Shown in pieces: positions 1-64,000 of a DNA stretch of 64,000 nt. Every line of letters starts with the position of its first letter. Position 1 is the stretch's first letter. The DNA is from Rubrivivax sp. (GTDB taxonomy: Bacteria > Pseudomonadota > Gammaproteobacteria > Burkholderiales > Burkholderiaceae_C), in contig JAUXRG010000064.1 in assembly GCA_030681795.1 (NCBI GenBank), forward strand, positions 1 to 64,000, in the 5' to 3' direction. The notes under the pieces were generated by a model. The model did not search any database, was not told the DNA's origin, and saw nothing but the letters and a program-made list of their open reading frames with translations. The position numbers were made by a program, and so were the translations under genes.

Positions 1-55
1 TCAAGAACTCAGGCATCGAGAGTCCGGGTTGAAACTGCACGCGGTTTATCGGCAT
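1..55 (-). mobile_element. IS1595-family (ISXO2-like) transposase, N-terminal fragment at window edge
   Basis: Only the first 18 codons lie in the window; the gene continues past base 1. The peptide starts MPINRVQFQPGLSMPEFL, which I recognise as the usual opening of IS1595/ISXO2-group DDE transposases (MxxNRVQFQ-GLS-PEF), just before their zinc-ribbon. A good Shine-Dalgarno (AGGAGA) lies 7 nt upstream of the ATG at 55-53. The upstream terminal inverted repeat and target duplication must lie between 56 and about 150 if the element is intact, but I could not identify them. Whether the transposase is full length cannot be judged from this window. Confidence 0.7.
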
Positions 56-150
56 GGCGCATCTCCTGCTGTGATGCAGCCATCTTCGCCCTCCACTAGC
101 TCACAGGGTGAGCCTGCTGAGGCAACTTGCTAATCAGGTGACTGCTTGCG

Positions 151-759
151 CTACTGCTCGATCAGGTCAGCGCCCGCGGGCGGCGTGAAGTGAAAACGCC
201 CGGGGTCGAGCGCCACGTTGGCTTCGAAGCGCAGGAACCGCAACAGCGAGCGCTGGCCGAAGCTGTCGGTTACTTCCACCGCCACCAGCTCGCGGCCCTT
301 GAAGCCCACGCGCATCGCCTGGAACGGGCCGTCCTTCACGCGCGGCGTGGCCAGGGCCCATTCCAGACCGTCGAGGGCCGGCTGGGGCGCCAGCACGAAC
401 TCGGCGTCCAGGGAAGCGCCGGCCAGCAAGGCCGCCGGCGTCGCCCCCAGTGCTTGCGCGACGCGGCGCGAGCTGGCCTGGTTGAGATCGGCGTCGTAGA
501 TCCAGACCTTTTGCCCATCGGCCACGATCAGCTGCTCGAAAGGCTTGCTGTAGGCGAAGCGAAAGCGGTTGGGCCGCAGAAATTCGAACTCGCCGCTGGA
601 GACCTTCTTGCGCGCGCCGTCGGTCGAGGTGACGGTCTGCGTAAAACTGGAGCGGCCGCTCTTCACGTCGCGCACGAACTCGCGCAGCGTGTCCACCGCG
701 TCGGCGCGGGCGGCGCCCGAGAGCGCGAGGAGACCGGCAAGCAGGAACAGGCGCCGCAT
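151..759 (-). CDS. lolA: Outer-membrane lipoprotein carrier protein LolA
   Basis: Periplasmic chaperone that takes lipoproteins released by LolCDE and delivers them to LolB at the outer membrane. The 202-residue protein has a Sec signal peptide ([19 protein letters not shown], cleavage before DA). The mature part reads as the LolA fold, with a SFTQTV segment and the FRFAYSKPFEQLIVADGQKVWIYDADL stretch typical of the family (residues about 65-95). It follows ftsK directly. The ATG at 759 overlaps the ftsK stop by one base (TGATG); a GTG at 762 would give a 4-nt overlap instead. The ftsK-lolA pair is conserved in betaproteobacteria, so translational coupling is likely. Confidence 0.93.
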   Translation of the reverse strand: MRRLFLLAGLLALSGAARADAVDTLREFVRDVKSGRSSFTQTVTSTDGARKKVSSGEFEFLRPNRFRFAYSKPFEQLIVADGQKVWIYDADLNQASSRRVAQALGATPAALLAGASLDAEFVLAPQPALDGLEWALATPRVKDGPFQAMRVGFKGRELVAVEVTDSFGQRSLLRFLRFEANVALDPGRFHFTPPAGADLIEQ

Positions 760-3080
760 CACTCGTCGCGCTTGGGCACGATGATCTCGCGGTTGCCGCT
801 GTGGCCCATCGCCGAGACCAGGCCCGACTGTTCCATTTGCTCGAGCAGCCGCGCGGCACGGTTGTAGCCGATGCGCAGGTGGCGCTGCACCAGGGAAATG
901 GACGCCCGGCGGTGCTGCAGCACGACCTCCACGGCCTGGTCGTACATGGGGTCGGCCTCACCGCCACCGGCGGCGCCGGCACCGCCCTCGCCCGCGGCGC
1001 CGTCGCCGTCGAGCACGCCGCCTTCCAGGATGCCTTCGATGTAGTTGGCCTCACCCTGGGAACGCAGGTACTGCACCACGCGGTGCACTTCCTCGTCGCT
1101 GACGAAAGCGCCATGCACGCGCACCGGCACCCCGCTGCCCGGCGGCAGGTAGAGCATGTCGCCCTGGCCGAGCAGTGTCTCGGCGCCCATCTGGTCGAGG
1201 ATGGTGCGGCTGTCGATCTTGCTGCTGACCTGGAAGCTCAAGCGCGTGGGGATATTGGCCTTGATGAGGCCGGTGATCACGTCCACGCTGGGCCGCTGCG
1301 TGGCGAGTATCAGGTGGATGCCCGAGGCGCGGGCCTTCTGCGCCAGGCGTGCGATGAGTTCCTCGATCTTCTTGCCCACCACCATCATCAGGTCGGCCAG
1401 CTCGTCGATCACCACCACCACGTGCGGCAGCCGCTCCAGCGGTTCGGGTGCGTCGGGCGTCAGGCTGAAGGGGTTGCCGAGCTTCTCGCCGCGCTCGGCG
1501 GTTTCGTTGATGCGCTTGTTGTAGCCGGACAGGTTGCGCACGCCGAGCTTGCTCATCAGCTTGTAGCGCCGTTCCATTTCACCGACACACCAGTTCAACG
1601 CATTCGCCGCCTGCTTCATGTCGGTGACCACCGGGGCCAGCAGGTGCGGAATGCCCTCGTAGACGCTCATCTCGAGCATCTTAGGGTCGATCAGGATGAG
1701 CCGCACATCGCGCGCCTCGGCCTTGTAGAGCAGGCTCAGAATCATGGCGTTGATGCCCACGCTCTTGCCCGAGCCCGTGGTGCCCGCCACCAGGCAGTGC
1801 GGCATCTTGGCCAGATCGGCCACCACCGGGTTGCCGATGATGTCCTTGCCCAGCCCCAGCGTGAGCATGCTGGCCGAGGTGTTGTAGACCTCGGAGCCCA
1901 GGATTTCGGACAGCTTGATGGTCTGCCGCCGCGCGTTGGGCAATTCGAGGGCCATGTAGTTCTTGCCCGGAATCACTTCGACGACACGGATGCTCACCAG
2001 CGACAGCGAGCGCGCCAGGTCGCGCGCCAGACCGACGATCTGCGCGCCCTTGACCCCCGTGGCCGGCTCGATCTCGTAGCGCGTGATCACCGGGCCCGGC
2101 GAGGCCACCACCACGCGCACCTCGACGCCGAAATCCTTGAGCTTTTTCTCGATGAGCCGCGAGGTCATCTCCAGCGTTTCGGTCGGCACGCCGTCGTGGC
2201 GGCCGGCGGCAGCGTCCAGCAGGTCGACCTGCGGCAGCTTGGTGTCCACCAGCTCGGCGAACAGCGGCTTCTGGCGTTCCTTGACTACGCGCTTCGATGG
2301 TGGGATTTCCGCCAGCGTCGGTTCGATGACCAAGGGCAGATGCACTTCGGCCTCGTGGCGCTGCACCTCGGCCCCCTGCTCGCGATCGCGTTCGCGCGCG
2401 GCCAGCTCACCCAGGCGGCGGTCCTCATCGGCCTCGCGGCGGTCCTCCCGGCTCTCACGCAGTCGGTCGATGCGTTCGCCAATCGCATCGGCCCACTGCA
2501 CCCATGAAAACCGCATTGCCAGCGCCAGGCCCACCACCCCCAGCGCGATCCACAGCACCCCGGAGCCGGCAAATCCCAGCCAGCGCATCGACGCCGGGCC
2601 CAGCGTGTAGCCGAGCACACCGCCGGCATGCCCCGGGAGCAGCGGCTCCCAGCGGTACAGGCGGGTCCATTCCAGCGCGCAGCTGGCGGCCAGAAGCAGC
2701 ACCAGCCCCAGCCAGAAATGCCAGGCGGGCGCATGGCCAGCGGCCTCGGGCCCGCGCAGCAGCCGCGCCAGCGCCGCCAGCCAGGCGCGCAGGGCCACCG
2801 GCACCAGCCACCAGGCGGAAAAGCCAAAGAGGAACAGCACCATGTCGGAGACACGCGCGCCCAACAGGCCGGCACGGTTGTGCAAAGCCTGCCCATTGCC
2901 CGAGGTCGAAAAGGCCATGTCTCCGGCGTCGTGCGTGACCATGGCCAACAGGAACAACAGCCAGGCCAGGGCGCTGGCCAGGATCAGCGCCTGCTGGCGC
3001 CAACGCAGCGTGCCTGCGCCCGGCCTGGCAGGCGCGCCGGCGACGGTGTCGCCACTCAAGGAGCCGAGCGGAAAACTCAT
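759..3080 (-). CDS. ftsK: DNA translocase FtsK
   Basis: Septal DNA pump that clears chromosome termini during division and activates XerCD at dif. The 773 residues show four N-terminal membrane segments (roughly 28-48, 76-98, 120-138, 165-190), then a charged linker rich in Arg/Glu. The RecA-like motor has Walker A GTTGSGKS near residue 432 and Walker [10 protein letters not shown] near 554. A C-terminal winged-helix gamma domain (about 700-773, [20 protein letters not shown]) reads KOPS sites. A Gly/Ala-rich spacer ([16 protein letters not shown]) separates motor and gamma. The linker is short compared with E. coli FtsK, as is usual for the SpoIIIE-sized betaproteobacterial form. lolA follows with a one-base overlap. 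Confidence 0.96.
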
Positions 3081-3131
3081 GCAGCGGATTGTGGCCGATC
3101 AGCGCGGCCGCCAGCCTCGGCAGCGCCGGCG

Positions 3132-3800
3132 TCAGTCGTTGGGCAACCGCTCCTTGAGAATCACCGAGCCGTTCTCCTGGGTCTCGATGACGCCGCGCTC
3201 TTCCAGGTCCTTCATGACGCGGCTGACCATCTCGCGCGAGGCGCCCACCACCTTGGCCATGTCCTGGCGGCTGACCTTGTGGCGGATGATCTTGATGCCA
3301 TCAACCTCCTCGGCCATGTCCAGCAGCGTGCGCGCGACGCGGCCATAGACGTCGAGCAGGGCCAGCGATTCGATCTGGCGGTCGGCATTGCGCAGCCGCT
3401 TCACCAAGCCACGCAGGATGCCGTAGGACAGCGTGGAGTTCTCGGGCAGGCAGCGCGCGAAGTCGGCGCGCGCCAGCACCAGCATGTCGGTCTGGATCTC
3501 GGCGCGCACGGTGGCCGAGTGCGGCTCGTTGTCGATGAGGCTCATCTCGCCCACGTAGTCGCCCGACTCGAGCACCGCCAGGATGACCTCGCGGCCGCGG
3601 GTGTCGCTGGTGAGCACGCGGGCGCGGCCGTTGAGCAGGATGAACAGGGCGTTGCTCTTGCGCCCCTGCTCCACCACGAGCTCGCCGCGTCGGAAGCGCC
3701 GCTTGACCACGCTGTCGGCAATCGCCTGCGCCTGTTCGGCTGTCAGCATCGAAAACAGCGGTACGCGGCGGATCAGGTCCAGGTTGGACAGCATCGACAT
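3132..3800 (-). CDS. Crp/Fnr-family transcriptional regulator
   Basis: The 222-residue protein has an N-terminal cyclic-nucleotide-binding beta-roll (about 15-130) and a C-terminal winged helix with recognition helix MAKVVGASREMVSRVMKDL. The start is set at MSMLSNL (ATG 3800-3798), preceded by AGGAG at good spacing; the open frame continues upstream without family similarity. The phosphate-binding region reads GDYVGEMSL...EPHSATVRA. The Gly-Glu pair of Crp is present and Ser is kept, but the position of Crp Arg82 is His, so cAMP need not be the ligand. There is no FNR-type N-terminal cysteine cluster. It is divergent from trxB; the same neighbourhood is known from other Burkholderiales. Its target genes cannot be told from the sequence. 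Confidence 0.85.
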   Translation of the reverse strand: MSMLSNLDLIRRVPLFSMLTAEQAQAIADSVVKRRFRRGELVVEQGRKSNALFILLNGRARVLTSDTRGREVILAVLESGDYVGEMSLIDNEPHSATVRAEIQTDMLVLARADFARCLPENSTLSYGILRGLVKRLRNADRQIESLALLDVYGRVARTLLDMAEEVDGIKIIRHKVSRQDMAKVVGASREMVSRVMKDLEERGVIETQENGSVILKERLPND

Positions 3801-3926
3801 CAGCGGCTCCTGTGGTGTTGTTCGTGCTCCGCAGCCGGCCGTGAAGGGTGCGGTCTGCAAGAATCGGGCTATTGTGCCGACCTGAGACTCAGCGCCTACC
3901 GGGGCTGGCCCCGAGGGGGCCACTGA

Positions 3927-4928
<1,002 letters not shown>

Positions 4929-4943
4929 CGGCAGGAATGGCGA

Positions 4944-4949
4944 TATACT
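4944..4949 (+). promoter_or_regulatory. Candidate -10 element of the rpmB-rpmG promoter
   Basis: TATACT lies 80 bp upstream of the rpmB start in the only non-coding stretch after trxB. No good -35 is seen at 16-18 bp, since that position falls in the trxB 3' end. The call rests on the -10 and its position only. Confidence 0.35.
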
Positions 4950-5029
4950 TGCGGGCTTTGCCGGCAGGCACATTGCAGCACCGCTGCAGAGTCACGCCAG
5001 GCTGCACGACCAACCCTCTGGAGAGCGTC

Positions 5030-5263
5030 ATGGCACGCGTCTGTCAAGTTACCGGCAAGGGCCCGATGGTGGGCAACAACGTTTCGCATGCGAACAACCG
5101 CACCAAGCGTCGGTTCCTGCCCAATCTGCACTACCGGCGTTTTTGGCTCGAGACCGAGAACCGCTGGGTGCGTTTGCGCGTGAGCAACGCGGCGTTGCGC
5201 CTGATCGACAAAAAGGGCATCGAAGTGATCGTGGCCGACTTGCGCGCCCGCGGCGAAATCTGA
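5030..5263 (+). CDS. rpmB: 50S ribosomal protein L28
   Basis: The 77-residue large-subunit protein begins [34 protein letters not shown], which is diagnostic of bacterial L28, and has the normal length. The start is the ATG at 5030; CTCTGGAGAGCG upstream supplies a GGAGAG ribosome-binding site. rpmG follows after 28 bp and both end at the terminator at 5483-5508, so they form a two-gene operon as in most proteobacteria. Confidence 0.97.
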
Positions 5264-5291
5264 ACCGACCTTCTGAAATTAGGAGAGCAGC

Positions 5292-5462
5292 ATGGCAGCC
5301 AAAGGCGGACGCGAAAAGATCAAGCTGGAGTCCACGGCGGGCACCGGTCACTTCTACACCACGAGCAAGAACAAGAAGACGACGCCCCAGAAGCTCGAAT
5401 TCCTGAAATTCGACCCCAAGGCGCGCAAGCACGTGCTGTACAAGGAAATCAAGCTCAAGTAA
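5292..5462 (+). CDS. rpmG: 50S ribosomal protein L33
   Basis: The 56-residue protein, [20 protein letters not shown]..., ends in YKEIKLK, as L33 does. It is the non-cysteine (zinc-independent) form, lacking the CxxC pairs of the zinc-binding paralogue. ATTAGGAGAGCAGC gives a strong Shine-Dalgarno before the ATG at 5292. It is the second gene of the rpmB operon, with an intrinsic terminator starting 20 bp after the stop. Confidence 0.97.
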
Positions 5463-5482
5463 GGCGCTTGCCCTTCCCCGAG

Positions 5483-5508
5483 AACCCGCCCCTCCCGGCG
5501 GGTTTTTT
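5483..5508 (+). terminator. Intrinsic terminator after rpmBG
   Basis: An 8-bp stem, AACCCGCC / GGCGGGTT, encloses a 6-nt loop, and T residues run from 5503 to 5508. It sits 20 bp downstream of rpmG. Confidence 0.9.
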
Positions 5509-5534
5509 GTTGCCCTCGCAGGATGACTGGGACG

Positions 5535-5558
5535 AAAAAAGGGCGCCCGCAGGCGCCC
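5535..5558 (-). terminator. Intrinsic terminator after the binding-protein gene (minus strand)
   Basis: A perfect 7-bp stem, GGGCGCC / GGCGCCC, with a 4-nt loop is followed on the minus strand by six T (A run 5535-5540 on the plus strand). It lies 24 bp beyond the stop of the gene at 5583-6725 and, with the rpmG terminator, insulates the convergent units. Confidence 0.9.
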
Positions 5559-5582
5559 TCGATGAAAGACGATCGTGGCGGG

Positions 5583-6725
5583 TCAGCGCACGACGGCGAT
5601 CTGTTCGCGCTTGCCACCCTTGTAGGTGTAGAGCGTCAGCGCGCCATTCTTGATGTCGCCCTTGGCGTCAAAACCGATGGTGCCGGTCACGCCCTTGTAG
5701 CCTTCCGTCTTGGCCAGCACCGGAAGGTACTTTGCGGGGTCAGCCGAACCGGCCTTGACCATCGCGGTGACCATCACGTTGACGGCGTCGTACACGTACG
5801 GCGCGTAGAGTTGAACGTCGATGCCGAACTTCTTCTTGTAGTCGTCATAGAACTTCGTCATCCCGGCCTTCTGTGCCCCTTCGACGCCGCCCGCCTCGGC
5901 GCACACCACTTGGCCATCGGCCATGGAACCGGCCGACAGACTGGGCAGATCCGCCGTGCAGATGCCGTCACCTCCCATGTACTTCACGTCGAGGCCCAAC
6001 TGCTTCATCTGGCGCAGCATCGGACCGGCGACCGCGTTCATGCCACCGAAAAAGATGACGTCGGGCTTCTTGGCCTTCAGGCTGGTCAGGATGGCGGTGA
6101 AGTCGGTGGCGCTGTCCTTGGTGAACTCCCGGCCAACGATCTTGCCGCCCTTGGCCTTCACGGCCTTCTCGAACTCATCGGCCACGCCCTGGCCATAGGC
6201 GGTGCGGTCATCGATCACGGCGATGTTCTTGCCCTTGAGTTGCTCGACGGCGTAGCGGCCCAGGGTGCCCCCCAGATGGACGTCGTCAGCCACGACGCGG
6301 AAGGTGGTCTTGTAACCCTGGCGCGTGTATTTGGGATTCGTGGACGAAGGGCTGATCTGCGGAATGCCGGCGTCGCTATAGATCTTGGAAGCCGGAATCG
6401 AGGTGCCCGAATTCAGGTGGCCAACGACCCCATTGACCTTGCTGTCCACCAGCTTCTGAGCCGCGGCCGTGCCCTGCTTCGGGTCGCCAGCGTCGTCTTC
6501 GGCCAGCAGCTCGAACTTGGCCTTCTTGCCGCCGATCGTCACGCCCTTGGCATTCAGTTCATCGAGGGCCATGCGGGCGCCGTTCTCGTTGTCCTTGCCC
6601 AGCTGGGCGATCGAGCCGCTGGTCGGGCCGACGTGGCCGATCTTCACGACCAGATCCTGCGCGAACACCGTGCCGCCCAACAGCAGGGCAGCGGCACCAA
6701 CGATGACGTTGAGTTTGACTTGCAT
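5583..6725 (-). CDS. Branched-chain amino acid ABC transporter substrate-binding protein
   Basis: Periplasmic solute-binding protein of the LivJ/LivK (HAAT) type, 380 residues. A Sec signal peptide (MQVKLNVIVGAAALLLGGTVFAQ) leads into the mature start DLVVKIGHVGPTSGSIAQLGKDNENGARMALDELNAKG, characteristic of Liv binding proteins. Other family marks are GVVGHLNSGTSIPASKIY and GQGVADEF. A GGAGG Shine-Dalgarno lies 8 nt before the ATG. No permease or ATPase genes (livHMGF) are adjacent, so it is an orphan that must work with a transporter encoded elsewhere. It has its own terminator and is probably monocistronic. The ligand (Leu/Ile/Val or another amide) cannot be read from the sequence. Confidence 0.92.
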   Translation of the reverse strand: MQVKLNVIVGAAALLLGGTVFAQDLVVKIGHVGPTSGSIAQLGKDNENGARMALDELNAKGVTIGGKKAKFELLAEDDAGDPKQGTAAAQKLVDSKVNGVVGHLNSGTSIPASKIYSDAGIPQISPSSTNPKYTRQGYKTTFRVVADDVHLGGTLGRYAVEQLKGKNIAVIDDRTAYGQGVADEFEKAVKAKGGKIVGREFTKDSATDFTAILTSLKAKKPDVIFFGGMNAVAGPMLRQMKQLGLDVKYMGGDGICTADLPSLSAGSMADGQVVCAEAGGVEGAQKAGMTKFYDDYKKKFGIDVQLYAPYVYDAVNVMVTAMVKAGSADPAKYLPVLAKTEGYKGVTGTIGFDAKGDIKNGALTLYTYKGGKREQIAVVR

Positions 6726-6839
6726 GCAAAAACCTCCAGTGGAAAAGACGTGGCCCTGAAAACGGGCAAGGATTGAAAAGCGGGAAACGATAACCTAAAA
6801 GAGGGCTTCACCAATGCGGGGTTTACCTCGCCGGCGAGC

Positions 6840-7280
6840 TCAGCCGCGCACGCCGCCAGCGGCGTGGTGGGTGATCTCCAGGCCAGCCGCCTTGTAAGCG
6901 CGCCAGCGGCTGCGACCACGGTCGGCCTGATCCGCGTCGGACGCGACGATCTCGATAAGCCGCTCCAGCGGTGCCAGTTCGGTGGGGGCCTGCGCGTCCA
7001 GATTCACGAGCACCCGCGGCGCGCCCTCACCACCGGCCTGCGGCGAGAGCCAGATGGGCGTGCGCTCGGCCACCGCGGCGGCAGCCCCGGGCACGCGCAC
7101 ATGGGGCAGGAACTCGCGTTCTTCGAAGGTCCAGAGCTCGCGGTCGAGTGCCGCCAGCGTGGCCGCGGGCGCCGTCACCTGGACCCGCAGGCCCTGGCGG
7201 TGGGCCTTGCGCAGCAGCCGGCAGGCGAAGCCCACGGGGTCGGCGACGCCGGTATGGAACTCCACCTCTTTCAGCACCAT
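6840..7280 (-). CDS. holC: DNA polymerase III chi subunit
   Basis: Clamp-loader accessory subunit that links psi (HolD) to single-strand-binding protein during replication. The 146-residue protein has the HolC layout: an N-terminal EVEFHTGVADPVGFACRLLRKA, the central LDRELWTF, and near the C-terminus ADRGRSRWRAYKAAG. It lies 42 bp downstream of pepA; pepA-holC is a long-known conserved pair. Length and motifs are normal. Confidence 0.92.
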   Translation of the reverse strand: MVLKEVEFHTGVADPVGFACRLLRKAHRQGLRVQVTAPAATLAALDRELWTFEEREFLPHVRVPGAAAAVAERTPIWLSPQAGGEGAPRVLVNLDAQAPTELAPLERLIEIVASDADQADRGRSRWRAYKAAGLEITHHAAGGVRG

Positions 7281-7322
7281 GGGCCTGCCGCGATGGCTGG
7301 GTTGGAATGGATCCCGGCCGAA

Positions 7323-8783
7323 CTACTTGGCGCGGCCCAGCACGAAGTGCGTCAACAGCCCCACCGGGCGGCCCGTGGCGCCCTTGGCGACGCCGGACTT
7401 CCAGGCCGTGCCGGCGATATCGAGGTGGGCCCAGCTCAGCTTGCCGGTGAAGCGCTTGAGGAACATCGCCGCCGTGATGGACCCGCCGGCGCGCGGGCCC
7501 ACGTTGGCCATGTCGGCAAAATTGCTCTTCAGCGCTTCGTCGTACTCTTCGTCCAGCGGCATGCGCCAGGCGGGGTCCAGCGCCTGCTCGCCGGCGGCCA
7601 GCAACTCGGCGGCCAGCGCGTCGTCGGGGCTGAACAGTCCCGAGCGATGGTGCCCCAGCGCGATCACGCAAGCGCCGGTGAGCGTGGCGATGTCGATCAC
7701 CACGGCGGGCTTGAAACGCTCGGCGTAGGTCAGCGCATCGCACAGGATCAGCCGGCCCTCGGCGTCGGTGTTGAGGATTTCGATGGTCTGGCCGGACAGG
7801 CTGGTCACCACATCGCCAGGCTTGACCGCGCTGCCACTGGGCATGTTCTCGCAGGCCGGGATGATGCCGATGAGATTGACCTTGGCCTTGGCCTGCGCCA
7901 CCGCGCGCAGCGTGCCCAGCACGCTGGCCGCGCCACCCATGTCGAACTTCATCTCATCCATTTCGGCCGCCGGCTTGATGGAGATGCCCCCGGTGTCGAA
8001 AGTGATGCCCTTGCCCACCAGGACCACGGGCGCGTCTTGCTTGCCCGCACCCTGCCAGCGCGCGACGATGAACTTCGGTGGCTGCGCCGAGCCCTGGGCC
8101 ACGGCCAGGAACGAGCCCATGCCCAGCTTCTCGCAATCCTTGCGCTCCAGCACTTCGACCTTGAGGCCGAAAGCCTTGCCCAACTGGCGCGCCTGCGCCG
8201 CCAGGAAGCTGGGTGTGCAGTGGTTGGCCGGCCGGTTGGCGCACTCGCGCGCCAGTGTCGCGCCGGCCGCAATGGCCTCGCCTCGCTGCAACCCCGCGGT
8301 CAAACCCGCCACTTCGCCCTTGGCGCAGACCACGCTCACCGCGGCCAGTTTCGACGGCGCCGGCGCACTGGGCTTGGTTTCGCGGTAGAGGTACACCGCC
8401 TCGCTCACGGCGGCCACCAGGGCCTCGCCGCAGGCCGCTGTCCAGCTCGCACCGTCCGCCTGGGCGATGCTCAGCGCCTTCGCACCCGAGCCCTTGAGCA
8501 GCGCCAGCCCCCCGCCCAAGGCCTTGCGCAAGGCCTTGGCCGACGTGTCGGCCAGGAAAGCGAACACCACGCGCGCGGCCTTCACGCCCACCACGCGGTG
8601 CGCGTACAGGGTCTGGCCGGCCTTGAACTCGAAGTCGCCGTCCTTCACGGCAGCGGCCAGCACCTCGGTCAGCGGCTTGTCCAGGCCCTTGGGCACACCG
8701 CCCGGGGGCACCAGCACCAGCAAGGCATCGGCCGCCACACCCGCCAGTCCGCCGGCCCCAACCCACTGCGTCTTGAAGTCCAT
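7323..8783 (-). CDS. pepA: Leucyl aminopeptidase (cytosol aminopeptidase, M17)
   Basis: Two-metal aminopeptidase that removes N-terminal residues; in E. coli the homologue also binds DNA in Xer recombination and pyrimidine regulation. The 486 residues show the M17 catalytic domain: GKGITFDTGGISIKP with the metal-binding Lys and Asp, KFDMGGAASV, and the signature NTDAEGRL. The N-terminal macro-like domain is less conserved, as usual. It is divergent from lptF with only 28 bp between the start codons, so promoters for both must overlap coding sequence; the same head-to-head arrangement occurs in E. coli. Confidence 0.95.
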   Translation of the reverse strand: MDFKTQWVGAGGLAGVAADALLVLVPPGGVPKGLDKPLTEVLAAAVKDGDFEFKAGQTLYAHRVVGVKAARVVFAFLADTSAKALRKALGGGLALLKGSGAKALSIAQADGASWTAACGEALVAAVSEAVYLYRETKPSAPAPSKLAAVSVVCAKGEVAGLTAGLQRGEAIAAGATLARECANRPANHCTPSFLAAQARQLGKAFGLKVEVLERKDCEKLGMGSFLAVAQGSAQPPKFIVARWQGAGKQDAPVVLVGKGITFDTGGISIKPAAEMDEMKFDMGGAASVLGTLRAVAQAKAKVNLIGIIPACENMPSGSAVKPGDVVTSLSGQTIEILNTDAEGRLILCDALTYAERFKPAVVIDIATLTGACVIALGHHRSGLFSPDDALAAELLAAGEQALDPAWRMPLDEEYDEALKSNFADMANVGPRAGGSITAAMFLKRFTGKLSWAHLDIAGTAWKSGVAKGATGRPVGLLTHFVLGRAK

Positions 8784-8811
8784 AATTCGTTTCGATCAGC
8801 GAAAACGCAGG

Positions 8812-9915
8812 ATGTTATTCGATTCGACAGTACGCAAGGAGCTCGCCCGGGCCTTCGGCGCCACGCTGGTGGTGATCCTGACCATCGTGCTGACGATGTT
8901 CCTGATCCGCGCTGTGGGCCAGGCGGCTGACGGCGCCATCGCGCCGCAGGACGTCGCCCTGCTGTTGGGCTACGTGGCGCTGGGACACCTGCCCACGATG
9001 ATCGCGCTGTCGCTCTTCGTGGCCATCGTCGTGACGCTGGGCCGCATGTATCGCGACAGCGAAATGGCCATCTGGTTCGCCAGCGGTGTCGGGCTTTCGC
9101 GCTTCGTTCGGCCGGTGCTGCGCACCAGCTCACCCGTGCTGCTGGTGGTGGCCCTGCTGACGTTGGTGGTGTGGCCCTGGGGCAATACCCAGAGCATCGA
9201 CCTGCGCGACCGCTACGCGCAGCGCTCGGATCTTTCGCGCGTGACGCCGGGCGTCTTCCAGACCTCTGCGAACGGGCGCCGCGTATTCTTCGTCGAGCGC
9301 GAAAGCACCGACCGCGTGAACGCACGCAACGTATTCATCCTGACCCAGCAGGAGCGCAGCGAATCGGTCACCTCGGCGCGCGCCGGCCGGCTCGAACTCG
9401 CAGGCGAGGACCACTATCTGGTGCTCGAGCGCGGGCAGCGCAACGACGTCGAAGCCGCGAGCCACGAACGCACCCTGTCCAGCTTCGAGACCTACCGCGT
9501 GCGGGCCACCGAACATGCCGCGCGCGCCACCGAAGGCCGTCCGCCCAGGGCCCTGCGCACGCTGGAGCTCATCCGCAAACCCATCGCACCCAATCTGGCC
9601 GAGCTCACCTGGCGCTTCGGGCTGCTGCTGGGCGCAGCCAACCTGCTGCTGCTGGGCGTCGGCCTGGCGGCCGCCAACCCACGCCGCGCCAGCAACTGGA
9701 ACCTGCTGTTCGCGCTGATGACCTTTGTCGTCTACTACAACCTGATCAATCTCACGCAGGCCTGGGTAGGCAGCGGGCGGATGTCGATGGAAGTTGCCTT
9801 GCTCGGCTTGCACGGCGGGGCGTTCGGCGTGGCGCTCGGGTTGCTCTGGTGGCGCGATCATGCGGCCGTGACGCGCCTGACGCTCGGGCCGCGAGCCCGG
9901 CGGGCGGCGGCATGA
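8812..9915 (+). CDS. lptF: LPS export ABC transporter permease LptF
   Basis: Inner-membrane permease of the LptB2FGC complex that extracts LPS from the inner membrane. The 367 residues start MLFDSTVRKELARAFGATLVV, the standard LptF opening. There are three N-terminal and three C-terminal membrane segments around a periplasmic beta-jellyroll (about 115-265). The ATG at 8812 is preceded by GCAGG, and in-frame codons further upstream lie inside the antisense of pepA. Its stop overlaps the lptG start (ATGA), so the two are translationally coupled. Confidence 0.94.
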   Translation: MLFDSTVRKELARAFGATLVVILTIVLTMFLIRAVGQAADGAIAPQDVALLLGYVALGHLPTMIALSLFVAIVVTLGRMYRDSEMAIWFASGVGLSRFVRPVLRTSSPVLLVVALLTLVVWPWGNTQSIDLRDRYAQRSDLSRVTPGVFQTSANGRRVFFVERESTDRVNARNVFILTQQERSESVTSARAGRLELAGEDHYLVLERGQRNDVEAASHERTLSSFETYRVRATEHAARATEGRPPRALRTLELIRKPIAPNLAELTWRFGLLLGAANLLLLGVGLAAANPRRASNWNLLFALMTFVVYYNLINLTQAWVGSGRMSMEVALLGLHGGAFGVALGLLWWRDHAAVTRLTLGPRARRAAA

Positions 9916-11021
9916 GGACGGTCCGCCGGCTCCTGTACCGGGACATCATCGCCTCGGTGATCTTCGTGGCGCTGGCGTTCCTGTCGCTCTTCTACTTCAT
10001 CGATTTCGTCGACCAGCTCGACGGCGTGGGCAAGCGCGGCCGAACGGCCTGGGATGCCGTGCTGGCAGCGGCACTGCAGCAGCCGGGGCACTTCTACGAG
10101 CTCTTTCCCATCGCCGTGCTGATCGGCACCATCTATTCGCTGGCGCGCCTGGCCCAGTCCTCCGAATTCACCATCCTGCGCACGGCGGGTCTGGGGCCGG
10201 GGCGTGCGCTGGGCTTGCTGGCCGTCCTGGGCGTGGTCTTCGGAGCGGTCACCTTCGTGACCGGTGACTACATCGCCCCACCCAGCGAGCGCGCGAACGT
10301 GCGGCTCAAGGCCCGCCTTGCCGGTGGCCTGACGCTGGGCGGCGCGGGCGCGTGGCTGAAGGAGAAGCGCAGCACGCCAGCGGGCGAGCGCAGCTACTCG
10401 GTGAATGTGGCGGGAGCCAGCGCCGGCGGCGGCCTGTTGGGCGTGCGCATCTTCGAATTCGACGCCGACGGCCGCCTCGTTTCACGCACGCAGGCGCGCG
10501 AAGGCAGCGTGGCGGGCGATGGCAGCTGGACCTTGATCGACGCCGAGTTGGCCGAATGGCCCAGCGCGCGCAGCCCGCAGGCCCAGGTCCGGCTGCAGCG
10601 CCACGCGACGCTGGTCTGGCCCAGCACGCTGAGCGCCAATGTCGTGGCTGCCGCCGTGCTGCCGCTGGCCACCATGACCACCGTCGAACTCTGGCGCTAC
10701 AGCACGCACCTCAGCGACCAGGAACAGGCCACCCAGGCGTACGAGATCCGCTTCTGGCGCAAGGCGCTGTACCCACTGGCCGGCCTGGTCATGATGGGAC
10801 TGGCGCTGCCCTTCGCCTACATGCATGCCAGGGCGGGCAGCGTCAGCCTCAAGGTCTTCGGCGGCATCATGCTGGGCATCAGCTTCGTGCTGCTCAACAA
10901 CCTCTCGGGTCACATCGGCGTGTTGCGCGGCTGGACCCCCTGGATCGCCGCCGCCACGCCCAGCCTGATCTACCTGCTGCTGTCGATGGCCGCCTTCGCC
11001 TGGCTGGTGCGCTATCGTTAG
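9912..11021 (+). CDS. lptG: LPS export ABC transporter permease LptG
   Basis: Partner permease of LptF. The 369 residues start MRTVRRLLYRDIIASVIFVALAFLSLFYFIDFVDQL, the conserved LptG N-terminus (R-hydrophobic-FxDF). The jellyroll lies in the middle and three membrane helices at the C-terminus, with FAYMHARAGSVSLKVFGGIMLGISFVLLNNL. The start is fixed by the 4-nt ATGA overlap with lptF. CbiX follows 4 bp after the stop, so transcription probably continues. Confidence 0.94.
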   Translation: MRTVRRLLYRDIIASVIFVALAFLSLFYFIDFVDQLDGVGKRGRTAWDAVLAAALQQPGHFYELFPIAVLIGTIYSLARLAQSSEFTILRTAGLGPGRALGLLAVLGVVFGAVTFVTGDYIAPPSERANVRLKARLAGGLTLGGAGAWLKEKRSTPAGERSYSVNVAGASAGGGLLGVRIFEFDADGRLVSRTQAREGSVAGDGSWTLIDAELAEWPSARSPQAQVRLQRHATLVWPSTLSANVVAAAVLPLATMTTVELWRYSTHLSDQEQATQAYEIRFWRKALYPLAGLVMMGLALPFAYMHARAGSVSLKVFGGIMLGISFVLLNNLSGHIGVLRGWTPWIAAATPSLIYLLLSMAAFAWLVRYR

Positions 11022-11025
11022 TCGC

Positions 11026-11400
11026 ATGCAAGACGGACTGATCCTCTTCGCGCACGGCGCCCGCGACCCGAGCTGGGCGGCGCCCTTCGAGGCCGTGGCC
11101 CAGCGCGTGCGCCAGGCGCGCCCGGGCCAGGCCGTGCGGCTGGCCTACCTCGAGTGCATGACGCCCAGCCTGGTCGAGGCCGGGGCGGCGCTGGTGGCCG
11201 AGGGCTGCGCGCAGGTGCTCGTGTTGCCCATGTTCCTGGGCACCGGGGGCCACGTGCGCAAGGACCTGCCGGTCCTGCTCGCGCAACTGCAGCAGGCGCA
11301 TCCTGCCGCGCGCTTCACGCTGCTCGGGGCCATCGGCGAAGTCGACAGCGTTGTCGCGGCGATGGCGCAAGCGGCGGCGGCGGCCCTGCAAGAAGGCTGA
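11026..11400 (+). CDS. Short CbiX/SirB-type sirohydrochlorin chelatase
   Basis: The 124-residue single-domain protein is of CbiX family size (CbiX-S about 120 residues) and inserts Fe2+ or Co2+ into sirohydrochlorin. The N-terminal ILFAHGARDPSW carries the family's metal/substrate His in an HGSRD-like motif. VLVLPMFLGTGGHVRKDLP holds the second metal-binding His. It lies 4 bp after lptG and overlaps the next gene by one base (TGATG). The following gene is a CysB-like regulator of sulfur assimilation, so a role in siroheme for sulfite reductase is the simplest reading. Metal specificity is not visible. Confidence 0.85.
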   Translation: MQDGLILFAHGARDPSWAAPFEAVAQRVRQARPGQAVRLAYLECMTPSLVEAGAALVAEGCAQVLVLPMFLGTGGHVRKDLPVLLAQLQQAHPAARFTLLGAIGEVDSVVAAMAQAAAAALQEG

Positions 11401-12344
11401 TGAACCTGCACCAGTTCCGCTTCGTCCAGGAGGCGGTGCGGCGCCAGCTCAACCTCACCGACACGGCCAAGGCGCTGGGTACCTCGCAACCCGCGGTCAG
11501 CAAGGCCATCCTGGAATTCGAGGAAGAGCTCGGCGTCGACATCTTCGCTCGCCACGGCAAGCGGCTCAAGCGCATCACCGAACCGGGGCAGGCCGTGCTG
11601 CGCTCGGTCGACCTCATCATGCGCGAGGTGGCCAACCTCAAGCGCATCGGTGAAGAGTTCTCCAAGCAGGACGCCGGCACGCTGTCGATCGCCTGCACGC
11701 ACACCCAGGCACGCTATTTCCTGCCGGGGCCCGTGGCGGAGTTGCGCAAGCGCTACCCCAAGGTGCAGGTGGTGCTGCACCAGACCACGCCCGAGCGCGT
11801 GGCCCGCATGCTGCTCGACGACGCGGCCGAGATCGGGCTGGCCACCGAGGGCCTGGCCGACCATGACGGCCTCGTGACCCTGCCCTGCTACGAGTGGCAG
11901 CATGTGGCCGTGGTGCCAGCCGGCCACGCCCTGGCCGCCGTGGAGCGCCCGACCCTGGAGCAGCTCGCGGCGCACCCGCTGGCGCTCTACCCGCGCAACC
12001 TGACCGGCCGTGCCCGCATCGATCAGGCCTTCGAGCGTGCCCGGCTGCGGCCGCTGGTGGCGTTGGAGGCCGCCGATGCGGAAGTCATCAAGACCTATGT
12101 GCGCCTGGGGCTGGGCGTGGGCATCGTCACCGAGCTGGCGATGGGTACCGAGCCGGTCGAGGCCGATGTCATCTACCGCCCGCTGGGGCATCTGTTCGGC
12201 TCCCACGTCGCCCACGTGGCCTTCAAGCGTGGGGCCTATCTGCGCCAGTTCGTGCTCGCCTTCGCCGAGCTGCTTGCGCCGCGCCTGACCGCCGCGCTGA
12301 TCGAACGCGCGATGCACGGCCACGACCCCGACCACCCACTCTGA
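11400..12344 (+). CDS. CysB-family LysR-type transcriptional regulator
   Basis: The 314 residues begin MNLHQFRFVQEAVRRQLNLTDTAKALGTSQPAVSKAILEFEEELG, the CysB/Cbl winged-helix signature, which is distinct from general LysR sequences. GIFARHGKRLKRITEPG-type wing residues follow. The effector domain is typical (CTHTQARYFLP, QTTPERV, residues about 95-300). CysB homologues activate sulfate-assimilation genes with acetylserine as inducer. One-base overlap with the CbiX gene supports a shared transcript and a sulfur/siroheme context. Whether it is the main CysB or a paralogue (Cbl-like) cannot be settled here. Confidence 0.88.
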   Translation: MNLHQFRFVQEAVRRQLNLTDTAKALGTSQPAVSKAILEFEEELGVDIFARHGKRLKRITEPGQAVLRSVDLIMREVANLKRIGEEFSKQDAGTLSIACTHTQARYFLPGPVAELRKRYPKVQVVLHQTTPERVARMLLDDAAEIGLATEGLADHDGLVTLPCYEWQHVAVVPAGHALAAVERPTLEQLAAHPLALYPRNLTGRARIDQAFERARLRPLVALEAADAEVIKTYVRLGLGVGIVTELAMGTEPVEADVIYRPLGHLFGSHVAHVAFKRGAYLRQFVLAFAELLAPRLTAALIERAMHGHDPDHPL

Positions 12345-12354
12345 CCCCCTGCCC

Positions 12355-13530
12355 ATGAACGCTGCCGCAGCGCCGCCCGCCTTCACGCCCGCCCTGGAAA
12401 GCCGCCTGCCGCGGGTCGGCACCACGATCTTCACCGTCATGTCCGCCCTGGCGCAGGAACGGGGTGCCGTGAACCTCGGCCAGGGGTTCCCGGACTTCGA
12501 TTGCGACCCGACGCTCCTGGGCCATGTCGGCGACGCCATGCGCGAGGGCCTGAATCAGTATCCGCCGATGGCCGGGGTGCCGCTGCTGCGCCAGCGCGTG
12601 GCCGACAAGATGGCGGCGCTGTACGGCCGGCGCTACGACGCCGACACCGAGGTCACGATCACGGCCGGAGCCACGCAAGCCATCTTCACCGCGGTGCTGT
12701 GCTGCGTGCACCCCGGCGACGAGGTGATCGTGCTGGAGCCCTGCTACGACAGCTACGCGCCGAGCATCGAACTCGCCGGGGGCCGCATCGTGCGCGTGCC
12801 GCTGGTGCCCGGCAGCTTCAGGCCCGATTTCGAGCGCATCGGCGCGGCGCTGTCGCCGCGCACGCGGCTGGTCATGATCAACTCGCCGCACAACCCCACC
12901 GCCACCGTCTGGACGCGCGCCGAGATGGAACGTCTGGCGCAGCTGCTGGCGCCGACGCAGGCGCTGCTGCTGTCCGACGAGGTCTACGAGCACATGGTGT
13001 TCGACGGCGTGCCGCACGTCAGCGCGTCGTCGATTCCGGCGCTGGCGGCGCGCGCCTTCGTGGTCTCGAGCTTCGGCAAGACCTACCACGTCACCGGCTG
13101 GAAGGTCGGCTACGTGGCCGCGCCGGCGGCGTTGACGGCCGAGTTCCGCAAGGTGCACCAGTTCAACGTCTTCACGGTCAACACGCCCGTCCAGCACGGC
13201 CTCGCGCGCTATATGGCCGACCCCACGCCCCACCTTCAACTGCCCACGTTCTACCAGCGCAAGCGCGACCTCTTTCGCGACGGCCTGGCGCGCACGCGGC
13301 TGCGTCCGCTGCACACCCAGGGCAGCTACTTCCAGCTCGTGGACTACCGCGCCGTGAGCGCCTTGCCTGAAGCCGAGTTCTGCCAGTGGCTCACGCGCGA
13401 AGTCGGCGTGGCGGCGATTCCCGTGGCGGCGTTTTACGAAGGCGGTTTCGAGCAGGGTCTGGCGCGGCTGTGCTTTGCCAAGCGCGAGGAGACACTCGTG
13501 CAAGCGCTGCAGCGGCTGCAGCGGCTCTAG
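12355..13530 (+). CDS. PLP-dependent aminotransferase, YbdL/methionine aminotransferase type
   Basis: Fold-type I class I aminotransferase, 391 residues. It has LGQGFPDFDCDPTL near the N-terminus, ITAGATQAIFTAV, the NSPHNPTATVW substrate loop, LLSDEVYEHMVFDG, and the PLP lysine in SSFGKTYHVTGWKVGYV. This lysine block is that of the YbdL / kynurenine aminotransferase III branch, where YbdL transaminates methionine and aromatic amino acids. It lies 10 bp after the CysB-like gene, suggesting a link to sulfur amino acids. Substrate is inferred from the subfamily. The stop lies 1 bp from the stop of the convergent fimV-like gene. Confidence 0.85.
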   Translation: MNAAAAPPAFTPALESRLPRVGTTIFTVMSALAQERGAVNLGQGFPDFDCDPTLLGHVGDAMREGLNQYPPMAGVPLLRQRVADKMAALYGRRYDADTEVTITAGATQAIFTAVLCCVHPGDEVIVLEPCYDSYAPSIELAGGRIVRVPLVPGSFRPDFERIGAALSPRTRLVMINSPHNPTATVWTRAEMERLAQLLAPTQALLLSDEVYEHMVFDGVPHVSASSIPALAARAFVVSSFGKTYHVTGWKVGYVAAPAALTAEFRKVHQFNVFTVNTPVQHGLARYMADPTPHLQLPTFYQRKRDLFRDGLARTRLRPLHTQGSYFQLVDYRAVSALPEAEFCQWLTREVGVAAIPVAAFYEGGFEQGLARLCFAKREETLVQALQRLQRL

Positions 13531-13531
13531 A

Positions 13532-15547
13532 TCAGCGGCGCCGCGGCGTCGGCGGCGGTGGGTCTTGCAGCAGGTCGAAAATGCTCGAAGGCCGCTCGGC
13601 CTCGGCCGAGAGGTCGAAGTCCAGCGGCGCGGTCGGCCGGTCGTCGGGCTCTTGCCGCGGCTCGCCGGCCACATGCTCCGGGCCCGGATACGGCGCAGGT
13701 GAGGCGCCGCCAACTTCGCTGCCGTCGTTCATCGGCAGCAGAAGGTCCACGCTGCCGCTTTCGACGGCCTCGCGGTCGAGCAAGTCACGCGCCAGCGAAT
13801 ACAGGAACAGCACTTCGCGGTAAGCCGGCAGATCGAACAGTTCGCCACGCGACTTGCGGAACAGCAAAGCCTCGAGCTCGGCCATCGCGTCCAGCGGTCG
13901 GGCCCACACCCCTTGCAGTCGCGGCACGACACCGGGGTAATCCTCCAGCGTGCGGCCGCTGGCCAGGTCCACGTCCCATTCGGGCGCGTAGGCGTTGAAG
14001 CGCCGGTTGAAGCGCGAACGCATGCGCTCGTAGTCGGTGGGGTCGCCGCGCCGGCGGTAGATCTCCATCAGCTTCAGATAGGGCAGCGGGCTGCCGCCGC
14101 CGGTGTGGCGCAAATGCTCCACCAGCAGGTCAATGGCCGCCTCGTCCTGGCCGAGCACGACGAAGAACTCGGCCTGCTGCTCGAGGTCGATGAGTTCTTC
14201 GATGGACACATCGCGCGCTGCCGTGTCCTCGCTCACGAGCCTGGGCGGCACCACGTCCGTGCGCTGCATGGCCTGCGCGTCCGCGGGCTGCAGCGCAGCG
14301 GGCGGGCCCTGAGGGCCGGCGGCCAAGGGCGCAGGCGACGAGGCCGGCCAGGCGTCCGCCGGCACCGACGCCGGCGGCGGCCAGGCCGGCGTGCCACGCG
14401 GATGTCCCAGCGCGGAATCCGTCTGCGCGAGCTCGGAAGTGACGAACGGGATCGGCCGCGTGAGCTGCCGGCTCGGCGTGGGCTCCGGCGGACGCACCAG
14501 CGCGGTCGCCTGGCGCCAGGCATCCTGCTGTTGGCGCTGCGCCTTGGACAGCCGCCAGGCCAGCCACGCAGTGAGGCCGGCCAACAGGAACACGGCCATG
14601 AAGAGTGGCCAAAGCCAGCGTGCGGCATCCTCAGCGCGGCCCAGGCGCTCGCGCCATTGCACCCCCAGGTCGCGGCTGTCCTTGGCTTGTGCGTGCAACT
14701 GCTCGACGGTGCGCTCGAGCGAGGCGATGCGTTCCGAAGCGGCCGAGGCCGCCGAAGCTGCCGCGCGCGCGGCGCTGGCCGCCTGAGCCACCGCTTCCAG
14801 GGCCTGGTCCACCGCCAGGGCTTCGGCCATTGCCACCGGCTCGGCCAATTCGAGTTTGAGCCGCGGCACGGCGGCAGAAGCCACCACGGCGGCGCGGCGG
14901 GCGCGCCGGCTCGATTCGCCGCGCGCTTTGGTGGCCGCGGCCCGCCGTTGCGGCGCGCGGCCGTCGGCCTTTGCCGCCGCTCGCGTCGCGCCCCTCGCTC
15001 GGTCCGGGGAGTCAGCGCGCTGCGGATTCGCCGCCACGGATGCGCCGCGCGGCGCGGCGACCGCGGCGCCGGCCGTGCTGCCCGCAGGCAGGGTCGGAAC
15101 AACATCCAGGCCGGCGGGCACCTCGGGCAGCACCGCCGCAAGCACAGGGGCGACCGCCACGGGTGAGAGGGGTGGATCGGCAAAAACGACAAAGCGCCGC
15201 GACAGCTTGCCCGAGCATTCTGCACTGAGCAGCACGCCGATCACGGGCTCGTCGATGGCCACCGAGGTGATCACGCGCACCCTCGCGAGGTCCACGCCGG
15301 TCGGCTCCACCGCCGTACGCACCAGTGCCGCGGGCAGCCTGCGCTCACCCACAGTGACTTCAGCACTCACGCATTCGGGCGCCAGCGGTTCACCCGCATC
15401 GAGCCGCACCTGCACGGCGAAGTCGAGGGCCTGCCCGAGCACAGCGGCGGTGCCGCCGGCGCCGAAACCCGCTGCCGAAACGACTGTGGCCGCTGTGGTT
15501 GCGGCACCCGCGATGACCAACGAGAGCCAGGGCCGCTTCTTCTGCAT
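13532..15547 (-). CDS. FimV/HubP-like membrane protein
   Basis: The 671 residues begin with a signal sequence (about 1-25, ending VVSAAG). A FimV-type N-terminal domain follows (about 27-130, LGQALDFAVQVRLDAGEPL, matching the lgq-L-a-I-L motif of FimV), then a basic Ala/Arg-rich low-complexity stretch (about 165-220) and an alanine-rich coiled coil (about 235-300). One membrane helix (about 308-328) leads to a cytoplasmic part with ELIDLEQQAEFFVVLGQDEAAIDLL and TPR-like helices. FimV/HubP proteins organise polar pili and chemotaxis machinery. The LysM domain found in some members is not evident. Function is inferred from architecture; no pilus genes are nearby. Confidence 0.75.
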   Translation of the reverse strand: MQKKRPWLSLVIAGAATTAATVVSAAGFGAGGTAAVLGQALDFAVQVRLDAGEPLAPECVSAEVTVGERRLPAALVRTAVEPTGVDLARVRVITSVAIDEPVIGVLLSAECSGKLSRRFVVFADPPLSPVAVAPVLAAVLPEVPAGLDVVPTLPAGSTAGAAVAAPRGASVAANPQRADSPDRARGATRAAAKADGRAPQRRAAATKARGESSRRARRAAVVASAAVPRLKLELAEPVAMAEALAVDQALEAVAQAASAARAAASAASAASERIASLERTVEQLHAQAKDSRDLGVQWRERLGRAEDAARWLWPLFMAVFLLAGLTAWLAWRLSKAQRQQQDAWRQATALVRPPEPTPSRQLTRPIPFVTSELAQTDSALGHPRGTPAWPPPASVPADAWPASSPAPLAAGPQGPPAALQPADAQAMQRTDVVPPRLVSEDTAARDVSIEELIDLEQQAEFFVVLGQDEAAIDLLVEHLRHTGGGSPLPYLKLMEIYRRRGDPTDYERMRSRFNRRFNAYAPEWDVDLASGRTLEDYPGVVPRLQGVWARPLDAMAELEALLFRKSRGELFDLPAYREVLFLYSLARDLLDREAVESGSVDLLLPMNDGSEVGGASPAPYPGPEHVAGEPRQEPDDRPTAPLDFDLSAEAERPSSIFDLLQDPPPPTPRRR

Positions 15548-15728
15548 GCGGGATTGGGGAAAGGGGGTCGGACGACCGTGGGAAAAAATGCCTCGGGGAC
15601 TCTAGCACGGCAGGTTACAAACTCATCTCATCCGTGGGCCGGACTCACCCCCCCTTTCCGTGGCGCCTTGCACGCGCCGCGCCCTGCCTCGTGCGGTATG
15701 CGCCATCGGCCTTCTGCCTACAGCGTGC

Positions 15729-15742
15729 TTGATATCGGACAA
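15729..15742 (+). promoter_or_regulatory. FNR-like box upstream of uspA
   Basis: TTGAT-ATCG-GACAA matches the FNR/Anr consensus TTGAT-N4-ATCAA at 8 of 10 defined positions. It is centred about 80 bp before the uspA start. Universal stress genes are frequent FNR/Anr/Dnr targets, and a Crp/Fnr regulator is the next gene. The site is otherwise unsupported. Confidence 0.45.
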
Positions 15743-15816
15743 GGACCGCGCACGACGAAGCACTAGCCTCAGGCGGCGCACCGCGCTAACCTGCCCAGGC
15801 AAATGAGGAGCTCCCC

Positions 15817-16263
15817 ATGAAAGTCCTGCTGCCCGTCGACGGTTCGGCCGACTCGCTTGCTGCGGTGCAATACGCGCTGCAGCTAAGCCAGCTGGGTTTG
15901 CTTGCGAGCTTCGTGCTCGTCAACGTGCAACCTTCGGCGTCGCTGTACGAGATGGTGGTGGCGCATGACGCCGATGTGATCGCCCGTGTGCGCGGCGACG
16001 CCGGCGCAGACCAACTGGCTGCCGCCGAGGCGCTGCTGGAGGCCGCGGGGGTCGAATACGAGAGCGAAGTCGCCGGTGGCGAACCCGAGACCCTGCTGCT
16101 CGAGCTGCTCGAGAACTACGGCTGCGACGCCATCATGGTGGGCGCCCGCGGGCTCGACCACGCGGCATCGTCCGGCATCGGGCACGTGGCCCATGCCCTG
16201 CTGTTGCACAGCGCGGTGCCGGTGACCTTGGTGCGGCAGGCGCCGGCCAACGAAGCGGAGTAG
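15817..16263 (+). CDS. Universal stress protein (UspA family)
   Basis: The 148-residue single Usp domain begins MKVLLPVDGSADSLAAVQYALQL with the conserved Asp-Gly-Ser. The C-terminal nucleotide region reads GARGLDHAASSGIGHVAHALL...PVTLVR. The Gly-x2-Gly-x9-Gly pattern is kept, but the residue after the last Gly is His rather than Ser/Thr, so ATP binding is uncertain. A strong GAGGAG ribosome-binding site lies before the ATG. An FNR-like box is upstream and a Crp/Fnr regulator is 107 bp downstream. A role under low oxygen or stationary phase is inferred. Confidence 0.88.
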   Translation: MKVLLPVDGSADSLAAVQYALQLSQLGLLASFVLVNVQPSASLYEMVVAHDADVIARVRGDAGADQLAAAEALLEAAGVEYESEVAGGEPETLLLELLENYGCDAIMVGARGLDHAASSGIGHVAHALLLHSAVPVTLVRQAPANEAE

Positions 16264-16370
16264 TTCGCGCACGGCGGCTCGAGCTGCGCCGCTGCCCAAC
16301 CGTGCCGGGCCTGGTGCAGGTGGCGATGGACAATCGCGTCGCCGCGTTGCTGTCGCCTCAGGGACAAACC

Positions 16371-17075
16371 ATGAATACCCCCGTTCTTACAATCGACGAG
16401 CTTCACAACATCGAGTCGGGCGCGTGGTTCAGCAAGCTTTCCCAGACACTGAGAAGTGCCATCCTCGCGCGCGCTGCGGTGCGCCGGCTTGGCGATGGCG
16501 AAGCGCTCGCGTCACGCGGCTCGGCGGCGCAGGAATGGTGTGGCGTGGCGCGCGGCGCGGTGCGCATCAGTTCGGTCTCGTTGTCGGGCAAGCAGGTCAC
16601 GCTGACCTATGCCGAACCGGGCACCTGGTTCGGCGACATCGCGCTCTTCGACGGACTGCCGCGCACGCACAATGCCGACGCGCATGGCGCGACCACGCTG
16701 CTCGTGGTGCGCAAGCCCGACTTCAAGGCCCTGCTGGCGCAGCACGTGGAGTTGTACGACGCCCTGCTGCGCCTGAATTGCCGCCGCCTGCGGCTGATAT
16801 TCGACCAGTTCGAAGACCTCAATACCCGGCCGCTGCAGGCCCGTCTGGCCAAGCAGATCCTGCTACTGGCGCGAAGCTACGGCGAGCCCCGGGGCGAAGA
16901 GATCCGCGTCGGCCTGGCCCTGGCGCAGGAAGACCTGGCGCAGTTGCTGGGCGCTTCGCGCCAACGTGTCAACCAGGAGCTCAAGGGCTTCGAGCGCGAG
17001 GGTGCGGTGCGCGTGGAGCCGACGCGGCTGGTGGTGCTGTCGCGCGACAAGCTGCTGGCCATCGCCGAACGCTGA
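16371..17075 (+). CDS. Crp/Fnr-family transcriptional regulator
   Basis: The 234-residue protein has a cyclic-nucleotide-binding-like beta-roll (about 30-145, GTWFGDIALFDGLPRTHNADA) and a C-terminal winged helix (AQEDLAQLLGASRQRVNQELKGFEREG). It has no N-terminal cysteine cluster for an Fe-S centre and lacks the Crp Glu/Arg cAMP-contact pattern, so the signal is unknown. The start at MNTPVLTI (ATG 16371) has AGGGA upstream; an earlier in-frame ATG at 16326 is possible. It follows uspA and precedes the APH/acyl-CoA dehydrogenase pair by 19 bp. It may control either neighbour. Confidence 0.85.
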   Translation: MNTPVLTIDELHNIESGAWFSKLSQTLRSAILARAAVRRLGDGEALASRGSAAQEWCGVARGAVRISSVSLSGKQVTLTYAEPGTWFGDIALFDGLPRTHNADAHGATTLLVVRKPDFKALLAQHVELYDALLRLNCRRLRLIFDQFEDLNTRPLQARLAKQILLLARSYGEPRGEEIRVGLALAQEDLAQLLGASRQRVNQELKGFEREGAVRVEPTRLVVLSRDKLLAIAER

Positions 17076-17094
17076 AGGCCAGGGGCTGAGCCAC

Positions 17095-18201
17095 ATGGAG
17101 CCCATGCAGCACTTCATCGGCACCAAGCCCGTTGACCACAGCCACGCCTTTGACCTGGCCGCGCTCCAAGCGCACCTCGCGCATGCCATGCCGGGCTTCG
17201 CCGGCCCGCTCACGGTCGAGCAGTTCAAGGGCGGGCAGTCCAACCCCACCTACAAGCTCGTCACCCCCGGGCGTGCCTATGCCATGCGCAGCAAGCCCGG
17301 CCCGGCCGCGCGGTTGCTGCCATCGGCGCACGCCATCGAGCGCGAGTTCCGCGTCATGCAGGGGCTGGCCGGCAGCGGTGTGCCGGTGCCGCAGATGCAC
17401 CTGCTGTGCGAAGACGAGACCGTCATCGGCCGCGCCTTCTACGTCATGGAATTCATGGACGGCCGCGTGCTCTGGAACCAGGCCCTGCCAGAGATGAGCC
17501 CGGCCGAGCGCGGCGCCATCTACGACGAGATGAACCGCGTCATCGCCGCGCTGCACAGCGTGGACGTGAACGGCGCCGGCCTGGCCGGCTACGGCAAGCC
17601 GGGCAACTACTTCGAGCGCCAGATCGCTCGATGGAGCAAGCAGTACCTGGCCTCGCAGACGCAGCCCATCGCTGAGATGGACCGACTCATCGAGTGGCTG
17701 CCTGCGCACCTGCCCGCCGGCGCGCGCGACAGCAGCGGCCCGGCCACCATCGTGCATGGCGACTTCCGGCTCGACAACCTGATGTTCGACAAGCGCGAGC
17801 CACGCATCATCGCCGTGCTCGACTGGGAGCTCTCCACGCTGGGCCACCCGATGGCCGACTTCAGCTACCACTGCATGGCCTGGCACATCCCGCCGGGCGT
17901 GTTCCGCGGCCTGGGCGGGCTGGACCTGGCCGCGCTGGGCATCCCTGGCGAGCGGGAGTACGTGGGCCGCTATTGCGAGCGCGTGGCGCAGCACACCGGC
18001 CGACGCACCGACCCCGATGCGCTCATGGTCGACTGGAATTTCTACCTCGCCTACAACCTGTTCCGCTTGGCCTCCATCACGCAAGGCATCGCCAAGCGGG
18101 TGGTGGACGGCACGGCGGCCAGCGCCCAGGCGCGCGCCACCGGCGCGGCCACACCCGAACTGGCCCGCATGGCGTGGACCTTTGCCCAGGCCACGCGCTG
18201 A
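17095..18201 (+). CDS. APH/choline-kinase-like phosphotransferase (acyl-CoA-dehydrogenase-associated)
   Basis: The 368 residues have a protein-kinase-like fold with FKGGQSNPTYKLVTPGRAYAMRSKP as the N-lobe. The catalytic loop is VHGDFRLDNLMFD and the metal-binding segment VLDWELSTLGHPMADFSYH. Together they are the hallmark of the group that is fused to or adjacent to ACAD10/ACAD11-type acyl-CoA dehydrogenases. The dehydrogenase gene is immediately downstream (51 bp). By analogy with recent work on ACAD10/11 it may phosphorylate a 4-hydroxyacyl-CoA so that the partner can eliminate or isomerise it. This is inference from the pair. It is not an antibiotic-resistance gene by context. Confidence 0.85.
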   Translation: MEPMQHFIGTKPVDHSHAFDLAALQAHLAHAMPGFAGPLTVEQFKGGQSNPTYKLVTPGRAYAMRSKPGPAARLLPSAHAIEREFRVMQGLAGSGVPVPQMHLLCEDETVIGRAFYVMEFMDGRVLWNQALPEMSPAERGAIYDEMNRVIAALHSVDVNGAGLAGYGKPGNYFERQIARWSKQYLASQTQPIAEMDRLIEWLPAHLPAGARDSSGPATIVHGDFRLDNLMFDKREPRIIAVLDWELSTLGHPMADFSYHCMAWHIPPGVFRGLGGLDLAALGIPGEREYVGRYCERVAQHTGRRTDPDALMVDWNFYLAYNLFRLASITQGIAKRVVDGTAASAQARATGAATPELARMAWTFAQATR

Positions 18202-18252
18202 GCTCGCGGCCTGCCCTGTTTTCACCCGAGACCCACACCCGAGACCCCCACC

Positions 18253-19488
18253 ATGGACTTCAACTATTCCCCCCGAACGCAGGAACTGCAGGCCCGCCTG
18301 AACGCCTTCATGGCCGAACATGTCTACCCGGCCGAGACGCGCTGGGCCGAAGAGATCGAAGCCCACACCCGCGCCGGCAAGCGCTGGACGCCCGTCCCGG
18401 TGATCGAGGAGCTCAAGCCCAAGGCCAAGGCGGCCGGCCTGTGGAACCTCTTCCTGGCCGAAAGTGAATACGGTGCCGGCCTGCTGAACCAGGAGTACGC
18501 ACCGCTGGCCGAGATCATGGGCGCGGTGCCCTGGTCCAGCGAGGTCTTCAATTGCTCGGCCCCCGACACCGGCAACATGGAAGTGCTGGTGCGCTACGGC
18601 ACGGCCGAGCACAAGAAGCGCTGGCTGGAGCCGCTGCTGGCCGGCGAGATGCGCAGCGCCTTCGCGATGACCGAGCCTGCCGTGGCCTCGTCCGACGCCA
18701 CCAACATCGAGGCGCGCATCGAGCGCCAGGGCGACGAGTACCTCATCAATGGCCGCAAGTGGTGGACCAGCGGCGCCGGCGACCCGCGCTGCAAGATCTA
18801 CATCTTCATGGGCAAGACCGACCCGAGCGCGCCACGGCACGCGCAGCAGGCGATGATCCTGGTGCCCGCCGATGCACCGGGGGTGAAGGTGCTGCGCCCG
18901 CTCTCGGTGATGGGCTACGACGAAGCGCCGCACGGCCACATGGAGGTGGCCTTCGACAACGTGCGCGTGCCGGTGGCCAACCTGCTGCTCGGTGAAGGCC
19001 GCGGCTTCGAGATCGCCCAGGGCCGGCTCGGGCCGGGGCGCATCCACCACTGCATGCGCCTGATCGGCATCGCCGAGCGCTCGCTCAAGATGATGTGCGA
19101 GCGTGCGGTCAGCCGCACCGCCTTCGGCAAGACGGTCGCCCAGCAAGGCGTGACGCTGGAACGCATCGCCGAGGCGCGCTGCCTCATCGACCAGGCCCGG
19201 CTGCTCACGCTGAAGGCGGCGTGGATGATGGACGTGGCGGGCAACAAGGCGGCCAAGGCCGAGATCGCGATGATCAAGGTCGTGGCGCCGAACATGGCCT
19301 GCCAGGTCATCGACTGGGCCATGCAGGTGCACGGCGGCGCGGGCATGTGCCAGGACTTCCATCTGGCCCACTTCTGGGCACACGCGCGCACGGTGCGCTT
19401 TGCCGACGGCCCGGATGAAGTGCACCGCAACGCCATCGCCAAGATCGAACTCGGCAAGCTCCAGCCGCCGCGCAGCCGGGTGGGTTGA
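18253..19488 (+). CDS. Acyl-CoA dehydrogenase (ACAD11-like)
   Basis: FAD-dependent dehydrogenase, 411 residues. [20 protein letters not shown] is the flavin/substrate segment, followed by [26 protein letters not shown]. The C-terminal helical domain has [22 protein letters not shown] and [36 protein letters not shown], typical of the ACAD10/11 subfamily. It lies directly after the APH-type kinase gene, with which it is conserved as a pair in many proteobacteria. The natural substrate is probably a long or hydroxylated acyl-CoA, inferred from the family. Confidence 0.92.
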
Positions 19489-19527
19489 CACTTGCGCGGT
19501 GCGGGCCCGGTTCAGGGCCGCACCGGC

Positions 19528-20256
19528 TCAGGTCTTGCGCTCGTCGCCGGGCAGCGCGCTGGCCGACCACAGGCTGGGCTGCGTGCTGGGCGAAATGGAG
19601 TCGCTGCTCTCGTTGGCCACGCGGCGCGCTTCACGCATCGCATTCTCGAACACGCGCAGCCACATCTGCAGCGACTCGACCTCGGCTTCGGGCAGCGCGG
19701 TGCGCAACATCAGCCGGCCGCGGCCGATCATCAGCACCAGCGGCGTGGCGGCGTCGATATGCAACCCTGCCAGCGCCTGTGACAGCGGCCCTTCCAGCCA
19801 GTGCTGCAACCAGCTTTTTCGGCTCGACAGTGCGATGTAGCGCTCGCGCAGCGTAGGCATTTCGCTGCCCGCGAGCTGGGGGAACATCACCAGCCAGCGC
19901 ATCTCGGGTGGGGTCTGGTTGTCGATGCGCGTCTGCACACCTTCCACGTACTGCTCGAAAACGGCCTTCTCCATGGCCTCCTGCAATGGGCGGTTCATCA
20001 GCACCACCTGCAGGTCGGCCCCCAGGCCGAGCTCGGCGCGCAGCCGGAGCTCCTGGCCCTGGATGTAGGGCCGCTGCGTGGGACCCCACTCCATGCGCCA
20101 CGGCGTGGCGCCCAGGCGGCCGTCGATGACGAAGCCTTCGCTCTGCACACCGCGGAAGGCGTACTGCTTGGCCTCCGCCCACGGCGCGACACCCTCCCAG
20201 CCGGTATCGGCGGCCGGGCCGGAACCCGAGAACAAGCGCTTGAAGCCTTCGAGCAT
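19528..20256 (-). CDS. Conserved protein of unknown function
   Basis: 242 residues, not recognised. It starts MLEGFKRLFSG, has no signal peptide or clear membrane segment, and contains about one Trp-rich motif per third (TPWRMEWGPTQRPYI; MRWLVMFPQL; LQHWLEGPL). The C-terminal 25 residues are Ser/Pro-rich and probably disordered. Codon use resembles the neighbours and the frame is uninterrupted, so it looks like a real gene. It is divergent from the glutathione transferase (56 bp between starts). No function is assigned. Confidence 0.7.
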   Translation of the reverse strand: MLEGFKRLFSGSGPAADTGWEGVAPWAEAKQYAFRGVQSEGFVIDGRLGATPWRMEWGPTQRPYIQGQELRLRAELGLGADLQVVLMNRPLQEAMEKAVFEQYVEGVQTRIDNQTPPEMRWLVMFPQLAGSEMPTLRERYIALSSRKSWLQHWLEGPLSQALAGLHIDAATPLVLMIGRGRLMLRTALPEAEVESLQMWLRVFENAMREARRVANESSDSISPSTQPSLWSASALPGDERKT

Positions 20257-20312
20257 GGTTTAGAGTCGTCAGCGTGGGTCGGCCATCATCGGCCCGGCCG
20301 CGGGGAAGATCG

Positions 20313-21005
20313 ATGATCGAAGTGTATTCGTGGGCCACGCCGAATGGCCACAAGGTTCACATCATGCTCGAGGAGTGCGGCCTGCCTTACCGGGCACATG
20401 CCGTGGACATCGGCGCGGGTGACCAGTTCAAGCCCGAATTCCTGGCCATCAGCCCCAACAACAAGATCCCCGCCATCGTCGACCCCGATGGCCCGGACGG
20501 CCAGCCCATCTCGCTGTTCGAATCCGGCGCCATACTGATCTACCTGGCGGCCAAGACCGGGCGCTTCATGCCCGCCGACCTGCGCGGCAAGTACGACGTT
20601 CTGCAGTGGCTGATGTTCCAGATGGGTGGCGTGGGGCCCATGCTCGGGCAGACGCACCACTTCCGCATCTACGCGCCAGAGAAGATCCCCTACGCGATCG
20701 AACGCTACAGCAACGAAGCCAAGCGCCTGTACGCCGTGATGGACAAGCGGCTGGCCAAGAGCCGGTATATCGCCGGGCCCGAGTACAGCATTGCCGACAT
20801 CGCCATCTTCCCCTGGCTGCGCAGCTGGAAGAACCAGGGCATCGATTGGAACGACACCCCTCACCTCAAGGGCTGGTTCGACGAGATCGCGGCGCGGCCC
20901 GCGGTGATGCGCGGCGTGGAGGTGCTGGCCAACCAGCGCAAGCCGATCACCGACGACAAGGCACGCGAGGTGCTGTTCGGCAAGACGCAGTACGCCAAGC
21001 GCTGA
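20313..21005 (+). CDS. Glutathione S-transferase family protein, YfcG-like
   Basis: The 230 residues have an N-terminal thioredoxin-like domain (MIEVYSWATPNGHKVHIMLEE) with the YfcG signature ISPNNKIPAIVDPDG and the glutathione-binding FESGAILIYLA. An all-helical C-terminal domain (about 95-210) carries YSIADIAIFPWLRSW. E. coli YfcG is a disulfide-bond reductase using glutathione. The conserved Thr/Asn after the first strand (TPNG) matches that subfamily rather than Ser/Tyr GSTs. The start is the ATG at 20313; earlier in-frame residues are not family-like. A tRNA gene follows 46 bp after the stop. Confidence 0.9.
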   Translation: MIEVYSWATPNGHKVHIMLEECGLPYRAHAVDIGAGDQFKPEFLAISPNNKIPAIVDPDGPDGQPISLFESGAILIYLAAKTGRFMPADLRGKYDVLQWLMFQMGGVGPMLGQTHHFRIYAPEKIPYAIERYSNEAKRLYAVMDKRLAKSRYIAGPEYSIADIAIFPWLRSWKNQGIDWNDTPHLKGWFDEIAARPAVMRGVEVLANQRKPITDDKAREVLFGKTQYAKR

Positions 21006-21029
21006 GGCGGCAAGAAGCACCTCGCCGCC

Positions 21030-21035
21030 TAGAAT
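21030..21035 (+). promoter_or_regulatory. Candidate -10 of the tRNA-Arg promoter
   Basis: TAGAAT lies 17 bp before the mature 5' end of tRNA-Arg. No matching -35 is convincing. It is the only -10-like hexamer in the 46-bp gap. Confidence 0.35.
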
Positions 21036-21051
21036 TCGCCGCCCTACACGG

Positions 21052-21128
21052 CTGCCCGTAGCTCAACTGGATAGAGCACCAGCCTTCTAAGCTGGGGGTC
21101 GCAGGTTCGAGTCCTGCCGGGCAGGCCA
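21052..21128 (+). tRNA. tRNA-Arg (anticodon TCT)
   Basis: A full cloverleaf can be drawn: acceptor CTGCCCG / CGGGCAG, D-stem GCTC/GAGC, anticodon stem CCAGC/GCTGG with loop CTTCTAA (anticodon TCT, reads AGA), and T-arm GCAGG-TTCGAGT-CCTGC. The discriminator is G and CCA is encoded at 21126-21128. It stands alone between the GST gene and the end of pbpC. Confidence 0.96.
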
Positions 21129-21240
21129 CTTCGGATCAGGCCGCTGGCACAGCCGCCTGCCCGCGACGGCCAGCGTGCGGGCGCACCCCCGCCACGTCGA
21201 ATGTCATTCACGCTCGCGCTGCCGGGCCTCCGAACGAGCG

Positions 21241-23565
21241 TCAGTCGCCGCTCTGAACCGAGAACCGCAACTGCGCATAGTGTCCGCGGCCGTCCAGCGC
21301 GGTGAGCGACTGGCTGCCTTGCCGCGCGAGCTTCAGCCGCATCGGTGCGTCGGGATTTCCGCTCTGGCCGACCACCTGGCCATTGAGAAACCAGGTCAAG
21401 CCGCCTTGCGCGCCTATGGCCTGCAGCGTCAGGCTGAGTTGCTGCTGGCCCGGCGTGGGGCGCAACACGCTGCCGGGCTCAAGGCCGCCAATGCGCAGGG
21501 CGTTCGATGGCGTGCGCGCGGGGCACGCGGCAGACCAGGGCAGCCTCTCGGCCGGGCTGCGCCGCGCCGGCTCGATCCAGGGCTGTAGCAGCGTGGGCCA
21601 GCGCGCCACTTCGACGCGTTGCGCGGACCGGTCCGCGGCGCAATCGGGGCGCAGGCGAAATTGATGCCGCGCGTCGGTCCAGGCCACCTCGAGCAAGCCG
21701 CCGGGTCGCAAGCGGTCGGGTAGCGTGGGCGGCGTGGCGTCGTCCAGGGTCCAGGCCATGCGGCGCTGCAGGCATTGTGCCGGCGCGGTCAGGCTGTCAG
21801 CCAGGCCCAGTGGCCAGCAGATGGCGACTGCCTTCACGTTGGCCGGCGTGCGGCGCGGCGCAAGTTGCTGGCGCGATTGATCGGGCCCCAACGCCCAGGC
21901 CAGGTCTTTCAGCAGCGGCGCGGCGCTGTTGGCGCCGAAATACCCGGGGTTGGGCGTGCCGTCGGGCCGGCCCATCCAGACGCCTATCGTGTAGCGGTCG
22001 GTCACGCCGATGGCCCAGGCGTCGCGGAAGCCGAAGCTGGTGCCCGTCTTCCAGGCCATGCGCGCCTCCGATTCGCGGAATGGCGCGCCGGGCCGGCCGC
22101 CGTTTTCGAGGATCTCGCGCACGATGAAGGCGGCGCCGTCGCTCATCAAGCGCGCCTCGACCAAGGGATCTTCGACGCGCAGGCGCGGTAGGCCCGCCAC
22201 GCCGCCGCGCGCCAGCGCGGCGTAGGCGCCGACCAGTTCTTCCAGGTTGGTGCTGCCGCCACCGAGGATCAGGCTCAGGTTGGGGCTGGCATGGGCGGGC
22301 AGGCGCAGGCGCAGGCCGGCCTGGCGCAATTGCGCAGCAAAGCGCTCGGGCCCAATGCGCTCGAGCACATCGACGGCGGGCACGTTGAGCGAGCGCTGCA
22401 GTGCCTCGCTCAGGCTCACCGGGCCGCTGAAATCGGCCTGGAAGTTGCCCGGCGCATAGCCGCCGAAATTCTGCGGCGCGTCGATCAGCAGGCTCTCGGA
22501 ATGCACCAGGCCCTGGTCGAGCGCCATCGCATAGAGAAAGGGCTTCAGCGTCGATCCCGGCGAGCGCAGGGCGCGCACCATGTCGACATGGGCGGCGCGG
22601 CGCGCGTCGCTGAAGTCGGCCGAACCGGCATAGCCGCGCACCTGCAGGTTCTGGTTTTCGACCACCAGCGCGGCTATCGAGACCTGCTCGGGCAGCGTGC
22701 CCAGGCGGTCCAGCAGGACTTGCTCGAGGCGGGTTTGCAGGCCCGCGTCGAGCGTGCTGCGGATCGTCGATAGGTCGCCCGGCCGGCGCGCCTGGCGCAG
22801 GCGCTCCGCGGCCAGCGGCGCCAGCCAGTGGGCGCGAAGCGGCGGCGCGAAGACGCGCTCCAAACTGGCATCGGCGACGGCCGCGCGGTCCCACACGCCG
22901 AGATCCCGCATGCGGTGCAGCACCTTGTCGCGCGCCGCCTGCGCGCGCGCGGCGGCGCGGTCGGGGCGCAGCTTCGAAGGTGCTTGCGGCAGGGCGGTCA
23001 GCAAGGCCGCTTCGGCATGCGACAGCTCGCGCGCGGGCTTGCCCAGATAGGCGCGGCTGGCCATCTCGACGCCTTCGATCATGCCGCCCATCGGCGCCCG
23101 GTTCAGGTACAGCGTGAGGATCTGATCCTTGCTCAGGTGCAGCTCGAGCTGCAGGGCGCGCAGGATCTGACGCAGCTTGGCCGGCACGCTGCGCTGTGCA
23201 ACCGCGGGGTCGATGAGCCGCGCCACCTGCATCGTCAAGGTCGAGCCGCCCGAGACGATGCGGCCCTGGCGGGCCCATTGCCAGGCGGCGCGCGCGAGTG
23301 CCACCGGGTTGACGCCGGGGTGGCGGTAAAACCAGCGGTCCTCGTAGTTCAGCAAGGCCTGCAGGTAGAGCTTCGATACCGCGTCCAGGACCACCGGATG
23401 GCGCAGCACGCCGTCGCTGCCGGGCCAGCTGCGCAGTGCGGTGCCGTCCTCGGCCAACACCACCAGGGCTTGCGGCTCGTGGCCGGCCGTCGCGGGGCCG
23501 GGCCGGGCCTCGGGGGGCAGCGGAAAGCTCAGATCGAGCACCAGCACCGCGCCAGCACCGAGCAT
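21241..23565 (-). CDS. pbpC: Penicillin-binding protein 1C
   Basis: Class A bifunctional peptidoglycan synthase, 774 residues from the ATG at 23565. It has a GT51 glycosyltransferase domain (LNYEDRWFYRHPG with catalytic Glu75; GGSTLTMQVARL) and a transpeptidase domain with SPGSTLKPF (Ser-x-x-Lys near 337-340), the SLN motif (SLNVPAV) and KTG at 506-508. A C-terminal BiPBP_C-like domain is present, as in E. coli PbpC. Its operon partner upstream is the alpha-2-macroglobulin gene, as in many proteobacteria. The start is doubtful: from 23565 the membrane anchor is short and no Shine-Dalgarno is seen. A GTG at 23614, overlapping the upstream stop, is out of frame because of a 3x heptamer repeat at 23570-23590. 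The functional N-terminus may depend on that repeat. Confidence 0.9.
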   Translation of the reverse strand: MLGAGAVLVLDLSFPLPPEARPGPATAGHEPQALVVLAEDGTALRSWPGSDGVLRHPVVLDAVSKLYLQALLNYEDRWFYRHPGVNPVALARAAWQWARQGRIVSGGSTLTMQVARLIDPAVAQRSVPAKLRQILRALQLELHLSKDQILTLYLNRAPMGGMIEGVEMASRAYLGKPARELSHAEAALLTALPQAPSKLRPDRAAARAQAARDKVLHRMRDLGVWDRAAVADASLERVFAPPLRAHWLAPLAAERLRQARRPGDLSTIRSTLDAGLQTRLEQVLLDRLGTLPEQVSIAALVVENQNLQVRGYAGSADFSDARRAAHVDMVRALRSPGSTLKPFLYAMALDQGLVHSESLLIDAPQNFGGYAPGNFQADFSGPVSLSEALQRSLNVPAVDVLERIGPERFAAQLRQAGLRLRLPAHASPNLSLILGGGSTNLEELVGAYAALARGGVAGLPRLRVEDPLVEARLMSDGAAFIVREILENGGRPGAPFRESEARMAWKTGTSFGFRDAWAIGVTDRYTIGVWMGRPDGTPNPGYFGANSAAPLLKDLAWALGPDQSRQQLAPRRTPANVKAVAICWPLGLADSLTAPAQCLQRRMAWTLDDATPPTLPDRLRPGGLLEVAWTDARHQFRLRPDCAADRSAQRVEVARWPTLLQPWIEPARRSPAERLPWSAACPARTPSNALRIGGLEPGSVLRPTPGQQQLSLTLQAIGAQGGLTWFLNGQVVGQSGNPDAPMRLKLARQGSQSLTALDGRGHYAQLRFSVQSGD

Positions 23566-23569
23566 CGAG

Positions 23570-23590
23570 CCCAGCGCCCAGCGCCCAGCG
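23570..23590 (-). repeat. Heptanucleotide tandem repeat (CGCTGGG x3) at the 5' end of pbpC
   Basis: Three perfect copies of CGCTGGG on the coding strand (CCCAGCG on plus) lie between the coupled GTG at 23614 and the ATG at 23565. Seven is not a multiple of three, so each gain or loss shifts frame. With two copies the GTG would read in frame into pbpC, giving an arginine pair followed by a full hydrophobic anchor; with the three present it does not. Confidence 0.9.
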
Positions 23591-23610
23591 ACGATGCCCA
23601 GTGTCTAGCC

Positions 23611-26600
23611 TCACGGCACGGCGCGCTTGTCCACCACCGTGATATCGGGCTCGGCCTTGCCGATGCCGCGCAACTCGGGGCGGTACATATCTTCGGCGAA
23701 GGGCGCCGGCACCACATACTGGCCCGGCGTGACCGCGCGCACCAGGTAGAACAGGTCGAGCTTCTCGCCGCCCAGGCGCGCGGCAGCAACGAAGCGGTCG
23801 TCGCGGTACTCGGTATGGACGATGCGCTCGTTGCCGTTCGCGGTGGCGATATTCGTCCCCTCGACCGTGAATTCACCGCCCTTCGGGCCCTGGCTCAGGT
23901 TCAGGTTTTCAAGCTCGAAACCGGCCGGGATGCGGTCCACCACGAGACCGTCCTTGATGGCCTGTTTGGACTGCACGCGCAGGCGCACGATCAACATCTC
24001 GCCGGTGCTGAACTGGCGGCCGGCGGCGGGCTTGCCGTCGGTGGCCCACAGGCTGCGCTCGACGCTCAGGGTGTCGGCCCGTGGTGCCTGAGGTTTGATC
24101 GGATAGCCCTGCGAGGCGATCTCGATATACAGCGGCGCAGCACCTTCGTTGCGCATCTGCACGCCGGACTTGAGTTTGGCCGGCGTGATTTCGCGCTGCA
24201 AGCTGGTGCTGCCACCCCAGGCTTCGGTGGCACCGCCCTGAACCAGACTCGCCTTCCAGCCCTTTGCAGCCTCGGCGCCCGAACCCTGCGCGCTTTGCAT
24301 CGCCAGGAACAAGGCCAGGCGCTCCTGCGTCGAGTAGTAGCGGCGCTGCGCAAAGTCGTCCGCCAGGTCGAACAGCAGGCTGTCGCGCTTGTCGTGCGTC
24401 AGTTTGTGGCGCTGCATCAGCGCGTAGCCCATGGCCAGGTCGCGTATGCGCGAACCGTAGTCGCCCAGCCATTCGCCCCCATGGTAGTCAGTGCCGTCGC
24501 CGGCCCGCGGTTGCAGGCCGTAAGGCGTTTTCAACGCGGCCTCGATGGCCTGGTCGGCGCGCGCCGCGTCGCCCATCAGCTTGAGCGCGATGCCCAGTTG
24601 CAGCAGCGGCAGCGGCGAGCGCGCGTTGGCGCGGTGGGATTCGAACAGCGTGCGCAATGTGGCCAGCGGCGCCTTCTGCTCGCGCGCCAGGATGTAGCCC
24701 ACATGCGTGGCCTCGGCGAAGCGCTGATGCGCCATGCGCAGCGTCTCCAGGTCGCGGTGGTCGACGATGCGGCCGTTGGCGTCGCGCCGCACTTCCTTGG
24801 GCGGCTGGATCTGGAGCCCGGGCGCACGCTGGAACTGCTCGCCCAGCGCTTCGAGCGAGCGCTTGAGCATCGCCTCGGGCACGTTGAAGCCCGCATCGCG
24901 CGCATCCTGCAGGAAACCAGTGACGTAGGCGCTGAGCCAGGCTTCATGCGGGTTGCTGGCCGCCCACAGACCGAAACCGCCCCTGGGTTGCTGCATGCCC
25001 GACAGGCGCGCGAAGGCGCCGTCGAGCCGTTTGGCGCGTTCCTCACGGCGGATCGGAGTGAGGCCGAATTGGGTGGCCGCGGCATCGTCGATGAAGACCA
25101 GCGGGTAGGCGCTGCTGGTGGTCTGCTCCAGGCAGCCGTAGGGGTACATGAGCAAGCCCCGCACTTGCTCACGAATATCGATCGGTGGCCTGTCGGAGGC
25201 CGTCAGATTCATCGCCGCCGAGCCGGCCCAGTAGGCGTCGAGCGCGGCGGCGTCGAGTTTCAGGCTGGCCCCGGCTTCCAGCCGCGTGCGCTTGATATCG
25301 CGCACCAGCGGTGTCGCCGGCTGCACCTGCAGCCAGGCCTCGCGCGTGAGCTTGAGTGCGCCGGCGCTGACGCTCAGCTTGATCGGCGCCAGCCCGTAGG
25401 CATCGGTGGCCTCGGCCTGGAAGCGCAGCACGCGGCGCTGTTTGTCGGCCAGCTTGATGACCTCTTGCTTGCCGGTGATGCGCAACGGGCCGCTGGCTTG
25501 CAACTGCACCTTGACCGCCTGCGCGGCGCCCGACAGGTTGGTCAGGTCCAGCGCAATCGTGGCGCGGTCGCCCGGGGCGATGAAGCGTGGCATCGCGAGC
25601 TCGGCCACCAGCGGCGCGGCGACCACGGTTTCGGCCTGCGCGCTGCCGTAGCTGTCGGCCGAGCTGAGTACGGCCATCAACCGCAGCGCGCCGTTGAAGT
25701 CGGGCAGCTTGAGATTGACGACCGCCTCGCCCTTGGCGTCGAGCAGCACCGGGCCCGAGAACAAGTCCACCAGCAAGACCTTGCGCGGCATGCTCTGCGT
25801 ATCGCGCTTGGCCGAATCGCCGCCGAAGCGCTGTTTGGTCTGCGCGCCTTCCATCTTCTCGATCAGACGGCCGTAGATGTCCAGCATGTCGGCGCCATAG
25901 CGGTGCTTGCCGAAGAAGAAGTCGGCCGGGTCGGGCGTCTTGTAGCGCGTGATATTGAGGATGCCGACATCCACCGCCGACAGCGTCACCAGCGCCTGTT
26001 TGCCGGCCAACCGCGGCGCCTTCAGCGTCACCGCCAACGGCTGCTCGGGCTGCGTCTTCGCGGGCGCGACGATCTCCAGCCCGGCCTTGCGGTCCTCGCG
26101 CGACAGCGGCAGGTGCACCAGGCCCAGCGCGCGTGCCGGCGTGACGCGGTCGCCCTGGCTGCCGGGTCGGAATGCGGCCACGGTGACATATAGGTCGTGG
26201 CGCTTCCAGGCTTCATCGATCGGAATCTCGATATCGGCGCCCGCGGCCCGCACCGCCAGGCGCTTGCTCCACAGCACGCGGTCGCCTTCCACGGTGACCA
26301 GCGCTTCGCCGTCGTGCGGCGGCTTGATATTGAGCCTGGCCACCTGGCCGGGCTTGAAGGGCGCGCCCTGGAGCTTGAGCTGCACGCGGTCCGGGCGGTT
26401 GCCCATATCGTCGGCGTCTTGCGCACCCCAGCCGGCGTAAAAGGCGTAGCGCACGCCTTGCTTGGTTTCGGGGTCGAGGATCTCCAGGCGGTAGCGGCCC
26501 CAGCGCACCGGCAAGGCGATCTTGCCGCGGTCCTTCAGTGCCAGCGTGCGCGCCTCGACCAGTTCTTCCTGCACGTGAAAGCCCGAGTTCCAGCCGCGGC

Positions 26601-28692
26601 CGTCGTCATAGCGCCAATACCACTGGCGTTCTTCGCTGATCAGCTTGACCTGCAGATCCTTGGCCGGGTGGAAGCGGCCGGCGCTGTCCACGCGCACGAG
26701 TTCGAATTCGGCCAGCGATCCCTCCTGCACCACGTGGCGGTCGAACAACGGGCGTATCGCCAGCAGCCGCGGCGCGGGCCACCAGTTGCGCTCGACCGAG
26801 CGCACCACCGGCCGGCCACCCGATTCGAGCAGGCTAAAACTGCCGCGCACCCGCATCGGCGATCCACGCTCGGCCAAGGCCGGCGCCAGGCTGACTTCGG
26901 CATGGCCGGCTTCGTCGAGTTCGGTGTCGGCGATGTCTTCGCGCTTGCTGGCCTTGTCGTCGGCAAAGTCGCCGAAGATGAAGCCCGGAAATTTCTGCTC
27001 CAACGGGTTGAGCTGGCGCTGCGTATACACGCTGGCCTGCAGGCGGTTGCCGGCGGCCGGCGCGCCGTAAAGGTAGTCGCCCTGCACCTGCACCGCCAGG
27101 GCCGCGTCGCCCTCCAGCACCGCGTCGGGCGCCTTCAGGTCGAGCTTCATTCGTTCGGGCAGGAATTCCTCGACCTGGAAGCTCCACTGCGCATCGGGCA
27201 GCTTGGCCGCGGGGTCGACGCGGGCTTGCAGCATCCAGCGGCCGGTGGGCGCGTCGGGCGGCAGCGTCACCGCCTGCTGGTAGTGCGCGCTGCCCGTGGC
27301 GTGCGGCTTGACGAGCTGGTTCAGCAAGTTGCTGCCGTCGGGCTTTTTCAGCGTCAAGGTCAGCGGCACGGCCGTGGCCGGCGCGCGGCCGTCGGCATCG
27401 CGCGAGAGCACCGAGACCTGGAACGCCTCGCCGGGGCGGTACAGGTCGCGCCCGGCGTAGATGAAGACCTTGTTGTTGCGCGAGGCGTGCCCGGTGGCGT
27501 CGAACTCCGACAGGTCGAGCCCGGGCTCGCGCAGCGACAGCGCGGACAGCTCCTTGCCGCGCCGCGCCAGCAGTACGCGCGCCTTGTCGCTGCGGCCGCT
27601 GAATACCGCATGGCCGTCGCCATCGGTCTTGGCCTGGGCCAGCGCACGGCCGTTGTCGTCGATGAGCGAAAGCTCGATGCCCCCTATCGCGCGCCCCGAC
27701 TTCAGCGACGTGCTGAAGACATCCAGCTGCGCGGCGTGGCGCCGCACATGCAGGCCGATATCGGTGACGTAGAAGTGCGTGACCTGGTATTCCCAGCCGA
27801 AGCGGCCAGGCTGGCTCATCACGGCCACATAGATGCCGGGCTCCTGCAGTTCCTTGATGCGCTCGACCGGCAGGAAATTGACGTTGCGGCGATTCGGCCG
27901 CGCATCGGTCGTGAAGCGGCCGATATACACGCTGTCGGACATCTCGCGCAGTTGATCCAGCACATAGCCACCGACGCTGCCCTTCAGGCGCTGGCCTTGG
28001 CCCTCGCCGCCTTCGTCGCCGTCGTACTCTTCGTCGTCACCTTGGGTGCGGGCTTTGCCGCGTTCGCGCCGGCCGCCGACCTGTTCCAGGAAGCCTGGCA
28101 GGGCCTCGGGCCTGACGCGCAGGAACTGCACATCGACCTCGGGCACGTTGATGGTCACGACCGGCAGGCCACCGTTCTGCGCCGCCGGCAGCACGACGCC
28201 ACGGCTGGCGAAGTAGTAGCTGGTGGGCATCGCTTCGCTGAGCTGCTCGCACTTCTGCGCGACGGCCAGCTTGGCGCCCGACCTGGCGGAAAGGTCAGCG
28301 CTCAGCGTGACGTGATATTTGCGCTCGGGCGTGACATAGGGCAGGTAGAGCACGCGCGGGTTGTCACCCAGCACCCAGCGCGCCTGCAGCGGCCTGGCCT
28401 GTTCGGCCGGGGCGGCCGGGTCAGCCTTCGGGCCCTCGCTGGCAGCCACCAGCTTGCCGAAGTCCTGCCCGCGCTGGAGCGCCTGCGTGAAGCTCACGGC
28501 AATGGCCGGCGCGCCGTCGAACATGCGCGCCTTGCAGTCCACGAGAGCAAACGCCTGTTCGGTGCCGATCCCGGCGCTGGAGCCCAACTCCGCGACCTGC
28601 TGGCGTGACTGCCACAGAGCCCAGGCACCCAGCGCCGCCGCAGCCACCACGGCCGCAGCCGCCACCGCCATCTTCGCCGTCTTCGTCGTCAT
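23611..28692 (-). CDS. Thioester-containing alpha-2-macroglobulin family protein (YfhM-like)
   Basis: A 1693-residue periplasmic protease trap anchored to the inner membrane by an N-terminal helix (MTTKTAKMAVAAAAVVAAAALGAWALW); there is no lipobox cysteine, unlike E. coli YfhM. The chain has the MG-domain series, the alpha-2-macroglobulin segment around IFIYAGRDLYRPGE, and the thioester motif GCLEQ with Cys1187 and Gln1190. A TED helical domain and a C-terminal receptor-like domain follow. These proteins are thought to trap proteases that breach the outer membrane while PbpC repairs the wall, and pbpC follows here with a GTGA overlap. The start at 28692 has GAGAGGA 6 nt upstream; the open frame continues 57 codons further without family similarity. 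Confidence 0.93.
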   Translation of the reverse strand: MTTKTAKMAVAAAAVVAAAALGAWALWQSRQQVAELGSSAGIGTEQAFALVDCKARMFDGAPAIAVSFTQALQRGQDFGKLVAASEGPKADPAAPAEQARPLQARWVLGDNPRVLYLPYVTPERKYHVTLSADLSARSGAKLAVAQKCEQLSEAMPTSYYFASRGVVLPAAQNGGLPVVTINVPEVDVQFLRVRPEALPGFLEQVGGRRERGKARTQGDDEEYDGDEGGEGQGQRLKGSVGGYVLDQLREMSDSVYIGRFTTDARPNRRNVNFLPVERIKELQEPGIYVAVMSQPGRFGWEYQVTHFYVTDIGLHVRRHAAQLDVFSTSLKSGRAIGGIELSLIDDNGRALAQAKTDGDGHAVFSGRSDKARVLLARRGKELSALSLREPGLDLSEFDATGHASRNNKVFIYAGRDLYRPGEAFQVSVLSRDADGRAPATAVPLTLTLKKPDGSNLLNQLVKPHATGSAHYQQAVTLPPDAPTGRWMLQARVDPAAKLPDAQWSFQVEEFLPERMKLDLKAPDAVLEGDAALAVQVQGDYLYGAPAAGNRLQASVYTQRQLNPLEQKFPGFIFGDFADDKASKREDIADTELDEAGHAEVSLAPALAERGSPMRVRGSFSLLESGGRPVVRSVERNWWPAPRLLAIRPLFDRHVVQEGSLAEFELVRVDSAGRFHPAKDLQVKLISEERQWYWRYDDGRGWNSGFHVQEELVEARTLALKDRGKIALPVRWGRYRLEILDPETKQGVRYAFYAGWGAQDADDMGNRPDRVQLKLQGAPFKPGQVARLNIKPPHDGEALVTVEGDRVLWSKRLAVRAAGADIEIPIDEAWKRHDLYVTVAAFRPGSQGDRVTPARALGLVHLPLSREDRKAGLEIVAPAKTQPEQPLAVTLKAPRLAGKQALVTLSAVDVGILNITRYKTPDPADFFFGKHRYGADMLDIYGRLIEKMEGAQTKQRFGGDSAKRDTQSMPRKVLLVDLFSGPVLLDAKGEAVVNLKLPDFNGALRLMAVLSSADSYGSAQAETVVAAPLVAELAMPRFIAPGDRATIALDLTNLSGAAQAVKVQLQASGPLRITGKQEVIKLADKQRRVLRFQAEATDAYGLAPIKLSVSAGALKLTREAWLQVQPATPLVRDIKRTRLEAGASLKLDAAALDAYWAGSAAMNLTASDRPPIDIREQVRGLLMYPYGCLEQTTSSAYPLVFIDDAAATQFGLTPIRREERAKRLDGAFARLSGMQQPRGGFGLWAASNPHEAWLSAYVTGFLQDARDAGFNVPEAMLKRSLEALGEQFQRAPGLQIQPPKEVRRDANGRIVDHRDLETLRMAHQRFAEATHVGYILAREQKAPLATLRTLFESHRANARSPLPLLQLGIALKLMGDAARADQAIEAALKTPYGLQPRAGDGTDYHGGEWLGDYGSRIRDLAMGYALMQRHKLTHDKRDSLLFDLADDFAQRRYYSTQERLALFLAMQSAQGSGAEAAKGWKASLVQGGATEAWGGSTSLQREITPAKLKSGVQMRNEGAAPLYIEIASQGYPIKPQAPRADTLSVERSLWATDGKPAAGRQFSTGEMLIVRLRVQSKQAIKDGLVVDRIPAGFELENLNLSQGPKGGEFTVEGTNIATANGNERIVHTEYRDDRFVAAARLGGEKLDLFYLVRAVTPGQYVVPAPFAEDMYRPELRGIGKAEPDITVVDKRAVP

Positions 28693-28965
28693 TCGATTCC
28701 TCTCGGGAGATGGCGACATCATCGCAAAGTTCTCACCGGGCTCAAGCGCTGCCGTCGCTGCACGGCCCGCAGAGAGCGGGTCAGCGCGACTGCGGCGAGC
28801 ACGAGCGCGGCGGTGGCGGCGACCCGGAATCCGCCCGCGCCCAGCAGCGCGGCAATGCGGCACTCGGCGACCAGCCAGGGGAACAATCGGCCATCAAGCT
28901 GGCGGAGCGCCCGCGTTCGTGCCGCCTGCAGCCCGAAGTTCGACTCCCGCCGGCGCCGGCACCCC

Positions 28966-31065
28966 ATGGCTCCCGCTACAGCTGGACGCGCATACAGTAC
29001 GGCTTTCCGCAGCCCGAACCCGCCTGTGCCCGCCACCGTCACGTCGCCCGTTCATTCGCGCCTGAACCCGCAACAGCGCCGGGCGGCCGAGCACCCGCCG
29101 GCGGACGGGCCGTTGCTCGTCGTCGCCGGCGCGGGCAGCGGCAAGACGCTGACCCTGGCCGCGCGCCTGGCCTGGCTGGTGCAGCAGGGTGCCGACCCCC
29201 ACCGCGTGCTGCTGCTGACCTTCTCGCGCCGCGCCGCGGCCGAGATGGCGCGGCGCGCCGGGCGGCTGCTGCACGAGACCTTGCGCCTGCCCTCGAATAC
29301 CGCGCCACCCACCCTGCCCTGGTGCGGCACCTTCCACAGCGTGGGCGCGCGGCTGCTGCGCGAAGAGGCACCGCGGCTGGGCCTGGCCCGCGGCTTCACC
29401 GTGCTCGACCGCGCCGATGCGCAGGACCTGCTGGCGCTCACCCGCCAGACGCTGGGCCTGGCCGAAAGCGAACGGCGATTCCCGATGGCGCCCACCTGCC
29501 TGGCGATCCACTCGCGCGCCGTCAATACGCGCCAGCCCTTGCACGAGCTGCTGCTCGCCACCTACCCCTGGTGCCGCGAACACGAGACCAAACTGCAGCG
29601 CCTGTTCAGCGCCTTCACCGAGGCCAAGCTGCAGCAGCAGTCGCTCGATTTCGACGACCTCCTGCTGGCCTGGTGGCACCTGATGCAAACACCCGCGCTG
29701 GCCGAGCGCCTCGGCGCGCGCTTCGACCATGTGCTGGTCGACGAAGTGCAGGACATCAACCAACTGCAGGCCGACCTCCTGCTCGCCCTGGCCGGGCGGG
29801 GCTGCAAGCTCACCGCGGTGGGCGACGATGCGCAGTCGATCTACGCCTTTCGCGGCGCCGACGTGCGCCACATCCTGGCCTTTCCGCAGCGCTTCGAGCC
29901 CCCGGCGCGCGTCGTGACGCTGGAGCGGAATTACCGCTCCACGCCGCAGATCCTGAACGCGTCCAACGCCGTCATCGCACTGGCCGCCGAGCGCTTCGAC
30001 AAGCAGCTGTGGACCGAGCGCGCCGCCGGCTGCAAGCCGCGGCTGATCACGGTGGAGGACGAAGCCGCGCAGGCGCGTGGCGTGGCCGACGCCGTGCTGG
30101 CGCAGCGCGAGGCCGGCCTGGCGCTCAAGCGCCAGGCGGTGCTGTTCCGCGCCGCGCACCACAGTGCGGTGCTGGAGCTCGAGCTCGTGCGCCGCGGCGT
30201 GCCCTTCGTCAAATTCGGCGGCCTGCGCTTTCTCGAAGCCGCGCATGTGAAGGACGTGCTGGCGGTGCTGCGCTGGGCCGACAACCCGCACTCAAAGCTC
30301 GCCGCCCTGCGCGCGGCGCGGTTGGTGCCCGGCATGGGGCCCGCCAGCGTGCGGCGGCTGCTCGATCACGGCGGACCCCTGACGGCTTTCAAACCCCCGA
30401 GCGCGGCGGCCGCGCCCTGGCGCATGCTGACTTCGTTGCTGGAACACCTGCGCAGCGAGGCCGCGGCCTGGCCCGATGACCTCGCCCGTGTCGTCGCCTG
30501 GTACCAGCCCCACCTGGAGCGGCTGCACGACGATGCCCGCGTGCGCCTGGCCGACCTCGGCCAGCTCGTGCACATCGCCGCCGGTCACGCCAGCCGCGAG
30601 CGCTTCGTCACCGAACTCACGCTAGCCCCGCCCGAGGCCAGCAGCGACGAGGCGGGCCCACCGCACCGCGACGAGGACTACCTCATCCTGTCCACCATCC
30701 ACTCGGCCAAGGGGCAGGAGTGGAACGCGGTGCATGTGCTCCACGTGGTGGACGGCTGCATGCCCTCCGACCTGGCCACCGGCAGCGCCGCCGAGATCGA
30801 GGAAGAGCGCCGTTTGCTCTACGTGGCGATGACGCGCGCCCGCGACGAGCTCAGCCTGTGGGTGCCGCAGCGTTTTCACGTCACGCAGCAACGCGCTTTG
30901 GGCGGGAGGCACCTGTACGCGCTGCGCTCGCGCTTCATCCCGGAGAGCTTGCTGGCGCACTTCGAGGTTCTGCAACCCGAGGCGAGCGAACCCGAGGCGC
31001 GGTGCATGGGTGCGGGCCCGCCGCTGCTGGACCTGGCTGCGGCCTTGCGCGGCGCCTGGCCGTAG
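28966..31065 (+). CDS. UvrD/PcrA-like superfamily 1 DNA helicase
   Basis: ATP-dependent 3'-5' helicase with all SF1A motifs: Q-motif LNPQQRRAAEHP, Walker A AGAGSGKT, motif Ia TFSRRAAAEM, and motif II VLVDEVQDINQ. Then come motif III VGDDAQSIYAFRGAD, motif IV ERNYRSTPQI, motif V STIHSAKGQEWNAVHV and motif VI EERRLLYVAMTRARDEL. It is about 680-700 residues, in the range of UvrD/Rep. The start is uncertain: homology begins near residue 25 of the form given (ATG 28966), a GTG at 29026 is equally possible, and neither has a clear Shine-Dalgarno. It is divergent from the macroglobulin gene and alone in its unit. The likely role is repair or removal of replication blocks; it is not clearly the main UvrD. 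Confidence 0.88.
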   Translation: MAPATAGRAYSTAFRSPNPPVPATVTSPVHSRLNPQQRRAAEHPPADGPLLVVAGAGSGKTLTLAARLAWLVQQGADPHRVLLLTFSRRAAAEMARRAGRLLHETLRLPSNTAPPTLPWCGTFHSVGARLLREEAPRLGLARGFTVLDRADAQDLLALTRQTLGLAESERRFPMAPTCLAIHSRAVNTRQPLHELLLATYPWCREHETKLQRLFSAFTEAKLQQQSLDFDDLLLAWWHLMQTPALAERLGARFDHVLVDEVQDINQLQADLLLALAGRGCKLTAVGDDAQSIYAFRGADVRHILAFPQRFEPPARVVTLERNYRSTPQILNASNAVIALAAERFDKQLWTERAAGCKPRLITVEDEAAQARGVADAVLAQREAGLALKRQAVLFRAAHHSAVLELELVRRGVPFVKFGGLRFLEAAHVKDVLAVLRWADNPHSKLAALRAARLVPGMGPASVRRLLDHGGPLTAFKPPSAAAAPWRMLTSLLEHLRSEAAAWPDDLARVVAWYQPHLERLHDDARVRLADLGQLVHIAAGHASRERFVTELTLAPPEASSDEAGPPHRDEDYLILSTIHSAKGQEWNAVHVLHVVDGCMPSDLATGSAAEIEEERRLLYVAMTRARDELSLWVPQRFHVTQQRALGGRHLYALRSRFIPESLLAHFEVLQPEASEPEARCMGAGPPLLDLAAALRGAWP

Positions 31066-31116
31066 CGCGCGGCCGTCAGCGGAATCGCACGCGGCTGGCG
31101 GCTGGCTCGATTCCTA

Positions 31117-31193
<77 letters not shown>

Positions 31194-31201
31194 AACGGCG
31201 G

Positions 31202-31207
31202 ATTGTA
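31202..31207 (-). promoter_or_regulatory. Candidate -10 of the tRNA-Pro promoter
   Basis: TACAAT on the minus strand ends 8 nt before the mature tRNA 5' end, the expected spacing for a start just upstream. A TTGACG lies 24 bp further upstream, too far to be an ideal -35. Confidence 0.4.
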
Positions 31208-31233
31208 GCGGCGGCCCTGCACCGAGGCCGGCG

Positions 31234-31713
31234 TCAAGGCCGGTGCGGCGCCGGCAGCTGCTGCAACTGCCGCGCCACGGCCAGGCATTGCTTGATGTGC
31301 TGCTCGCACACATAGCGCAGCGCGGTGTAGGTGAGCGCGGCCGAGACCGCCTGCCCGGCCAGCGGCACGAACTTGGCGGCCTGCTGCGCGCTCAGTCGCA
31401 TACCCACGAGCCGCAGCACGCGCAGCACGAGCGCCTGCGTGACGACCTTGCCCACCAGCAGGCCGCCGCTGGCGCTGATGACCTTGTAGACGACGATGCG
31501 CCGGTCAGGGGCCAGGCGCTCGATCTGTGCCGGCGTGAGGCCGAACTCCGCGTTGATCTGCGGCAGCAGGCGCACCAGCAGGCCGACGTCCGTCACCCAG
31601 TCCAGCCCGGGCACCGGCACCATGGCCACGCCCGCGGCGAGCAGCGCACCTCGGGCCACGCGCTTGCGGCAGCGTGTCGCCACCGCTTGCAAGTCGGCGC
31701 CTTCCTCGGGCAT
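31234..31713 (-). CDS. Small putative membrane protein of unknown function
   Basis: 159 residues from the ATG at 31713, which follows GGGAGG very closely. It starts with a short charged helix (LQAVATRCRKRVARG). The hydrophobic GALLAAGVAMVPVPGLDWVTDVGLLVRLLPQI contains a striking VPVPGLDW motif. Two Gly/Ala-rich hydrophobic stretches follow (SASGGLLVGKVVTQALVLRVL; PLAGQAVSAALTYTALRYV), then a basic tail. This pattern recalls small DUF697/EcsC-like membrane-associated domains, but I do not assign a family. An earlier ATG at 31770 would overlap the divergent exporter start and lacks a ribosome-binding site. Confidence 0.65.
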   Translation of the reverse strand: MPEEGADLQAVATRCRKRVARGALLAAGVAMVPVPGLDWVTDVGLLVRLLPQINAEFGLTPAQIERLAPDRRIVVYKVISASGGLLVGKVVTQALVLRVLRLVGMRLSAQQAAKFVPLAGQAVSAALTYTALRYVCEQHIKQCLAVARQLQQLPAPHRP

Positions 31714-31768
31714 CACCTCCCAGTCAGCAGCTGCCGCGCCGCGGCGTGGTGTTCCTAGAATCGCCGTC

Positions 31769-32692
31769 ATGACCACCGCCGTTGTCGCCCCCATCTCGCC
31801 CGCCGTCCGGTTCCCGGCCCTCATCGTCGCATGCCTGGCTGCGACTTGGCTCATATGGGGGTCGACCTACCTGGCCATCAAGTGGGCCCTGGTGAGTTTC
31901 CCGCCCTTTTTTCAGATGGGCACGCGCTTCGTCGCGGCCGGTCTGCTGCTGGGCGCCTTTGCCCGCTGGCGTGGTGCGCGCTGGCCGAGCCGCGACGAGT
32001 GGCTGAACGCCGGCGTGCTGGGCGCGCTGATGATAGGTGGCGGCTACGGCGCCACCGCAGTGGCCCAGGTGAGCGTGAGCTCGGGGCTGGTGGTGGCCTT
32101 CATCGCCGTCGTGCCGGCGCTGGTGGCGCTGGCCCAGTTGCCCTATGGCGTCAGGCCGTCCGCGCTCGAAGCCACCGGCATCGCCCTGGGGCTGGCGGGC
32201 GTGCTGCTGCTGACGCAGGGCCAGGGCTTTGCTGCGTCGCTGCCCGGGCTGCTGGCCATTTCGCTGGCCTGCATCACCTGGTCGCTGGGCACCGTGTGGG
32301 CGCAGCGCGGCCTGCCCGGCGGCAGGTCTTTGAGGCTGGCCGCCGGCGTGGCCGGCTACGCCAGCCAGATGCTGGTGGGCGGCGCCCTGTTGCTGGCGGC
32401 CTCGGTGGCGGCCGGCGAGCGCCCGGTGCTGCCGCCCGACGGCCGTGCGCTGGCCTGCTGGATCTACCTGGTGGTGGCCGGCTCGCTGATCGCCTTCAGC
32501 GCCTACATGCTGCTGCTGGAACGCACCAGCGCCACCCTGGCCTCGAGCTACACCTTCGTCAACCCCATCATCGGCCTGGTGCTCGGCGCAACACTGGGTG
32601 GCGAAGCCATCAGCGGCTTGGAATGGTCCGCCGCCGCGGTGGTGTTGGCAGGCGTGGTGCTGCTGCTGCTCGGCCGCCGTCGCTTCCCTTAA
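31769..32692 (+). CDS. EamA-family drug/metabolite exporter, YedA-like
   Basis: Ten-helix DMT transporter of 307 residues built from two EamA repeats. The first opens LAATWLIWGSTYLAIKWAL, the typical EamA helix 1 with WGS/T. The second ends SYTFVNPIIGLVLGATLGGEAIS, also diagnostic. The close match of the opening and length points to the YedA subgroup; the exported compound is unknown. It is divergent from the small membrane protein. Its stop shares the palindrome TTAA with the stop of the convergent ThDP enzyme gene. Confidence 0.88.
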   Translation: MTTAVVAPISPAVRFPALIVACLAATWLIWGSTYLAIKWALVSFPPFFQMGTRFVAAGLLLGAFARWRGARWPSRDEWLNAGVLGALMIGGGYGATAVAQVSVSSGLVVAFIAVVPALVALAQLPYGVRPSALEATGIALGLAGVLLLTQGQGFAASLPGLLAISLACITWSLGTVWAQRGLPGGRSLRLAAGVAGYASQMLVGGALLLAASVAAGERPVLPPDGRALACWIYLVVAGSLIAFSAYMLLLERTSATLASSYTFVNPIIGLVLGATLGGEAISGLEWSAAAVVLAGVVLLLLGRRRFP

Positions 32693-34407
32693 GCCCGTTG
32701 GCTCGCCGCGCTGCGAATCGCCGTCAGCGTGGTGCGGCTGGTCGAGACCTCGGCATCGAGTTTCAGGTGCAGCAGCGTCGGCGTGCCGGCCTCGATGGCG
32801 CGCCGCAACGCGGGCTCGAAGTCTTCGGTGCGGTCCAGGAACTCGGCACGCCAGCCGTAGGCCCGGGCCAAGGCGGCGAAGTCGGGGTTGAAGAGGTCGC
32901 TGCCGCTCACCCGGCCCGGATACTCGCGCTCCTGGTGCATGCGGATGGTGCCGTAAGTGCCGTTGTCGACGACCACGCTGATGAGCTTGCCGGCGCCGTA
33001 GCCGGTGGCCGTGGCGAGCTCCTGGCCGGTCATGAGGAAGTCGCCGTCGCCGGCGAGGTTGACCACCCAGCGCTCGGGTTGCAGCAGCGCCGCGCCCACC
33101 GCCGCCGGCAGGCCGTAGCCCATGGCGCCCGAGGTCGGGGCGAGTTGCGTGCGGCCATGGTGCTGCAGGCCCGGGTAGCGGCAATAGCGGTGCAGCCAGC
33201 CCGAAAAATTGCCCGCACCGTTGGTGTAAATGGTGTCCTCGGGCAGCAGGCGCTGCAGGGTCTTCACGACCACCGCCATGTCCAGCGGCGCCACGCCGGG
33301 CGCCACCAGGTTGGCTTCGTAGTCGGCCCGCGCCGCCGCCGTGTGTTCGGCCCAGGGCAGGCTCGCCGGCGCGGCGAGGCCTTCGAGCGCCGGGGCCGCG
33401 CAAGCCATGGAGGCCTGCACCAACAGGTCCGCGGCATAGACACGGCCCAGTTCCTCGGCCCCGGCATGGATGTGCACCAGCTTCTGCGTCGGCCGCGGCG
33501 GTGTGAGCAGCGTGTAGCCGCCGGTGGTCATCTCGCCCAGGCGCACACCCAGCGCGATCACGAGGTCGGCCTCGCGGATGCGCGCCGCGAGCCTGGGGTT
33601 GGCGCCGATGCCCACGTCGCCGGCGTATAGCGGGTGGCGGTTGTCGAAGGTGTCCTGGAAGCGGAATCCACAGGCCACGGGCAGTTGCCAGGTCTCGGCG
33701 AAACGCTGCAGCGCCCATGCGGCCTGCGCGTCCCAACCCGAACCGCCGGCGATGACGATGGGCCGCTGCGCCTGCAGCAGCATGGCGCGCAGGCTGACCA
33801 AGGCGTCGGGCGCGGGCCAGGCCCGCACCGGCGCCACACGCGGCAGCACGGGGGCAGTGGTCAGTGACGACAACATGTCCTCGGGCAGGGCCAGCACCAC
33901 CGGGCCGGGGCGGCCCTGCATGGCGGTGTGGAAGGCGCGCGCCACGTACTCGGGCAGGCGCTCGGCGCTGTGCACCTCGGCGGCCCACTTGGCCAGGCCC
34001 AGGGTGCCGGGGCCGAACATCTGCCGGTAGTCGATTTCCTGAAAGGCCTCGCGGTCGCGCTGGTCGCCCGCCACCTGGCCGACGAACAACACCATGGGCG
34101 TCGAGTCCTGGAACGCCGTGTGCACGCCAATGGCTGCGTTGGTGGCCCCGGGGCCGCGCGTCACGAAACATACGCCGGGCCCACCACCGAGCTTGCCCTG
34201 CGCCTCGGCCATGAAGGCCGCGCCGCCCTCCTGGCGGCAGGCGATGAAGCGGATGCGCTCGCGGTGCTCGTAGAACCCGTCGAGCACGGCAAGAAAGCTC
34301 TCGCCGGGCACGCCGAAACAGGTCGTCACGCCTTGCGCAACAAGCGCTTCGACGAGGGCGTGGCCGGCCAGGCGTGCCGGGGCTGAGGAGGTAGGTAGGG
34401 AGGACAT
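32689..34407 (-). CDS. Thiamine-diphosphate-dependent enzyme, acetolactate-synthase-like
   Basis: 572 residues with the three domains of ThDP decarboxylases and synthases. The N-terminal PYR domain has GVPGESFLAVLDGFY and the catalytic Glu in CRQEGGAAFMAEA. The central domain (about 195-335) is followed by a C-terminal PP domain with GDGDFLMTG...VVVDNGTYG, the Mg-ThDP GDG-x-N motif. No acetolactate synthase small subunit is adjacent, so a catabolic role on a 2-oxo acid or an acyloin reaction is possible. The start used is the ATG at 34407; a GTG at 34416 is in frame. An MFS transporter gene lies 52 bp upstream in the same direction. Exact substrate unknown. Confidence 0.85.
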   Translation of the reverse strand: MSSLPTSSAPARLAGHALVEALVAQGVTTCFGVPGESFLAVLDGFYEHRERIRFIACRQEGGAAFMAEAQGKLGGGPGVCFVTRGPGATNAAIGVHTAFQDSTPMVLFVGQVAGDQRDREAFQEIDYRQMFGPGTLGLAKWAAEVHSAERLPEYVARAFHTAMQGRPGPVVLALPEDMLSSLTTAPVLPRVAPVRAWPAPDALVSLRAMLLQAQRPIVIAGGSGWDAQAAWALQRFAETWQLPVACGFRFQDTFDNRHPLYAGDVGIGANPRLAARIREADLVIALGVRLGEMTTGGYTLLTPPRPTQKLVHIHAGAEELGRVYAADLLVQASMACAAPALEGLAAPASLPWAEHTAAARADYEANLVAPGVAPLDMAVVVKTLQRLLPEDTIYTNGAGNFSGWLHRYCRYPGLQHHGRTQLAPTSGAMGYGLPAAVGAALLQPERWVVNLAGDGDFLMTGQELATATGYGAGKLISVVVDNGTYGTIRMHQEREYPGRVSGSDLFNPDFAALARAYGWRAEFLDRTEDFEPALRRAIEAGTPTLLHLKLDAEVSTSRTTLTAIRSAASQRA

Positions 34408-34459
34408 GAGCCGCACTGTAGCCCCAGTCCGTCCACTTCCCTCCAGGGCCGACGCAACC

Positions 34460-35713
34460 TCAGGCCACCGCGCTGGCCGGGACCCGAATGCGCCAGCCGA
34501 CCAGCACGGCCGAGATCACGCCCATGCCCATGGCGGCCGCGGAAGCCGCGAATACGGCGCTCTGCAATCCGTGGTCCATCAGCCAGCCGAACACCGGCGC
34601 GGCGGTGGCGAAACCCACGTCCAGGCCCGAATAGACCGTGCCGTAGACGCGCCCCGTGGCGCCGGGTGGCGCGGCGCGCTTGATGAGCATGTCGCGCGAG
34701 GGCCCGGCCAGCCCGGCGCCAAACCCGGCCACGGCCACCACGCCACCGGCGAGCAGCGGCGGCAGCAGGCCGGTGGCCACCAGCAGCAAGAGCGCGGCCG
34801 AGGTGGCCATGGCCAGGCCGATGGTGCGCTCGAGTGCCGCCACGCGCGCCGTGACGAAGCCCCCGACGAGCATGCCAGCGGCTCCGCAGAGCATGTAGCC
34901 GGTGACGACGAAAGCCGTGGCCGAGAGCGGCAGGCCGTACATGCGCGCCAGGGCCGGGCCGGCAAAACCCTGAATCGCCGAGAGCGCCGCGGTGGTCCAG
35001 AAGAAGAACGAGAAGCACAGCCACACCGAAGGCAGACGCAGGAAGGCCATGGGGTGCTCGGCCGGCGCACCGTGGGCGGGGTGGGCGCGCTCATGGGCCC
35101 ACTCGCCCCGGCGGTCGTCGATGACCTGGCGGTTCAGGGCCAGCAGCGCCATCACGCCCAGCGGCAGCAGGGCCGCGCTCAGGCACGCCGCGCGCCAGCT
35201 GCCGCTGAGTTCGCTGATGCCGATGAAGAACACCGGCGCCGCGGCCCAGCCCAGGTTGCCCGAGATGCCGTGCACCGAGAAGGCATGCCCCAGCCGCGGC
35301 GGCGAGACGCGCTTGTTGAGGATGGTGAAGTCCGACGGGTGGAACGGCGCATTGCCCAGCCCCGCCAGCGCCGCCGCCAGCACCAGCCCGGCGTAGCCCC
35401 CCGCGCTGGCCGCCGCCACGGCCGCCGCGGCAAAGCACGACAAGGCCGTGAAGAGCACCGGCCGCGCGCCGATGCGGTCCACCAGGAAGCCCGAGAGCGC
35501 CTGGCCGGCGCCCGAGATGACGAAGAACACCGTCATCAGCAGGCCGAGTTCGGAGTAGCTGAGGCCGAACTCCCGAATGAACGCCGGGAACAGCGGCGCC
35601 AGCAGCAGATGGAAGAAATGCGAGGTGCCGTGCGCCAGGCCGATGAGGCCGATGACGGTGAAGTCGCTGCGCCCGGTGGGAACGACGGCGGCCGGGGAGG
35701 AGGTGGAACTCAT
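34460..35713 (-). CDS. MFS transporter, fosmidomycin-resistance-like group
   Basis: 417 residues with about 12 membrane helices. The first helix region, [43 protein letters not shown], is characteristic of the Fsr/YfkF branch of MFS efflux proteins, as is [38 protein letters not shown]. The substrate cannot be predicted; branch members range from drug efflux to organic acid export. It precedes the ThDP enzyme gene on the same strand (52 bp) and may be cotranscribed, suggesting export or import of its substrate or product. It is divergent from nadA with 79 bp between starts. Confidence 0.85.
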
Positions 35714-35792
35714 GGCACGCAGGGTAAGGGCTTTGGGACGGCGAAGTTACGATAGCAGGACAAATTCTGTTTTGCAGAAGCCCCAGACCACC

Positions 35793-36905
35793 GTGACCCA
35801 GATCGCCTTCGACTACCCCCGCCCCGACGCCAGCGGCGTCACCTGCACCGCCCAGGCCTGGGCCAAGGTGCCCGCGACCCTGCCTCCGGCCGAGCGCCAA
35901 CGTGCGCTGGAGCGCGCCGCCGAGTTGCTCAAGGCGCGCGGCGCGGTATTGGTGGCGCACTTCTATGTCGATGGCGACCTGCAGGACCTGGCCCTGGCCA
36001 CGGGCGGCTGCGTGGCCGATTCACTGGAAATGGCGCGCTTCGGCCGCGACCACCCCGCGCAGACCCTGGTGGTCGCCGGCGTGCGCTTCATGGGCGAGAC
36101 GGCCAAGATCCTCTCGCCCGCCAAGCGCGTGCTCATGCCCGACCTGGACGCCACCTGCTCGCTCGACCTGGGTTGCCCGCCAGAGCCCTTCTCCGCCTTC
36201 TGCGACGCCCACCCGGACCGCCAGGTGGTGGTCTATGCCAACACCAGCGCCGCCGTGAAGGCGCGCGCCGACTGGATGGTGACCAGCTCATGCGCGCTGG
36301 CCATCGTGGCGCACCTCAAGGAACAAGGCCACAAAGTGCTGTGGGCGCCCGACCGCCACCTGGGCCGCTATATCCAGGAGCAGACCGGCGCCGACATGTT
36401 GATGTGGGACGGCGCGTGCATCGTGCACGACGAATTCAAGGGCCTGGAGCTCGAGCTGCTGCGCCGCCAGCACCCCGGCGCCCAGGTGCTGGTGCACCCC
36501 GAGTCGCCGCGCAGCGTGGTCGAGCAGGCCGACGTGGTGGGCAGCACCTCGCAGCTGCTCAAGGCCGTGGTGCAAGGCACGGCGCAGACCTACATCGTGG
36601 CCACCGACAGCGGCCTGATGCACCGCATGCATCAGCTGGCCCCCGGCAAGACCTTGATCGAGGCGCCCACCTCGGGCGCCAGCGCCACCTGCAAGAGCTG
36701 TGCGCATTGCCCGTGGATGGCGATGAACGCCGTCCAGGGCGTGCTGGATTGCCTGGAGCATGGCAGCGGCGAGATCACCCTGCCCGAGCCGGTCCGCGCC
36801 AAGGCGCTGGGCTGCATCGAACGCATGCTCGACTTCACCGCCCGGCACCCGCACAGCACGGCCGCGCCGCAGGGCGGCTTCGTGCCGCGCATCGGCGCGG
36901 CCTGA
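35793..36905 (+). CDS. nadA: Quinolinate synthase A
   Basis: [4Fe-4S] enzyme condensing iminoaspartate (from NadB) with dihydroxyacetone phosphate to quinolinate for NAD. About 370 residues show [43 protein letters not shown] (cluster Cys), [24 protein letters not shown] (cluster Cys), and the C-terminal [14 protein letters not shown] block with the third cluster Cys. The start is set at GTG 35793 from the expected N-terminus; a TTG 21 nt earlier is in frame. nadB lies 2.2 kb away on the opposite strand, and the comFB-GGDEF pair sits between. Confidence 0.95.
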
Positions 36906-37053
36906 CCCGAGGCCGGCCACGGGGCGCCGCTCCAGGTCTGCGCATGGAATCTGCATGTCCGCGTGGCGCACCGATCGGCGTATATCTTCGCTTCAGACCC
37001 GGCCCGGCCAGGCCGATATCCCGGCGTGCCCCGCGGTGGGGCGGAGACCGACC

Positions 37054-37344
37054 ATGAGCGCCGATTTCAGCTCGGTTCGAAACCACAACGAACGCGCCGT
37101 CTACGAGGCCGTGACCCGCCACGCCGAGCGCTTCCCCGGCCTGGCCGACAAGCCCGAGCTGCTCGCCGATGTGGCCTGCGTGGCGCTCAACCGCCTGGCC
37201 CCGCGCTACATCCGCCACGAGGTCGACTTCGTCTTCTACCTGAGTGAACGCGAGCGCGGCGACAGCGAACGGCAATTGCTCGACGCCGTGGAGTACGCCT
37301 TCGGCTTCGTGCAGGCACGCACGGCCATGAGGGCCCGTGGCTGA
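37054..37344 (+). CDS. ComFB-family protein, putative cyclic-dinucleotide receptor
   Basis: 96 residues. The block ELLADVACVALNRLAPRYIRHEVDFVFYLS is the core of the late-competence ComFB family (DVACLALN-LPPRYI). The protein is all helical, with no signal or membrane segment. ComFB proteins from cyanobacteria and Bacillus have recently been described as cyclic di-nucleotide binding proteins; that is family knowledge, not visible here. The start ATG 37054 has GGAG 9 nt upstream. The downstream GGDEF gene begins with GTG 8 nt before this stop, so the two are translationally coupled, which supports a c-di-GMP link. Confidence 0.8.
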   Translation: MSADFSSVRNHNERAVYEAVTRHAERFPGLADKPELLADVACVALNRLAPRYIRHEVDFVFYLSERERGDSERQLLDAVEYAFGFVQARTAMRARG

Positions 37345-39109
37345 ATCCGCTGCGCTGCTCGAGCAGGCCTGGGAACTGAGCTACCTGCGCCCGCTCGCGG
37401 CGCGTGACATCGGCCTGCGCCTGGCCTCCGCGGGTGGCCCGTACGCCGCGATGGGCTGGCTGCACGTGGCGCTGGCCGAAGTGCGGGTGGGCGACGCCAC
37501 CGTGGCCTCGGATGCGCTGCGGCGCGCCCGCCAGGCCTTTGCCGCGTCGCAGAATGTGCTGGGCCTGACCTGGTGCGACGAGATCCGTTCGATCGAGCTG
37601 CGCCGCGCGGGAGACTATGCCGGCTCGGCCCGCCTGCAGGCTGAAATCGATGGCCGCAGCGAAGTCGGCAGCGGCCCGATGTACGAGTTCGTCAGCCACA
37701 ACACGCGCGCCATCACCGCCAAGCTGCTGGGGCGCAACGATGACGCGCTGCGCCACTTCTACGCCGCCAGCGATGCCGCCACGCGCACCGGCTGGGCCGG
37801 GCCACGCATCATCGCCCTGTGCAACCTGGGCGGCTTCCAGCTGGCCTTGTACAACCTCGAAGACGCGCGCCGCCTCAGCGAAGAGGGGCTGGCCGCCGCA
37901 CGCGAGGCCGAGGTGGCACAGGCCGTGGTCACCGCGGCCACCAACCTCATCAACATCTACCACGCCGAGGGCGAGATGCGCCAGGCGCGTGCGATGGTGG
38001 ACTTTCTGGTCACGCACCAGAGCGACCTCGTTACCCAGATGCTTCCCCGCTATGCGCTGTCGTTGGCGCTGGGGCTCCTGGGCGTGGGCGAGATCGATGC
38101 GGCGCTCGTCCACCTCGAAGCGGGCGCCGTGGCCGCGGTGTCCGATGGTGACGGCCAGACCCTGTGGGCCTGGCTCAAGGCGCGCTGCCTGCTCGCCAAG
38201 GGTGACGCCCCGGGCGCCCGCGCGGTGGCCGAGCAGACGATGCAACAGCGCCGCCAACGCCAGCTGCAGGACCAGCCTTTCGAAACCATGCAGCTGCACC
38301 TCGCGCTGGCCGACGCCTGCGAGGCGGTGGGCGACACCGCCGCGGCACTGGCGTGCATGCGCGAAGCGCACGCGCGCTACGAGGAACTGGTCGGCCGCAG
38401 CGCGCGTGCGCGTTATGTCGCCCTGGAGGTGACGCACGAGCTGGCGCGCACGCAGCGCGAGCGCGACCGCGCGCTCGATTCGCACCGATCGGCCGAAGAC
38501 GACCGCCACCGGCTGGCCGAGCTCAACAGCGCCCTGCAAGCGCAGATCGCCGAGACCGAGCTGTTGCACGTCAGGCTGCGCGACCAGGCCTTGCGCGACC
38601 CGCTCACCGGCCTGCACAACCGGCGCTACCTGTTCGAGATGGCGCCGGGGCTGCTGGAATTGGCGCGCCGCCAGGCCAGCCCGCTGTGCGTCGCGCTGAT
38701 CGACCTGGACCACTTCAAGCTGCTCAACGACACCTATGGCCACCAGGCCGGCGACCAGGTGCTGCTGCGCTTTGCCACGTTGCTGACGCAGATCCTGCGC
38801 CGCAGCGACGTGATCTGCCGCCATGGCGGTGAGGAGTTCGTGGCGGTGATGCCGGACATCGACGGCGAAGGCGCGCAGGCCGTGCTCGGCCGCCTGCTCG
38901 AAGCCTTCCAGACGCAGCAGCCCGCCGAGCCCGGCCGGCGCCGCCTGCCCGGCGGCTCGTTCTCGGCAGGCATCGCGCTGTTCCCGCGCCACGGCCAGAC
39001 GCTGGAGCAGTTGCTCACGCGAGCCGACCGCGCCCTGTATGCGGCCAAGAACCACGGCCGTGCGCGGGTCGAGCTGGCCCCGGCCACGGGTTTCGGCACG
39101 CTCACCTGA
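37337..39109 (+). CDS. Diguanylate cyclase with N-terminal TPR-like repeats
   Basis: 590 residues from a GTG overlapping comFB by 8 nt. Residues about 1-370 are tandem helical TPR-like repeats rich in Ala (LGRNDDALRHFYAAS; LYNLEDARRLSEEGL; VGDTAAALACMREAHARY). A short coiled coil follows (about 375-415), then a GGDEF domain with DPLTGLHNRRYLFE, DLDHFKLLNDTYGHQAGDQVL and the active-site GGEEF at 497-501. The product-inhibition I-site RxxD is intact at 488-491 (RRSD), five residues before GGEEF. There is no membrane segment or signal peptide, so it is a cytosolic c-di-GMP synthase probably controlled by protein partners on the TPR. It is convergent with nadB, 27 bp apart. Confidence 0.9.
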   Translation: MAESAALLEQAWELSYLRPLAARDIGLRLASAGGPYAAMGWLHVALAEVRVGDATVASDALRRARQAFAASQNVLGLTWCDEIRSIELRRAGDYAGSARLQAEIDGRSEVGSGPMYEFVSHNTRAITAKLLGRNDDALRHFYAASDAATRTGWAGPRIIALCNLGGFQLALYNLEDARRLSEEGLAAAREAEVAQAVVTAATNLINIYHAEGEMRQARAMVDFLVTHQSDLVTQMLPRYALSLALGLLGVGEIDAALVHLEAGAVAAVSDGDGQTLWAWLKARCLLAKGDAPGARAVAEQTMQQRRQRQLQDQPFETMQLHLALADACEAVGDTAAALACMREAHARYEELVGRSARARYVALEVTHELARTQRERDRALDSHRSAEDDRHRLAELNSALQAQIAETELLHVRLRDQALRDPLTGLHNRRYLFEMAPGLLELARRQASPLCVALIDLDHFKLLNDTYGHQAGDQVLLRFATLLTQILRRSDVICRHGGEEFVAVMPDIDGEGAQAVLGRLLEAFQTQQPAEPGRRRLPGGSFSAGIALFPRHGQTLEQLLTRADRALYAAKNHGRARVELAPATGFGTLT

Positions 39110-39136
39110 GCGGCAGGCCGGCGCGCTGGCCCGGCC

Positions 39137-40756
39137 TCAGCGCGAGCTGCTCTTGGCCGGCCGCGTGAGCACCGTCGGAAAGCTCACCGGAAGCGGGTTG
39201 GGGAAGTCGCGGCTGAAGTGCAGGCCACGGCTCTCGTGCCGGCGCAGCGCCGAACGCACGATGAGTTCGGCGCAGACCACCAGGTTGCGCAGTTCGAGCA
39301 GGTCACGGGTGACGCGGAAGTTGCGGTAGTAGTCGGTGGTCTCGTCGCGCAGCAGCTTGATGCGGTGCAGCGCCCGCTCCAGCCGCTTGGTGGTGCGCAC
39401 GATGCCGACGTAGTTCCACATCACCAGCCGCAATTCGTCCCAGTTGTGCGAGATGACCACCTGCTCGTCGGCGTCCTCGACCTGGCTCTCGTCCCAGGGC
39501 GGCAGCGCCGGGGGTTCGCGCGTGGCGTCGAGCACGATGCGCTCGGCGCAGGTGCGCCCCACGACCACGCACTCGAGCAGCGAATTGCTCGCCAGGCGGT
39601 TGGCGCCGTGCAGACCGGTGTAAGTGGTTTCGCCCACCGCGAACAGGCCGGGCAGGTCGGTGCGGCCGTCGAGGTCGGTGACCACGCCACCGCAGGTGTA
39701 GTGCGCGGCGGGCACCACCGGGATGGGCGCGCGGGCGATGTCGATGCCGAGCGACAGGCAGCGCGCGTGGATGGTGGGAAAGTGCTCCTTGAGGAAGGCC
39801 TCGCCCAGATGGCGTGCATCGAGCCAGACATGGTCCAGCCCGTGCTTCTTCATCTCGAAATCGATGGCGCGGGCGACGATGTCGCGCGGCGCAAGCTCGC
39901 CCCGGGCATCGTGGGCGGGCATGAACCTCGTCCCGTCCGGCAGGGTGAGCTTGGCGCCTTCGCCGCGCAGCGCCTCGGTGATGAGGAAGCTGCGCTCCTG
40001 CGGGTGGTACAGGCAGGTCGGGTGGAACTGGATGAATTCCATATTGCCGACGCGGCAGCCGGCGCGCCAGGCCATCGCGATGCCGTCGCCGGTGGCGGTA
40101 TCCGGGTTGCTCGTATAGCGGTAGACCTTGCCCACGCCGCCGGTGGCCAGCACCACTGCGGCGGCAGGCAGGGTCTCGACGCGACCCGAGTCGATGTCCA
40201 GCGCATAGACGCCGTAGCAGCGCGGCGCCTCCTTGCGCTTGAGGTGGCGTGAGGTGATCAGGTCCACCGCCATCCAGCGCTCGCGCAGCGTGATGTGGGG
40301 GTGCGCCTTGGCGCGCGCCAGCAGGGCGTCGTGAATGGCCTTGCCGGTGGCGTCCGCGGCGTGGGCGATGCGTCGCACGGCATGCCCGCCTTCGCGCGTG
40401 AGGTGCAGGCCCAGCGGTCCGCTGGGGTCGGGCGAGAAAGGCACCCCGGAGGCCACCAGCCACTCGATGGCGCGGGCGCTGTTCTCGGCGATGAAGCGGG
40501 CGGTGTGCTCGTCGACGATGCCGGCGCCGGCGTCCTGGGTGTCGCGCACATGCGAGGCGATGCTGTCGTCGGGCCCCAACACGCCGACGATGCCCCCTTG
40601 AGCCCAGGCCGTGGCACCTTCATTGAGTTCACGCTTGGCCAGAACGATCACCGGCAAGTGGTCGGCCAGATGCAGCGCCACGGCCAGGCCCCCCAGGCCG
40701 GCACCGATGATGACCACGGGCGCCGGTGCGGCAGCGGTGGAGGAAGTGGCATTCAT
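39137..40756 (-). CDS. nadB: L-aspartate oxidase
   Basis: FAD enzyme oxidising L-aspartate to iminoaspartate, the first step of de novo NAD synthesis and the partner of NadA. The 539 residues show the FAD dinucleotide fold [20 protein letters not shown], the succinate-dehydrogenase-like [24 protein letters not shown], and [47 protein letters not shown] near 370-420. The C-terminal helical domain ends in [15 protein letters not shown]. It is monocistronic, convergent with the diguanylate cyclase and divergent from the unknown gene at 40840. Confidence 0.95.
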
Positions 40757-40803
40757 GTTCGTGATCCGTCTAACGCAATCGGCGTGACCCGGTCGGATTC
40801 TAC

Positions 40804-40827
40804 GGACCCCTGCCTGGAGGCAGGTCC
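40804..40827. promoter_or_regulatory. Inverted repeat between nadB and the divergent unknown gene
   Basis: A CCTGCC-TGGA-GGCAGG hairpin with flanking GGA/TCC arms lies 12 bp before the ATG at 40840 and 48 bp before nadB. No run of T follows, so it is not a terminator. It could be an operator or a leader hairpin. A TAGAAT hexamer for nadB (40802-40797, minus) lies next to it. Confidence 0.35.
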
Positions 40828-40839
40828 TATCATCCGCGC

Positions 40840-42102
40840 ATGAGCTCAGCCCGCGACAACCCGCCCAGGCAAGACGCCCACCGCGGCTTCTCCCCGACGG
40901 AACTGCTGGCCCCGCGAACGCAGATCGTCGCCGACCGTGAGGCCTACCTGGGCCAGGGCACCCATGACGTCGGCCGGCGCATCTCGGACGACCAGGTCGA
41001 GCTCTTCATCTCGGCCGACGTGGCCAGTTCGCTGCAGCAGGAATTCAGCCTGCATACGCCGGAGTTCGTGGCCCTGCACGATGTGGGCCCCAGCGCATCG
41101 CTGCGGTTGCTCAGCAGCCTGGCCAGCGCCGCCAGTGCACGCGTGCAACGCCTGTCCGTGCGCAGGCAGGGGCATGGCGTGGCGCTGGCTGTCATCCAGT
41201 TCGTGGAAGTGCCACTGGCCGACGGCACACCGGTGCGCGTGTACTCCACCGACATCAACGCCGACGCCGCCACGCGGGCCCATGTGGCGAGCGTGCTGCT
41301 GGCCTTCAGCCGCCTGGGCGTGCTGCTCATCGGCGAACTCCCGTCGAATGCGCTGGCCGGGCAGCTCGCGCCCTTGCAGGAATCCCTGCGTCGCGGGCCC
41401 TGGCCGAACCGCGACCTGCTCCTGGTGCCGCTGGGCACGACCAGCACGCTGGCCACGCAGGCCATCGAGCTCGGCGGCCAGAGCGCCGTGGCCGTGCATG
41501 TGACGCCCCGCGCCAGCCGGCCGAAGCAGGCATGGGCCTTCATCAGCGGCTCGTGGAACCGTCTGCATGGCATGCCCAATGGCGAACGCGCGCTACCCAC
41601 CGAAATGGCGTTGGCGGTGCCGCGGCCCAGCGTGCCCGAGCCTGAAGCGGCAACCCAGCCCATGGAGCTGGGCCCGGCGCAGGCGGGCGCGCCCCGGGCG
41701 CCACCGGCACCGCAGCCGACCCTGCCCATGCCCATGCCGGTGCCCGGCGGCACGAACTGGCAAACCTACGCCAACCACTGCGCGCTCATCAAGGGCGCCA
41801 TCAGTTGCTGCGTCTTCGACATGCACAGCGCAGAGCCGCTGGCGCACGCCGGCGGCACACCGCGCGGCGACCGCCTGGCGGAGCAAGGCGTGGCGCTGCT
41901 GGCGCAGGTCAACACCGCCGCGCGCGCGCTCGGCCTGGGCGCGGGCAAGGCTGAGGCCGGCATCAGCACGGCCAGCCACCACCTCCTGCTGCGCGAAGTG
42001 CCCGGCCACCCGGGCGTGGCGGTGCACCTGGTGGTCTCGGCCGGGACCGGCAACCTGATGCTGGCGCGCCTGCAACTCGAGCGCGTCGAACCGCCCAAGT
42101 AA
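40840..42102 (+). CDS. Unknown two-part protein with possible roadblock-like C-terminal domain
   Basis: 420 residues without signal peptide or membrane segment. The N-terminal part (about 30-245) is mixed alpha/beta and not recognised. A Pro/Ala-rich, probably disordered linker (about 260-310, many P and M) joins it to a C-terminal domain (about 312-418). The order of that domain, helix, [17 protein letters not shown], long helix [44 protein letters not shown]-type strand, resembles the roadblock/LC7 fold of GTPase-associated proteins. The resemblance is by pattern only. It is divergent from nadB and convergent with clpB, in a single-gene unit. Confidence 0.6.
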
Positions 42103-42129
42103 GGGTCAGGGCGGCCCGCCGCGGGCGGG

Positions 42130-44733
<2,604 letters not shown>

Positions 44734-44798
44734 CGTAGATTCCTCCGGATGCGGTGGACATGGGGCGCAGCCGGAGACTTTTCAAGCCGGCGGCCCTT

Positions 44799-45275
44799 CT
44801 AAAGCACCTCGCCCAGCGCGTGGTAGCGCCCGCCCTGGAAGGCCAGCGGCGGCAGATCGGCGTCCGTATGCGCCAGCACCCGCCCGATGAACAGCACGTG
44901 GTCCCCCGCACGCTGTTGCGACGCGGTCTCGCACTGGAATGCGGCCGCGCAGCCGTCCAGCAGCGGTGCACCGTGCTCGCCCAGGGTCCAGACGCCTTCG
45001 CCAAAGCGGTGGTCGCCACGAACGGCAAAACGGCGCGCCAAGCCCAGTTGCCCTTGGGCCAGCACGTTCACCGCGAAGCGCGGTGCCGCGCAGAAGATTC
45101 CCGCGCTGGGGCTGGCCTTGCGCAGCGACCACAGCACCAGCGCCGGCTCCAGCGAAAGCGAATTGAACGAATTGACGGTCAACCCCACGAAGGCACCGTC
45201 GGCGTCGCAGCAGGTCACGATCGTGACGCCGGTGGTGTAGCGGCCCAGCGCGCCGCGCAGTGGCTGGGTGGGCAT
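44799..45275 (-). CDS. Flavin reductase-like (FMN-binding split-barrel) protein
   Basis: 158 residues. LRGALGRYTTGVTIVTCCDADGAFVGLTVNSFNSLSLEPALVLWSLRK is the classic opening of flavin:NAD(P)H reductase components (HpaC/RutF type). AGDHVLFIGRVLAH and GGRYHAL complete the domain. The start at ATG 45275 lies 7 bp after moaE, so it is the last gene of the moa cluster in this orientation. It probably supplies reduced FMN to a two-component monooxygenase; no monooxygenase gene is adjacent, so the partner is unknown. Confidence 0.85.
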   Translation of the reverse strand: MPTQPLRGALGRYTTGVTIVTCCDADGAFVGLTVNSFNSLSLEPALVLWSLRKASPSAGIFCAAPRFAVNVLAQGQLGLARRFAVRGDHRFGEGVWTLGEHGAPLLDGCAAAFQCETASQQRAGDHVLFIGRVLAHTDADLPPLAFQGGRYHALGEVL

Positions 45276-45282
45276 CAGGCGT

Positions 45283-45756
45283 TCATCCGGCGTTCGGCGT
45301 CTGTATGCCCCAGCGCGCCAGTGCGGCGTCGTCGGCCACGCGGGCATCGACCCAGCGCGCGCCCTCGGGCGTGGTTTCCTTCTTCCAGAACGGCGCCTGG
45401 GTCTTCAGGTAGTCCATCAGGAACTCGCAGGCCTGGAAAGCCTGGCCGCGGTGCGCCGAGCTCACGGCCACCAGCACGATCTGATCGAGCGGCTGCAGAA
45501 CGCCCACGCGGTGCACGACGCGCGCGGCGCGGATGTCGAAGCGCCGCAGGGCCTCGTCGATCATGGCTTCGATGGCGCGCTCGGTCATGCCGGGGTAATG
45601 CTCGAGCTCCATCTGGCTGATGCCCGCCCCGTCGCTGCGGTCGCGCACCGTGCCGACGAAGCTGGCCACGGCGCCCACGCCGGCATCGCCGGCGCGCAAG
45701 GCCGCCACTTCGGCGCCCAGGTCGAAATCGGCGCTCTGGATGGAGACGCGGGTCAT
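45283..45756 (-). CDS. moaE: Molybdopterin synthase catalytic subunit
   Basis: Large subunit of molybdopterin synthase, which transfers sulfur from MoaD thiocarboxylate to precursor Z (cPMP). The 157 residues show GAVASFVGTVRDRSDGAGISQMELEHYPGM, RVGVLQPLDQIVLVAVSSAHRGQAF, and the active-site lysine region YLKTQAPFWKKE. The start used is ATG 45756; a longer open frame overlaps moaD without family similarity. It follows moaD and moeA in the usual order. Confidence 0.94.
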   Translation of the reverse strand: MTRVSIQSADFDLGAEVAALRAGDAGVGAVASFVGTVRDRSDGAGISQMELEHYPGMTERAIEAMIDEALRRFDIRAARVVHRVGVLQPLDQIVLVAVSSAHRGQAFQACEFLMDYLKTQAPFWKKETTPEGARWVDARVADDAALARWGIQTPNAG

Positions 45757-45791
45757 GGGTGCCGTGGTGGGCAATGCGGCGCGGTTCACGC

Positions 45792-46043
45792 TCAACCGCC
45801 CGTCACCGGGGGAAAGAAGGCCACCTCGGCGCCTTCGCGCAAGATGGCCGATTCGTCGCACATGGCCTGGTCGAGCGCGCAGCGCACCGCACGGCCGCGC
45901 GCCAGCACCTCGGCATGGCGCCCGCCACGGGCGAGCAGCGCATCGCGCAGCGCGCCCACGCGGGCCCCCTCGGGCAGCTCCAGCGCTTCGGCCGGGCCCA
46001 GGGCCTCACGCAGCGCAGCGAAATAGCGCACCTGGACCTTCAT
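45792..46043 (-). CDS. moaD: Molybdopterin synthase sulfur carrier subunit
   Basis: Ubiquitin-like sulfur carrier of 83 residues, MKVQVRYFAALREALG..., ending in the required Gly-Gly that is thiocarboxylated by MoeB. Its ATG overlaps the moeA stop (ATGA), so it is translationally coupled. It pairs with moaE 35 bp downstream. Confidence 0.94.
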   Translation of the reverse strand: MKVQVRYFAALREALGPAEALELPEGARVGALRDALLARGGRHAEVLARGRAVRCALDQAMCDESAILREGAEVAFFPPVTGG

Positions 46044-47293
46044 CGCGAGATCAACTCCGCCAACGGCAAGAAACGCACCGCGTCGCCGCGCGCGATGGCC
46101 TGGCCCGGCGGGTTGTCCACCAGGCCGTCGGCCCAGACCGTCGAAGTCAGCACCCCCGAGCTCTGGTTGGGGAAAAGATCCAGCGCGCCTTCGGCATTCA
46201 GGCGCACGCGCAGGAATTCGCGCCGGCGGTCGGGTCGGGGCCAGTCGAACGCCGCGCGCAGCGGCAAGGCCGCGGGCAGGCCGCTGCCCATGCCCTGCAG
46301 CGCCCGCAGCACCGTGCTCACCGCCAGCAGGCAGGTCACGAACGACGACACCGGGTTGCCCGGCAGGCCGATCAACAAAGCCTCACTGCCTGCCTCGTGA
46401 CGGATGTGACCGAAGGCCAGGGGCTTGCCCGGCTTCATGGCGATCTGCCAGTCCTCGACCTGGCCTTCGGCTTGCGCGGCGGGCTTGAGATGGTCTTCCT
46501 CGCCCGCCGAGACGCCCCCGCTGGTGACGATGAGGTCGTTGGCCGCTGCCGCCTGGCGCAGCGCGGCGCGGGTGGCGTCCAGCCGGTCGGGCACGATGCC
46601 CAGGTCGCTGACCTCGCAGCCCGCGGCCTGCAGCAGGCCGCGCAGCATGAAACGGTTGGAGTTGTAGATCGCCCCGGGGCGCAGCGGCTCGCCCGGCATC
46701 ATGAGTTCGTCACCGGTGGAAAACAGCGCCACGCGCGGGCGGCGCCGCACGCTCAGCAGGCCCGCGCCCACCGAGGCCGCCAGCCCCAGCGCCTGGGGCC
46801 TGAGGCGCTGGCCGCGGGTCAGCACGGCCGCCCCCTGCCGCACATCTTCACCGCGGCGGCGTATCCACTGGCCCGCCACCGGCACCGCGTTCACGCGCAC
46901 GCCGCCCAGGCCCATGCCCATGCCCGCGATGGCTTCGCACTCTTCCTGCAACACCACCGCATCCGCCCCCGGCGGCAGCTGGCCGCCGGTGAAGATGCGC
47001 GCGGCCGTGCCGGGCTGCAGGGCCTGGCCGACATGCCCGGCCGGGATGCGCTGCGACACCGGCAGCACCGCGCCGGGCGCGGCGACATCGGCCGCGCGCA
47101 ACGCATAGCCGTCCATCGACGTGTTGTCGGCCGGCGGCACGTCCAGCGCCGAGTGCACGTCGGCCGCCAAGACCCGGCCCAGGGCATCGAAGGTGGAAAC
47201 GAGTTCGGTCTCGCTGATGGCGTGCGCCGCGGCGCCTGCGGCCAGGCGGGCCAACGCCTCCTCCAGACTCAGCATGGGGCGCCGATCGTTCAT
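46040..47293 (-). CDS. moeA: Molybdopterin molybdenumtransferase MoeA
   Basis: Inserts molybdate into molybdopterin-AMP. The 417 residues show a MoeA N-terminal domain (DVPPADNTSMDGYALRAADV; the linker motif QRIPAGHVG), a central MogA-like domain with FSTGDELMMPG and VTSGGVSAGEEDHL, and a small C-terminal domain. Substrate residues of the family, such as SGGVS-GE-D, are intact. Its start overlaps the thrC stop (ATGA) and its stop overlaps moaD. Molybdenum-cofactor genes are thus in the same transcript as threonine biosynthesis, a known Burkholderiales arrangement. Confidence 0.95.
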   Translation of the reverse strand: MNDRRPMLSLEEALARLAAGAAAHAISETELVSTFDALGRVLAADVHSALDVPPADNTSMDGYALRAADVAAPGAVLPVSQRIPAGHVGQALQPGTAARIFTGGQLPPGADAVVLQEECEAIAGMGMGLGGVRVNAVPVAGQWIRRRGEDVRQGAAVLTRGQRLRPQALGLAASVGAGLLSVRRRPRVALFSTGDELMMPGEPLRPGAIYNSNRFMLRGLLQAAGCEVSDLGIVPDRLDATRAALRQAAAANDLIVTSGGVSAGEEDHLKPAAQAEGQVEDWQIAMKPGKPLAFGHIRHEAGSEALLIGLPGNPVSSFVTCLLAVSTVLRALQGMGSGLPAALPLRAAFDWPRPDRRREFLRVRLNAEGALDLFPNQSSGVLTSTVWADGLVDNPPGQAIARGDAVRFLPLAELISR

Positions 47294-48711
47294 GCCGCGC
47301 AGTGGGTTTCGATATACCGCTGCACGGCGCGCGCGTCGGCGGCCATCACGGTGTAGCGCTTGGGCAAGGATTCGATGCCGCGCAGCGCCGCGGGCCGCTG
47401 CGGTTCGCGGCCGGTGGCTTCGACGATGGTGGCGGCGAACTTGGCGGCCAGCGCCGTCTCCAGCACGATCATGGGCACGCCGGCTTCTTGGTGGGCCCGC
47501 GCCACCTTCAGGCCGTCGGCGGTGTGGGTGTCGATCATCACGCCGCAGCGCTCGAAGGTGCTGCGGATGGTGGCCAGGCGGTCGGCATGGGTGCTGCGCC
47601 CGCTGACGAATCCGAAGCCGGCGGCCGCCGCGAATTCGGCGGGCCTGAGCGTGAAGCCGCCGTCCCGTGCCAGAGCCGCGCCGAAGAGCTCGCGGGTGCG
47701 CACTGCCGCGGCCGAGTCATGGCCCAGCAGGTCGAAGACGAAGCGCTCGAAATTGCTCGCCTTGCTGATATCCATCGAGGGGCTCGAGGTCTCGTGCGTC
47801 TCGGCACTGGCGCGCACGCGGTAGGTGCCGGTGCGAAAGAACTCGTCGAGGACGTCGTTCTCGTTGGTCGCGAGCACGAGCTTGTGGATGGGCAGCCCCA
47901 TCCTGCGTGCGACGTGGCCGGCGCAGATGTTGCCGAAGTTGCCCGAAGGCACGGCGAAGCTGACCTTCTCGTCGTTCGACTTCGTGGCGTGGAAGTAGCC
48001 GGCGAAGTAGTACACCACCTGCGCCAGCAGGCGGGCCCAGTTGATCGAGTTGACCGTGCCGATCTTGTAGCGGCGCTTGAACTTCAGGTCGTTGCTCACC
48101 GCCTTGACGATGTCCTGGCAGTCGTCGAATACGCCCTCGATGGCGATGTTGTGGATATTGGCGTCGGTCAGGCTGAACATCTGCGCCTGCTGGAAGGGGC
48201 TCATGCGGCCCTTGGGGCTGAGGATGACTACGCGCACGCCTCGCTTGCCGCGCATGGCGGATTCGGCGGCGCTGCCGGTGTCGCCGCTGGTGGGGCCCAG
48301 GATTTTGAGCTCTTCACCGCGGCGCGCCAGCTCGTACTCGAACAGGTGGCCCAGCAGCTGCATGGCCATGTCCTTGAAGGCCAGCGTGGGGCCGTTCGAC
48401 AGGGCTTGCAGGAACAGGCCGTCGTCGAGCTTCTTCAGCGGCGTGATCTGCGGCGTGCCGAAGATGGCCTCGGTGTAGGTGGCCTCGCACAGGCGCTTCA
48501 GGTCGGCTGCCGGAATATCGGCTATGTAGAGCGACAGGATCTCGAAGGCCAGATCGGCATAACGCAGGCCGCGCCAGCGCGCCAGCGTGGCGGCGTCGAT
48601 CCTGGGGTAGGACGCCGGCAGGTACAGGCCCCCGTCAGGCGCCAGGCCTTCGAGCAGGATGTCGGAGAAGCCGCGCGGCGTGACATCGCCGCGCGTACTC
48701 AGGTATTTCAA
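47290..48711 (-). CDS. thrC: Threonine synthase
   Basis: PLP enzyme converting O-phosphohomoserine to threonine, 473 residues. It is the long (fungal/proteobacterial) form starting MKYLSTRGDVTPRGFSDILLEGLAPDGGLYLP, with PLP lysine in LAFKDMAMQLLG and the phosphate-binding GPTSGDTGSAAESAMRGK. The start codon is TTG at 48711, fixed by the conserved N-terminus and by a 4-nt TTGA overlap with the hom stop. It is coupled to moeA downstream by an ATGA overlap. Confidence 0.95.
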   Translation of the reverse strand: MKYLSTRGDVTPRGFSDILLEGLAPDGGLYLPASYPRIDAATLARWRGLRYADLAFEILSLYIADIPAADLKRLCEATYTEAIFGTPQITPLKKLDDGLFLQALSNGPTLAFKDMAMQLLGHLFEYELARRGEELKILGPTSGDTGSAAESAMRGKRGVRVVILSPKGRMSPFQQAQMFSLTDANIHNIAIEGVFDDCQDIVKAVSNDLKFKRRYKIGTVNSINWARLLAQVVYYFAGYFHATKSNDEKVSFAVPSGNFGNICAGHVARRMGLPIHKLVLATNENDVLDEFFRTGTYRVRASAETHETSSPSMDISKASNFERFVFDLLGHDSAAAVRTRELFGAALARDGGFTLRPAEFAAAAGFGFVSGRSTHADRLATIRSTFERCGVMIDTHTADGLKVARAHQEAGVPMIVLETALAAKFAATIVEATGREPQRPAALRGIESLPKRYTVMAADARAVQRYIETHCAA

Positions 48712-50045
48712 TTCAGTTCCTCTTTGCGGATCCTGACGATGGGCGCCAGCACGGTGGGCAGACTCTGCATCTGCGCCAGCGCCGCCTTCATGCGCCCTTC
48801 CACCGTGACGTGGGTCAGGATCACGAGGTCGGTCTGCTTTTCGCCCTCGGCGCTTTCACGCTGAAGCACGGCGTCGATGGAGATGTCGTTCTCGGCGAGT
48901 ATTCCGGTGATGCGCGCCAGCACGCCGGCCTTGTCGGCGACCACCAGGCGCAGGTAGAAGGCGGTCACCACCTCGTCGATCGGAAGGATGGGTGTGTCCT
49001 GCATCGCGCTGGGCTGGAAGGCCAGGTGCGGGACGCGGTGGTCGGGGTCGGCGGTGTGCAAACGCGTGATGTCCACCAGGTCGGCGACCACGGCGCTGGC
49101 CGTGGGCTCCGCGCCCGCGCCCTTGCCGTAGTAAAGCGTGGGGCCCACGGCGTCGCCCTGCACCACCACGGCGTTCATCGCGCCTTCGACGTTGGCGATC
49201 AGGCGGGTGGACGGGATCAGCGTCGGGTGCACGCGCAGTTCGATGCCCCCCGCGGGGAACGCCGCGGATCGAAGGTCCGCCCTGCGCCGGGTGATGCCGA
49301 GCAGCTTGATGCGGTAGCCCAGCTGCTCGGCATAGCGGATGTCGGCCGCCTGCAGCCGGGTGATGCCTTCGACATGGGCCTTGTCGAATTGCACCGGCAC
49401 GCCGAAGGCGATGGCGCTCATGATCGTGGCCTTGTGCGCGGCGTCTATGCCCTCGATGTCGAAAGTGGGGTCGGCTTCGGCGTAGCCCAGTTGCTGCGCC
49501 TGCTTCAGCGCGGTGGCGAAATCCAGCCCCTTGGAGCGCATCTCCGAGAGGATGAAGTTGGTGGTGCCATTGATGATGCCGGCGATCCATTCGATGCGGT
49601 TGGCGGTGAGCCCTTCGCGCAGCGCCTTGATGATGGGAATGCCGCCCGCCACCGCGGCTTCGAAAGCCACCATCACGCCCTTTTCGCTTGCCGCGGCGAA
49701 GATCTCGCTGCCGTGCACCGCCAGCAGCGCCTTGTTGGCCGTGACGACATGTTTTCCGGCGGCGATGGCCTCGAGCACCAACGTGCGCGCGATGCCGCAG
49801 CCACCGATCAGTTCCACCACGATGTCGATGTCCGGGTGGGCGATGACCTGGCGCGCATCGGCCACCACCTGCACCTGGTCACCGACGATGGCGCGCGCGC
49901 GCTCGGTGTCCAGATCGGCCACCAGGGTGATCGCGATGCCACGCCCGGCGCGGCGGCGGATCTCTTCCTGGTTGCGCTGCAGCACCCGGAAGGTGCCGCT
50001 GCCCACGGTGCCTATGCCGAGCAGGCCGACTTGGATGGGGTTCAT
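48708..50045 (-). CDS. hom: Homoserine dehydrogenase
   Basis: NAD(P)H-dependent reduction of aspartate semialdehyde to homoserine. The 445 residues show an N-terminal Rossmann motif, GLLGIGTVGSGTFRVL. The catalytic domain has IIGTTNFILSEM-type sequence (GIINGTTNFIL) and FDIEGIDAAHKATIMSAIAFG with the catalytic Lys. A C-terminal ACT domain (about 360-440, LRLVVADKAGVLARITGILAENDISIDAVLQ) implies threonine feedback. The Shine-Dalgarno GGAGG is part of a perfect inverted repeat with an upstream GATCCTCC, so its translation may be restrained. It lies between alaA and thrC. Confidence 0.96.
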   Translation of the reverse strand: MNPIQVGLLGIGTVGSGTFRVLQRNQEEIRRRAGRGIAITLVADLDTERARAIVGDQVQVVADARQVIAHPDIDIVVELIGGCGIARTLVLEAIAAGKHVVTANKALLAVHGSEIFAAASEKGVMVAFEAAVAGGIPIIKALREGLTANRIEWIAGIINGTTNFILSEMRSKGLDFATALKQAQQLGYAEADPTFDIEGIDAAHKATIMSAIAFGVPVQFDKAHVEGITRLQAADIRYAEQLGYRIKLLGITRRRADLRSAAFPAGGIELRVHPTLIPSTRLIANVEGAMNAVVVQGDAVGPTLYYGKGAGAEPTASAVVADLVDITRLHTADPDHRVPHLAFQPSAMQDTPILPIDEVVTAFYLRLVVADKAGVLARITGILAENDISIDAVLQRESAEGEKQTDLVILTHVTVEGRMKAALAQMQSLPTVLAPIVRIRKEELN

Positions 50046-50047
50046 GC

Positions 50048-50078
50048 GATCCTCCGACGAGCCGCCTCTAGGAGGATC
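50048..50078 (-). promoter_or_regulatory. Hairpin sequestering the hom ribosome-binding site
   Basis: On the minus strand GATCCTCC (50078-50071) is perfectly complementary to GGAGGATC (50055-50048), which contains the Shine-Dalgarno 2 nt from the arm end and 5 nt from the ATG; the loop is 15 nt. A second hairpin, GCCCCC-TTG-GGGGGC, lies just upstream (50082-50096). This may be a true translational control element or part of a common intergenic repeat that happens to fall there. Confidence 0.55.
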
Positions 50079-50121
50079 AGCGCCCCCTTGGGGGGCCGCG
50101 AGCGAAGGCGAGCTTGGGGGT

Positions 50122-51348
50122 TCATGCGAAATGGCGCTTGCGGTAGTGCGAGAGGAAACGCTCGATGCGGCCTATGGCTTCGGTCAAGTCGTCGGAATTC
50201 GGCAGGAAGACGATGCGGAAATGGTCCGGCGCCGGCCAGTTGAAGCCCGTGCCCTGCACGATGAGCACCTTTTCTTCGGCCAGCAATTCATAGGCGAAAT
50301 GCCGGTCGTCGGTGATGGGGTACATCTTCGGGTCCAGCCGCGGGAACATATACAGCGCTGCCTTGGGCTTGACCACGCTCACGCCGGGGATCTGCGACAG
50401 CAGCTCGTAGGCCAGGTCGCGTTGGCGGCACAGCCGGCCACCTGGGGCGACGAGATCCTTGATGCTCTGGTAGCCGCCCAGTGCGGTCTGGATCGCGAGC
50501 TGCCCCGGCGTGTTGGCGCACAAGCGCATCGAGGCCAGCATGTTGAGCCCCTCGATGTAGTCCCCCGCGTGGCGCTTGTCGCCGGAGACCACCATCCAGC
50601 CGGCACGGTAGCCACAGCTGCGGTAGTTCTTGCTCAGGCCGTTGAAGGTGACGAAGAGCACATCGTCGGCCAGCGCAGCGATGCTGGTGTGGGTGTGGCC
50701 GTCGTACAGCGTCTTGTCGTAGATCTCGTCGGCGAAGACGATGAGCTGGTGCTGGCGCGCGATCTCGACGATGCCGCGCAACACCTCGTCGGGATACAGC
50801 GCCCCGGTAGGGTTGTTCGGGTTGATGACGACGATGGCCTTCGTGGCCGGCGTCACCTTGGCGCGGATGTCGTCGAGGTCGGGCATCCAGCCGGCCCCTT
50901 CGTCGCAGCGGTAGTGCACCGGCGTGCCGCCGGACAGGGACACCACGGCCGTATGCAGCGGGTAGTCGGGCGACGGGATCAGCACCTCGTCACCGGCGTC
51001 GAGCAGCGCATTCATGCTCAGGGCGATCAGCTCGCTGGCGCCATTGCCGAGGTACACGTCGTCCACCGTGACGCCGGCAATGTGCTTTTCCTGCGTGTAG
51101 TGCACCACCGCCTTGCGCGGCGCGAACAGGCCCTTGCTGTCGGTGTAGCCCGCCGCGTCGGGCAGGTTGCGGATCATGTCCTGCACGATCTCGTCGGGCG
51201 GCATCAGCCCGAATGCGGCCACGTTGCCGATGTTCAGCTTGATGATCTTGTGGCCCTCGTCCTCCATCTGCCGCGCCTTGTCGAGCACGGGGCCGCGAAT
51301 GTCGTAGCCGACGTTGGCAAGCTTGGCGGACTTGAGGATCGGCTTCAA
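50122..51348 (-). CDS. alaA: Alanine-synthesising aminotransferase AlaA
   Basis: Class I PLP aminotransferase (glutamate-pyruvate), 408 residues. It starts LKPILKSAKLANVGYDIRGPVLDKARQMEDEGHKIIKLNIGN; VGYDIRGPVL is the AlaA (YfbQ) signature. Others are GNGASELI, INPNNPTGALYPDEVL, FADEIYDKTLYD, and the PLP lysine in FNGLSKNYRSCGYRAGWM. The conserved start is a TTG at 51348, since no ATG or GTG occurs at the right place. The start lies 42 bp from the divergent Mth938-type gene. It is upstream of hom, feeding an amino-acid operon. Confidence 0.93.
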   Translation of the reverse strand: MKPILKSAKLANVGYDIRGPVLDKARQMEDEGHKIIKLNIGNVAAFGLMPPDEIVQDMIRNLPDAAGYTDSKGLFAPRKAVVHYTQEKHIAGVTVDDVYLGNGASELIALSMNALLDAGDEVLIPSPDYPLHTAVVSLSGGTPVHYRCDEGAGWMPDLDDIRAKVTPATKAIVVINPNNPTGALYPDEVLRGIVEIARQHQLIVFADEIYDKTLYDGHTHTSIAALADDVLFVTFNGLSKNYRSCGYRAGWMVVSGDKRHAGDYIEGLNMLASMRLCANTPGQLAIQTALGGYQSIKDLVAPGGRLCRQRDLAYELLSQIPGVSVVKPKAALYMFPRLDPKMYPITDDRHFAYELLAEEKVLIVQGTGFNWPAPDHFRIVFLPNSDDLTEAIGRIERFLSHYRKRHFA

Positions 51349-51390
51349 GGCGGGTACTTTCGAGCGCAGGGAATCTAGAATTATCCACGC

Positions 51391-51774
51391 ATGAAGTTCC
51401 AGCCCGACACGACCGCAGGCGCCCACGTGATCACGCGCCAGGAGCCCGGGCGCGTCTGGGTGGGCAGCGCAGTCTTCGATCGCAGCGTGCTGGTGCCCTG
51501 GGCCGGTGCCGTGCAGGACTGGGGTGTGGCGACGCTGGCCGACTTGCAGCCCGCGCACTTCGAGCGCATTGCGGCCCTGCGGCCCGAGGTCGTGATCTTC
51601 GGCAGCGGCGCGCGGCTGCGCTTTGTACCGGCGGCGCTGCTGCGCTGCCTCATCGATTTGCGCATCGGCGTCGAGACCATGGACACACCCGCCGCCTGCC
51701 GCACCTACAACGTGCTGGCCAGCGAGCGGCGCAGGGTGCTGGCGGCCTTGCTCATGGCGCCGGCCGGCGCCTGA
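51391..51774 (+). CDS. Mth938/Xcc1710-like domain protein
   Basis: 127-residue single-domain protein of the DUF498 (Mth938-like) family: MKFQPDTTAGAHVITRQEPGRVWVGSAVFDRSVLVPW, then PEVVIFGSGARLRFVPAALLRCLIDLRIGVETMDTPAACRTYNVLASERRRVLAALLM. The GSG and MDT-AACRTYNVL blocks are diagnostic. Human AAMDC and mitochondrial NDUFAF3 are distant relatives, but the bacterial role is unknown. It is first in the row with bcp and phoH, an arrangement common in Burkholderiales. Confidence 0.85.
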   Translation: MKFQPDTTAGAHVITRQEPGRVWVGSAVFDRSVLVPWAGAVQDWGVATLADLQPAHFERIAALRPEVVIFGSGARLRFVPAALLRCLIDLRIGVETMDTPAACRTYNVLASERRRVLAALLMAPAGA

Positions 51775-51820
51775 TCGGTCCCGCAGCGGCGCTGCGAATC
51801 GGGGGCGGCGGCAGAGTCCT

Positions 51821-51826
51821 TATAAT
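51821..51826 (+). promoter_or_regulatory. Candidate -10 of the bcp promoter
   Basis: A perfect TATAAT lies 49 bp before the bcp ATG in an otherwise GC-rich gap. The sequence 17 bp upstream has no recognisable -35. Confidence 0.45.
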
Positions 51827-51874
51827 TCGGCGTTGAGCCGGCTTCGGCATCAGCGCAGTCCGAGAACATCATCC

Positions 51875-52351
51875 ATGACGCCTGTCATCAATAAAGCTCT
51901 CCCGGAATTCGAAGCCCTGGCCACCGGCGGCGTGAAATTCACACCCCAGTCCAACCTGGGCCGGGCCGTGGTGCTGTACTTCTACCCCAAGGACAACACC
52001 CCGGGTTGCACGACGGAAGCCATGCAGTTCCGCGACCAGCACAAGGACTTCCTCAAGGCCGGCGCGGTGGTCTACGGCGTCTCGCGCGACAACATGGCTT
52101 CGCACGAGAAGTTCAAGACCAACCTCGAGCTGCCCTTCGAACTGATCGCCGACACCGAAGAAAAGCTCTGCCACATGTTCGGCGTGGTCAAGAACAAGAT
52201 CATGTATGGCAAGAAGGTCAAAGGCATAGAGCGCAGCACCTTCCTCATGGATGCCCAAGGCGTGATGCGGGCCGAGTGGCGCGGCATCAAGGTTGCCGGG
52301 CATGTGGATGAGGTGCTCAAGGCAGTGAAGGCGCTCAAGAAGGCCACTTGA
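51875..52351 (+). CDS. bcp: Thioredoxin-dependent peroxiredoxin Bcp/PrxQ
   Basis: 158-residue thiol peroxidase reducing peroxides with thioredoxin electrons. VVLYFYPKDNTPGCTTEAMQFRD holds the peroxidatic Cys (PGCT); the usual BCP resolving Cys five residues later is absent (EAMQF), so it is a 1-Cys-like or alternative type. KHKF-type FELIADTEEKLCHMFGV places a Cys further on that may substitute. The ATG at 51875 matches the family N-terminus (VNKALPEFEA). A strong terminator lies 60 bp after the stop. Confidence 0.92.
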   Translation: MTPVINKALPEFEALATGGVKFTPQSNLGRAVVLYFYPKDNTPGCTTEAMQFRDQHKDFLKAGAVVYGVSRDNMASHEKFKTNLELPFELIADTEEKLCHMFGVVKNKIMYGKKVKGIERSTFLMDAQGVMRAEWRGIKVAGHVDEVLKAVKALKKAT

Positions 52352-52411
52352 ACCGTGCCGCCACACTGACCCCCCTGCGGCACGCTCGCGTCGCAGAGGT
52401 CACCGAACGCC

Positions 52412-52441
52412 AAGCCGCACAGCAGCCTGTGCGGCTTTTTT
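52412..52441 (+). terminator. Intrinsic terminator after bcp
   Basis: An 11-bp perfect stem, AAGCCGCACAG / CTGTGCGGCTT, encloses loop CAGC, followed by T through 52441. It separates bcp from phoH. Confidence 0.93.
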
Positions 52442-52464
52442 CTTCGCTCTGACACCCGCCACCC

Positions 52465-54123
52465 ATGCCCCTGCCCAAGCCTCCCGCCAAAAAGGGTGAC
52501 CTGCTGCAAGCCGCCGACTACGAGGCGCAGGCAGCCCCCAAACCCGACAAGCGCTCGCTTAAGCCGCGCGCGCGGGAGATGCCGGCGCCCACGCCGCTGG
52601 ACCTGCACGACGGCGTCGGCGCCGTGGCCGCCCGCCCCCCGGTTGCGGCGCTCTTGTCGGTGAAACCGGCTCCAGCGCCCGCGGCGGACTCGCCAGCCAA
52701 GCTGCGCAAGCCACGCAGCACCGGTCCGGCCAAGCTCTTCGTGCTCGACACCAACGTGCTGATGCACGACCCGATGAGCCTGTTCCGTTTCGAGGAACAC
52801 GACATCTTCCTGCCGATGATCACGCTGGAAGAGCTCGACGGTCACAAGAAGGGCATGAGCGAAGTGGCGCGCAGCGTGCGGCAGGTCAGCCGCGAACTCG
52901 ACGCGCTGGCCTCCCTGGCCGCCAAGGACGGTTCGCTGGACGCCCACGCGGGCATCGAGTTGGCCAAGACCGGCCACCGCGAGGCCGGAGGCAAGCTGTT
53001 CTTCCAGACCATGCTGCTGGAGATCAAGCTGCCCGCCGGCCTGCCGCAGGGCAAGGCCGACAACCAGATCCTGGGCGTGGTGCAGAGCCTGCGCGAGCAG
53101 CAGCCCGGGCGCGACGTGGTGCTGGTGTCCAAGGACATCAACATGCGCGTGAAGGCGCGCGCGCTGGGCCTGCCGGCCGAGGACTACACCAACGACAAGA
53201 CGCTGGAAGACGGCGACCTGCTCTACACCGGCGTGCTGGCGCTGCCGGCCGACTTCTGGGAGCGCCATGGCAAGACCATGGAAAGCTGGCAGCAAGGCGG
53301 CCACACCTTCTATCGCATCAGCGGGCCCCTCGTGCCGGGGCTGCTGATCAACCAGTTCGTCTACCTCGAGGTGCCGGGTGCTGCGCCGCTGTATGCCCGT
53401 GTCACCGAGATCACCGGCAAGACCGCCGTGCTCAAGACGCTGCGCGACTACGTCCACGGCAAGCACTTGGTCTGGGGCGTGTCGGCGCGCAACCGGGAGC
53501 AGAATTTTGCCCTCAACCTGCTGCTCGACCCGGAGTGCGATTTCATCACCCTCACCGGCACCGCAGGGACCGGCAAGACGCTCATGACTCTGGCCGCCGG
53601 CCTGTCGCAGGTGCTGGACGACCGCCGCTACACCGAGATCATCGTCACCCGCGTCACCGTGCCGGTGGGCGACGACATCGGCTTCCTGCCCGGCAACGAG
53701 GAAGAGAAGATGGGCCCCTGGATGGGCGCCCTGGACGACAACCTCGAGGTGCTCGCGCGCACCGACGCGAGTGCCGGGGAATGGGGCCGCGCCGCCACCA
53801 ACGACCTGGTGCGCAGCAAGATCAAGATCAAGAGCCTGAACTTCATGCGCGGGCGCACCTTCCTCAACAAGTTCGTCCTCATCGACGAGGCGCAGAACCT
53901 CACGCCCAAGCAGATGAAGACGCTGATCACGCGGGCCGGCCCCGGCACCAAGATCGTCTGCCTGGGCAACCTGGCGCAGATCGACACGCCTTACCTCACC
54001 GAAGGCTCCTCGGGCCTGACCTATGCGGTGGACCGCTTCAAGGGCTGGCCGCACGGCGGGCATGTGATGCTGGCACGCGGTGAGCGCTCCCGCCTGGCCG
54101 ACTTCGCCAGCGAGGTGCTGTGA
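52465..54123 (+). CDS. PIN-PhoH family ATPase (PhoH2/YlaK-like)
   Basis: 552 residues: a basic, disordered N-terminus (1-90), then a PIN ribonuclease domain (about 92-240). KLFVLDTNVLMHDP, LEELDGHKKG and DVVLVSKDINMR supply the conserved acidic residues. The C-terminal PhoH ATPase (about 340-545) has Walker A GTAGTGKT near 366 and Walker B VLIDEAQNLTPKQMKTLITRAGPGTKIVCLGN. PIN-PhoH proteins unwind and cleave RNA in mycobacteria, and the family is linked to toxin-antitoxin biology and RNA turnover. No antitoxin gene is visible upstream. It has its own terminator downstream. Confidence 0.93.
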   Translation: MPLPKPPAKKGDLLQAADYEAQAAPKPDKRSLKPRAREMPAPTPLDLHDGVGAVAARPPVAALLSVKPAPAPAADSPAKLRKPRSTGPAKLFVLDTNVLMHDPMSLFRFEEHDIFLPMITLEELDGHKKGMSEVARSVRQVSRELDALASLAAKDGSLDAHAGIELAKTGHREAGGKLFFQTMLLEIKLPAGLPQGKADNQILGVVQSLREQQPGRDVVLVSKDINMRVKARALGLPAEDYTNDKTLEDGDLLYTGVLALPADFWERHGKTMESWQQGGHTFYRISGPLVPGLLINQFVYLEVPGAAPLYARVTEITGKTAVLKTLRDYVHGKHLVWGVSARNREQNFALNLLLDPECDFITLTGTAGTGKTLMTLAAGLSQVLDDRRYTEIIVTRVTVPVGDDIGFLPGNEEEKMGPWMGALDDNLEVLARTDASAGEWGRAATNDLVRSKIKIKSLNFMRGRTFLNKFVLIDEAQNLTPKQMKTLITRAGPGTKIVCLGNLAQIDTPYLTEGSSGLTYAVDRFKGWPHGGHVMLARGERSRLADFASEVL

Positions 54124-54129
54124 GTTGAG

Positions 54130-54154
54130 ACCCGCGCTGCGGTGCGGGTTTTTT
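54130..54154 (+). terminator. Intrinsic terminator after phoH
   Basis: Stem ACCCGC / GCGGGT with an 8-nt loop and a run of six T (54149-54154) begins 7 bp after the phoH stop. Confidence 0.85.
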
Positions 54155-54192
54155 GCGCGCGCACAATGGCCCGCCATCAGGAGGGCCTGTCC

Positions 54193-54681
54193 ATGAGGCA
54201 CGGCTTGTTCTCGCTGGCCGGCGTTTCGGCCTTGATCGGCGGCTGTGCACTCGCGCCGCCTCAGCCCGGCACGCTGCAGGACGATGTGGTTCGCACCTGG
54301 GGCCAGCCCAGCGCGCGCTACACCTTGCCCGAAAACGGCCAACGCCTGGAATTTGCCACCGGCCCCTACGGCCGCACGACCTGGATGATCGACGTCGACC
54401 GCGCCGCCCGCGTGGTGCAGGCGCGCCAGGTGCTCAGCGAGGCGGAATTCCTGCGCGTGCAGTCCGCCGTGGACCTGCGCCGCGAAGACCTCTTGCGCTG
54501 GCTGGGCAGGCCGGGTGAACGCCGCTCCGGCGGTCGTGCCGGGGGTGAAGTCTGGTCCTGGCGCTACCCCACCAACGACTGCCTGTGGTTCGAATCGTCG
54601 GTGGCCGAGGACGGGCGTGTCACGGGCAGCGCCTATTCGACGGACCCACGCTGCGACGCACCCAGCGACGCACGCGACTGA
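54193..54681 (+). CDS. Small SmpA/OmlA-like or unclassified lipoprotein
   Basis: 162 residues with a lipoprotein signal peptide (MRHGLFSLAGVSALIGGC; lipobox IGGC, Cys18). The mature part, PQPGTLQDDVVRTWGQPSARYTLPENGQRLEF...YGRTTWMIDVDRAARVVQARQVLSE, has a GxP-x-x-x-Y pattern and strand order like the SmpA/OmlA (BamE-type) and DUF-like outer membrane lipoproteins. Two Cys in the C-terminal part (NDCLWFE; DPRCDA) could form a disulfide. AGGAGGG before the ATG at 54193 is a strong ribosome-binding site. The family is not certain; function unknown. Confidence 0.75.
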   Translation: MRHGLFSLAGVSALIGGCALAPPQPGTLQDDVVRTWGQPSARYTLPENGQRLEFATGPYGRTTWMIDVDRAARVVQARQVLSEAEFLRVQSAVDLRREDLLRWLGRPGERRSGGRAGGEVWSWRYPTNDCLWFESSVAEDGRVTGSAYSTDPRCDAPSDARD

Positions 54682-54720
54682 GCCCTCTGCGGGGGTCCGG
54701 ACTGAGCGGGCCGCGAAGGC

Positions 54721-55596
54721 CTACGCGTCGCGCAGCCGCTGATAGCTCGCGAAGCGCGGCACGCCGCCGGGGGTGATGCCGCGGTACGTGAAGGTGACCA
54801 CGCTGCCCAGCGGCGGCGGCGATGCCCGCTGCGCATCACTGAGGCCGGTGCCGATGAGGAACTCGACCCCGCGAGCCGTGCGCACACGCAGGGCACCGAG
54901 CCGGCCTGCGTGCTTGCCGCGGCCTCCCACGTGGCCGATGACCTGACCCTCGGCGTCCTGCTCGGGCTTGAGCTTGAGCAGCACGGCACTTCGCCCGCTC
55001 ACGTAGGGCGCGTCGGCACGGTGCAGCACCAGGCCCTCGCCGCCCTCGCGCACCACCTGCTCCAACCGCCGCTGCAGGGCCCCAGCGCCTGCCACCTGCA
55101 CCTGCGGCGCCGCCACCAGCGCGGCGTGGCCGGCCTGGTGCACCAGCGCCTCGATGCGAGCGGCGCGCTGCGCGAAGCTGCCCTCGCCACCCGGCAATTC
55201 AAAGACCATGAAGCGCACCTGGCGCCACTCGGCGTCGTCCGGCTTGTGGCGGCGGACTGCCGCCGAAAGCGCGTCGAAACGACCCTGACCGAACCAAAGC
55301 TCGCCGTCCAGCGCAGTGGCGGGCAAGAGCTGCGTAAACCAGGCCGGCGCGGCCACCGTCAGGCCGCTGCGAAAGCGCAGCGAGCGGCCGTCCCGGCCGT
55401 CCCGGCCGTCCCAATAGGCTCGAACGCCGTCGTATTTCTCGCTCACGAGATACCCTGCCGGGTCGATGTCGGCGGGCGCCTCCTGGGCCAGCAGCAGGGG
55501 CAAGGGTTCGCGGGCGGCCCGCGCCAGCCCGGCCGCCGGGCACAGGGCCAGACAGGCGATGAAAGCGCGACGCGTGGTCGGGTCTGGGGTGGTCAT
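54721..55596 (-). CDS. Exported ATP-dependent DNA ligase (LigE-like)
   Basis: 291 residues. The N-terminus MTTPDPTTRRAFIACLALCPAAGLARA resembles a twin-arginine signal (T-R-R-A-F-I), with cleavage after ARA. The ligase core has the nucleotidyl lysine in SEKYDGVRAYWDG (Lys54), then TALDGELWFG (motif III region), EGLVLHRADAPY (motif IV) and VLLKLKPEQDAEG (motif V). A compact OB-fold C-terminus carries LGSVVTFTYRG. This is the minimal Lig E type of ATP ligase known from Neisseria, Haemophilus and other competent proteobacteria, usually with a leader peptide and proposed to act on extracellular or incoming DNA. A 9-bp x3 repeat makes a GRD tandem just after motif I. It has its own unit, 104 bp downstream of prpE. 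Confidence 0.88.
   Translation of the reverse strand: MTTPDPTTRRAFIACLALCPAAGLARAAREPLPLLLAQEAPADIDPAGYLVSEKYDGVRAYWDGRDGRDGRSLRFRSGLTVAAPAWFTQLLPATALDGELWFGQGRFDALSAAVRRHKPDDAEWRQVRFMVFELPGGEGSFAQRAARIEALVHQAGHAALVAAPQVQVAGAGALQRRLEQVVREGGEGLVLHRADAPYVSGRSAVLLKLKPEQDAEGQVIGHVGGRGKHAGRLGALRVRTARGVEFLIGTGLSDAQRASPPPLGSVVTFTYRGITPGGVPRFASYQRLRDA
55385..55411 (-). repeat. 9-bp tandem repeat (CGGCCGTCC x3 on plus) inside the ligase gene
   Basis: Three perfect in-frame copies encode a Gly-Arg-Asp tandem right after the motif I block (YWDGRDGRDGR). Copy number changes would alter length but not frame. Confidence 0.85.
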
Positions 55597-55700
55597 CGAG
55601 GCCTCCGTGCGTTGACGTGGCTGGCAGTTTCGACCGCCGCGTCGCTGCGCACCATCGCCCCGTGGGTGGTCCGTGCATCCCCCTGGCGGGGGCACCCGGC

Positions 55701-57599
55701 TCAGCCGGGAGCCACGAGATCCCGGATCTGCTGCAGCGCGCTCGGGTCCTCGATGGTCGTCAGGTCGCCCGGATCGCGCTGCTCGCACACCGCCTGGATG
55801 GCCCGGCGCAGCATCTTGCCCGAACGCGTCTTGGGCAGCGCGGTGACGAAGCGCACGCGCGCCGGCCGCGCCACGGCGCCGAGTTGCTCTTCCACCACCT
55901 TCATGATCTCGCCTTCGAGTTCGAGCGAGCGCTGGGGCGTATCGGCGCGCGACGGGTCCTTGGGCACCACGAAAGCCATCGCCACCTGACCCTTGAGCGC
56001 ATCGGCCACGCCCACCACCGCCACCTCGGCCACGCCGGCGTGGCTGGAGATGCTTTCCTCGATCTCGCGCGTGCCCAGGCGGTGGCCGGCGACATTGATG
56101 ACGTCGTCAGTCCGGCCCAGGATGAAGAAGTAACCGTCCTCGTCGCGTATGCCCCAGTCGAAGGTGTTGTAGACCTGCCGGCCGGCGATGCTCGCCCAGT
56201 AGGTCTTGACGAAACGCGCGTCGTCGCGCCACACGGTCTGCATGCAGCCCGGTGGCAGCGGGCCTTCGATGACGACCACGCCCTTCTGGCCGGCGCCCTT
56301 GAGTTCCTCGCTGGTGCTCTCGTCGAGCAGCTTGACGTCGTAGCCGTAGACCGCCTTGCCGGGCGAGCCGAACTTGCTCGTGGCCTGCTCCACGCCGTTG
56401 CACAGGCTCAGGATGGGCCAGCCGGTCTCGGTCTGCCAGTAGTTGTCGACGATGGGCTTGCCGAGTGCGCCGGCAATCCACTTCGCCGTGGGCTCGTCCA
56501 GCGGCTCGCCGGCCAGGAACAGCGCGCGCAGGCTGGAGATATCGTGCCGGCTGAGCGCGGCGGGGTCGTGCTTCTTCAGCACGCGCACCGCCGTGGGCGC
56601 GCTGAACATCACCGTGACCTTGTACTTCTCGACCAGGCTCCACCAGATGGCGGCGTCGGGCCGGATCGGGAGGCCCTCGTACATGAGGGTGGCCATGCCG
56701 GCGATCAGCGGGCCGTAGACGATGTAGCTGTGGCCCACCACCCAGCCGATGTCGCTGGTGGAGAAGTAGGTCTCGCCCGCGTTGCCGCAGTAGATGTACT
56801 TCATGCTCGCGGCCAGTGCCACGGCATAGCCGCCGGTGTCGCGCTGCACGCCCTTGGGCCTGCCGGTGGTGCCGCTGGTGTAAAGCGTGTAACTGGGATG
56901 CGTGGCGTCCAGCCACTCGCAGGGCACGGGCGTCGAGCGATGCGTCTCGCGCCAGGCGCCGTAGTCCTCGTCACGGCCTGCCACGCGGGTGAAGGCGGCC
57001 AGGCCACGGTCGACCATCAGCACCTTGGCCGGCTTGTGCCGGGCCAGCGTGATGGCCTCGTCGAGCAGGGGCTTGTAGGGCACGACCTTGCCGCCACGGC
57101 TGCCGGCGTCGGCGCTCACGATGAGGCTGGGCTCGGCGTCGTCGATGCGGCTGGCCAGGCTGAGGCTGGCGAAGCCGCCGAAGACCACCGAGTGCAGCGC
57201 GCCGATGCGCGTGCAGGCCAGCATGGCGAACGCGGCCTCGGGGATCATCGGCATATAGATGAGGACGCGGTCGCCCTTCTTCACGCCCAGGCTGAGCAGC
57301 GTGGCGGCCATGCGCTGCACTTCGGCGTGCAGCTCGCGGAAGCTGTAGACGCGCTCCTCGTTGATCTCCGTGGAGACGTAGATCAGCGCGTTCTGGTCGG
57401 GCCGCGTGGCCAGATGGCGATCGACCGCGTTGTGGCACAGGTTGGTGGTGCCCCCGACGAACCACCGGGCGAAGGGTGGGTGGCTGTAGTCGCAGATCTG
57501 TTTGGGCGGCTCCTGCCAGTCGATCAGCGAGGCCTGCTCGGCCCAGAAGGCGTCGCGCTGGTCGATCGAACGGCGGTAGAACTGGGCAAAGTCCGTCAT
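55701..57599 (-). CDS. prpE: Propionyl-CoA synthetase (AMP-forming)
   Basis: Activates propionate, and in some bacteria acrylate or 3-hydroxypropionate, to CoA esters. The 632 residues open MTDFAQFYRRSIDQRDAFWAEQASLIDWQEPP, as PrpE does. The P-loop is YTSGTTGRPKGVQRDTGGYAVAL and the segment SDIGWVVGHSYIVYGPL distinguishes PrpE/Acs. The C-terminal catalytic lysine lies in PKTRSGKMLRR. AGGAGA lies 6 nt before the ATG at 57599. It lies 95 bp downstream of an AcuI-type reductase on the same strand. No prpBCD (methylcitrate) genes are in the window. Confidence 0.92.
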   Translation of the reverse strand: MTDFAQFYRRSIDQRDAFWAEQASLIDWQEPPKQICDYSHPPFARWFVGGTTNLCHNAVDRHLATRPDQNALIYVSTEINEERVYSFRELHAEVQRMAATLLSLGVKKGDRVLIYMPMIPEAAFAMLACTRIGALHSVVFGGFASLSLASRIDDAEPSLIVSADAGSRGGKVVPYKPLLDEAITLARHKPAKVLMVDRGLAAFTRVAGRDEDYGAWRETHRSTPVPCEWLDATHPSYTLYTSGTTGRPKGVQRDTGGYAVALAASMKYIYCGNAGETYFSTSDIGWVVGHSYIVYGPLIAGMATLMYEGLPIRPDAAIWWSLVEKYKVTVMFSAPTAVRVLKKHDPAALSRHDISSLRALFLAGEPLDEPTAKWIAGALGKPIVDNYWQTETGWPILSLCNGVEQATSKFGSPGKAVYGYDVKLLDESTSEELKGAGQKGVVVIEGPLPPGCMQTVWRDDARFVKTYWASIAGRQVYNTFDWGIRDEDGYFFILGRTDDVINVAGHRLGTREIEESISSHAGVAEVAVVGVADALKGQVAMAFVVPKDPSRADTPQRSLELEGEIMKVVEEQLGAVARPARVRFVTALPKTRSGKMLRRAIQAVCEQRDPGDLTTIEDPSALQQIRDLVAPG

Positions 57600-57694
57600 C
57601 ACGCGTCTCCTGGAATCGACCGGCCCGGCAGGCCTGCCACACCTCGTGCCGTGCATTCTCGGCCGCGCGCTTGCACGGCGCTGACGGCCCGCGC

Positions 57695-58675
57695 TCAGCC
57701 GATCCCGACGACGATGCGCCCCCGCACCTGGCCCGCCATCAATCGCTGCGCGGCCTGAATCGCGTCTTCCAGCGGCACCTCCTGCACCATGGTCTCCAGC
57801 AACGCCGGGTCGAGGTCGCGCGCCAGACGCGCCCAGGCCTGTTCGCGCAGCGCGCGCGGCGCCATCACGCTGTCCACGCCGGCGAGCGTCACGCTGCGCA
57901 GGATGAACGGCATCACCGTGGTCGGCAGCTCATGTCCCTGCGCCAGGCCGCAGGCGGCCACCACACCGCCGTAGCGCGTCTGCGCCAGCGCATTGGCCAA
58001 GGTGTGGCTGCCCACCGCGTCCACCACCGCCGCCCAGCGCTCCTTCTGCAGCGGCTTGCCGGCAGCCGCCAGCTCGGCGCGGTCGATGACCTGGGCGGCA
58101 CCCAGGTGCGCCAGGTACCCGGCCTCCTGCGGCTTGCCGCTGGCCGCCACCACCCGGTGGCCCAGGCGCGCCAGCAAGGCAATCGCCACGCTGCCCACGC
58201 CGCCGGTGGCGCCGGTGACGAGCACCTCGCCGTCGCCGGGTTTTAGCCCGTGGCGCTCCAGCGCCAGCACGCACAGCATCGCCGTGTAACCGGCGGTGCC
58301 GATGGCCATCGCCTGCCGCGGCGTGAAGGCGGGCGGCAGTTTCACCAGCCAGTCGCCTTTGAGGCGGGCGCGCTGCGCCAGGCAGCCCCAATGCGTCTCG
58401 CCGACGCCCCAGCCGTTGTGCACGAAGGGCTCGCCCGGCTTCCAGTCGGGGTGGCGGCTCTCGAGCACCGTGCCGGCGCCGTCGATGCCGGGCACCATGG
58501 GCCAGTTCCGCACCACCGGCGAGCGGTTCGTGAGGGCCAGGCCATCCTTGAAATTGAGCGAGGACCAGGTCGGCTGGACTAGCACATCGGCGTCGGGCAG
58601 ACGCGCTTCGTCCAGCGTCGTGACCCCGGCACGGAAGCCGGCGTCGTCCTTTTCGAGCAGCAGAGCCTTGAACAT
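57695..58675 (-). CDS. acuI: Acrylyl-CoA reductase-like oxidoreductase (AcuI/YhdH)
   Basis: 326-residue zinc-independent medium-chain dehydrogenase/reductase. SSLNFKDGLALTNRSPVVRNWPMVPGIDGAGTV and HWGCLAQRARLKGDWLVKLP are the YhdH/AcuI signatures, and VTGATGGVGSVAIALLARLGHRVVAASGK is the NADPH Rossmann motif. AcuI reduces acryloyl-CoA to propionyl-CoA. Together with prpE just downstream, the pair could convert acrylate or 3-hydroxypropionate to propionyl-CoA. The gene symbol follows subfamily membership, not a tested activity. Confidence 0.88.
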   Translation of the reverse strand: MFKALLLEKDDAGFRAGVTTLDEARLPDADVLVQPTWSSLNFKDGLALTNRSPVVRNWPMVPGIDGAGTVLESRHPDWKPGEPFVHNGWGVGETHWGCLAQRARLKGDWLVKLPPAFTPRQAMAIGTAGYTAMLCVLALERHGLKPGDGEVLVTGATGGVGSVAIALLARLGHRVVAASGKPQEAGYLAHLGAAQVIDRAELAAAGKPLQKERWAAVVDAVGSHTLANALAQTRYGGVVAACGLAQGHELPTTVMPFILRSVTLAGVDSVMAPRALREQAWARLARDLDPALLETMVQEVPLEDAIQAAQRLMAGQVRGRIVVGIG

Positions 58676-58764
58676 GTCGTTTCATCCGGTGTGGCGATGG
58701 CTGCCATGCTGCCACGGGCTTGTCAAGTTGACTCGCCGCCGAGCACTGCTATCCTGCCGCGCTG

Positions 58765-59364
58765 ATGTCCAGACTCATCCCCTTTGCCCTCTCCGCCTCG
58801 CTGAGCCTGCTGCTGGCAGCCGCGCCGCTGCAGGCGGCGCCCGACACGCCGGACATGCCAAGAGGCGACGCCGTGCTGCAACTGCTGCACGACAAGGGCC
58901 TGTTGCCCAGCGCGGCCGAGGTCGAGGCCCACCCCATCGTCCAGCAGGTGCGCGATGCCGCCTCCGAGCTGGTGGTGTCGTCGATGAACTTTCTGGGCGT
59001 GCGCTACCGCCGCGGCGGCAACAGCGCCGAGCAGGGCTTCGACTGCAGCGGCTTCACGCGCTATGTGTTCGAGAACAGCGTCGGCCTGGTGCTGCCGCGC
59101 CGCGCCGACCAGCAGGCCCGCGACTCGGCGCTGGCCGCGGTGAAGAAGGAAGAGCTCAAACCCGGCGACCTGGTCTTCTTCAACACCATGCGCCGCGCCT
59201 TCTCGCATGTGGGCATCTACATCGGCGAAGGCAAGTTCATCCACGCCCCGCGCAGCGGCAGCGAGGTGCGCATCGAAGACATGCGCACGTCCTACTGGGT
59301 CAAGCGCTTCAATGGTGCACGCCGCGCTGAAATCACCGCGCCGCTGGTCGGGCCTCAGCCTTAG
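58765..59364 (+). CDS. NlpC/P60-family cell-wall hydrolase (C40)
   Basis: 199 residues with signal peptide [25 protein letters not shown] short N-terminal helical segment contains LLHDKGLLP. The NlpC/P60 papain-like domain (about 75-190) has catalytic Cys in [11 protein letters not shown], His in [16 protein letters not shown], and a third polar residue (His of IHAP). It is probably a periplasmic D,L- or L,D-endopeptidase acting on peptidoglycan stem peptides. It is divergent from acuI and upstream of moaA (32 bp). No lipobox. Confidence 0.9.
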
Positions 59365-59396
59365 CGCCTGCGCGCCGCCGGCGCGACAATACGGCC

Positions 59397-60539
59397 ATGG
59401 GTGAAACGATCATTGCACTGGCCGACCTGCGCTACGCCGCGGCGGTGCCGCAGGTGCCGCTGCACGCACCGGCGCCCACTGGGCTGCTGGCCGACCGGCT
59501 GGGCCGACCGTTGCGCGACCTGCGCATCTCGGTCACCGACCGCTGCAACTTCCGTTGCAGCTACTGCATGCCCAAGGACGTCTTCGACACGCAGTACAAA
59601 TTCCTGCCCCACAGCTCGCTGCTGAGCTTCGAGGAAATCACCCGCGTGGCGCGCATATTCCTCGCCCACGGCGTGGGCAAGCTGCGGCTCACCGGCGGCG
59701 AGCCCTTGCTGCGCAAGAACCTGGAAGCGCTGGTCGAGCAACTGGCCGCCTTGCGCACGGGCGCCGGCGAGGCGCTGGATATCACGCTCACCACCAACGG
59801 CTCGCTGCTCGAGCGCAAGGCGCAGGCCCTGCGCGACGCCGGTCTCAAGCGCGTGACGGTGAGCCTGGACGCGCTGGACGACACCATCTTCCGGCGCATG
59901 AACGACGTGGATTTCCCGGTGGCCGACGTGCTGCGCGGCATTGCCGCCGCATTGCGCGCCGGCCTGGCGCCGCTGAAGGTCAACATGGTCGTCAAGCGCG
60001 GCACCAACGACGACCAGATCCTGCCGCTGGCTCGCCACGTGCGCGAGCACTACGGCCCCGACGTGGTGCTGCGCTTCATCGAGTACATGGACGTGGGCGC
60101 CACCAACGGCTGGTGCATGGACGAGGTGCTGCCCTCGAGCCAGGTGCTGCAACGGCTGGGCACCGCCTTCGCCCTGGAACCGCTGGCCCCGGCGGCCGCG
60201 GGCGAAACCGCACAGCGCTGGCGTTATGCCGACGGCGGCGGCGAGATCGGCCTCATCAGCAGCGTCACGCAGGCCTTCTGCCGCGACTGCAATCGCGCCC
60301 GCCTGTCCACCGAAGGCAAGCTCTTCCTGTGCCTGTTCGCCCACCAGGGCCATGACCTGCGCGCCTTGCTGCGCGGCGCCCAGCCCGACGGGCAACCCTG
60401 GAGCGACGAGCAGATCGCCGCCGCCATCGGGCTCATCTGGGCCGGACGCGACGACCGCTACTCCGAGCTGCGCGGTGCGCGGCAGGCGCCTTCCGGTGGC
60501 GCAGAGCGCCGCGTCGAGATGCACTACATCGGCGGCTGA
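59397..60539 (+). CDS. moaA: GTP 3',8-cyclase MoaA
   Basis: Radical-SAM enzyme making the first molybdopterin intermediate from GTP. The 380 residues show the SAM cluster [27 protein letters not shown], the C-terminal substrate cluster [20 protein letters not shown], and the terminal Gly-Gly (YIGG) needed by MoaC-coupled chemistry. An N-terminal extension of about 35 residues precedes the [20 protein letters not shown] homology. It is distant from moeA-moaD-moaE in this window, so cofactor genes are split. Confidence 0.96.
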
Positions 60540-60562
60540 TCGCCCGCCCTCACGAGAACCCC

Positions 60563-62080
60563 ATGGAACCGACCCTGATCCGCATGCTGGCCACGGCCAG
60601 CGACGACGCCGTCGCCATTTCGGCCCCCGGACGGCCGCCGCTGGACTACCGCGGGCTGCGCGCGCTGGTCCAACGCACGCTGGACCAGCTCAACCGCTTG
60701 GGCATAGGGCGCAACGACCGTCTGGCCATCGTGCTGGCCAACGGCCCGGAGATGGCCACCTGCTTCATCTCGGCGGCCTGCGGCGTGGCCACGGCGCCGC
60801 TGAACCCGGCCTACCGCAGCGACGAATTCGAGTTCTATCTGGCCGACCTGCATGCCAAGGCCCTGGTCGTCGAGCACGACAGCCAATCGCCGGCCATCGC
60901 CGTGGCCACCAAGCTCGGCGTGCGCATCCTCGATCTCGTGCCCGGCGTGGCCGCCGGCGAATTCACGCTGCGCCCGCGCGATGGCGCAGCCGGTGCAGCC
61001 GCCGCCCAGGGGGGTGTTGCGCAACCCGACGACATCTCGATGGTGCTGCACACCTCGGGCACCACCTCGCGCCCGAAGATCGTGCCGCTGTCGCAGCGCA
61101 ACCTGTGCGCCTCGGCGGCCCACATCGCGCGCACGCTGCAGTTCACGGCCGGCGACCGCGGCCTGAATATCATGCCGCTGTTCCACATCCACGGCCTCAT
61201 CGCCGGCGTGCTCGCGCCGCTGGCTGCGGGCTCGCAGGTCTTCTGCACGCCGGGCTTCAACGCGCTGAAATTCTTCGGCTGGATGGACGAGGCCCGGCCC
61301 ACCTGGTACACCGCCGTGCCGACCATGCACCAGGCCATCGTGGGCCGCGCGGGCAAGAACGCCGAGGTCATCAAGCGCCACCCGCTGCGCTTCATCCGAA
61401 GCTCCAGCAGCTCGATGCCGCCGCAGGTCATCAAAGAGCTCGAAGCCGTCTTCGGCGCGCCGCTGATCGAGGCCTATGGCATGACGGAGGCCACGCACCA
61501 GATGGCCTCCAACCCGCTGCCTCCGGCCGTGCGCAAGCCCGGCAGCGTGGGCCTGCCTGCCGGGCCCGAGATCGCCCTCATGGACGAGGCCGGCGCGCTG
61601 CTGCCACGCGGCAGCGTCGGCGAGATCGTGATCCGCGGCGCCAATATCACCGCCGGCTACGAGAACAACGCCAAGGCCAATGCCGAGGGCTTCACGAACG
61701 GCTGGTTCCGCACCGGCGACCAGGGCGTGATGGATGCCGAGGGCTACCTCAGCCTGACCGGGCGGCTCAAGGAAATCATCAACCGCGGTGGCGAAAAGAT
61801 CAGCCCGCGCGAGGTCGACGAGATCCTCATGGACCACCCCGCCGTGGCGCAGGTGGTGTGCTTTGGCATGCCGCACGCCAAGCTCGGCGAAGAGGTGGCC
61901 GCGGCGGTCGTGCTGCGCGAAGGCCAACAGGCCAGCGAGCGCGAGCTGCAGGATTTCGTGGCCAAGCGCGTGGCCGACTTCAAGGTGCCGAAGAAGATCC
62001 TGCTGCTGGCCGAGATCCCCAAGGGTGCCACCGGCAAGCTGCAGCGCATCGGCCTGGCCGCCAAGCTCGGCCTGGCATGA
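60563..62080 (+). CDS. AMP-forming acyl-CoA ligase, oxalyl-CoA synthetase (AAE3)-like
   Basis: 505-residue ANL enzyme: P-loop HTSGTTSRPKIVPLSQRNL, NIMPLFHIHGLIAGVLAPL, ARPTWYTAVPTMHQAI, RFIRSSSSSMPP, EAYGMTEATHQMASNPLP, hinge LTGRLKEIINRGGEKISP and C-terminal lysine GATGKLQR. This set, notably TSGTTSRPK, the WYTAVPT block and MTEATHQM-SNPLP, closely matches plant AAE3 and yeast Pcs60 oxalyl-CoA synthetases rather than fatty-acyl ligases. Substrate is inferred. The downstream gene is a PanE-like reductase, 31 bp away. Confidence 0.85.
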   Translation: MEPTLIRMLATASDDAVAISAPGRPPLDYRGLRALVQRTLDQLNRLGIGRNDRLAIVLANGPEMATCFISAACGVATAPLNPAYRSDEFEFYLADLHAKALVVEHDSQSPAIAVATKLGVRILDLVPGVAAGEFTLRPRDGAAGAAAAQGGVAQPDDISMVLHTSGTTSRPKIVPLSQRNLCASAAHIARTLQFTAGDRGLNIMPLFHIHGLIAGVLAPLAAGSQVFCTPGFNALKFFGWMDEARPTWYTAVPTMHQAIVGRAGKNAEVIKRHPLRFIRSSSSSMPPQVIKELEAVFGAPLIEAYGMTEATHQMASNPLPPAVRKPGSVGLPAGPEIALMDEAGALLPRGSVGEIVIRGANITAGYENNAKANAEGFTNGWFRTGDQGVMDAEGYLSLTGRLKEIINRGGEKISPREVDEILMDHPAVAQVVCFGMPHAKLGEEVAAAVVLREGQQASERELQDFVAKRVADFKVPKKILLLAEIPKGATGKLQRIGLAAKLGLA

Positions 62081-62111
62081 CGTTCGCCGCGGCGGGCGCA
62101 GGCAAGGCGCC

Positions 62112-63119
62112 ATGAAGATCGCCGTCGTCGGCGCCGGTGCCATCGGGGGCTACCTGGGTGCGCGGCTGTCGCTGGCCGGTGAAGAAGTCACCTTCATCGC
62201 GCGCAACAAGAACCTGGCCGCTATTCGCGCGAATGGTTTTCGCCTGATCCAGCAAGACGGCAGCGAGGTGACCGCACCACACGTGCGCGCCGAGCAGCGC
62301 TGCCTGGAGGCCGGGCCGCAGGACGCGGTGTTGCTCACCGTGAAGGCACACCAGGTGCGCGACCTGCTGCCCGACCTGCGCAGCCTGTTCGGCCCGAAGA
62401 CCCTGGTCGTGACGATGATCAACGGCGTGCCCTGGTGGTATTTCCACAAGCTGTCCGGCCCCTTCGAGGGCCGTTCCCTTCAGAGCCTGGACCCCGACGG
62501 CACCGTCGCCGCGCACATCGAGCCCGAGCGCCTCATTGGCAGCGTGGTCTACCCGGCCAGCGAGTTGGTAGCGCCCGGCGTGGTGCGCGTCATCGAAGGC
62601 AACCGCTTCAGCCTGGGCGAACTCGACGGCAGTCGCAGCGAGCGCATCGAGGTTTTGGCCAAGGCCATGATGAACGCCGGCTTCAAGAGCCCCATCAGCC
62701 GCGACATCCGCAGCGAAATCTGGGTCAAGTTGTGGGGCAACCTGAGCTTCAACCCGATCTCGGCGCTGACCCACGCCACGCTGCAGGACATCTGCCGCTT
62801 CCAGCCCACGCGCGAACTGGCCGCACAAATGATGCGCGAGGCGCAGGCGGTGGGCGAGAAGCTCAGCGTGGAATTCAAGATCAGCCTGGAGCAGCGCATC
62901 GCCGGCGCCGAGGCCGTGGGCGCGCACAAGACCTCGATGCTGCAGGACGTGGAAAACGGCCGTGCGCTCGAGCTCGAAGCCCTGGTGGGCGCGGTGCTGG
63001 AACTGGGCCACATCACGGCCACGCCCACGCCCACCATCGCCGCCATCTACGCCGCCACCCGCCTGCTGGCCAAGACGCTGGCGGCCCAGCACGGAAGGCT
63101 CGTGGTTCAGGGGGACTGA
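62112..63119 (+). CDS. 2-Dehydropantoate 2-reductase-like protein
   Basis: 335-residue ketopantoate-reductase family enzyme. It has N-terminal Rossmann MKIAVVGAGAIGGYLGARLSLAG, VKAHQVRDLL with the conserved Lys, INGVPWWYF, and the catalytic Lys in WVKLWGNLSFNPISALTHATLQDI, with Asn/Ser binding residues (KTSMLQDVENGRALELEALVG). The SMLQD-E-GR-E signature is kept. It is at the end of a plus-strand row behind the acyl-CoA ligase; as the ligase is not a pantothenate gene, this may be one of the PanE paralogues that reduce other 2-oxo acids. Cofactor is NADPH by family. Confidence 0.88.
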   Translation: MKIAVVGAGAIGGYLGARLSLAGEEVTFIARNKNLAAIRANGFRLIQQDGSEVTAPHVRAEQRCLEAGPQDAVLLTVKAHQVRDLLPDLRSLFGPKTLVVTMINGVPWWYFHKLSGPFEGRSLQSLDPDGTVAAHIEPERLIGSVVYPASELVAPGVVRVIEGNRFSLGELDGSRSERIEVLAKAMMNAGFKSPISRDIRSEIWVKLWGNLSFNPISALTHATLQDICRFQPTRELAAQMMREAQAVGEKLSVEFKISLEQRIAGAEAVGAHKTSMLQDVENGRALELEALVGAVLELGHITATPTPTIAAIYAATRLLAKTLAAQHGRLVVQGD

Positions 63120-63664
63120 GCCCGGACTCAAGGGCGCGCCTGCGCGCGGCCTTGCGCCTGGCGAAGGCCCGGACCCTCTGTGGTCCGGGCTGAGGGGGCC
63201 GGCCTCGCGGCGATGTTCGAGGCGCGAGTCGAGGGCGCGGTCGGTCGCTATCGGCCAGTTCCTGCCGCTGGCCACCAGCGGCTTCAAAGCGTCTGACCTT
63301 CCCGTCCCCGCATTGCAGGCGTCAAGGGGCTAGCCACCAGAAGGTGGGCGCACGGAGACAGGCATTCGCATGGCGGCGCGCCACAGGGCGATCGCGACGG
63401 GTTGCTTGACTCGAGCCCGTCCGAGGTCACGACCTCGGGAGCAACGCCTGCAAGCCAAGGCCAAGCTTCCGGGCAAACCCCGCACGGGCTTGCCGCATCC
63501 GGTCGTGTCAGGCCGCCGTCCAGTTGGCCTGAGCGGGCTCTGCACGGCTCGGCCTCACCGCCAAGACCGCCAACAGCGGTCGCAGGGAAGGCGACGAGGG
63601 CGGCAGGATGGCGTTTGAATTCCCTGTGCGCCCTGTGCGCCGCTCTCTGCAGGGCGGCGGCGCC
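63120..63664. other. Intergenic stretch without recognisable gene
   Basis: 545 bp with no convincing reading frame on either strand; short frames lack ribosome-binding sites and family motifs. It holds a perfect hairpin CCCGGACC-6nt-GGTCCGGG at 63168-63189 with no T run, a second GC-rich palindromic cluster before it, and an Arg/Gly-coded short frame at 63370-63618 that I consider noise. The segment around 63241-63360 reads like degraded repeat or mobile-element remnant material, but I cannot name it. Confidence 0.6.
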
Positions 63665-64000
63665 CTACGGTTTGCGCCCCTTCTTCTTTGTCTTCTCGTC
63701 TTCCGGGTTTGCATCGGCGTCGGTCTTCGGGTCCGACGCGCGCGACTCGGGCGGCGCCGCGGCGGCGGCGGGCGGCTTCTTGGCCGCGGCGGCATGGGCG
63801 GCTTCGGCTCTCGCCTGGCCGGCCCTCGCGGCGTCGGCGCGGGCTGCATCGGCCTTGGCGGCATCAGCCTTCGCAGTTTCGGCCTTGGCCGTTGCGATCT
63901 TGGCGGCGTCAGCCCGGGTCGCTTCGGCCTTCGCGGCCTCGGCCTTCGCCGATTCAGCCTTGGCCGTGGCAGCCTTGGCGGCGTCGGCTCGTGCGGCCTC
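63665..64000 (-). CDS. Alanine/lysine-rich repeat protein, C-terminal part (cut by window edge)
   Basis: The minus-strand frame stays open from base 64000 to a TAG at 63667-63665, 111 codons, with no start in the window. About 60 residues are imperfect 7-8-residue repeats of the AAKADAA / AKAEAA / ARADAA type (one long charged helix, histone-H1- or TolA-like). They are followed by a Pro/Ala stretch (KKPPAAAAAPPESRAS) and a tail rich in Asp/Glu then Lys (DEKTKKKGRKP). Codon bias (GCC, AAG, GAC) supports real coding. It could be a DNA-binding or envelope-spanning protein; the N-terminus is needed to decide. Confidence 0.65.
   Translation of the reverse strand, partial: EAARADAAKAATAKAESAKAEAAKAEATRADAAKIATAKAETAKADAAKADAARADAARAGQARAEAAHAAAAKKPPAAAAAPPESRASDPKTDADANPEDEKTKKKGRKP

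Follow-up and report, generated by a model that had tools for sequence, protein, structure and literature searches.

Do a ComFB-type protein and a diguanylate cyclase (DGC) encoded by overlapping genes act together as source and receptor of one c-di-GMP signal, or do they merely share a transcript? The question is raised by a gene pair in a 64,000-nt stretch of Rubrivivax sp. DNA (the whole stretch analyzed, referred to as the window), for which a preliminary description had proposed a minimal signaling module of receptor and synthase. In our judgment the chances are about even that comFB and the adjoining TPR-GGDEF gene constitute a co-translated, dedicated local source-receptor pair for c-di-GMP.

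Gene pair and encoded proteins

The features of the locus are compiled in Table 1. The 8-nt overlap of comFB and the TPR-GGDEF gene, the ComFB-type nature of the 96-residue product, and the location of the pair between nadA upstream and a convergent nadB downstream, all contained in the preliminary description, were confirmed. The true start of nadA is probably located further downstream than the start of the ORF, since the NadA domain begins at residue 115. No promoter-like site was found between positions 35500 and 39500 by a promoter and terminator scan, and no Rfam match between positions 34000 and 42000. The host genome (4.18 Mb, 122 contigs, 93% complete) encodes a single ComFB and gave 32 GGDEF match rows.

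Table 1. Positions of genes, domains, and motifs at the comFB-cyclase locus (window coordinates)
Feature	Position	Strand	Basis and remarks
nadA ORF (quinolinate synthase)	35577..36905	+	PF02445 E=2.7e-100; upstream of comFB
comFB	37054..37344	+	ATG start, 96 aa; PF10719; putative c-di-GMP receptor, ComFB/CdgR fold
8-nt comFB/cyclase overlap GTGGCTGA	37337..37344	+	cyclase GTG within final comFB codons and stop
TPR-GGDEF diguanylate cyclase (DGC)	37337..39109	+	GTG start, 590 aa; PF00990 E=1.2e-44, AlphaFold2 model
TPR-like helical solenoid, residues 2-331	37340..38329	+	AlphaFold2 secondary structure; weak Pfam TPR matches
Long helix, residues 334-420, linking TPR part and GGDEF	38336..38596	+	AlphaFold2 secondary structure
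GGDEF domain, residues 418-576	38588..39064	+	PF00990 E=1.2e-44
RxxD inhibition site RRSD, residues 488-491	38798..38809	+	sequence
GGEEF active site, residues 497-501	38825..38839	+	sequence
nadB (L-aspartate oxidase)	39137..40756	-	PF00890 E=3.7e-98, TIGR00551 E=4.7e-184; convergent, context only

The window ComFB matches PF10719 with an E value of 3.9e-18 and 65.7 bits (curated cutoff 25), and there is no further Pfam match at E values up to 1 and no NCBIfam match at E values up to 0.01. The structure model (pLDDT 81.5) gave Bacillus subtilis ComFB (4wai) and c-di-GMP-bound CdgR (8hja) as best fold matches, which places the protein within the ComFB fold, and its sequence profile matches 8hja with an E value of 2.7e-6. 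According to the accessible part of PMC4381287, the conserved dimer-interface residues of ComFB are N, E, D, N, and Y; mapped by motif from the numbering of that paper, all five are found in the window protein (N10, E13, D39, N46, and Y52). E13, D39, N46, and Y52 are kept in 56/56 rows of the genus and 68/68 other rows of the family, N10 in 56/56 and 67/68, respectively. Fold and dimer-interface residues are thus common to the window protein and the cyanobacterial ComFB/CdgR proteins (Slr1970; Alr3277; 8hja), and the alignment to 8hja adds the LNRLP stretch to the shared residues; the window comFB differs by its coupling to a cyclase gene. A further difference concerns the strongly conserved proteobacterial motif R51-Y52-[IV]-R54-H55-x-x-D58, of which only Y52 is present in CdgR; with respect to the ligand pocket, this counts against a source-receptor pair. 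The four-cysteine zinc site of B. subtilis ComFB is absent from the window protein, which possesses a single cysteine (C42). We take this site to be a trait of the Bacillus subgroup and not family-defining, since the aligned stretch of CdgR is likewise devoid of cysteine. Also in contrast to B. subtilis comFB, neither comFA nor comFC was seen adjoining the window gene. The dN/dS ratio of comFB is about 0.1-0.2 against four relatives.

The AlphaFold2 model of the cyclase (mean pLDDT 87.2) features 17 helices within residues 2-331, a region for which the Pfam TPR matches are weak, the best (PF13424, E=2.9e-06, 27.8 bits) falling below its cutoff of 30.1. The protein shows no membrane or periplasmic part. 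As stated in the preliminary description, both the GGEEF motif (A-site) and the RxxD motif (I-site) are intact, as would be expected of an active diguanylate cyclase. Of the 30 named orthologs read, 26 are full-length proteins that keep both motifs; the GGDEF part is absent from four, two of which end at contig edges, while the Rubrivivax rivuli gene has an in-frame stop and L365 is without the domain. The latter two, R. rivuli and L365/G894, are broken cyclase genes linked to comFB, and they argue against a source-receptor pair. The dN/dS ratio of the cyclase is about 0.2-0.4 against four relatives. With the whole cyclase as query, the model matches the SiaD-SiaC complex of Pseudomonas aeruginosa (7e6g) with an E value of 5.4e-10; among the matches listed, its structural relatives were GGDEF structures.

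Distribution and genomic setting

Homologs were sought in 81 genomes of the GTDB genus Rubrivivax and in samples of 200 genomes of the family, 300 of the order (Burkholderiales), and 369 of the class. A Burkholderiales-wide occurrence of the comFB-GGDEF adjacency, for which the preliminary description had recommended a search, was not found; ComFB is present in 2 of the 300 order genomes, the window's own and one other of the same family. The class sample yielded ComFB in 56 of 369 genomes, the window genome included. Within the family sample, ComFB occurs in 69 of 200 genomes, and reading of all 69 loci revealed the orthologous cyclase at four of them, belonging to the window genome, two other Rubrivivax genomes, and G115 of another genus. 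Weaker cyclase homologs elsewhere in the family (e.g., in G139, G053, G091, and G133) do not adjoin comFB.

In Rubrivivax, ComFB is present in 55 of 81 genomes. The query for cyclase orthologs, comprising the first 421 residues and hence the TPR part, matched 48 of the 81 genomes, 34 of them strongly (E at most 1.3e-49); the remaining weak matches are 25-38% identical and lie on another contig than comFB or at a distance from it, save for the broken copy of G894. Of the 34 strong orthologs, 33 could be assessed (in G896 the contig begins inside the cyclase gene), and 32 of these are located directly behind comFB. The exception, G868, has the order nadA-nadC-cyclase-nadB with an open cyclase frame, comFB being absent between nadC and the cyclase gene. 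When the G894 copy is included, 33 of the 55 ComFB-positive Rubrivivax genomes carry the cyclase or a remnant behind comFB, two of them in broken form, and together with G115 this shows that the adjacency is not confined to one strain. The other 22, among them R. gelatinosus and R. benzoatilyticus, have no such cyclase. In the named set, the cyclase follows comFB in 30 of the best 80 of 381 ComFB loci. On these counts, we consider the pair to be a clade-level addition and comFB itself to have a broader distribution in the family, where it is usually unaccompanied by the cyclase.

With respect to a source-receptor pair, the 22 ComFB-positive genomes without cyclase and the cyclase of G868 without comFB are counterevidence. 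G868 is also in keeping with a different reading, according to which the cyclase gene arrived downstream of comFB and came to use the transcript and ribosomes of the latter, with the two products acting in separate pathways and the cyclase supplying the common c-di-GMP pool. Further points for co-expression of this kind are the unrelated genes that elsewhere occupy the slot between comFB and nadB, the 32 GGDEF match rows of the host genome, given which a cyclase as neighbor is no rarity, and the small number of lineages, about four, from which GGDEF genes adjoining comFB are known. Against it stands the persistence of the pair in 32 of the 33 assessable strong orthologs, whose TPR part is as low as 42% in identity; it is further opposed by the codon signature and the covariation described below, and we hold it to be a rather unlikely, if serious, explanation. 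For a chance adjacency or an annotation artifact, nothing but the abundance of GGDEF genes speaks; the profile matches, the conserved adjacency, and the codon signature speak against it, and as the pair is conserved, we regard this explanation as refuted, with a practically negligible probability.

The neighbors of comFB vary within the genus and beyond. A gene for an MCP (chemotaxis receptor) occupies the cyclase slot in two R. gelatinosus strains, in R. benzoatilyticus JA2, and in one more genome. In L097 a pilin gene and in L072 an HD-domain gene of opposite orientation adjoin comFB, and TonB-type receptor and phospholipase-like ORFs were assigned to the comFB-nadB slot of other members by reading alone. 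GGDEF proteins of other types also occur: in the Rubrivivax genomes G878 and G898 another GGDEF protein is encoded upstream of comFB (HAMP-GAF-GGDEF in G878 according to Pfam), and in G061 a PilJ-PAS-GGDEF protein is encoded next to it.

Altogether, a GGDEF gene adjoins comFB at 5 of the 69 family loci, i.e., in three Rubrivivax genomes, in G115 with the orthologous cyclase, and in G061. Among the 55 class loci, two from one genus encode a GGDEF protein immediately behind comFB in the same orientation, to which an EAL-like part was assigned by reading; at three more loci a GGDEF gene lies further from comFB. Across the samples, GGDEF genes directly beside comFB thus stem from about four lineages only. 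A general association of comFB with cyclases is not shown by these independent events, which are too few in view of the 32 GGDEF match rows in the host genome.

The position between nadA and nadB invites the reading that ComFB tunes de novo NAD synthesis (nadA-[nadC]-comFB with convergent nadB) in response to a dinucleotide signal from the cyclase. At 51 of the 69 family ComFB loci, nadA precedes comFB on the same strand at a distance of up to 2 kb, with nadC in between in 20, and at 47 a convergent nadB follows within 6 kb; the two are so placed together at 45 loci, which would fit this reading. Opposed to it are the 16 of 69 loci with neither gene in place, the absence of nadA, nadB, and nadC from the 55 class ComFB loci of other families (up to 5 kb on each side, shorter at contig ends), and the presence of the convergent nadA/nadB locus (within 15 kb) in at least 55 of 84 nadA-positive genomes without comFB; in the others, nadB is on another contig or not among the matches listed (17), apart (7), or in another orientation (5). 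Since the locus also exists without comFB and nad genes are absent at the 55 loci of other families, we take the nad setting to be an ancestral address in the family that, judged from gene order, says little about function. The NAD link was therefore rejected as evidence, and a role of ComFB in NAD synthesis appears very improbable.

Overlap of the two genes and covariation with their neighbors

At the 8-nt overlap, 24 of 33 loci with the cyclase (DGC+) possess a start codon, compared with 6 of 115 others (2 of 23 others within the genus). In these counts, as in those of motifs and codons, the degenerate copy of G894 entered as DGC+, and loci sharing the same 3' end contributed a single count; locus L040 (G115), where the cyclase is present without the overlap start, was entered as DGC-, and its transfer to DGC+ changes the counts to 24 of 34 and 6 of 114. 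Note that these contrasts and their Fisher values ignore kinship.

The codon usage within comFB is more telling. Arg95 is invariant in the genus (56/56), and its codon is CGT in 23 of 32 DGC+ genes versus 3 of 75 DGC- genes; the GTG start of the cyclase results from this CGT codon and the subsequent G. At the likewise conserved residues Arg51, 54, 68, and 89 of the same DGC+ genes, CGT is found in 5/33, 4/33, 2/33, and 3/32 cases, respectively. Consistently, none of the nine DGC+ loci (of 33) without the overlap start has CGT at the Arg95 codon, and the usable starts at these nine mostly fall in the interval from 3 nt ahead of the comFB stop to 62 nt past it. Kinship-aware pairing gave only 3 independent supported pairs, too few to test the codon signal. 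Mainly because of the within-gene contrast between Arg95 and the four other arginines, the overlap looks selected beyond chance, and the translational coupling asserted in the preliminary description gains support both from the conservation of the overlap and from this synonymous-codon signature.

Covariation of evolutionary distances was analyzed for 22 of 27 loci by eight partial Mantel tests, whose p values are uncorrected for their number. The comFB distances track the distances of the GGDEF part beyond what nadB explains (partial r 0.44, p 0.0045), and no covariation was found between comFB and nadA (partial r -0.05, p 0.63); the combination of the two results counts for a source-receptor pair and against mere co-expression. 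Covariation of comFB with the TPR part is weak (partial r 0.25, p 0.09) and disappears when nadA and the GGDEF part are held fixed (0.03, p 0.41), which counts against a source-receptor pair.

The same weak covariation speaks against a reading in which ComFB is the switch of the cyclase, docking on the TPR solenoid or the long helix and activating or repressing the enzyme, with c-di-GMP binding as feedback. This reading is favored by the tight overlap, which would suit a fixed ratio of the two proteins, and by the structural match to SiaD in complex with SiaC, its activator, much of which is explained by the GGDEF part alone. It is also favored by a precedent, the TPR-GGDEF protein RcbB, in which, according to the accessible part of PMC12282931, the TPR part keeps the enzyme repressed and the operon partner RcbA relieves this repression. 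On the other side, G868 retains the cyclase without comFB, Anabaena CdgR did not bind DGCs (PMC13075795; see below), and 65 of the 69 family ComFB loci are without the cyclase, so that switching cannot be the general role of ComFB. We consider it unlikely that ComFB serves as this switch, without dismissing the idea.

Ligand, candidate mechanism, and related systems

Synthesis of c-di-AMP is the function of the DAC domain. The host genome contains none, and a search of the 200 family genomes gave no match above the cutoff and two weak ones below it, with the positive controls being detected in 11 of 14 cases; in this respect the host family contrasts with the setting of cyanobacterial ComFB/CdgR. 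The preliminary description was right in treating ComFB proteins as proposed cyclic-dinucleotide receptors: the accessible text of PMC12313861 presents them as a newly recognized receptor family spanning many phyla, reports binding of c-di-AMP by Synechocystis ComFB with a Kd of 2.6 uM, cites a Kd of 1.7 uM for c-di-GMP, and mentions Nostoc CdgR as reported to bind both nucleotides. Because no c-di-AMP synthase was detected, c-di-GMP alone, out of two ligands known for ComFB, could come from a resident enzyme. Judged from gene content, c-di-GMP is therefore a plausible home-made ligand of the window ComFB, and home-made c-di-AMP is unlikely; that the window protein binds c-di-GMP is expected by analogy to the CdgR and ComFB studies. 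As far as the available part of PMC13075795 goes, CdgR is held to read the global c-di-GMP pool, and Anabaena CdgR showed no interaction with the major DGCs in a two-hybrid assay, which argues against a dedicated source-receptor pair as well. The same text reports a link of CdgR to DevH, a regulator of the CRP family.

In a source-receptor pair, the cyclase would be restrained by its TPR solenoid together with the long helix, pending a switch by a protein partner; gating of this kind is presumed from the analogy to RcbB. The c-di-GMP formed would first be read by dimeric ComFB, translated from the shared mRNA in a set ratio, with local use of the product being presumed. Loaded (or empty) ComFB might then act on a target that is also controlled by the stand-alone ComFB proteins of the family, so that the cyclase would provide a private input to a receptor that predates it. 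The adjacency in 32 of 33 cases, the overlap signature, the kept motifs, the dN/dS ratios, the ComFB fold, and the lack of a DAC domain count for such a pair. The minimal receptor-synthase module of the preliminary description thus stands as far as adjacency, a selected-looking overlap, and intact motifs are concerned, and needs correction in that the pair is a clade-level addition and comFB usually occurs without the cyclase. A physical receptor-synthase complex, in which the co-translated ComFB dimer would dock on the TPR solenoid and, when loaded with c-di-GMP, gate its own cyclase, seems doubtful; if true, this would be the first case of a ComFB having a cyclase to itself, and of a feedback module, complete in itself, that could be added to a receptor already in existence.

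Three known systems resemble the pair in part. SiaD of P. aeruginosa, likewise a cyclase with a small operon partner (SiaC), has a helical stalk and is not known to possess a TPR part; the window ComFB is not a SiaC protein, since PF10719 is its sole Pfam match, and a SiaC-family partner is thus missing from the window pair. DgrA of B. subtilis is a PilZ-type receptor and YdaK a degenerate GGDEF protein, i.e., they belong to receptor families other than ComFB. The accessible part of PMC7064775 describes DgcK-YdaK and DgcP-DgrA as a cyclase and its cognate receptor forming a local pair by direct contact. RcbAB of Vibrio vulnificus, also a two-gene operon with a partner-controlled TPR-GGDEF cyclase, is described in the available text of PMC12282931. 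The window cyclase shares the TPR-helix-GGDEF layout (AlphaFold2 model, Pfam) and resembles RcbB by architecture and description; the partner RcbA, however, is a TPR protein, whereas here the neighbors of the cyclase gene are comFB upstream and the convergent nadB downstream, and as no adjacent TPR protein exists, the pair was not classed as rcbAB.

Taken singly, ComFB receptors, TPR-GGDEF enzymes, and cyclase-receptor pairs have precedents. A ComFB-cyclase operon combining them was not found in the mostly freely accessible literature searched by title and abstract start, nor was a ligand or role for a proteobacterial ComFB found there. A ComFB translationally coupled to a single cyclase, in a family where no c-di-AMP synthase is detectable, offers a natural test of the ligand of proteobacterial ComFB. 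Beyond this, the pair bears on the question whether a synthase and a receptor encoded on one mRNA can insulate c-di-GMP pathways, and Rubrivivax provides ready comparisons between species that have the cyclase and species that do not, in some cases with another signaling gene in its slot.

Occupants of the place between comFB and nadB

The place between comFB and nadB is filled in other species by the TPR-GGDEF diguanylate cyclase, whereas at four loci of the Rubrivivax benzoatilyticus and R. gelatinosus group (L265, L266, L267, and L268) it is occupied by a chemotaxis receptor of approximately 600 residues. Pfam assigned a dCache-HAMP-MCP architecture to the receptor of L265, and those of L266, L267, and L268 are similar by reading. 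Defective copies of the cyclase gene follow comFB at L304 and L302 of R. rivuli and at L365 and L289 (genome G894); specifically, the R. rivuli copy contains an in-frame stop, and that of L365 is a remnant lacking the GGDEF domain. On the far side of nadB, the window contains a further open reading frame, for which no Pfam match was obtained at E values up to 1e-4.

Open reading frame beyond nadB in the window
Feature	Position	Strand	Flanking genes
420-aa ORF	40840-42102	+	nadB and clpB

A GGDEF protein upstream of comFB

At L275 and L278 (genomes G878 and G898), a GGDEF protein distinct from the cyclase is encoded between nadC and comFB; that of L275 comprises 634 residues with the Pfam architecture HAMP-GAF-GGDEF. 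Both loci feature a 210-residue open reading frame 3′ of comFB, and a Pfam search with the similar frame of L272 gave no match.

Other settings of comFB

A second type of comFB locus within the family is represented by L034, L055, L086, and L090, where an amidohydrolase-like gene immediately precedes comFB and the opposite strand carries an acyl-CoA synthetase-like gene (4/4) and an enoyl-CoA hydratase-like gene (3/4), all three named by reading.

In other gammaproteobacterial families, comFB is often found close to an ApaG-domain gene, which falls within the stretch around comFB in 17 of 72 clustered loci. This gene lies immediately 3′ of comFB on the same strand at nine loci of the class sample (L132, L141, L147, L148, L153, L165, L168, L173, and L181). 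Seven of the nine also carry a gene for an rRNA adenine dimethylase on the upstream side, and five carry a phosphoesterase gene, apaH-like by reading, downstream. ApaH cleaves Ap4A, so that comFB of these gammaproteobacterial loci would likewise have a nucleotide-signal neighbor.
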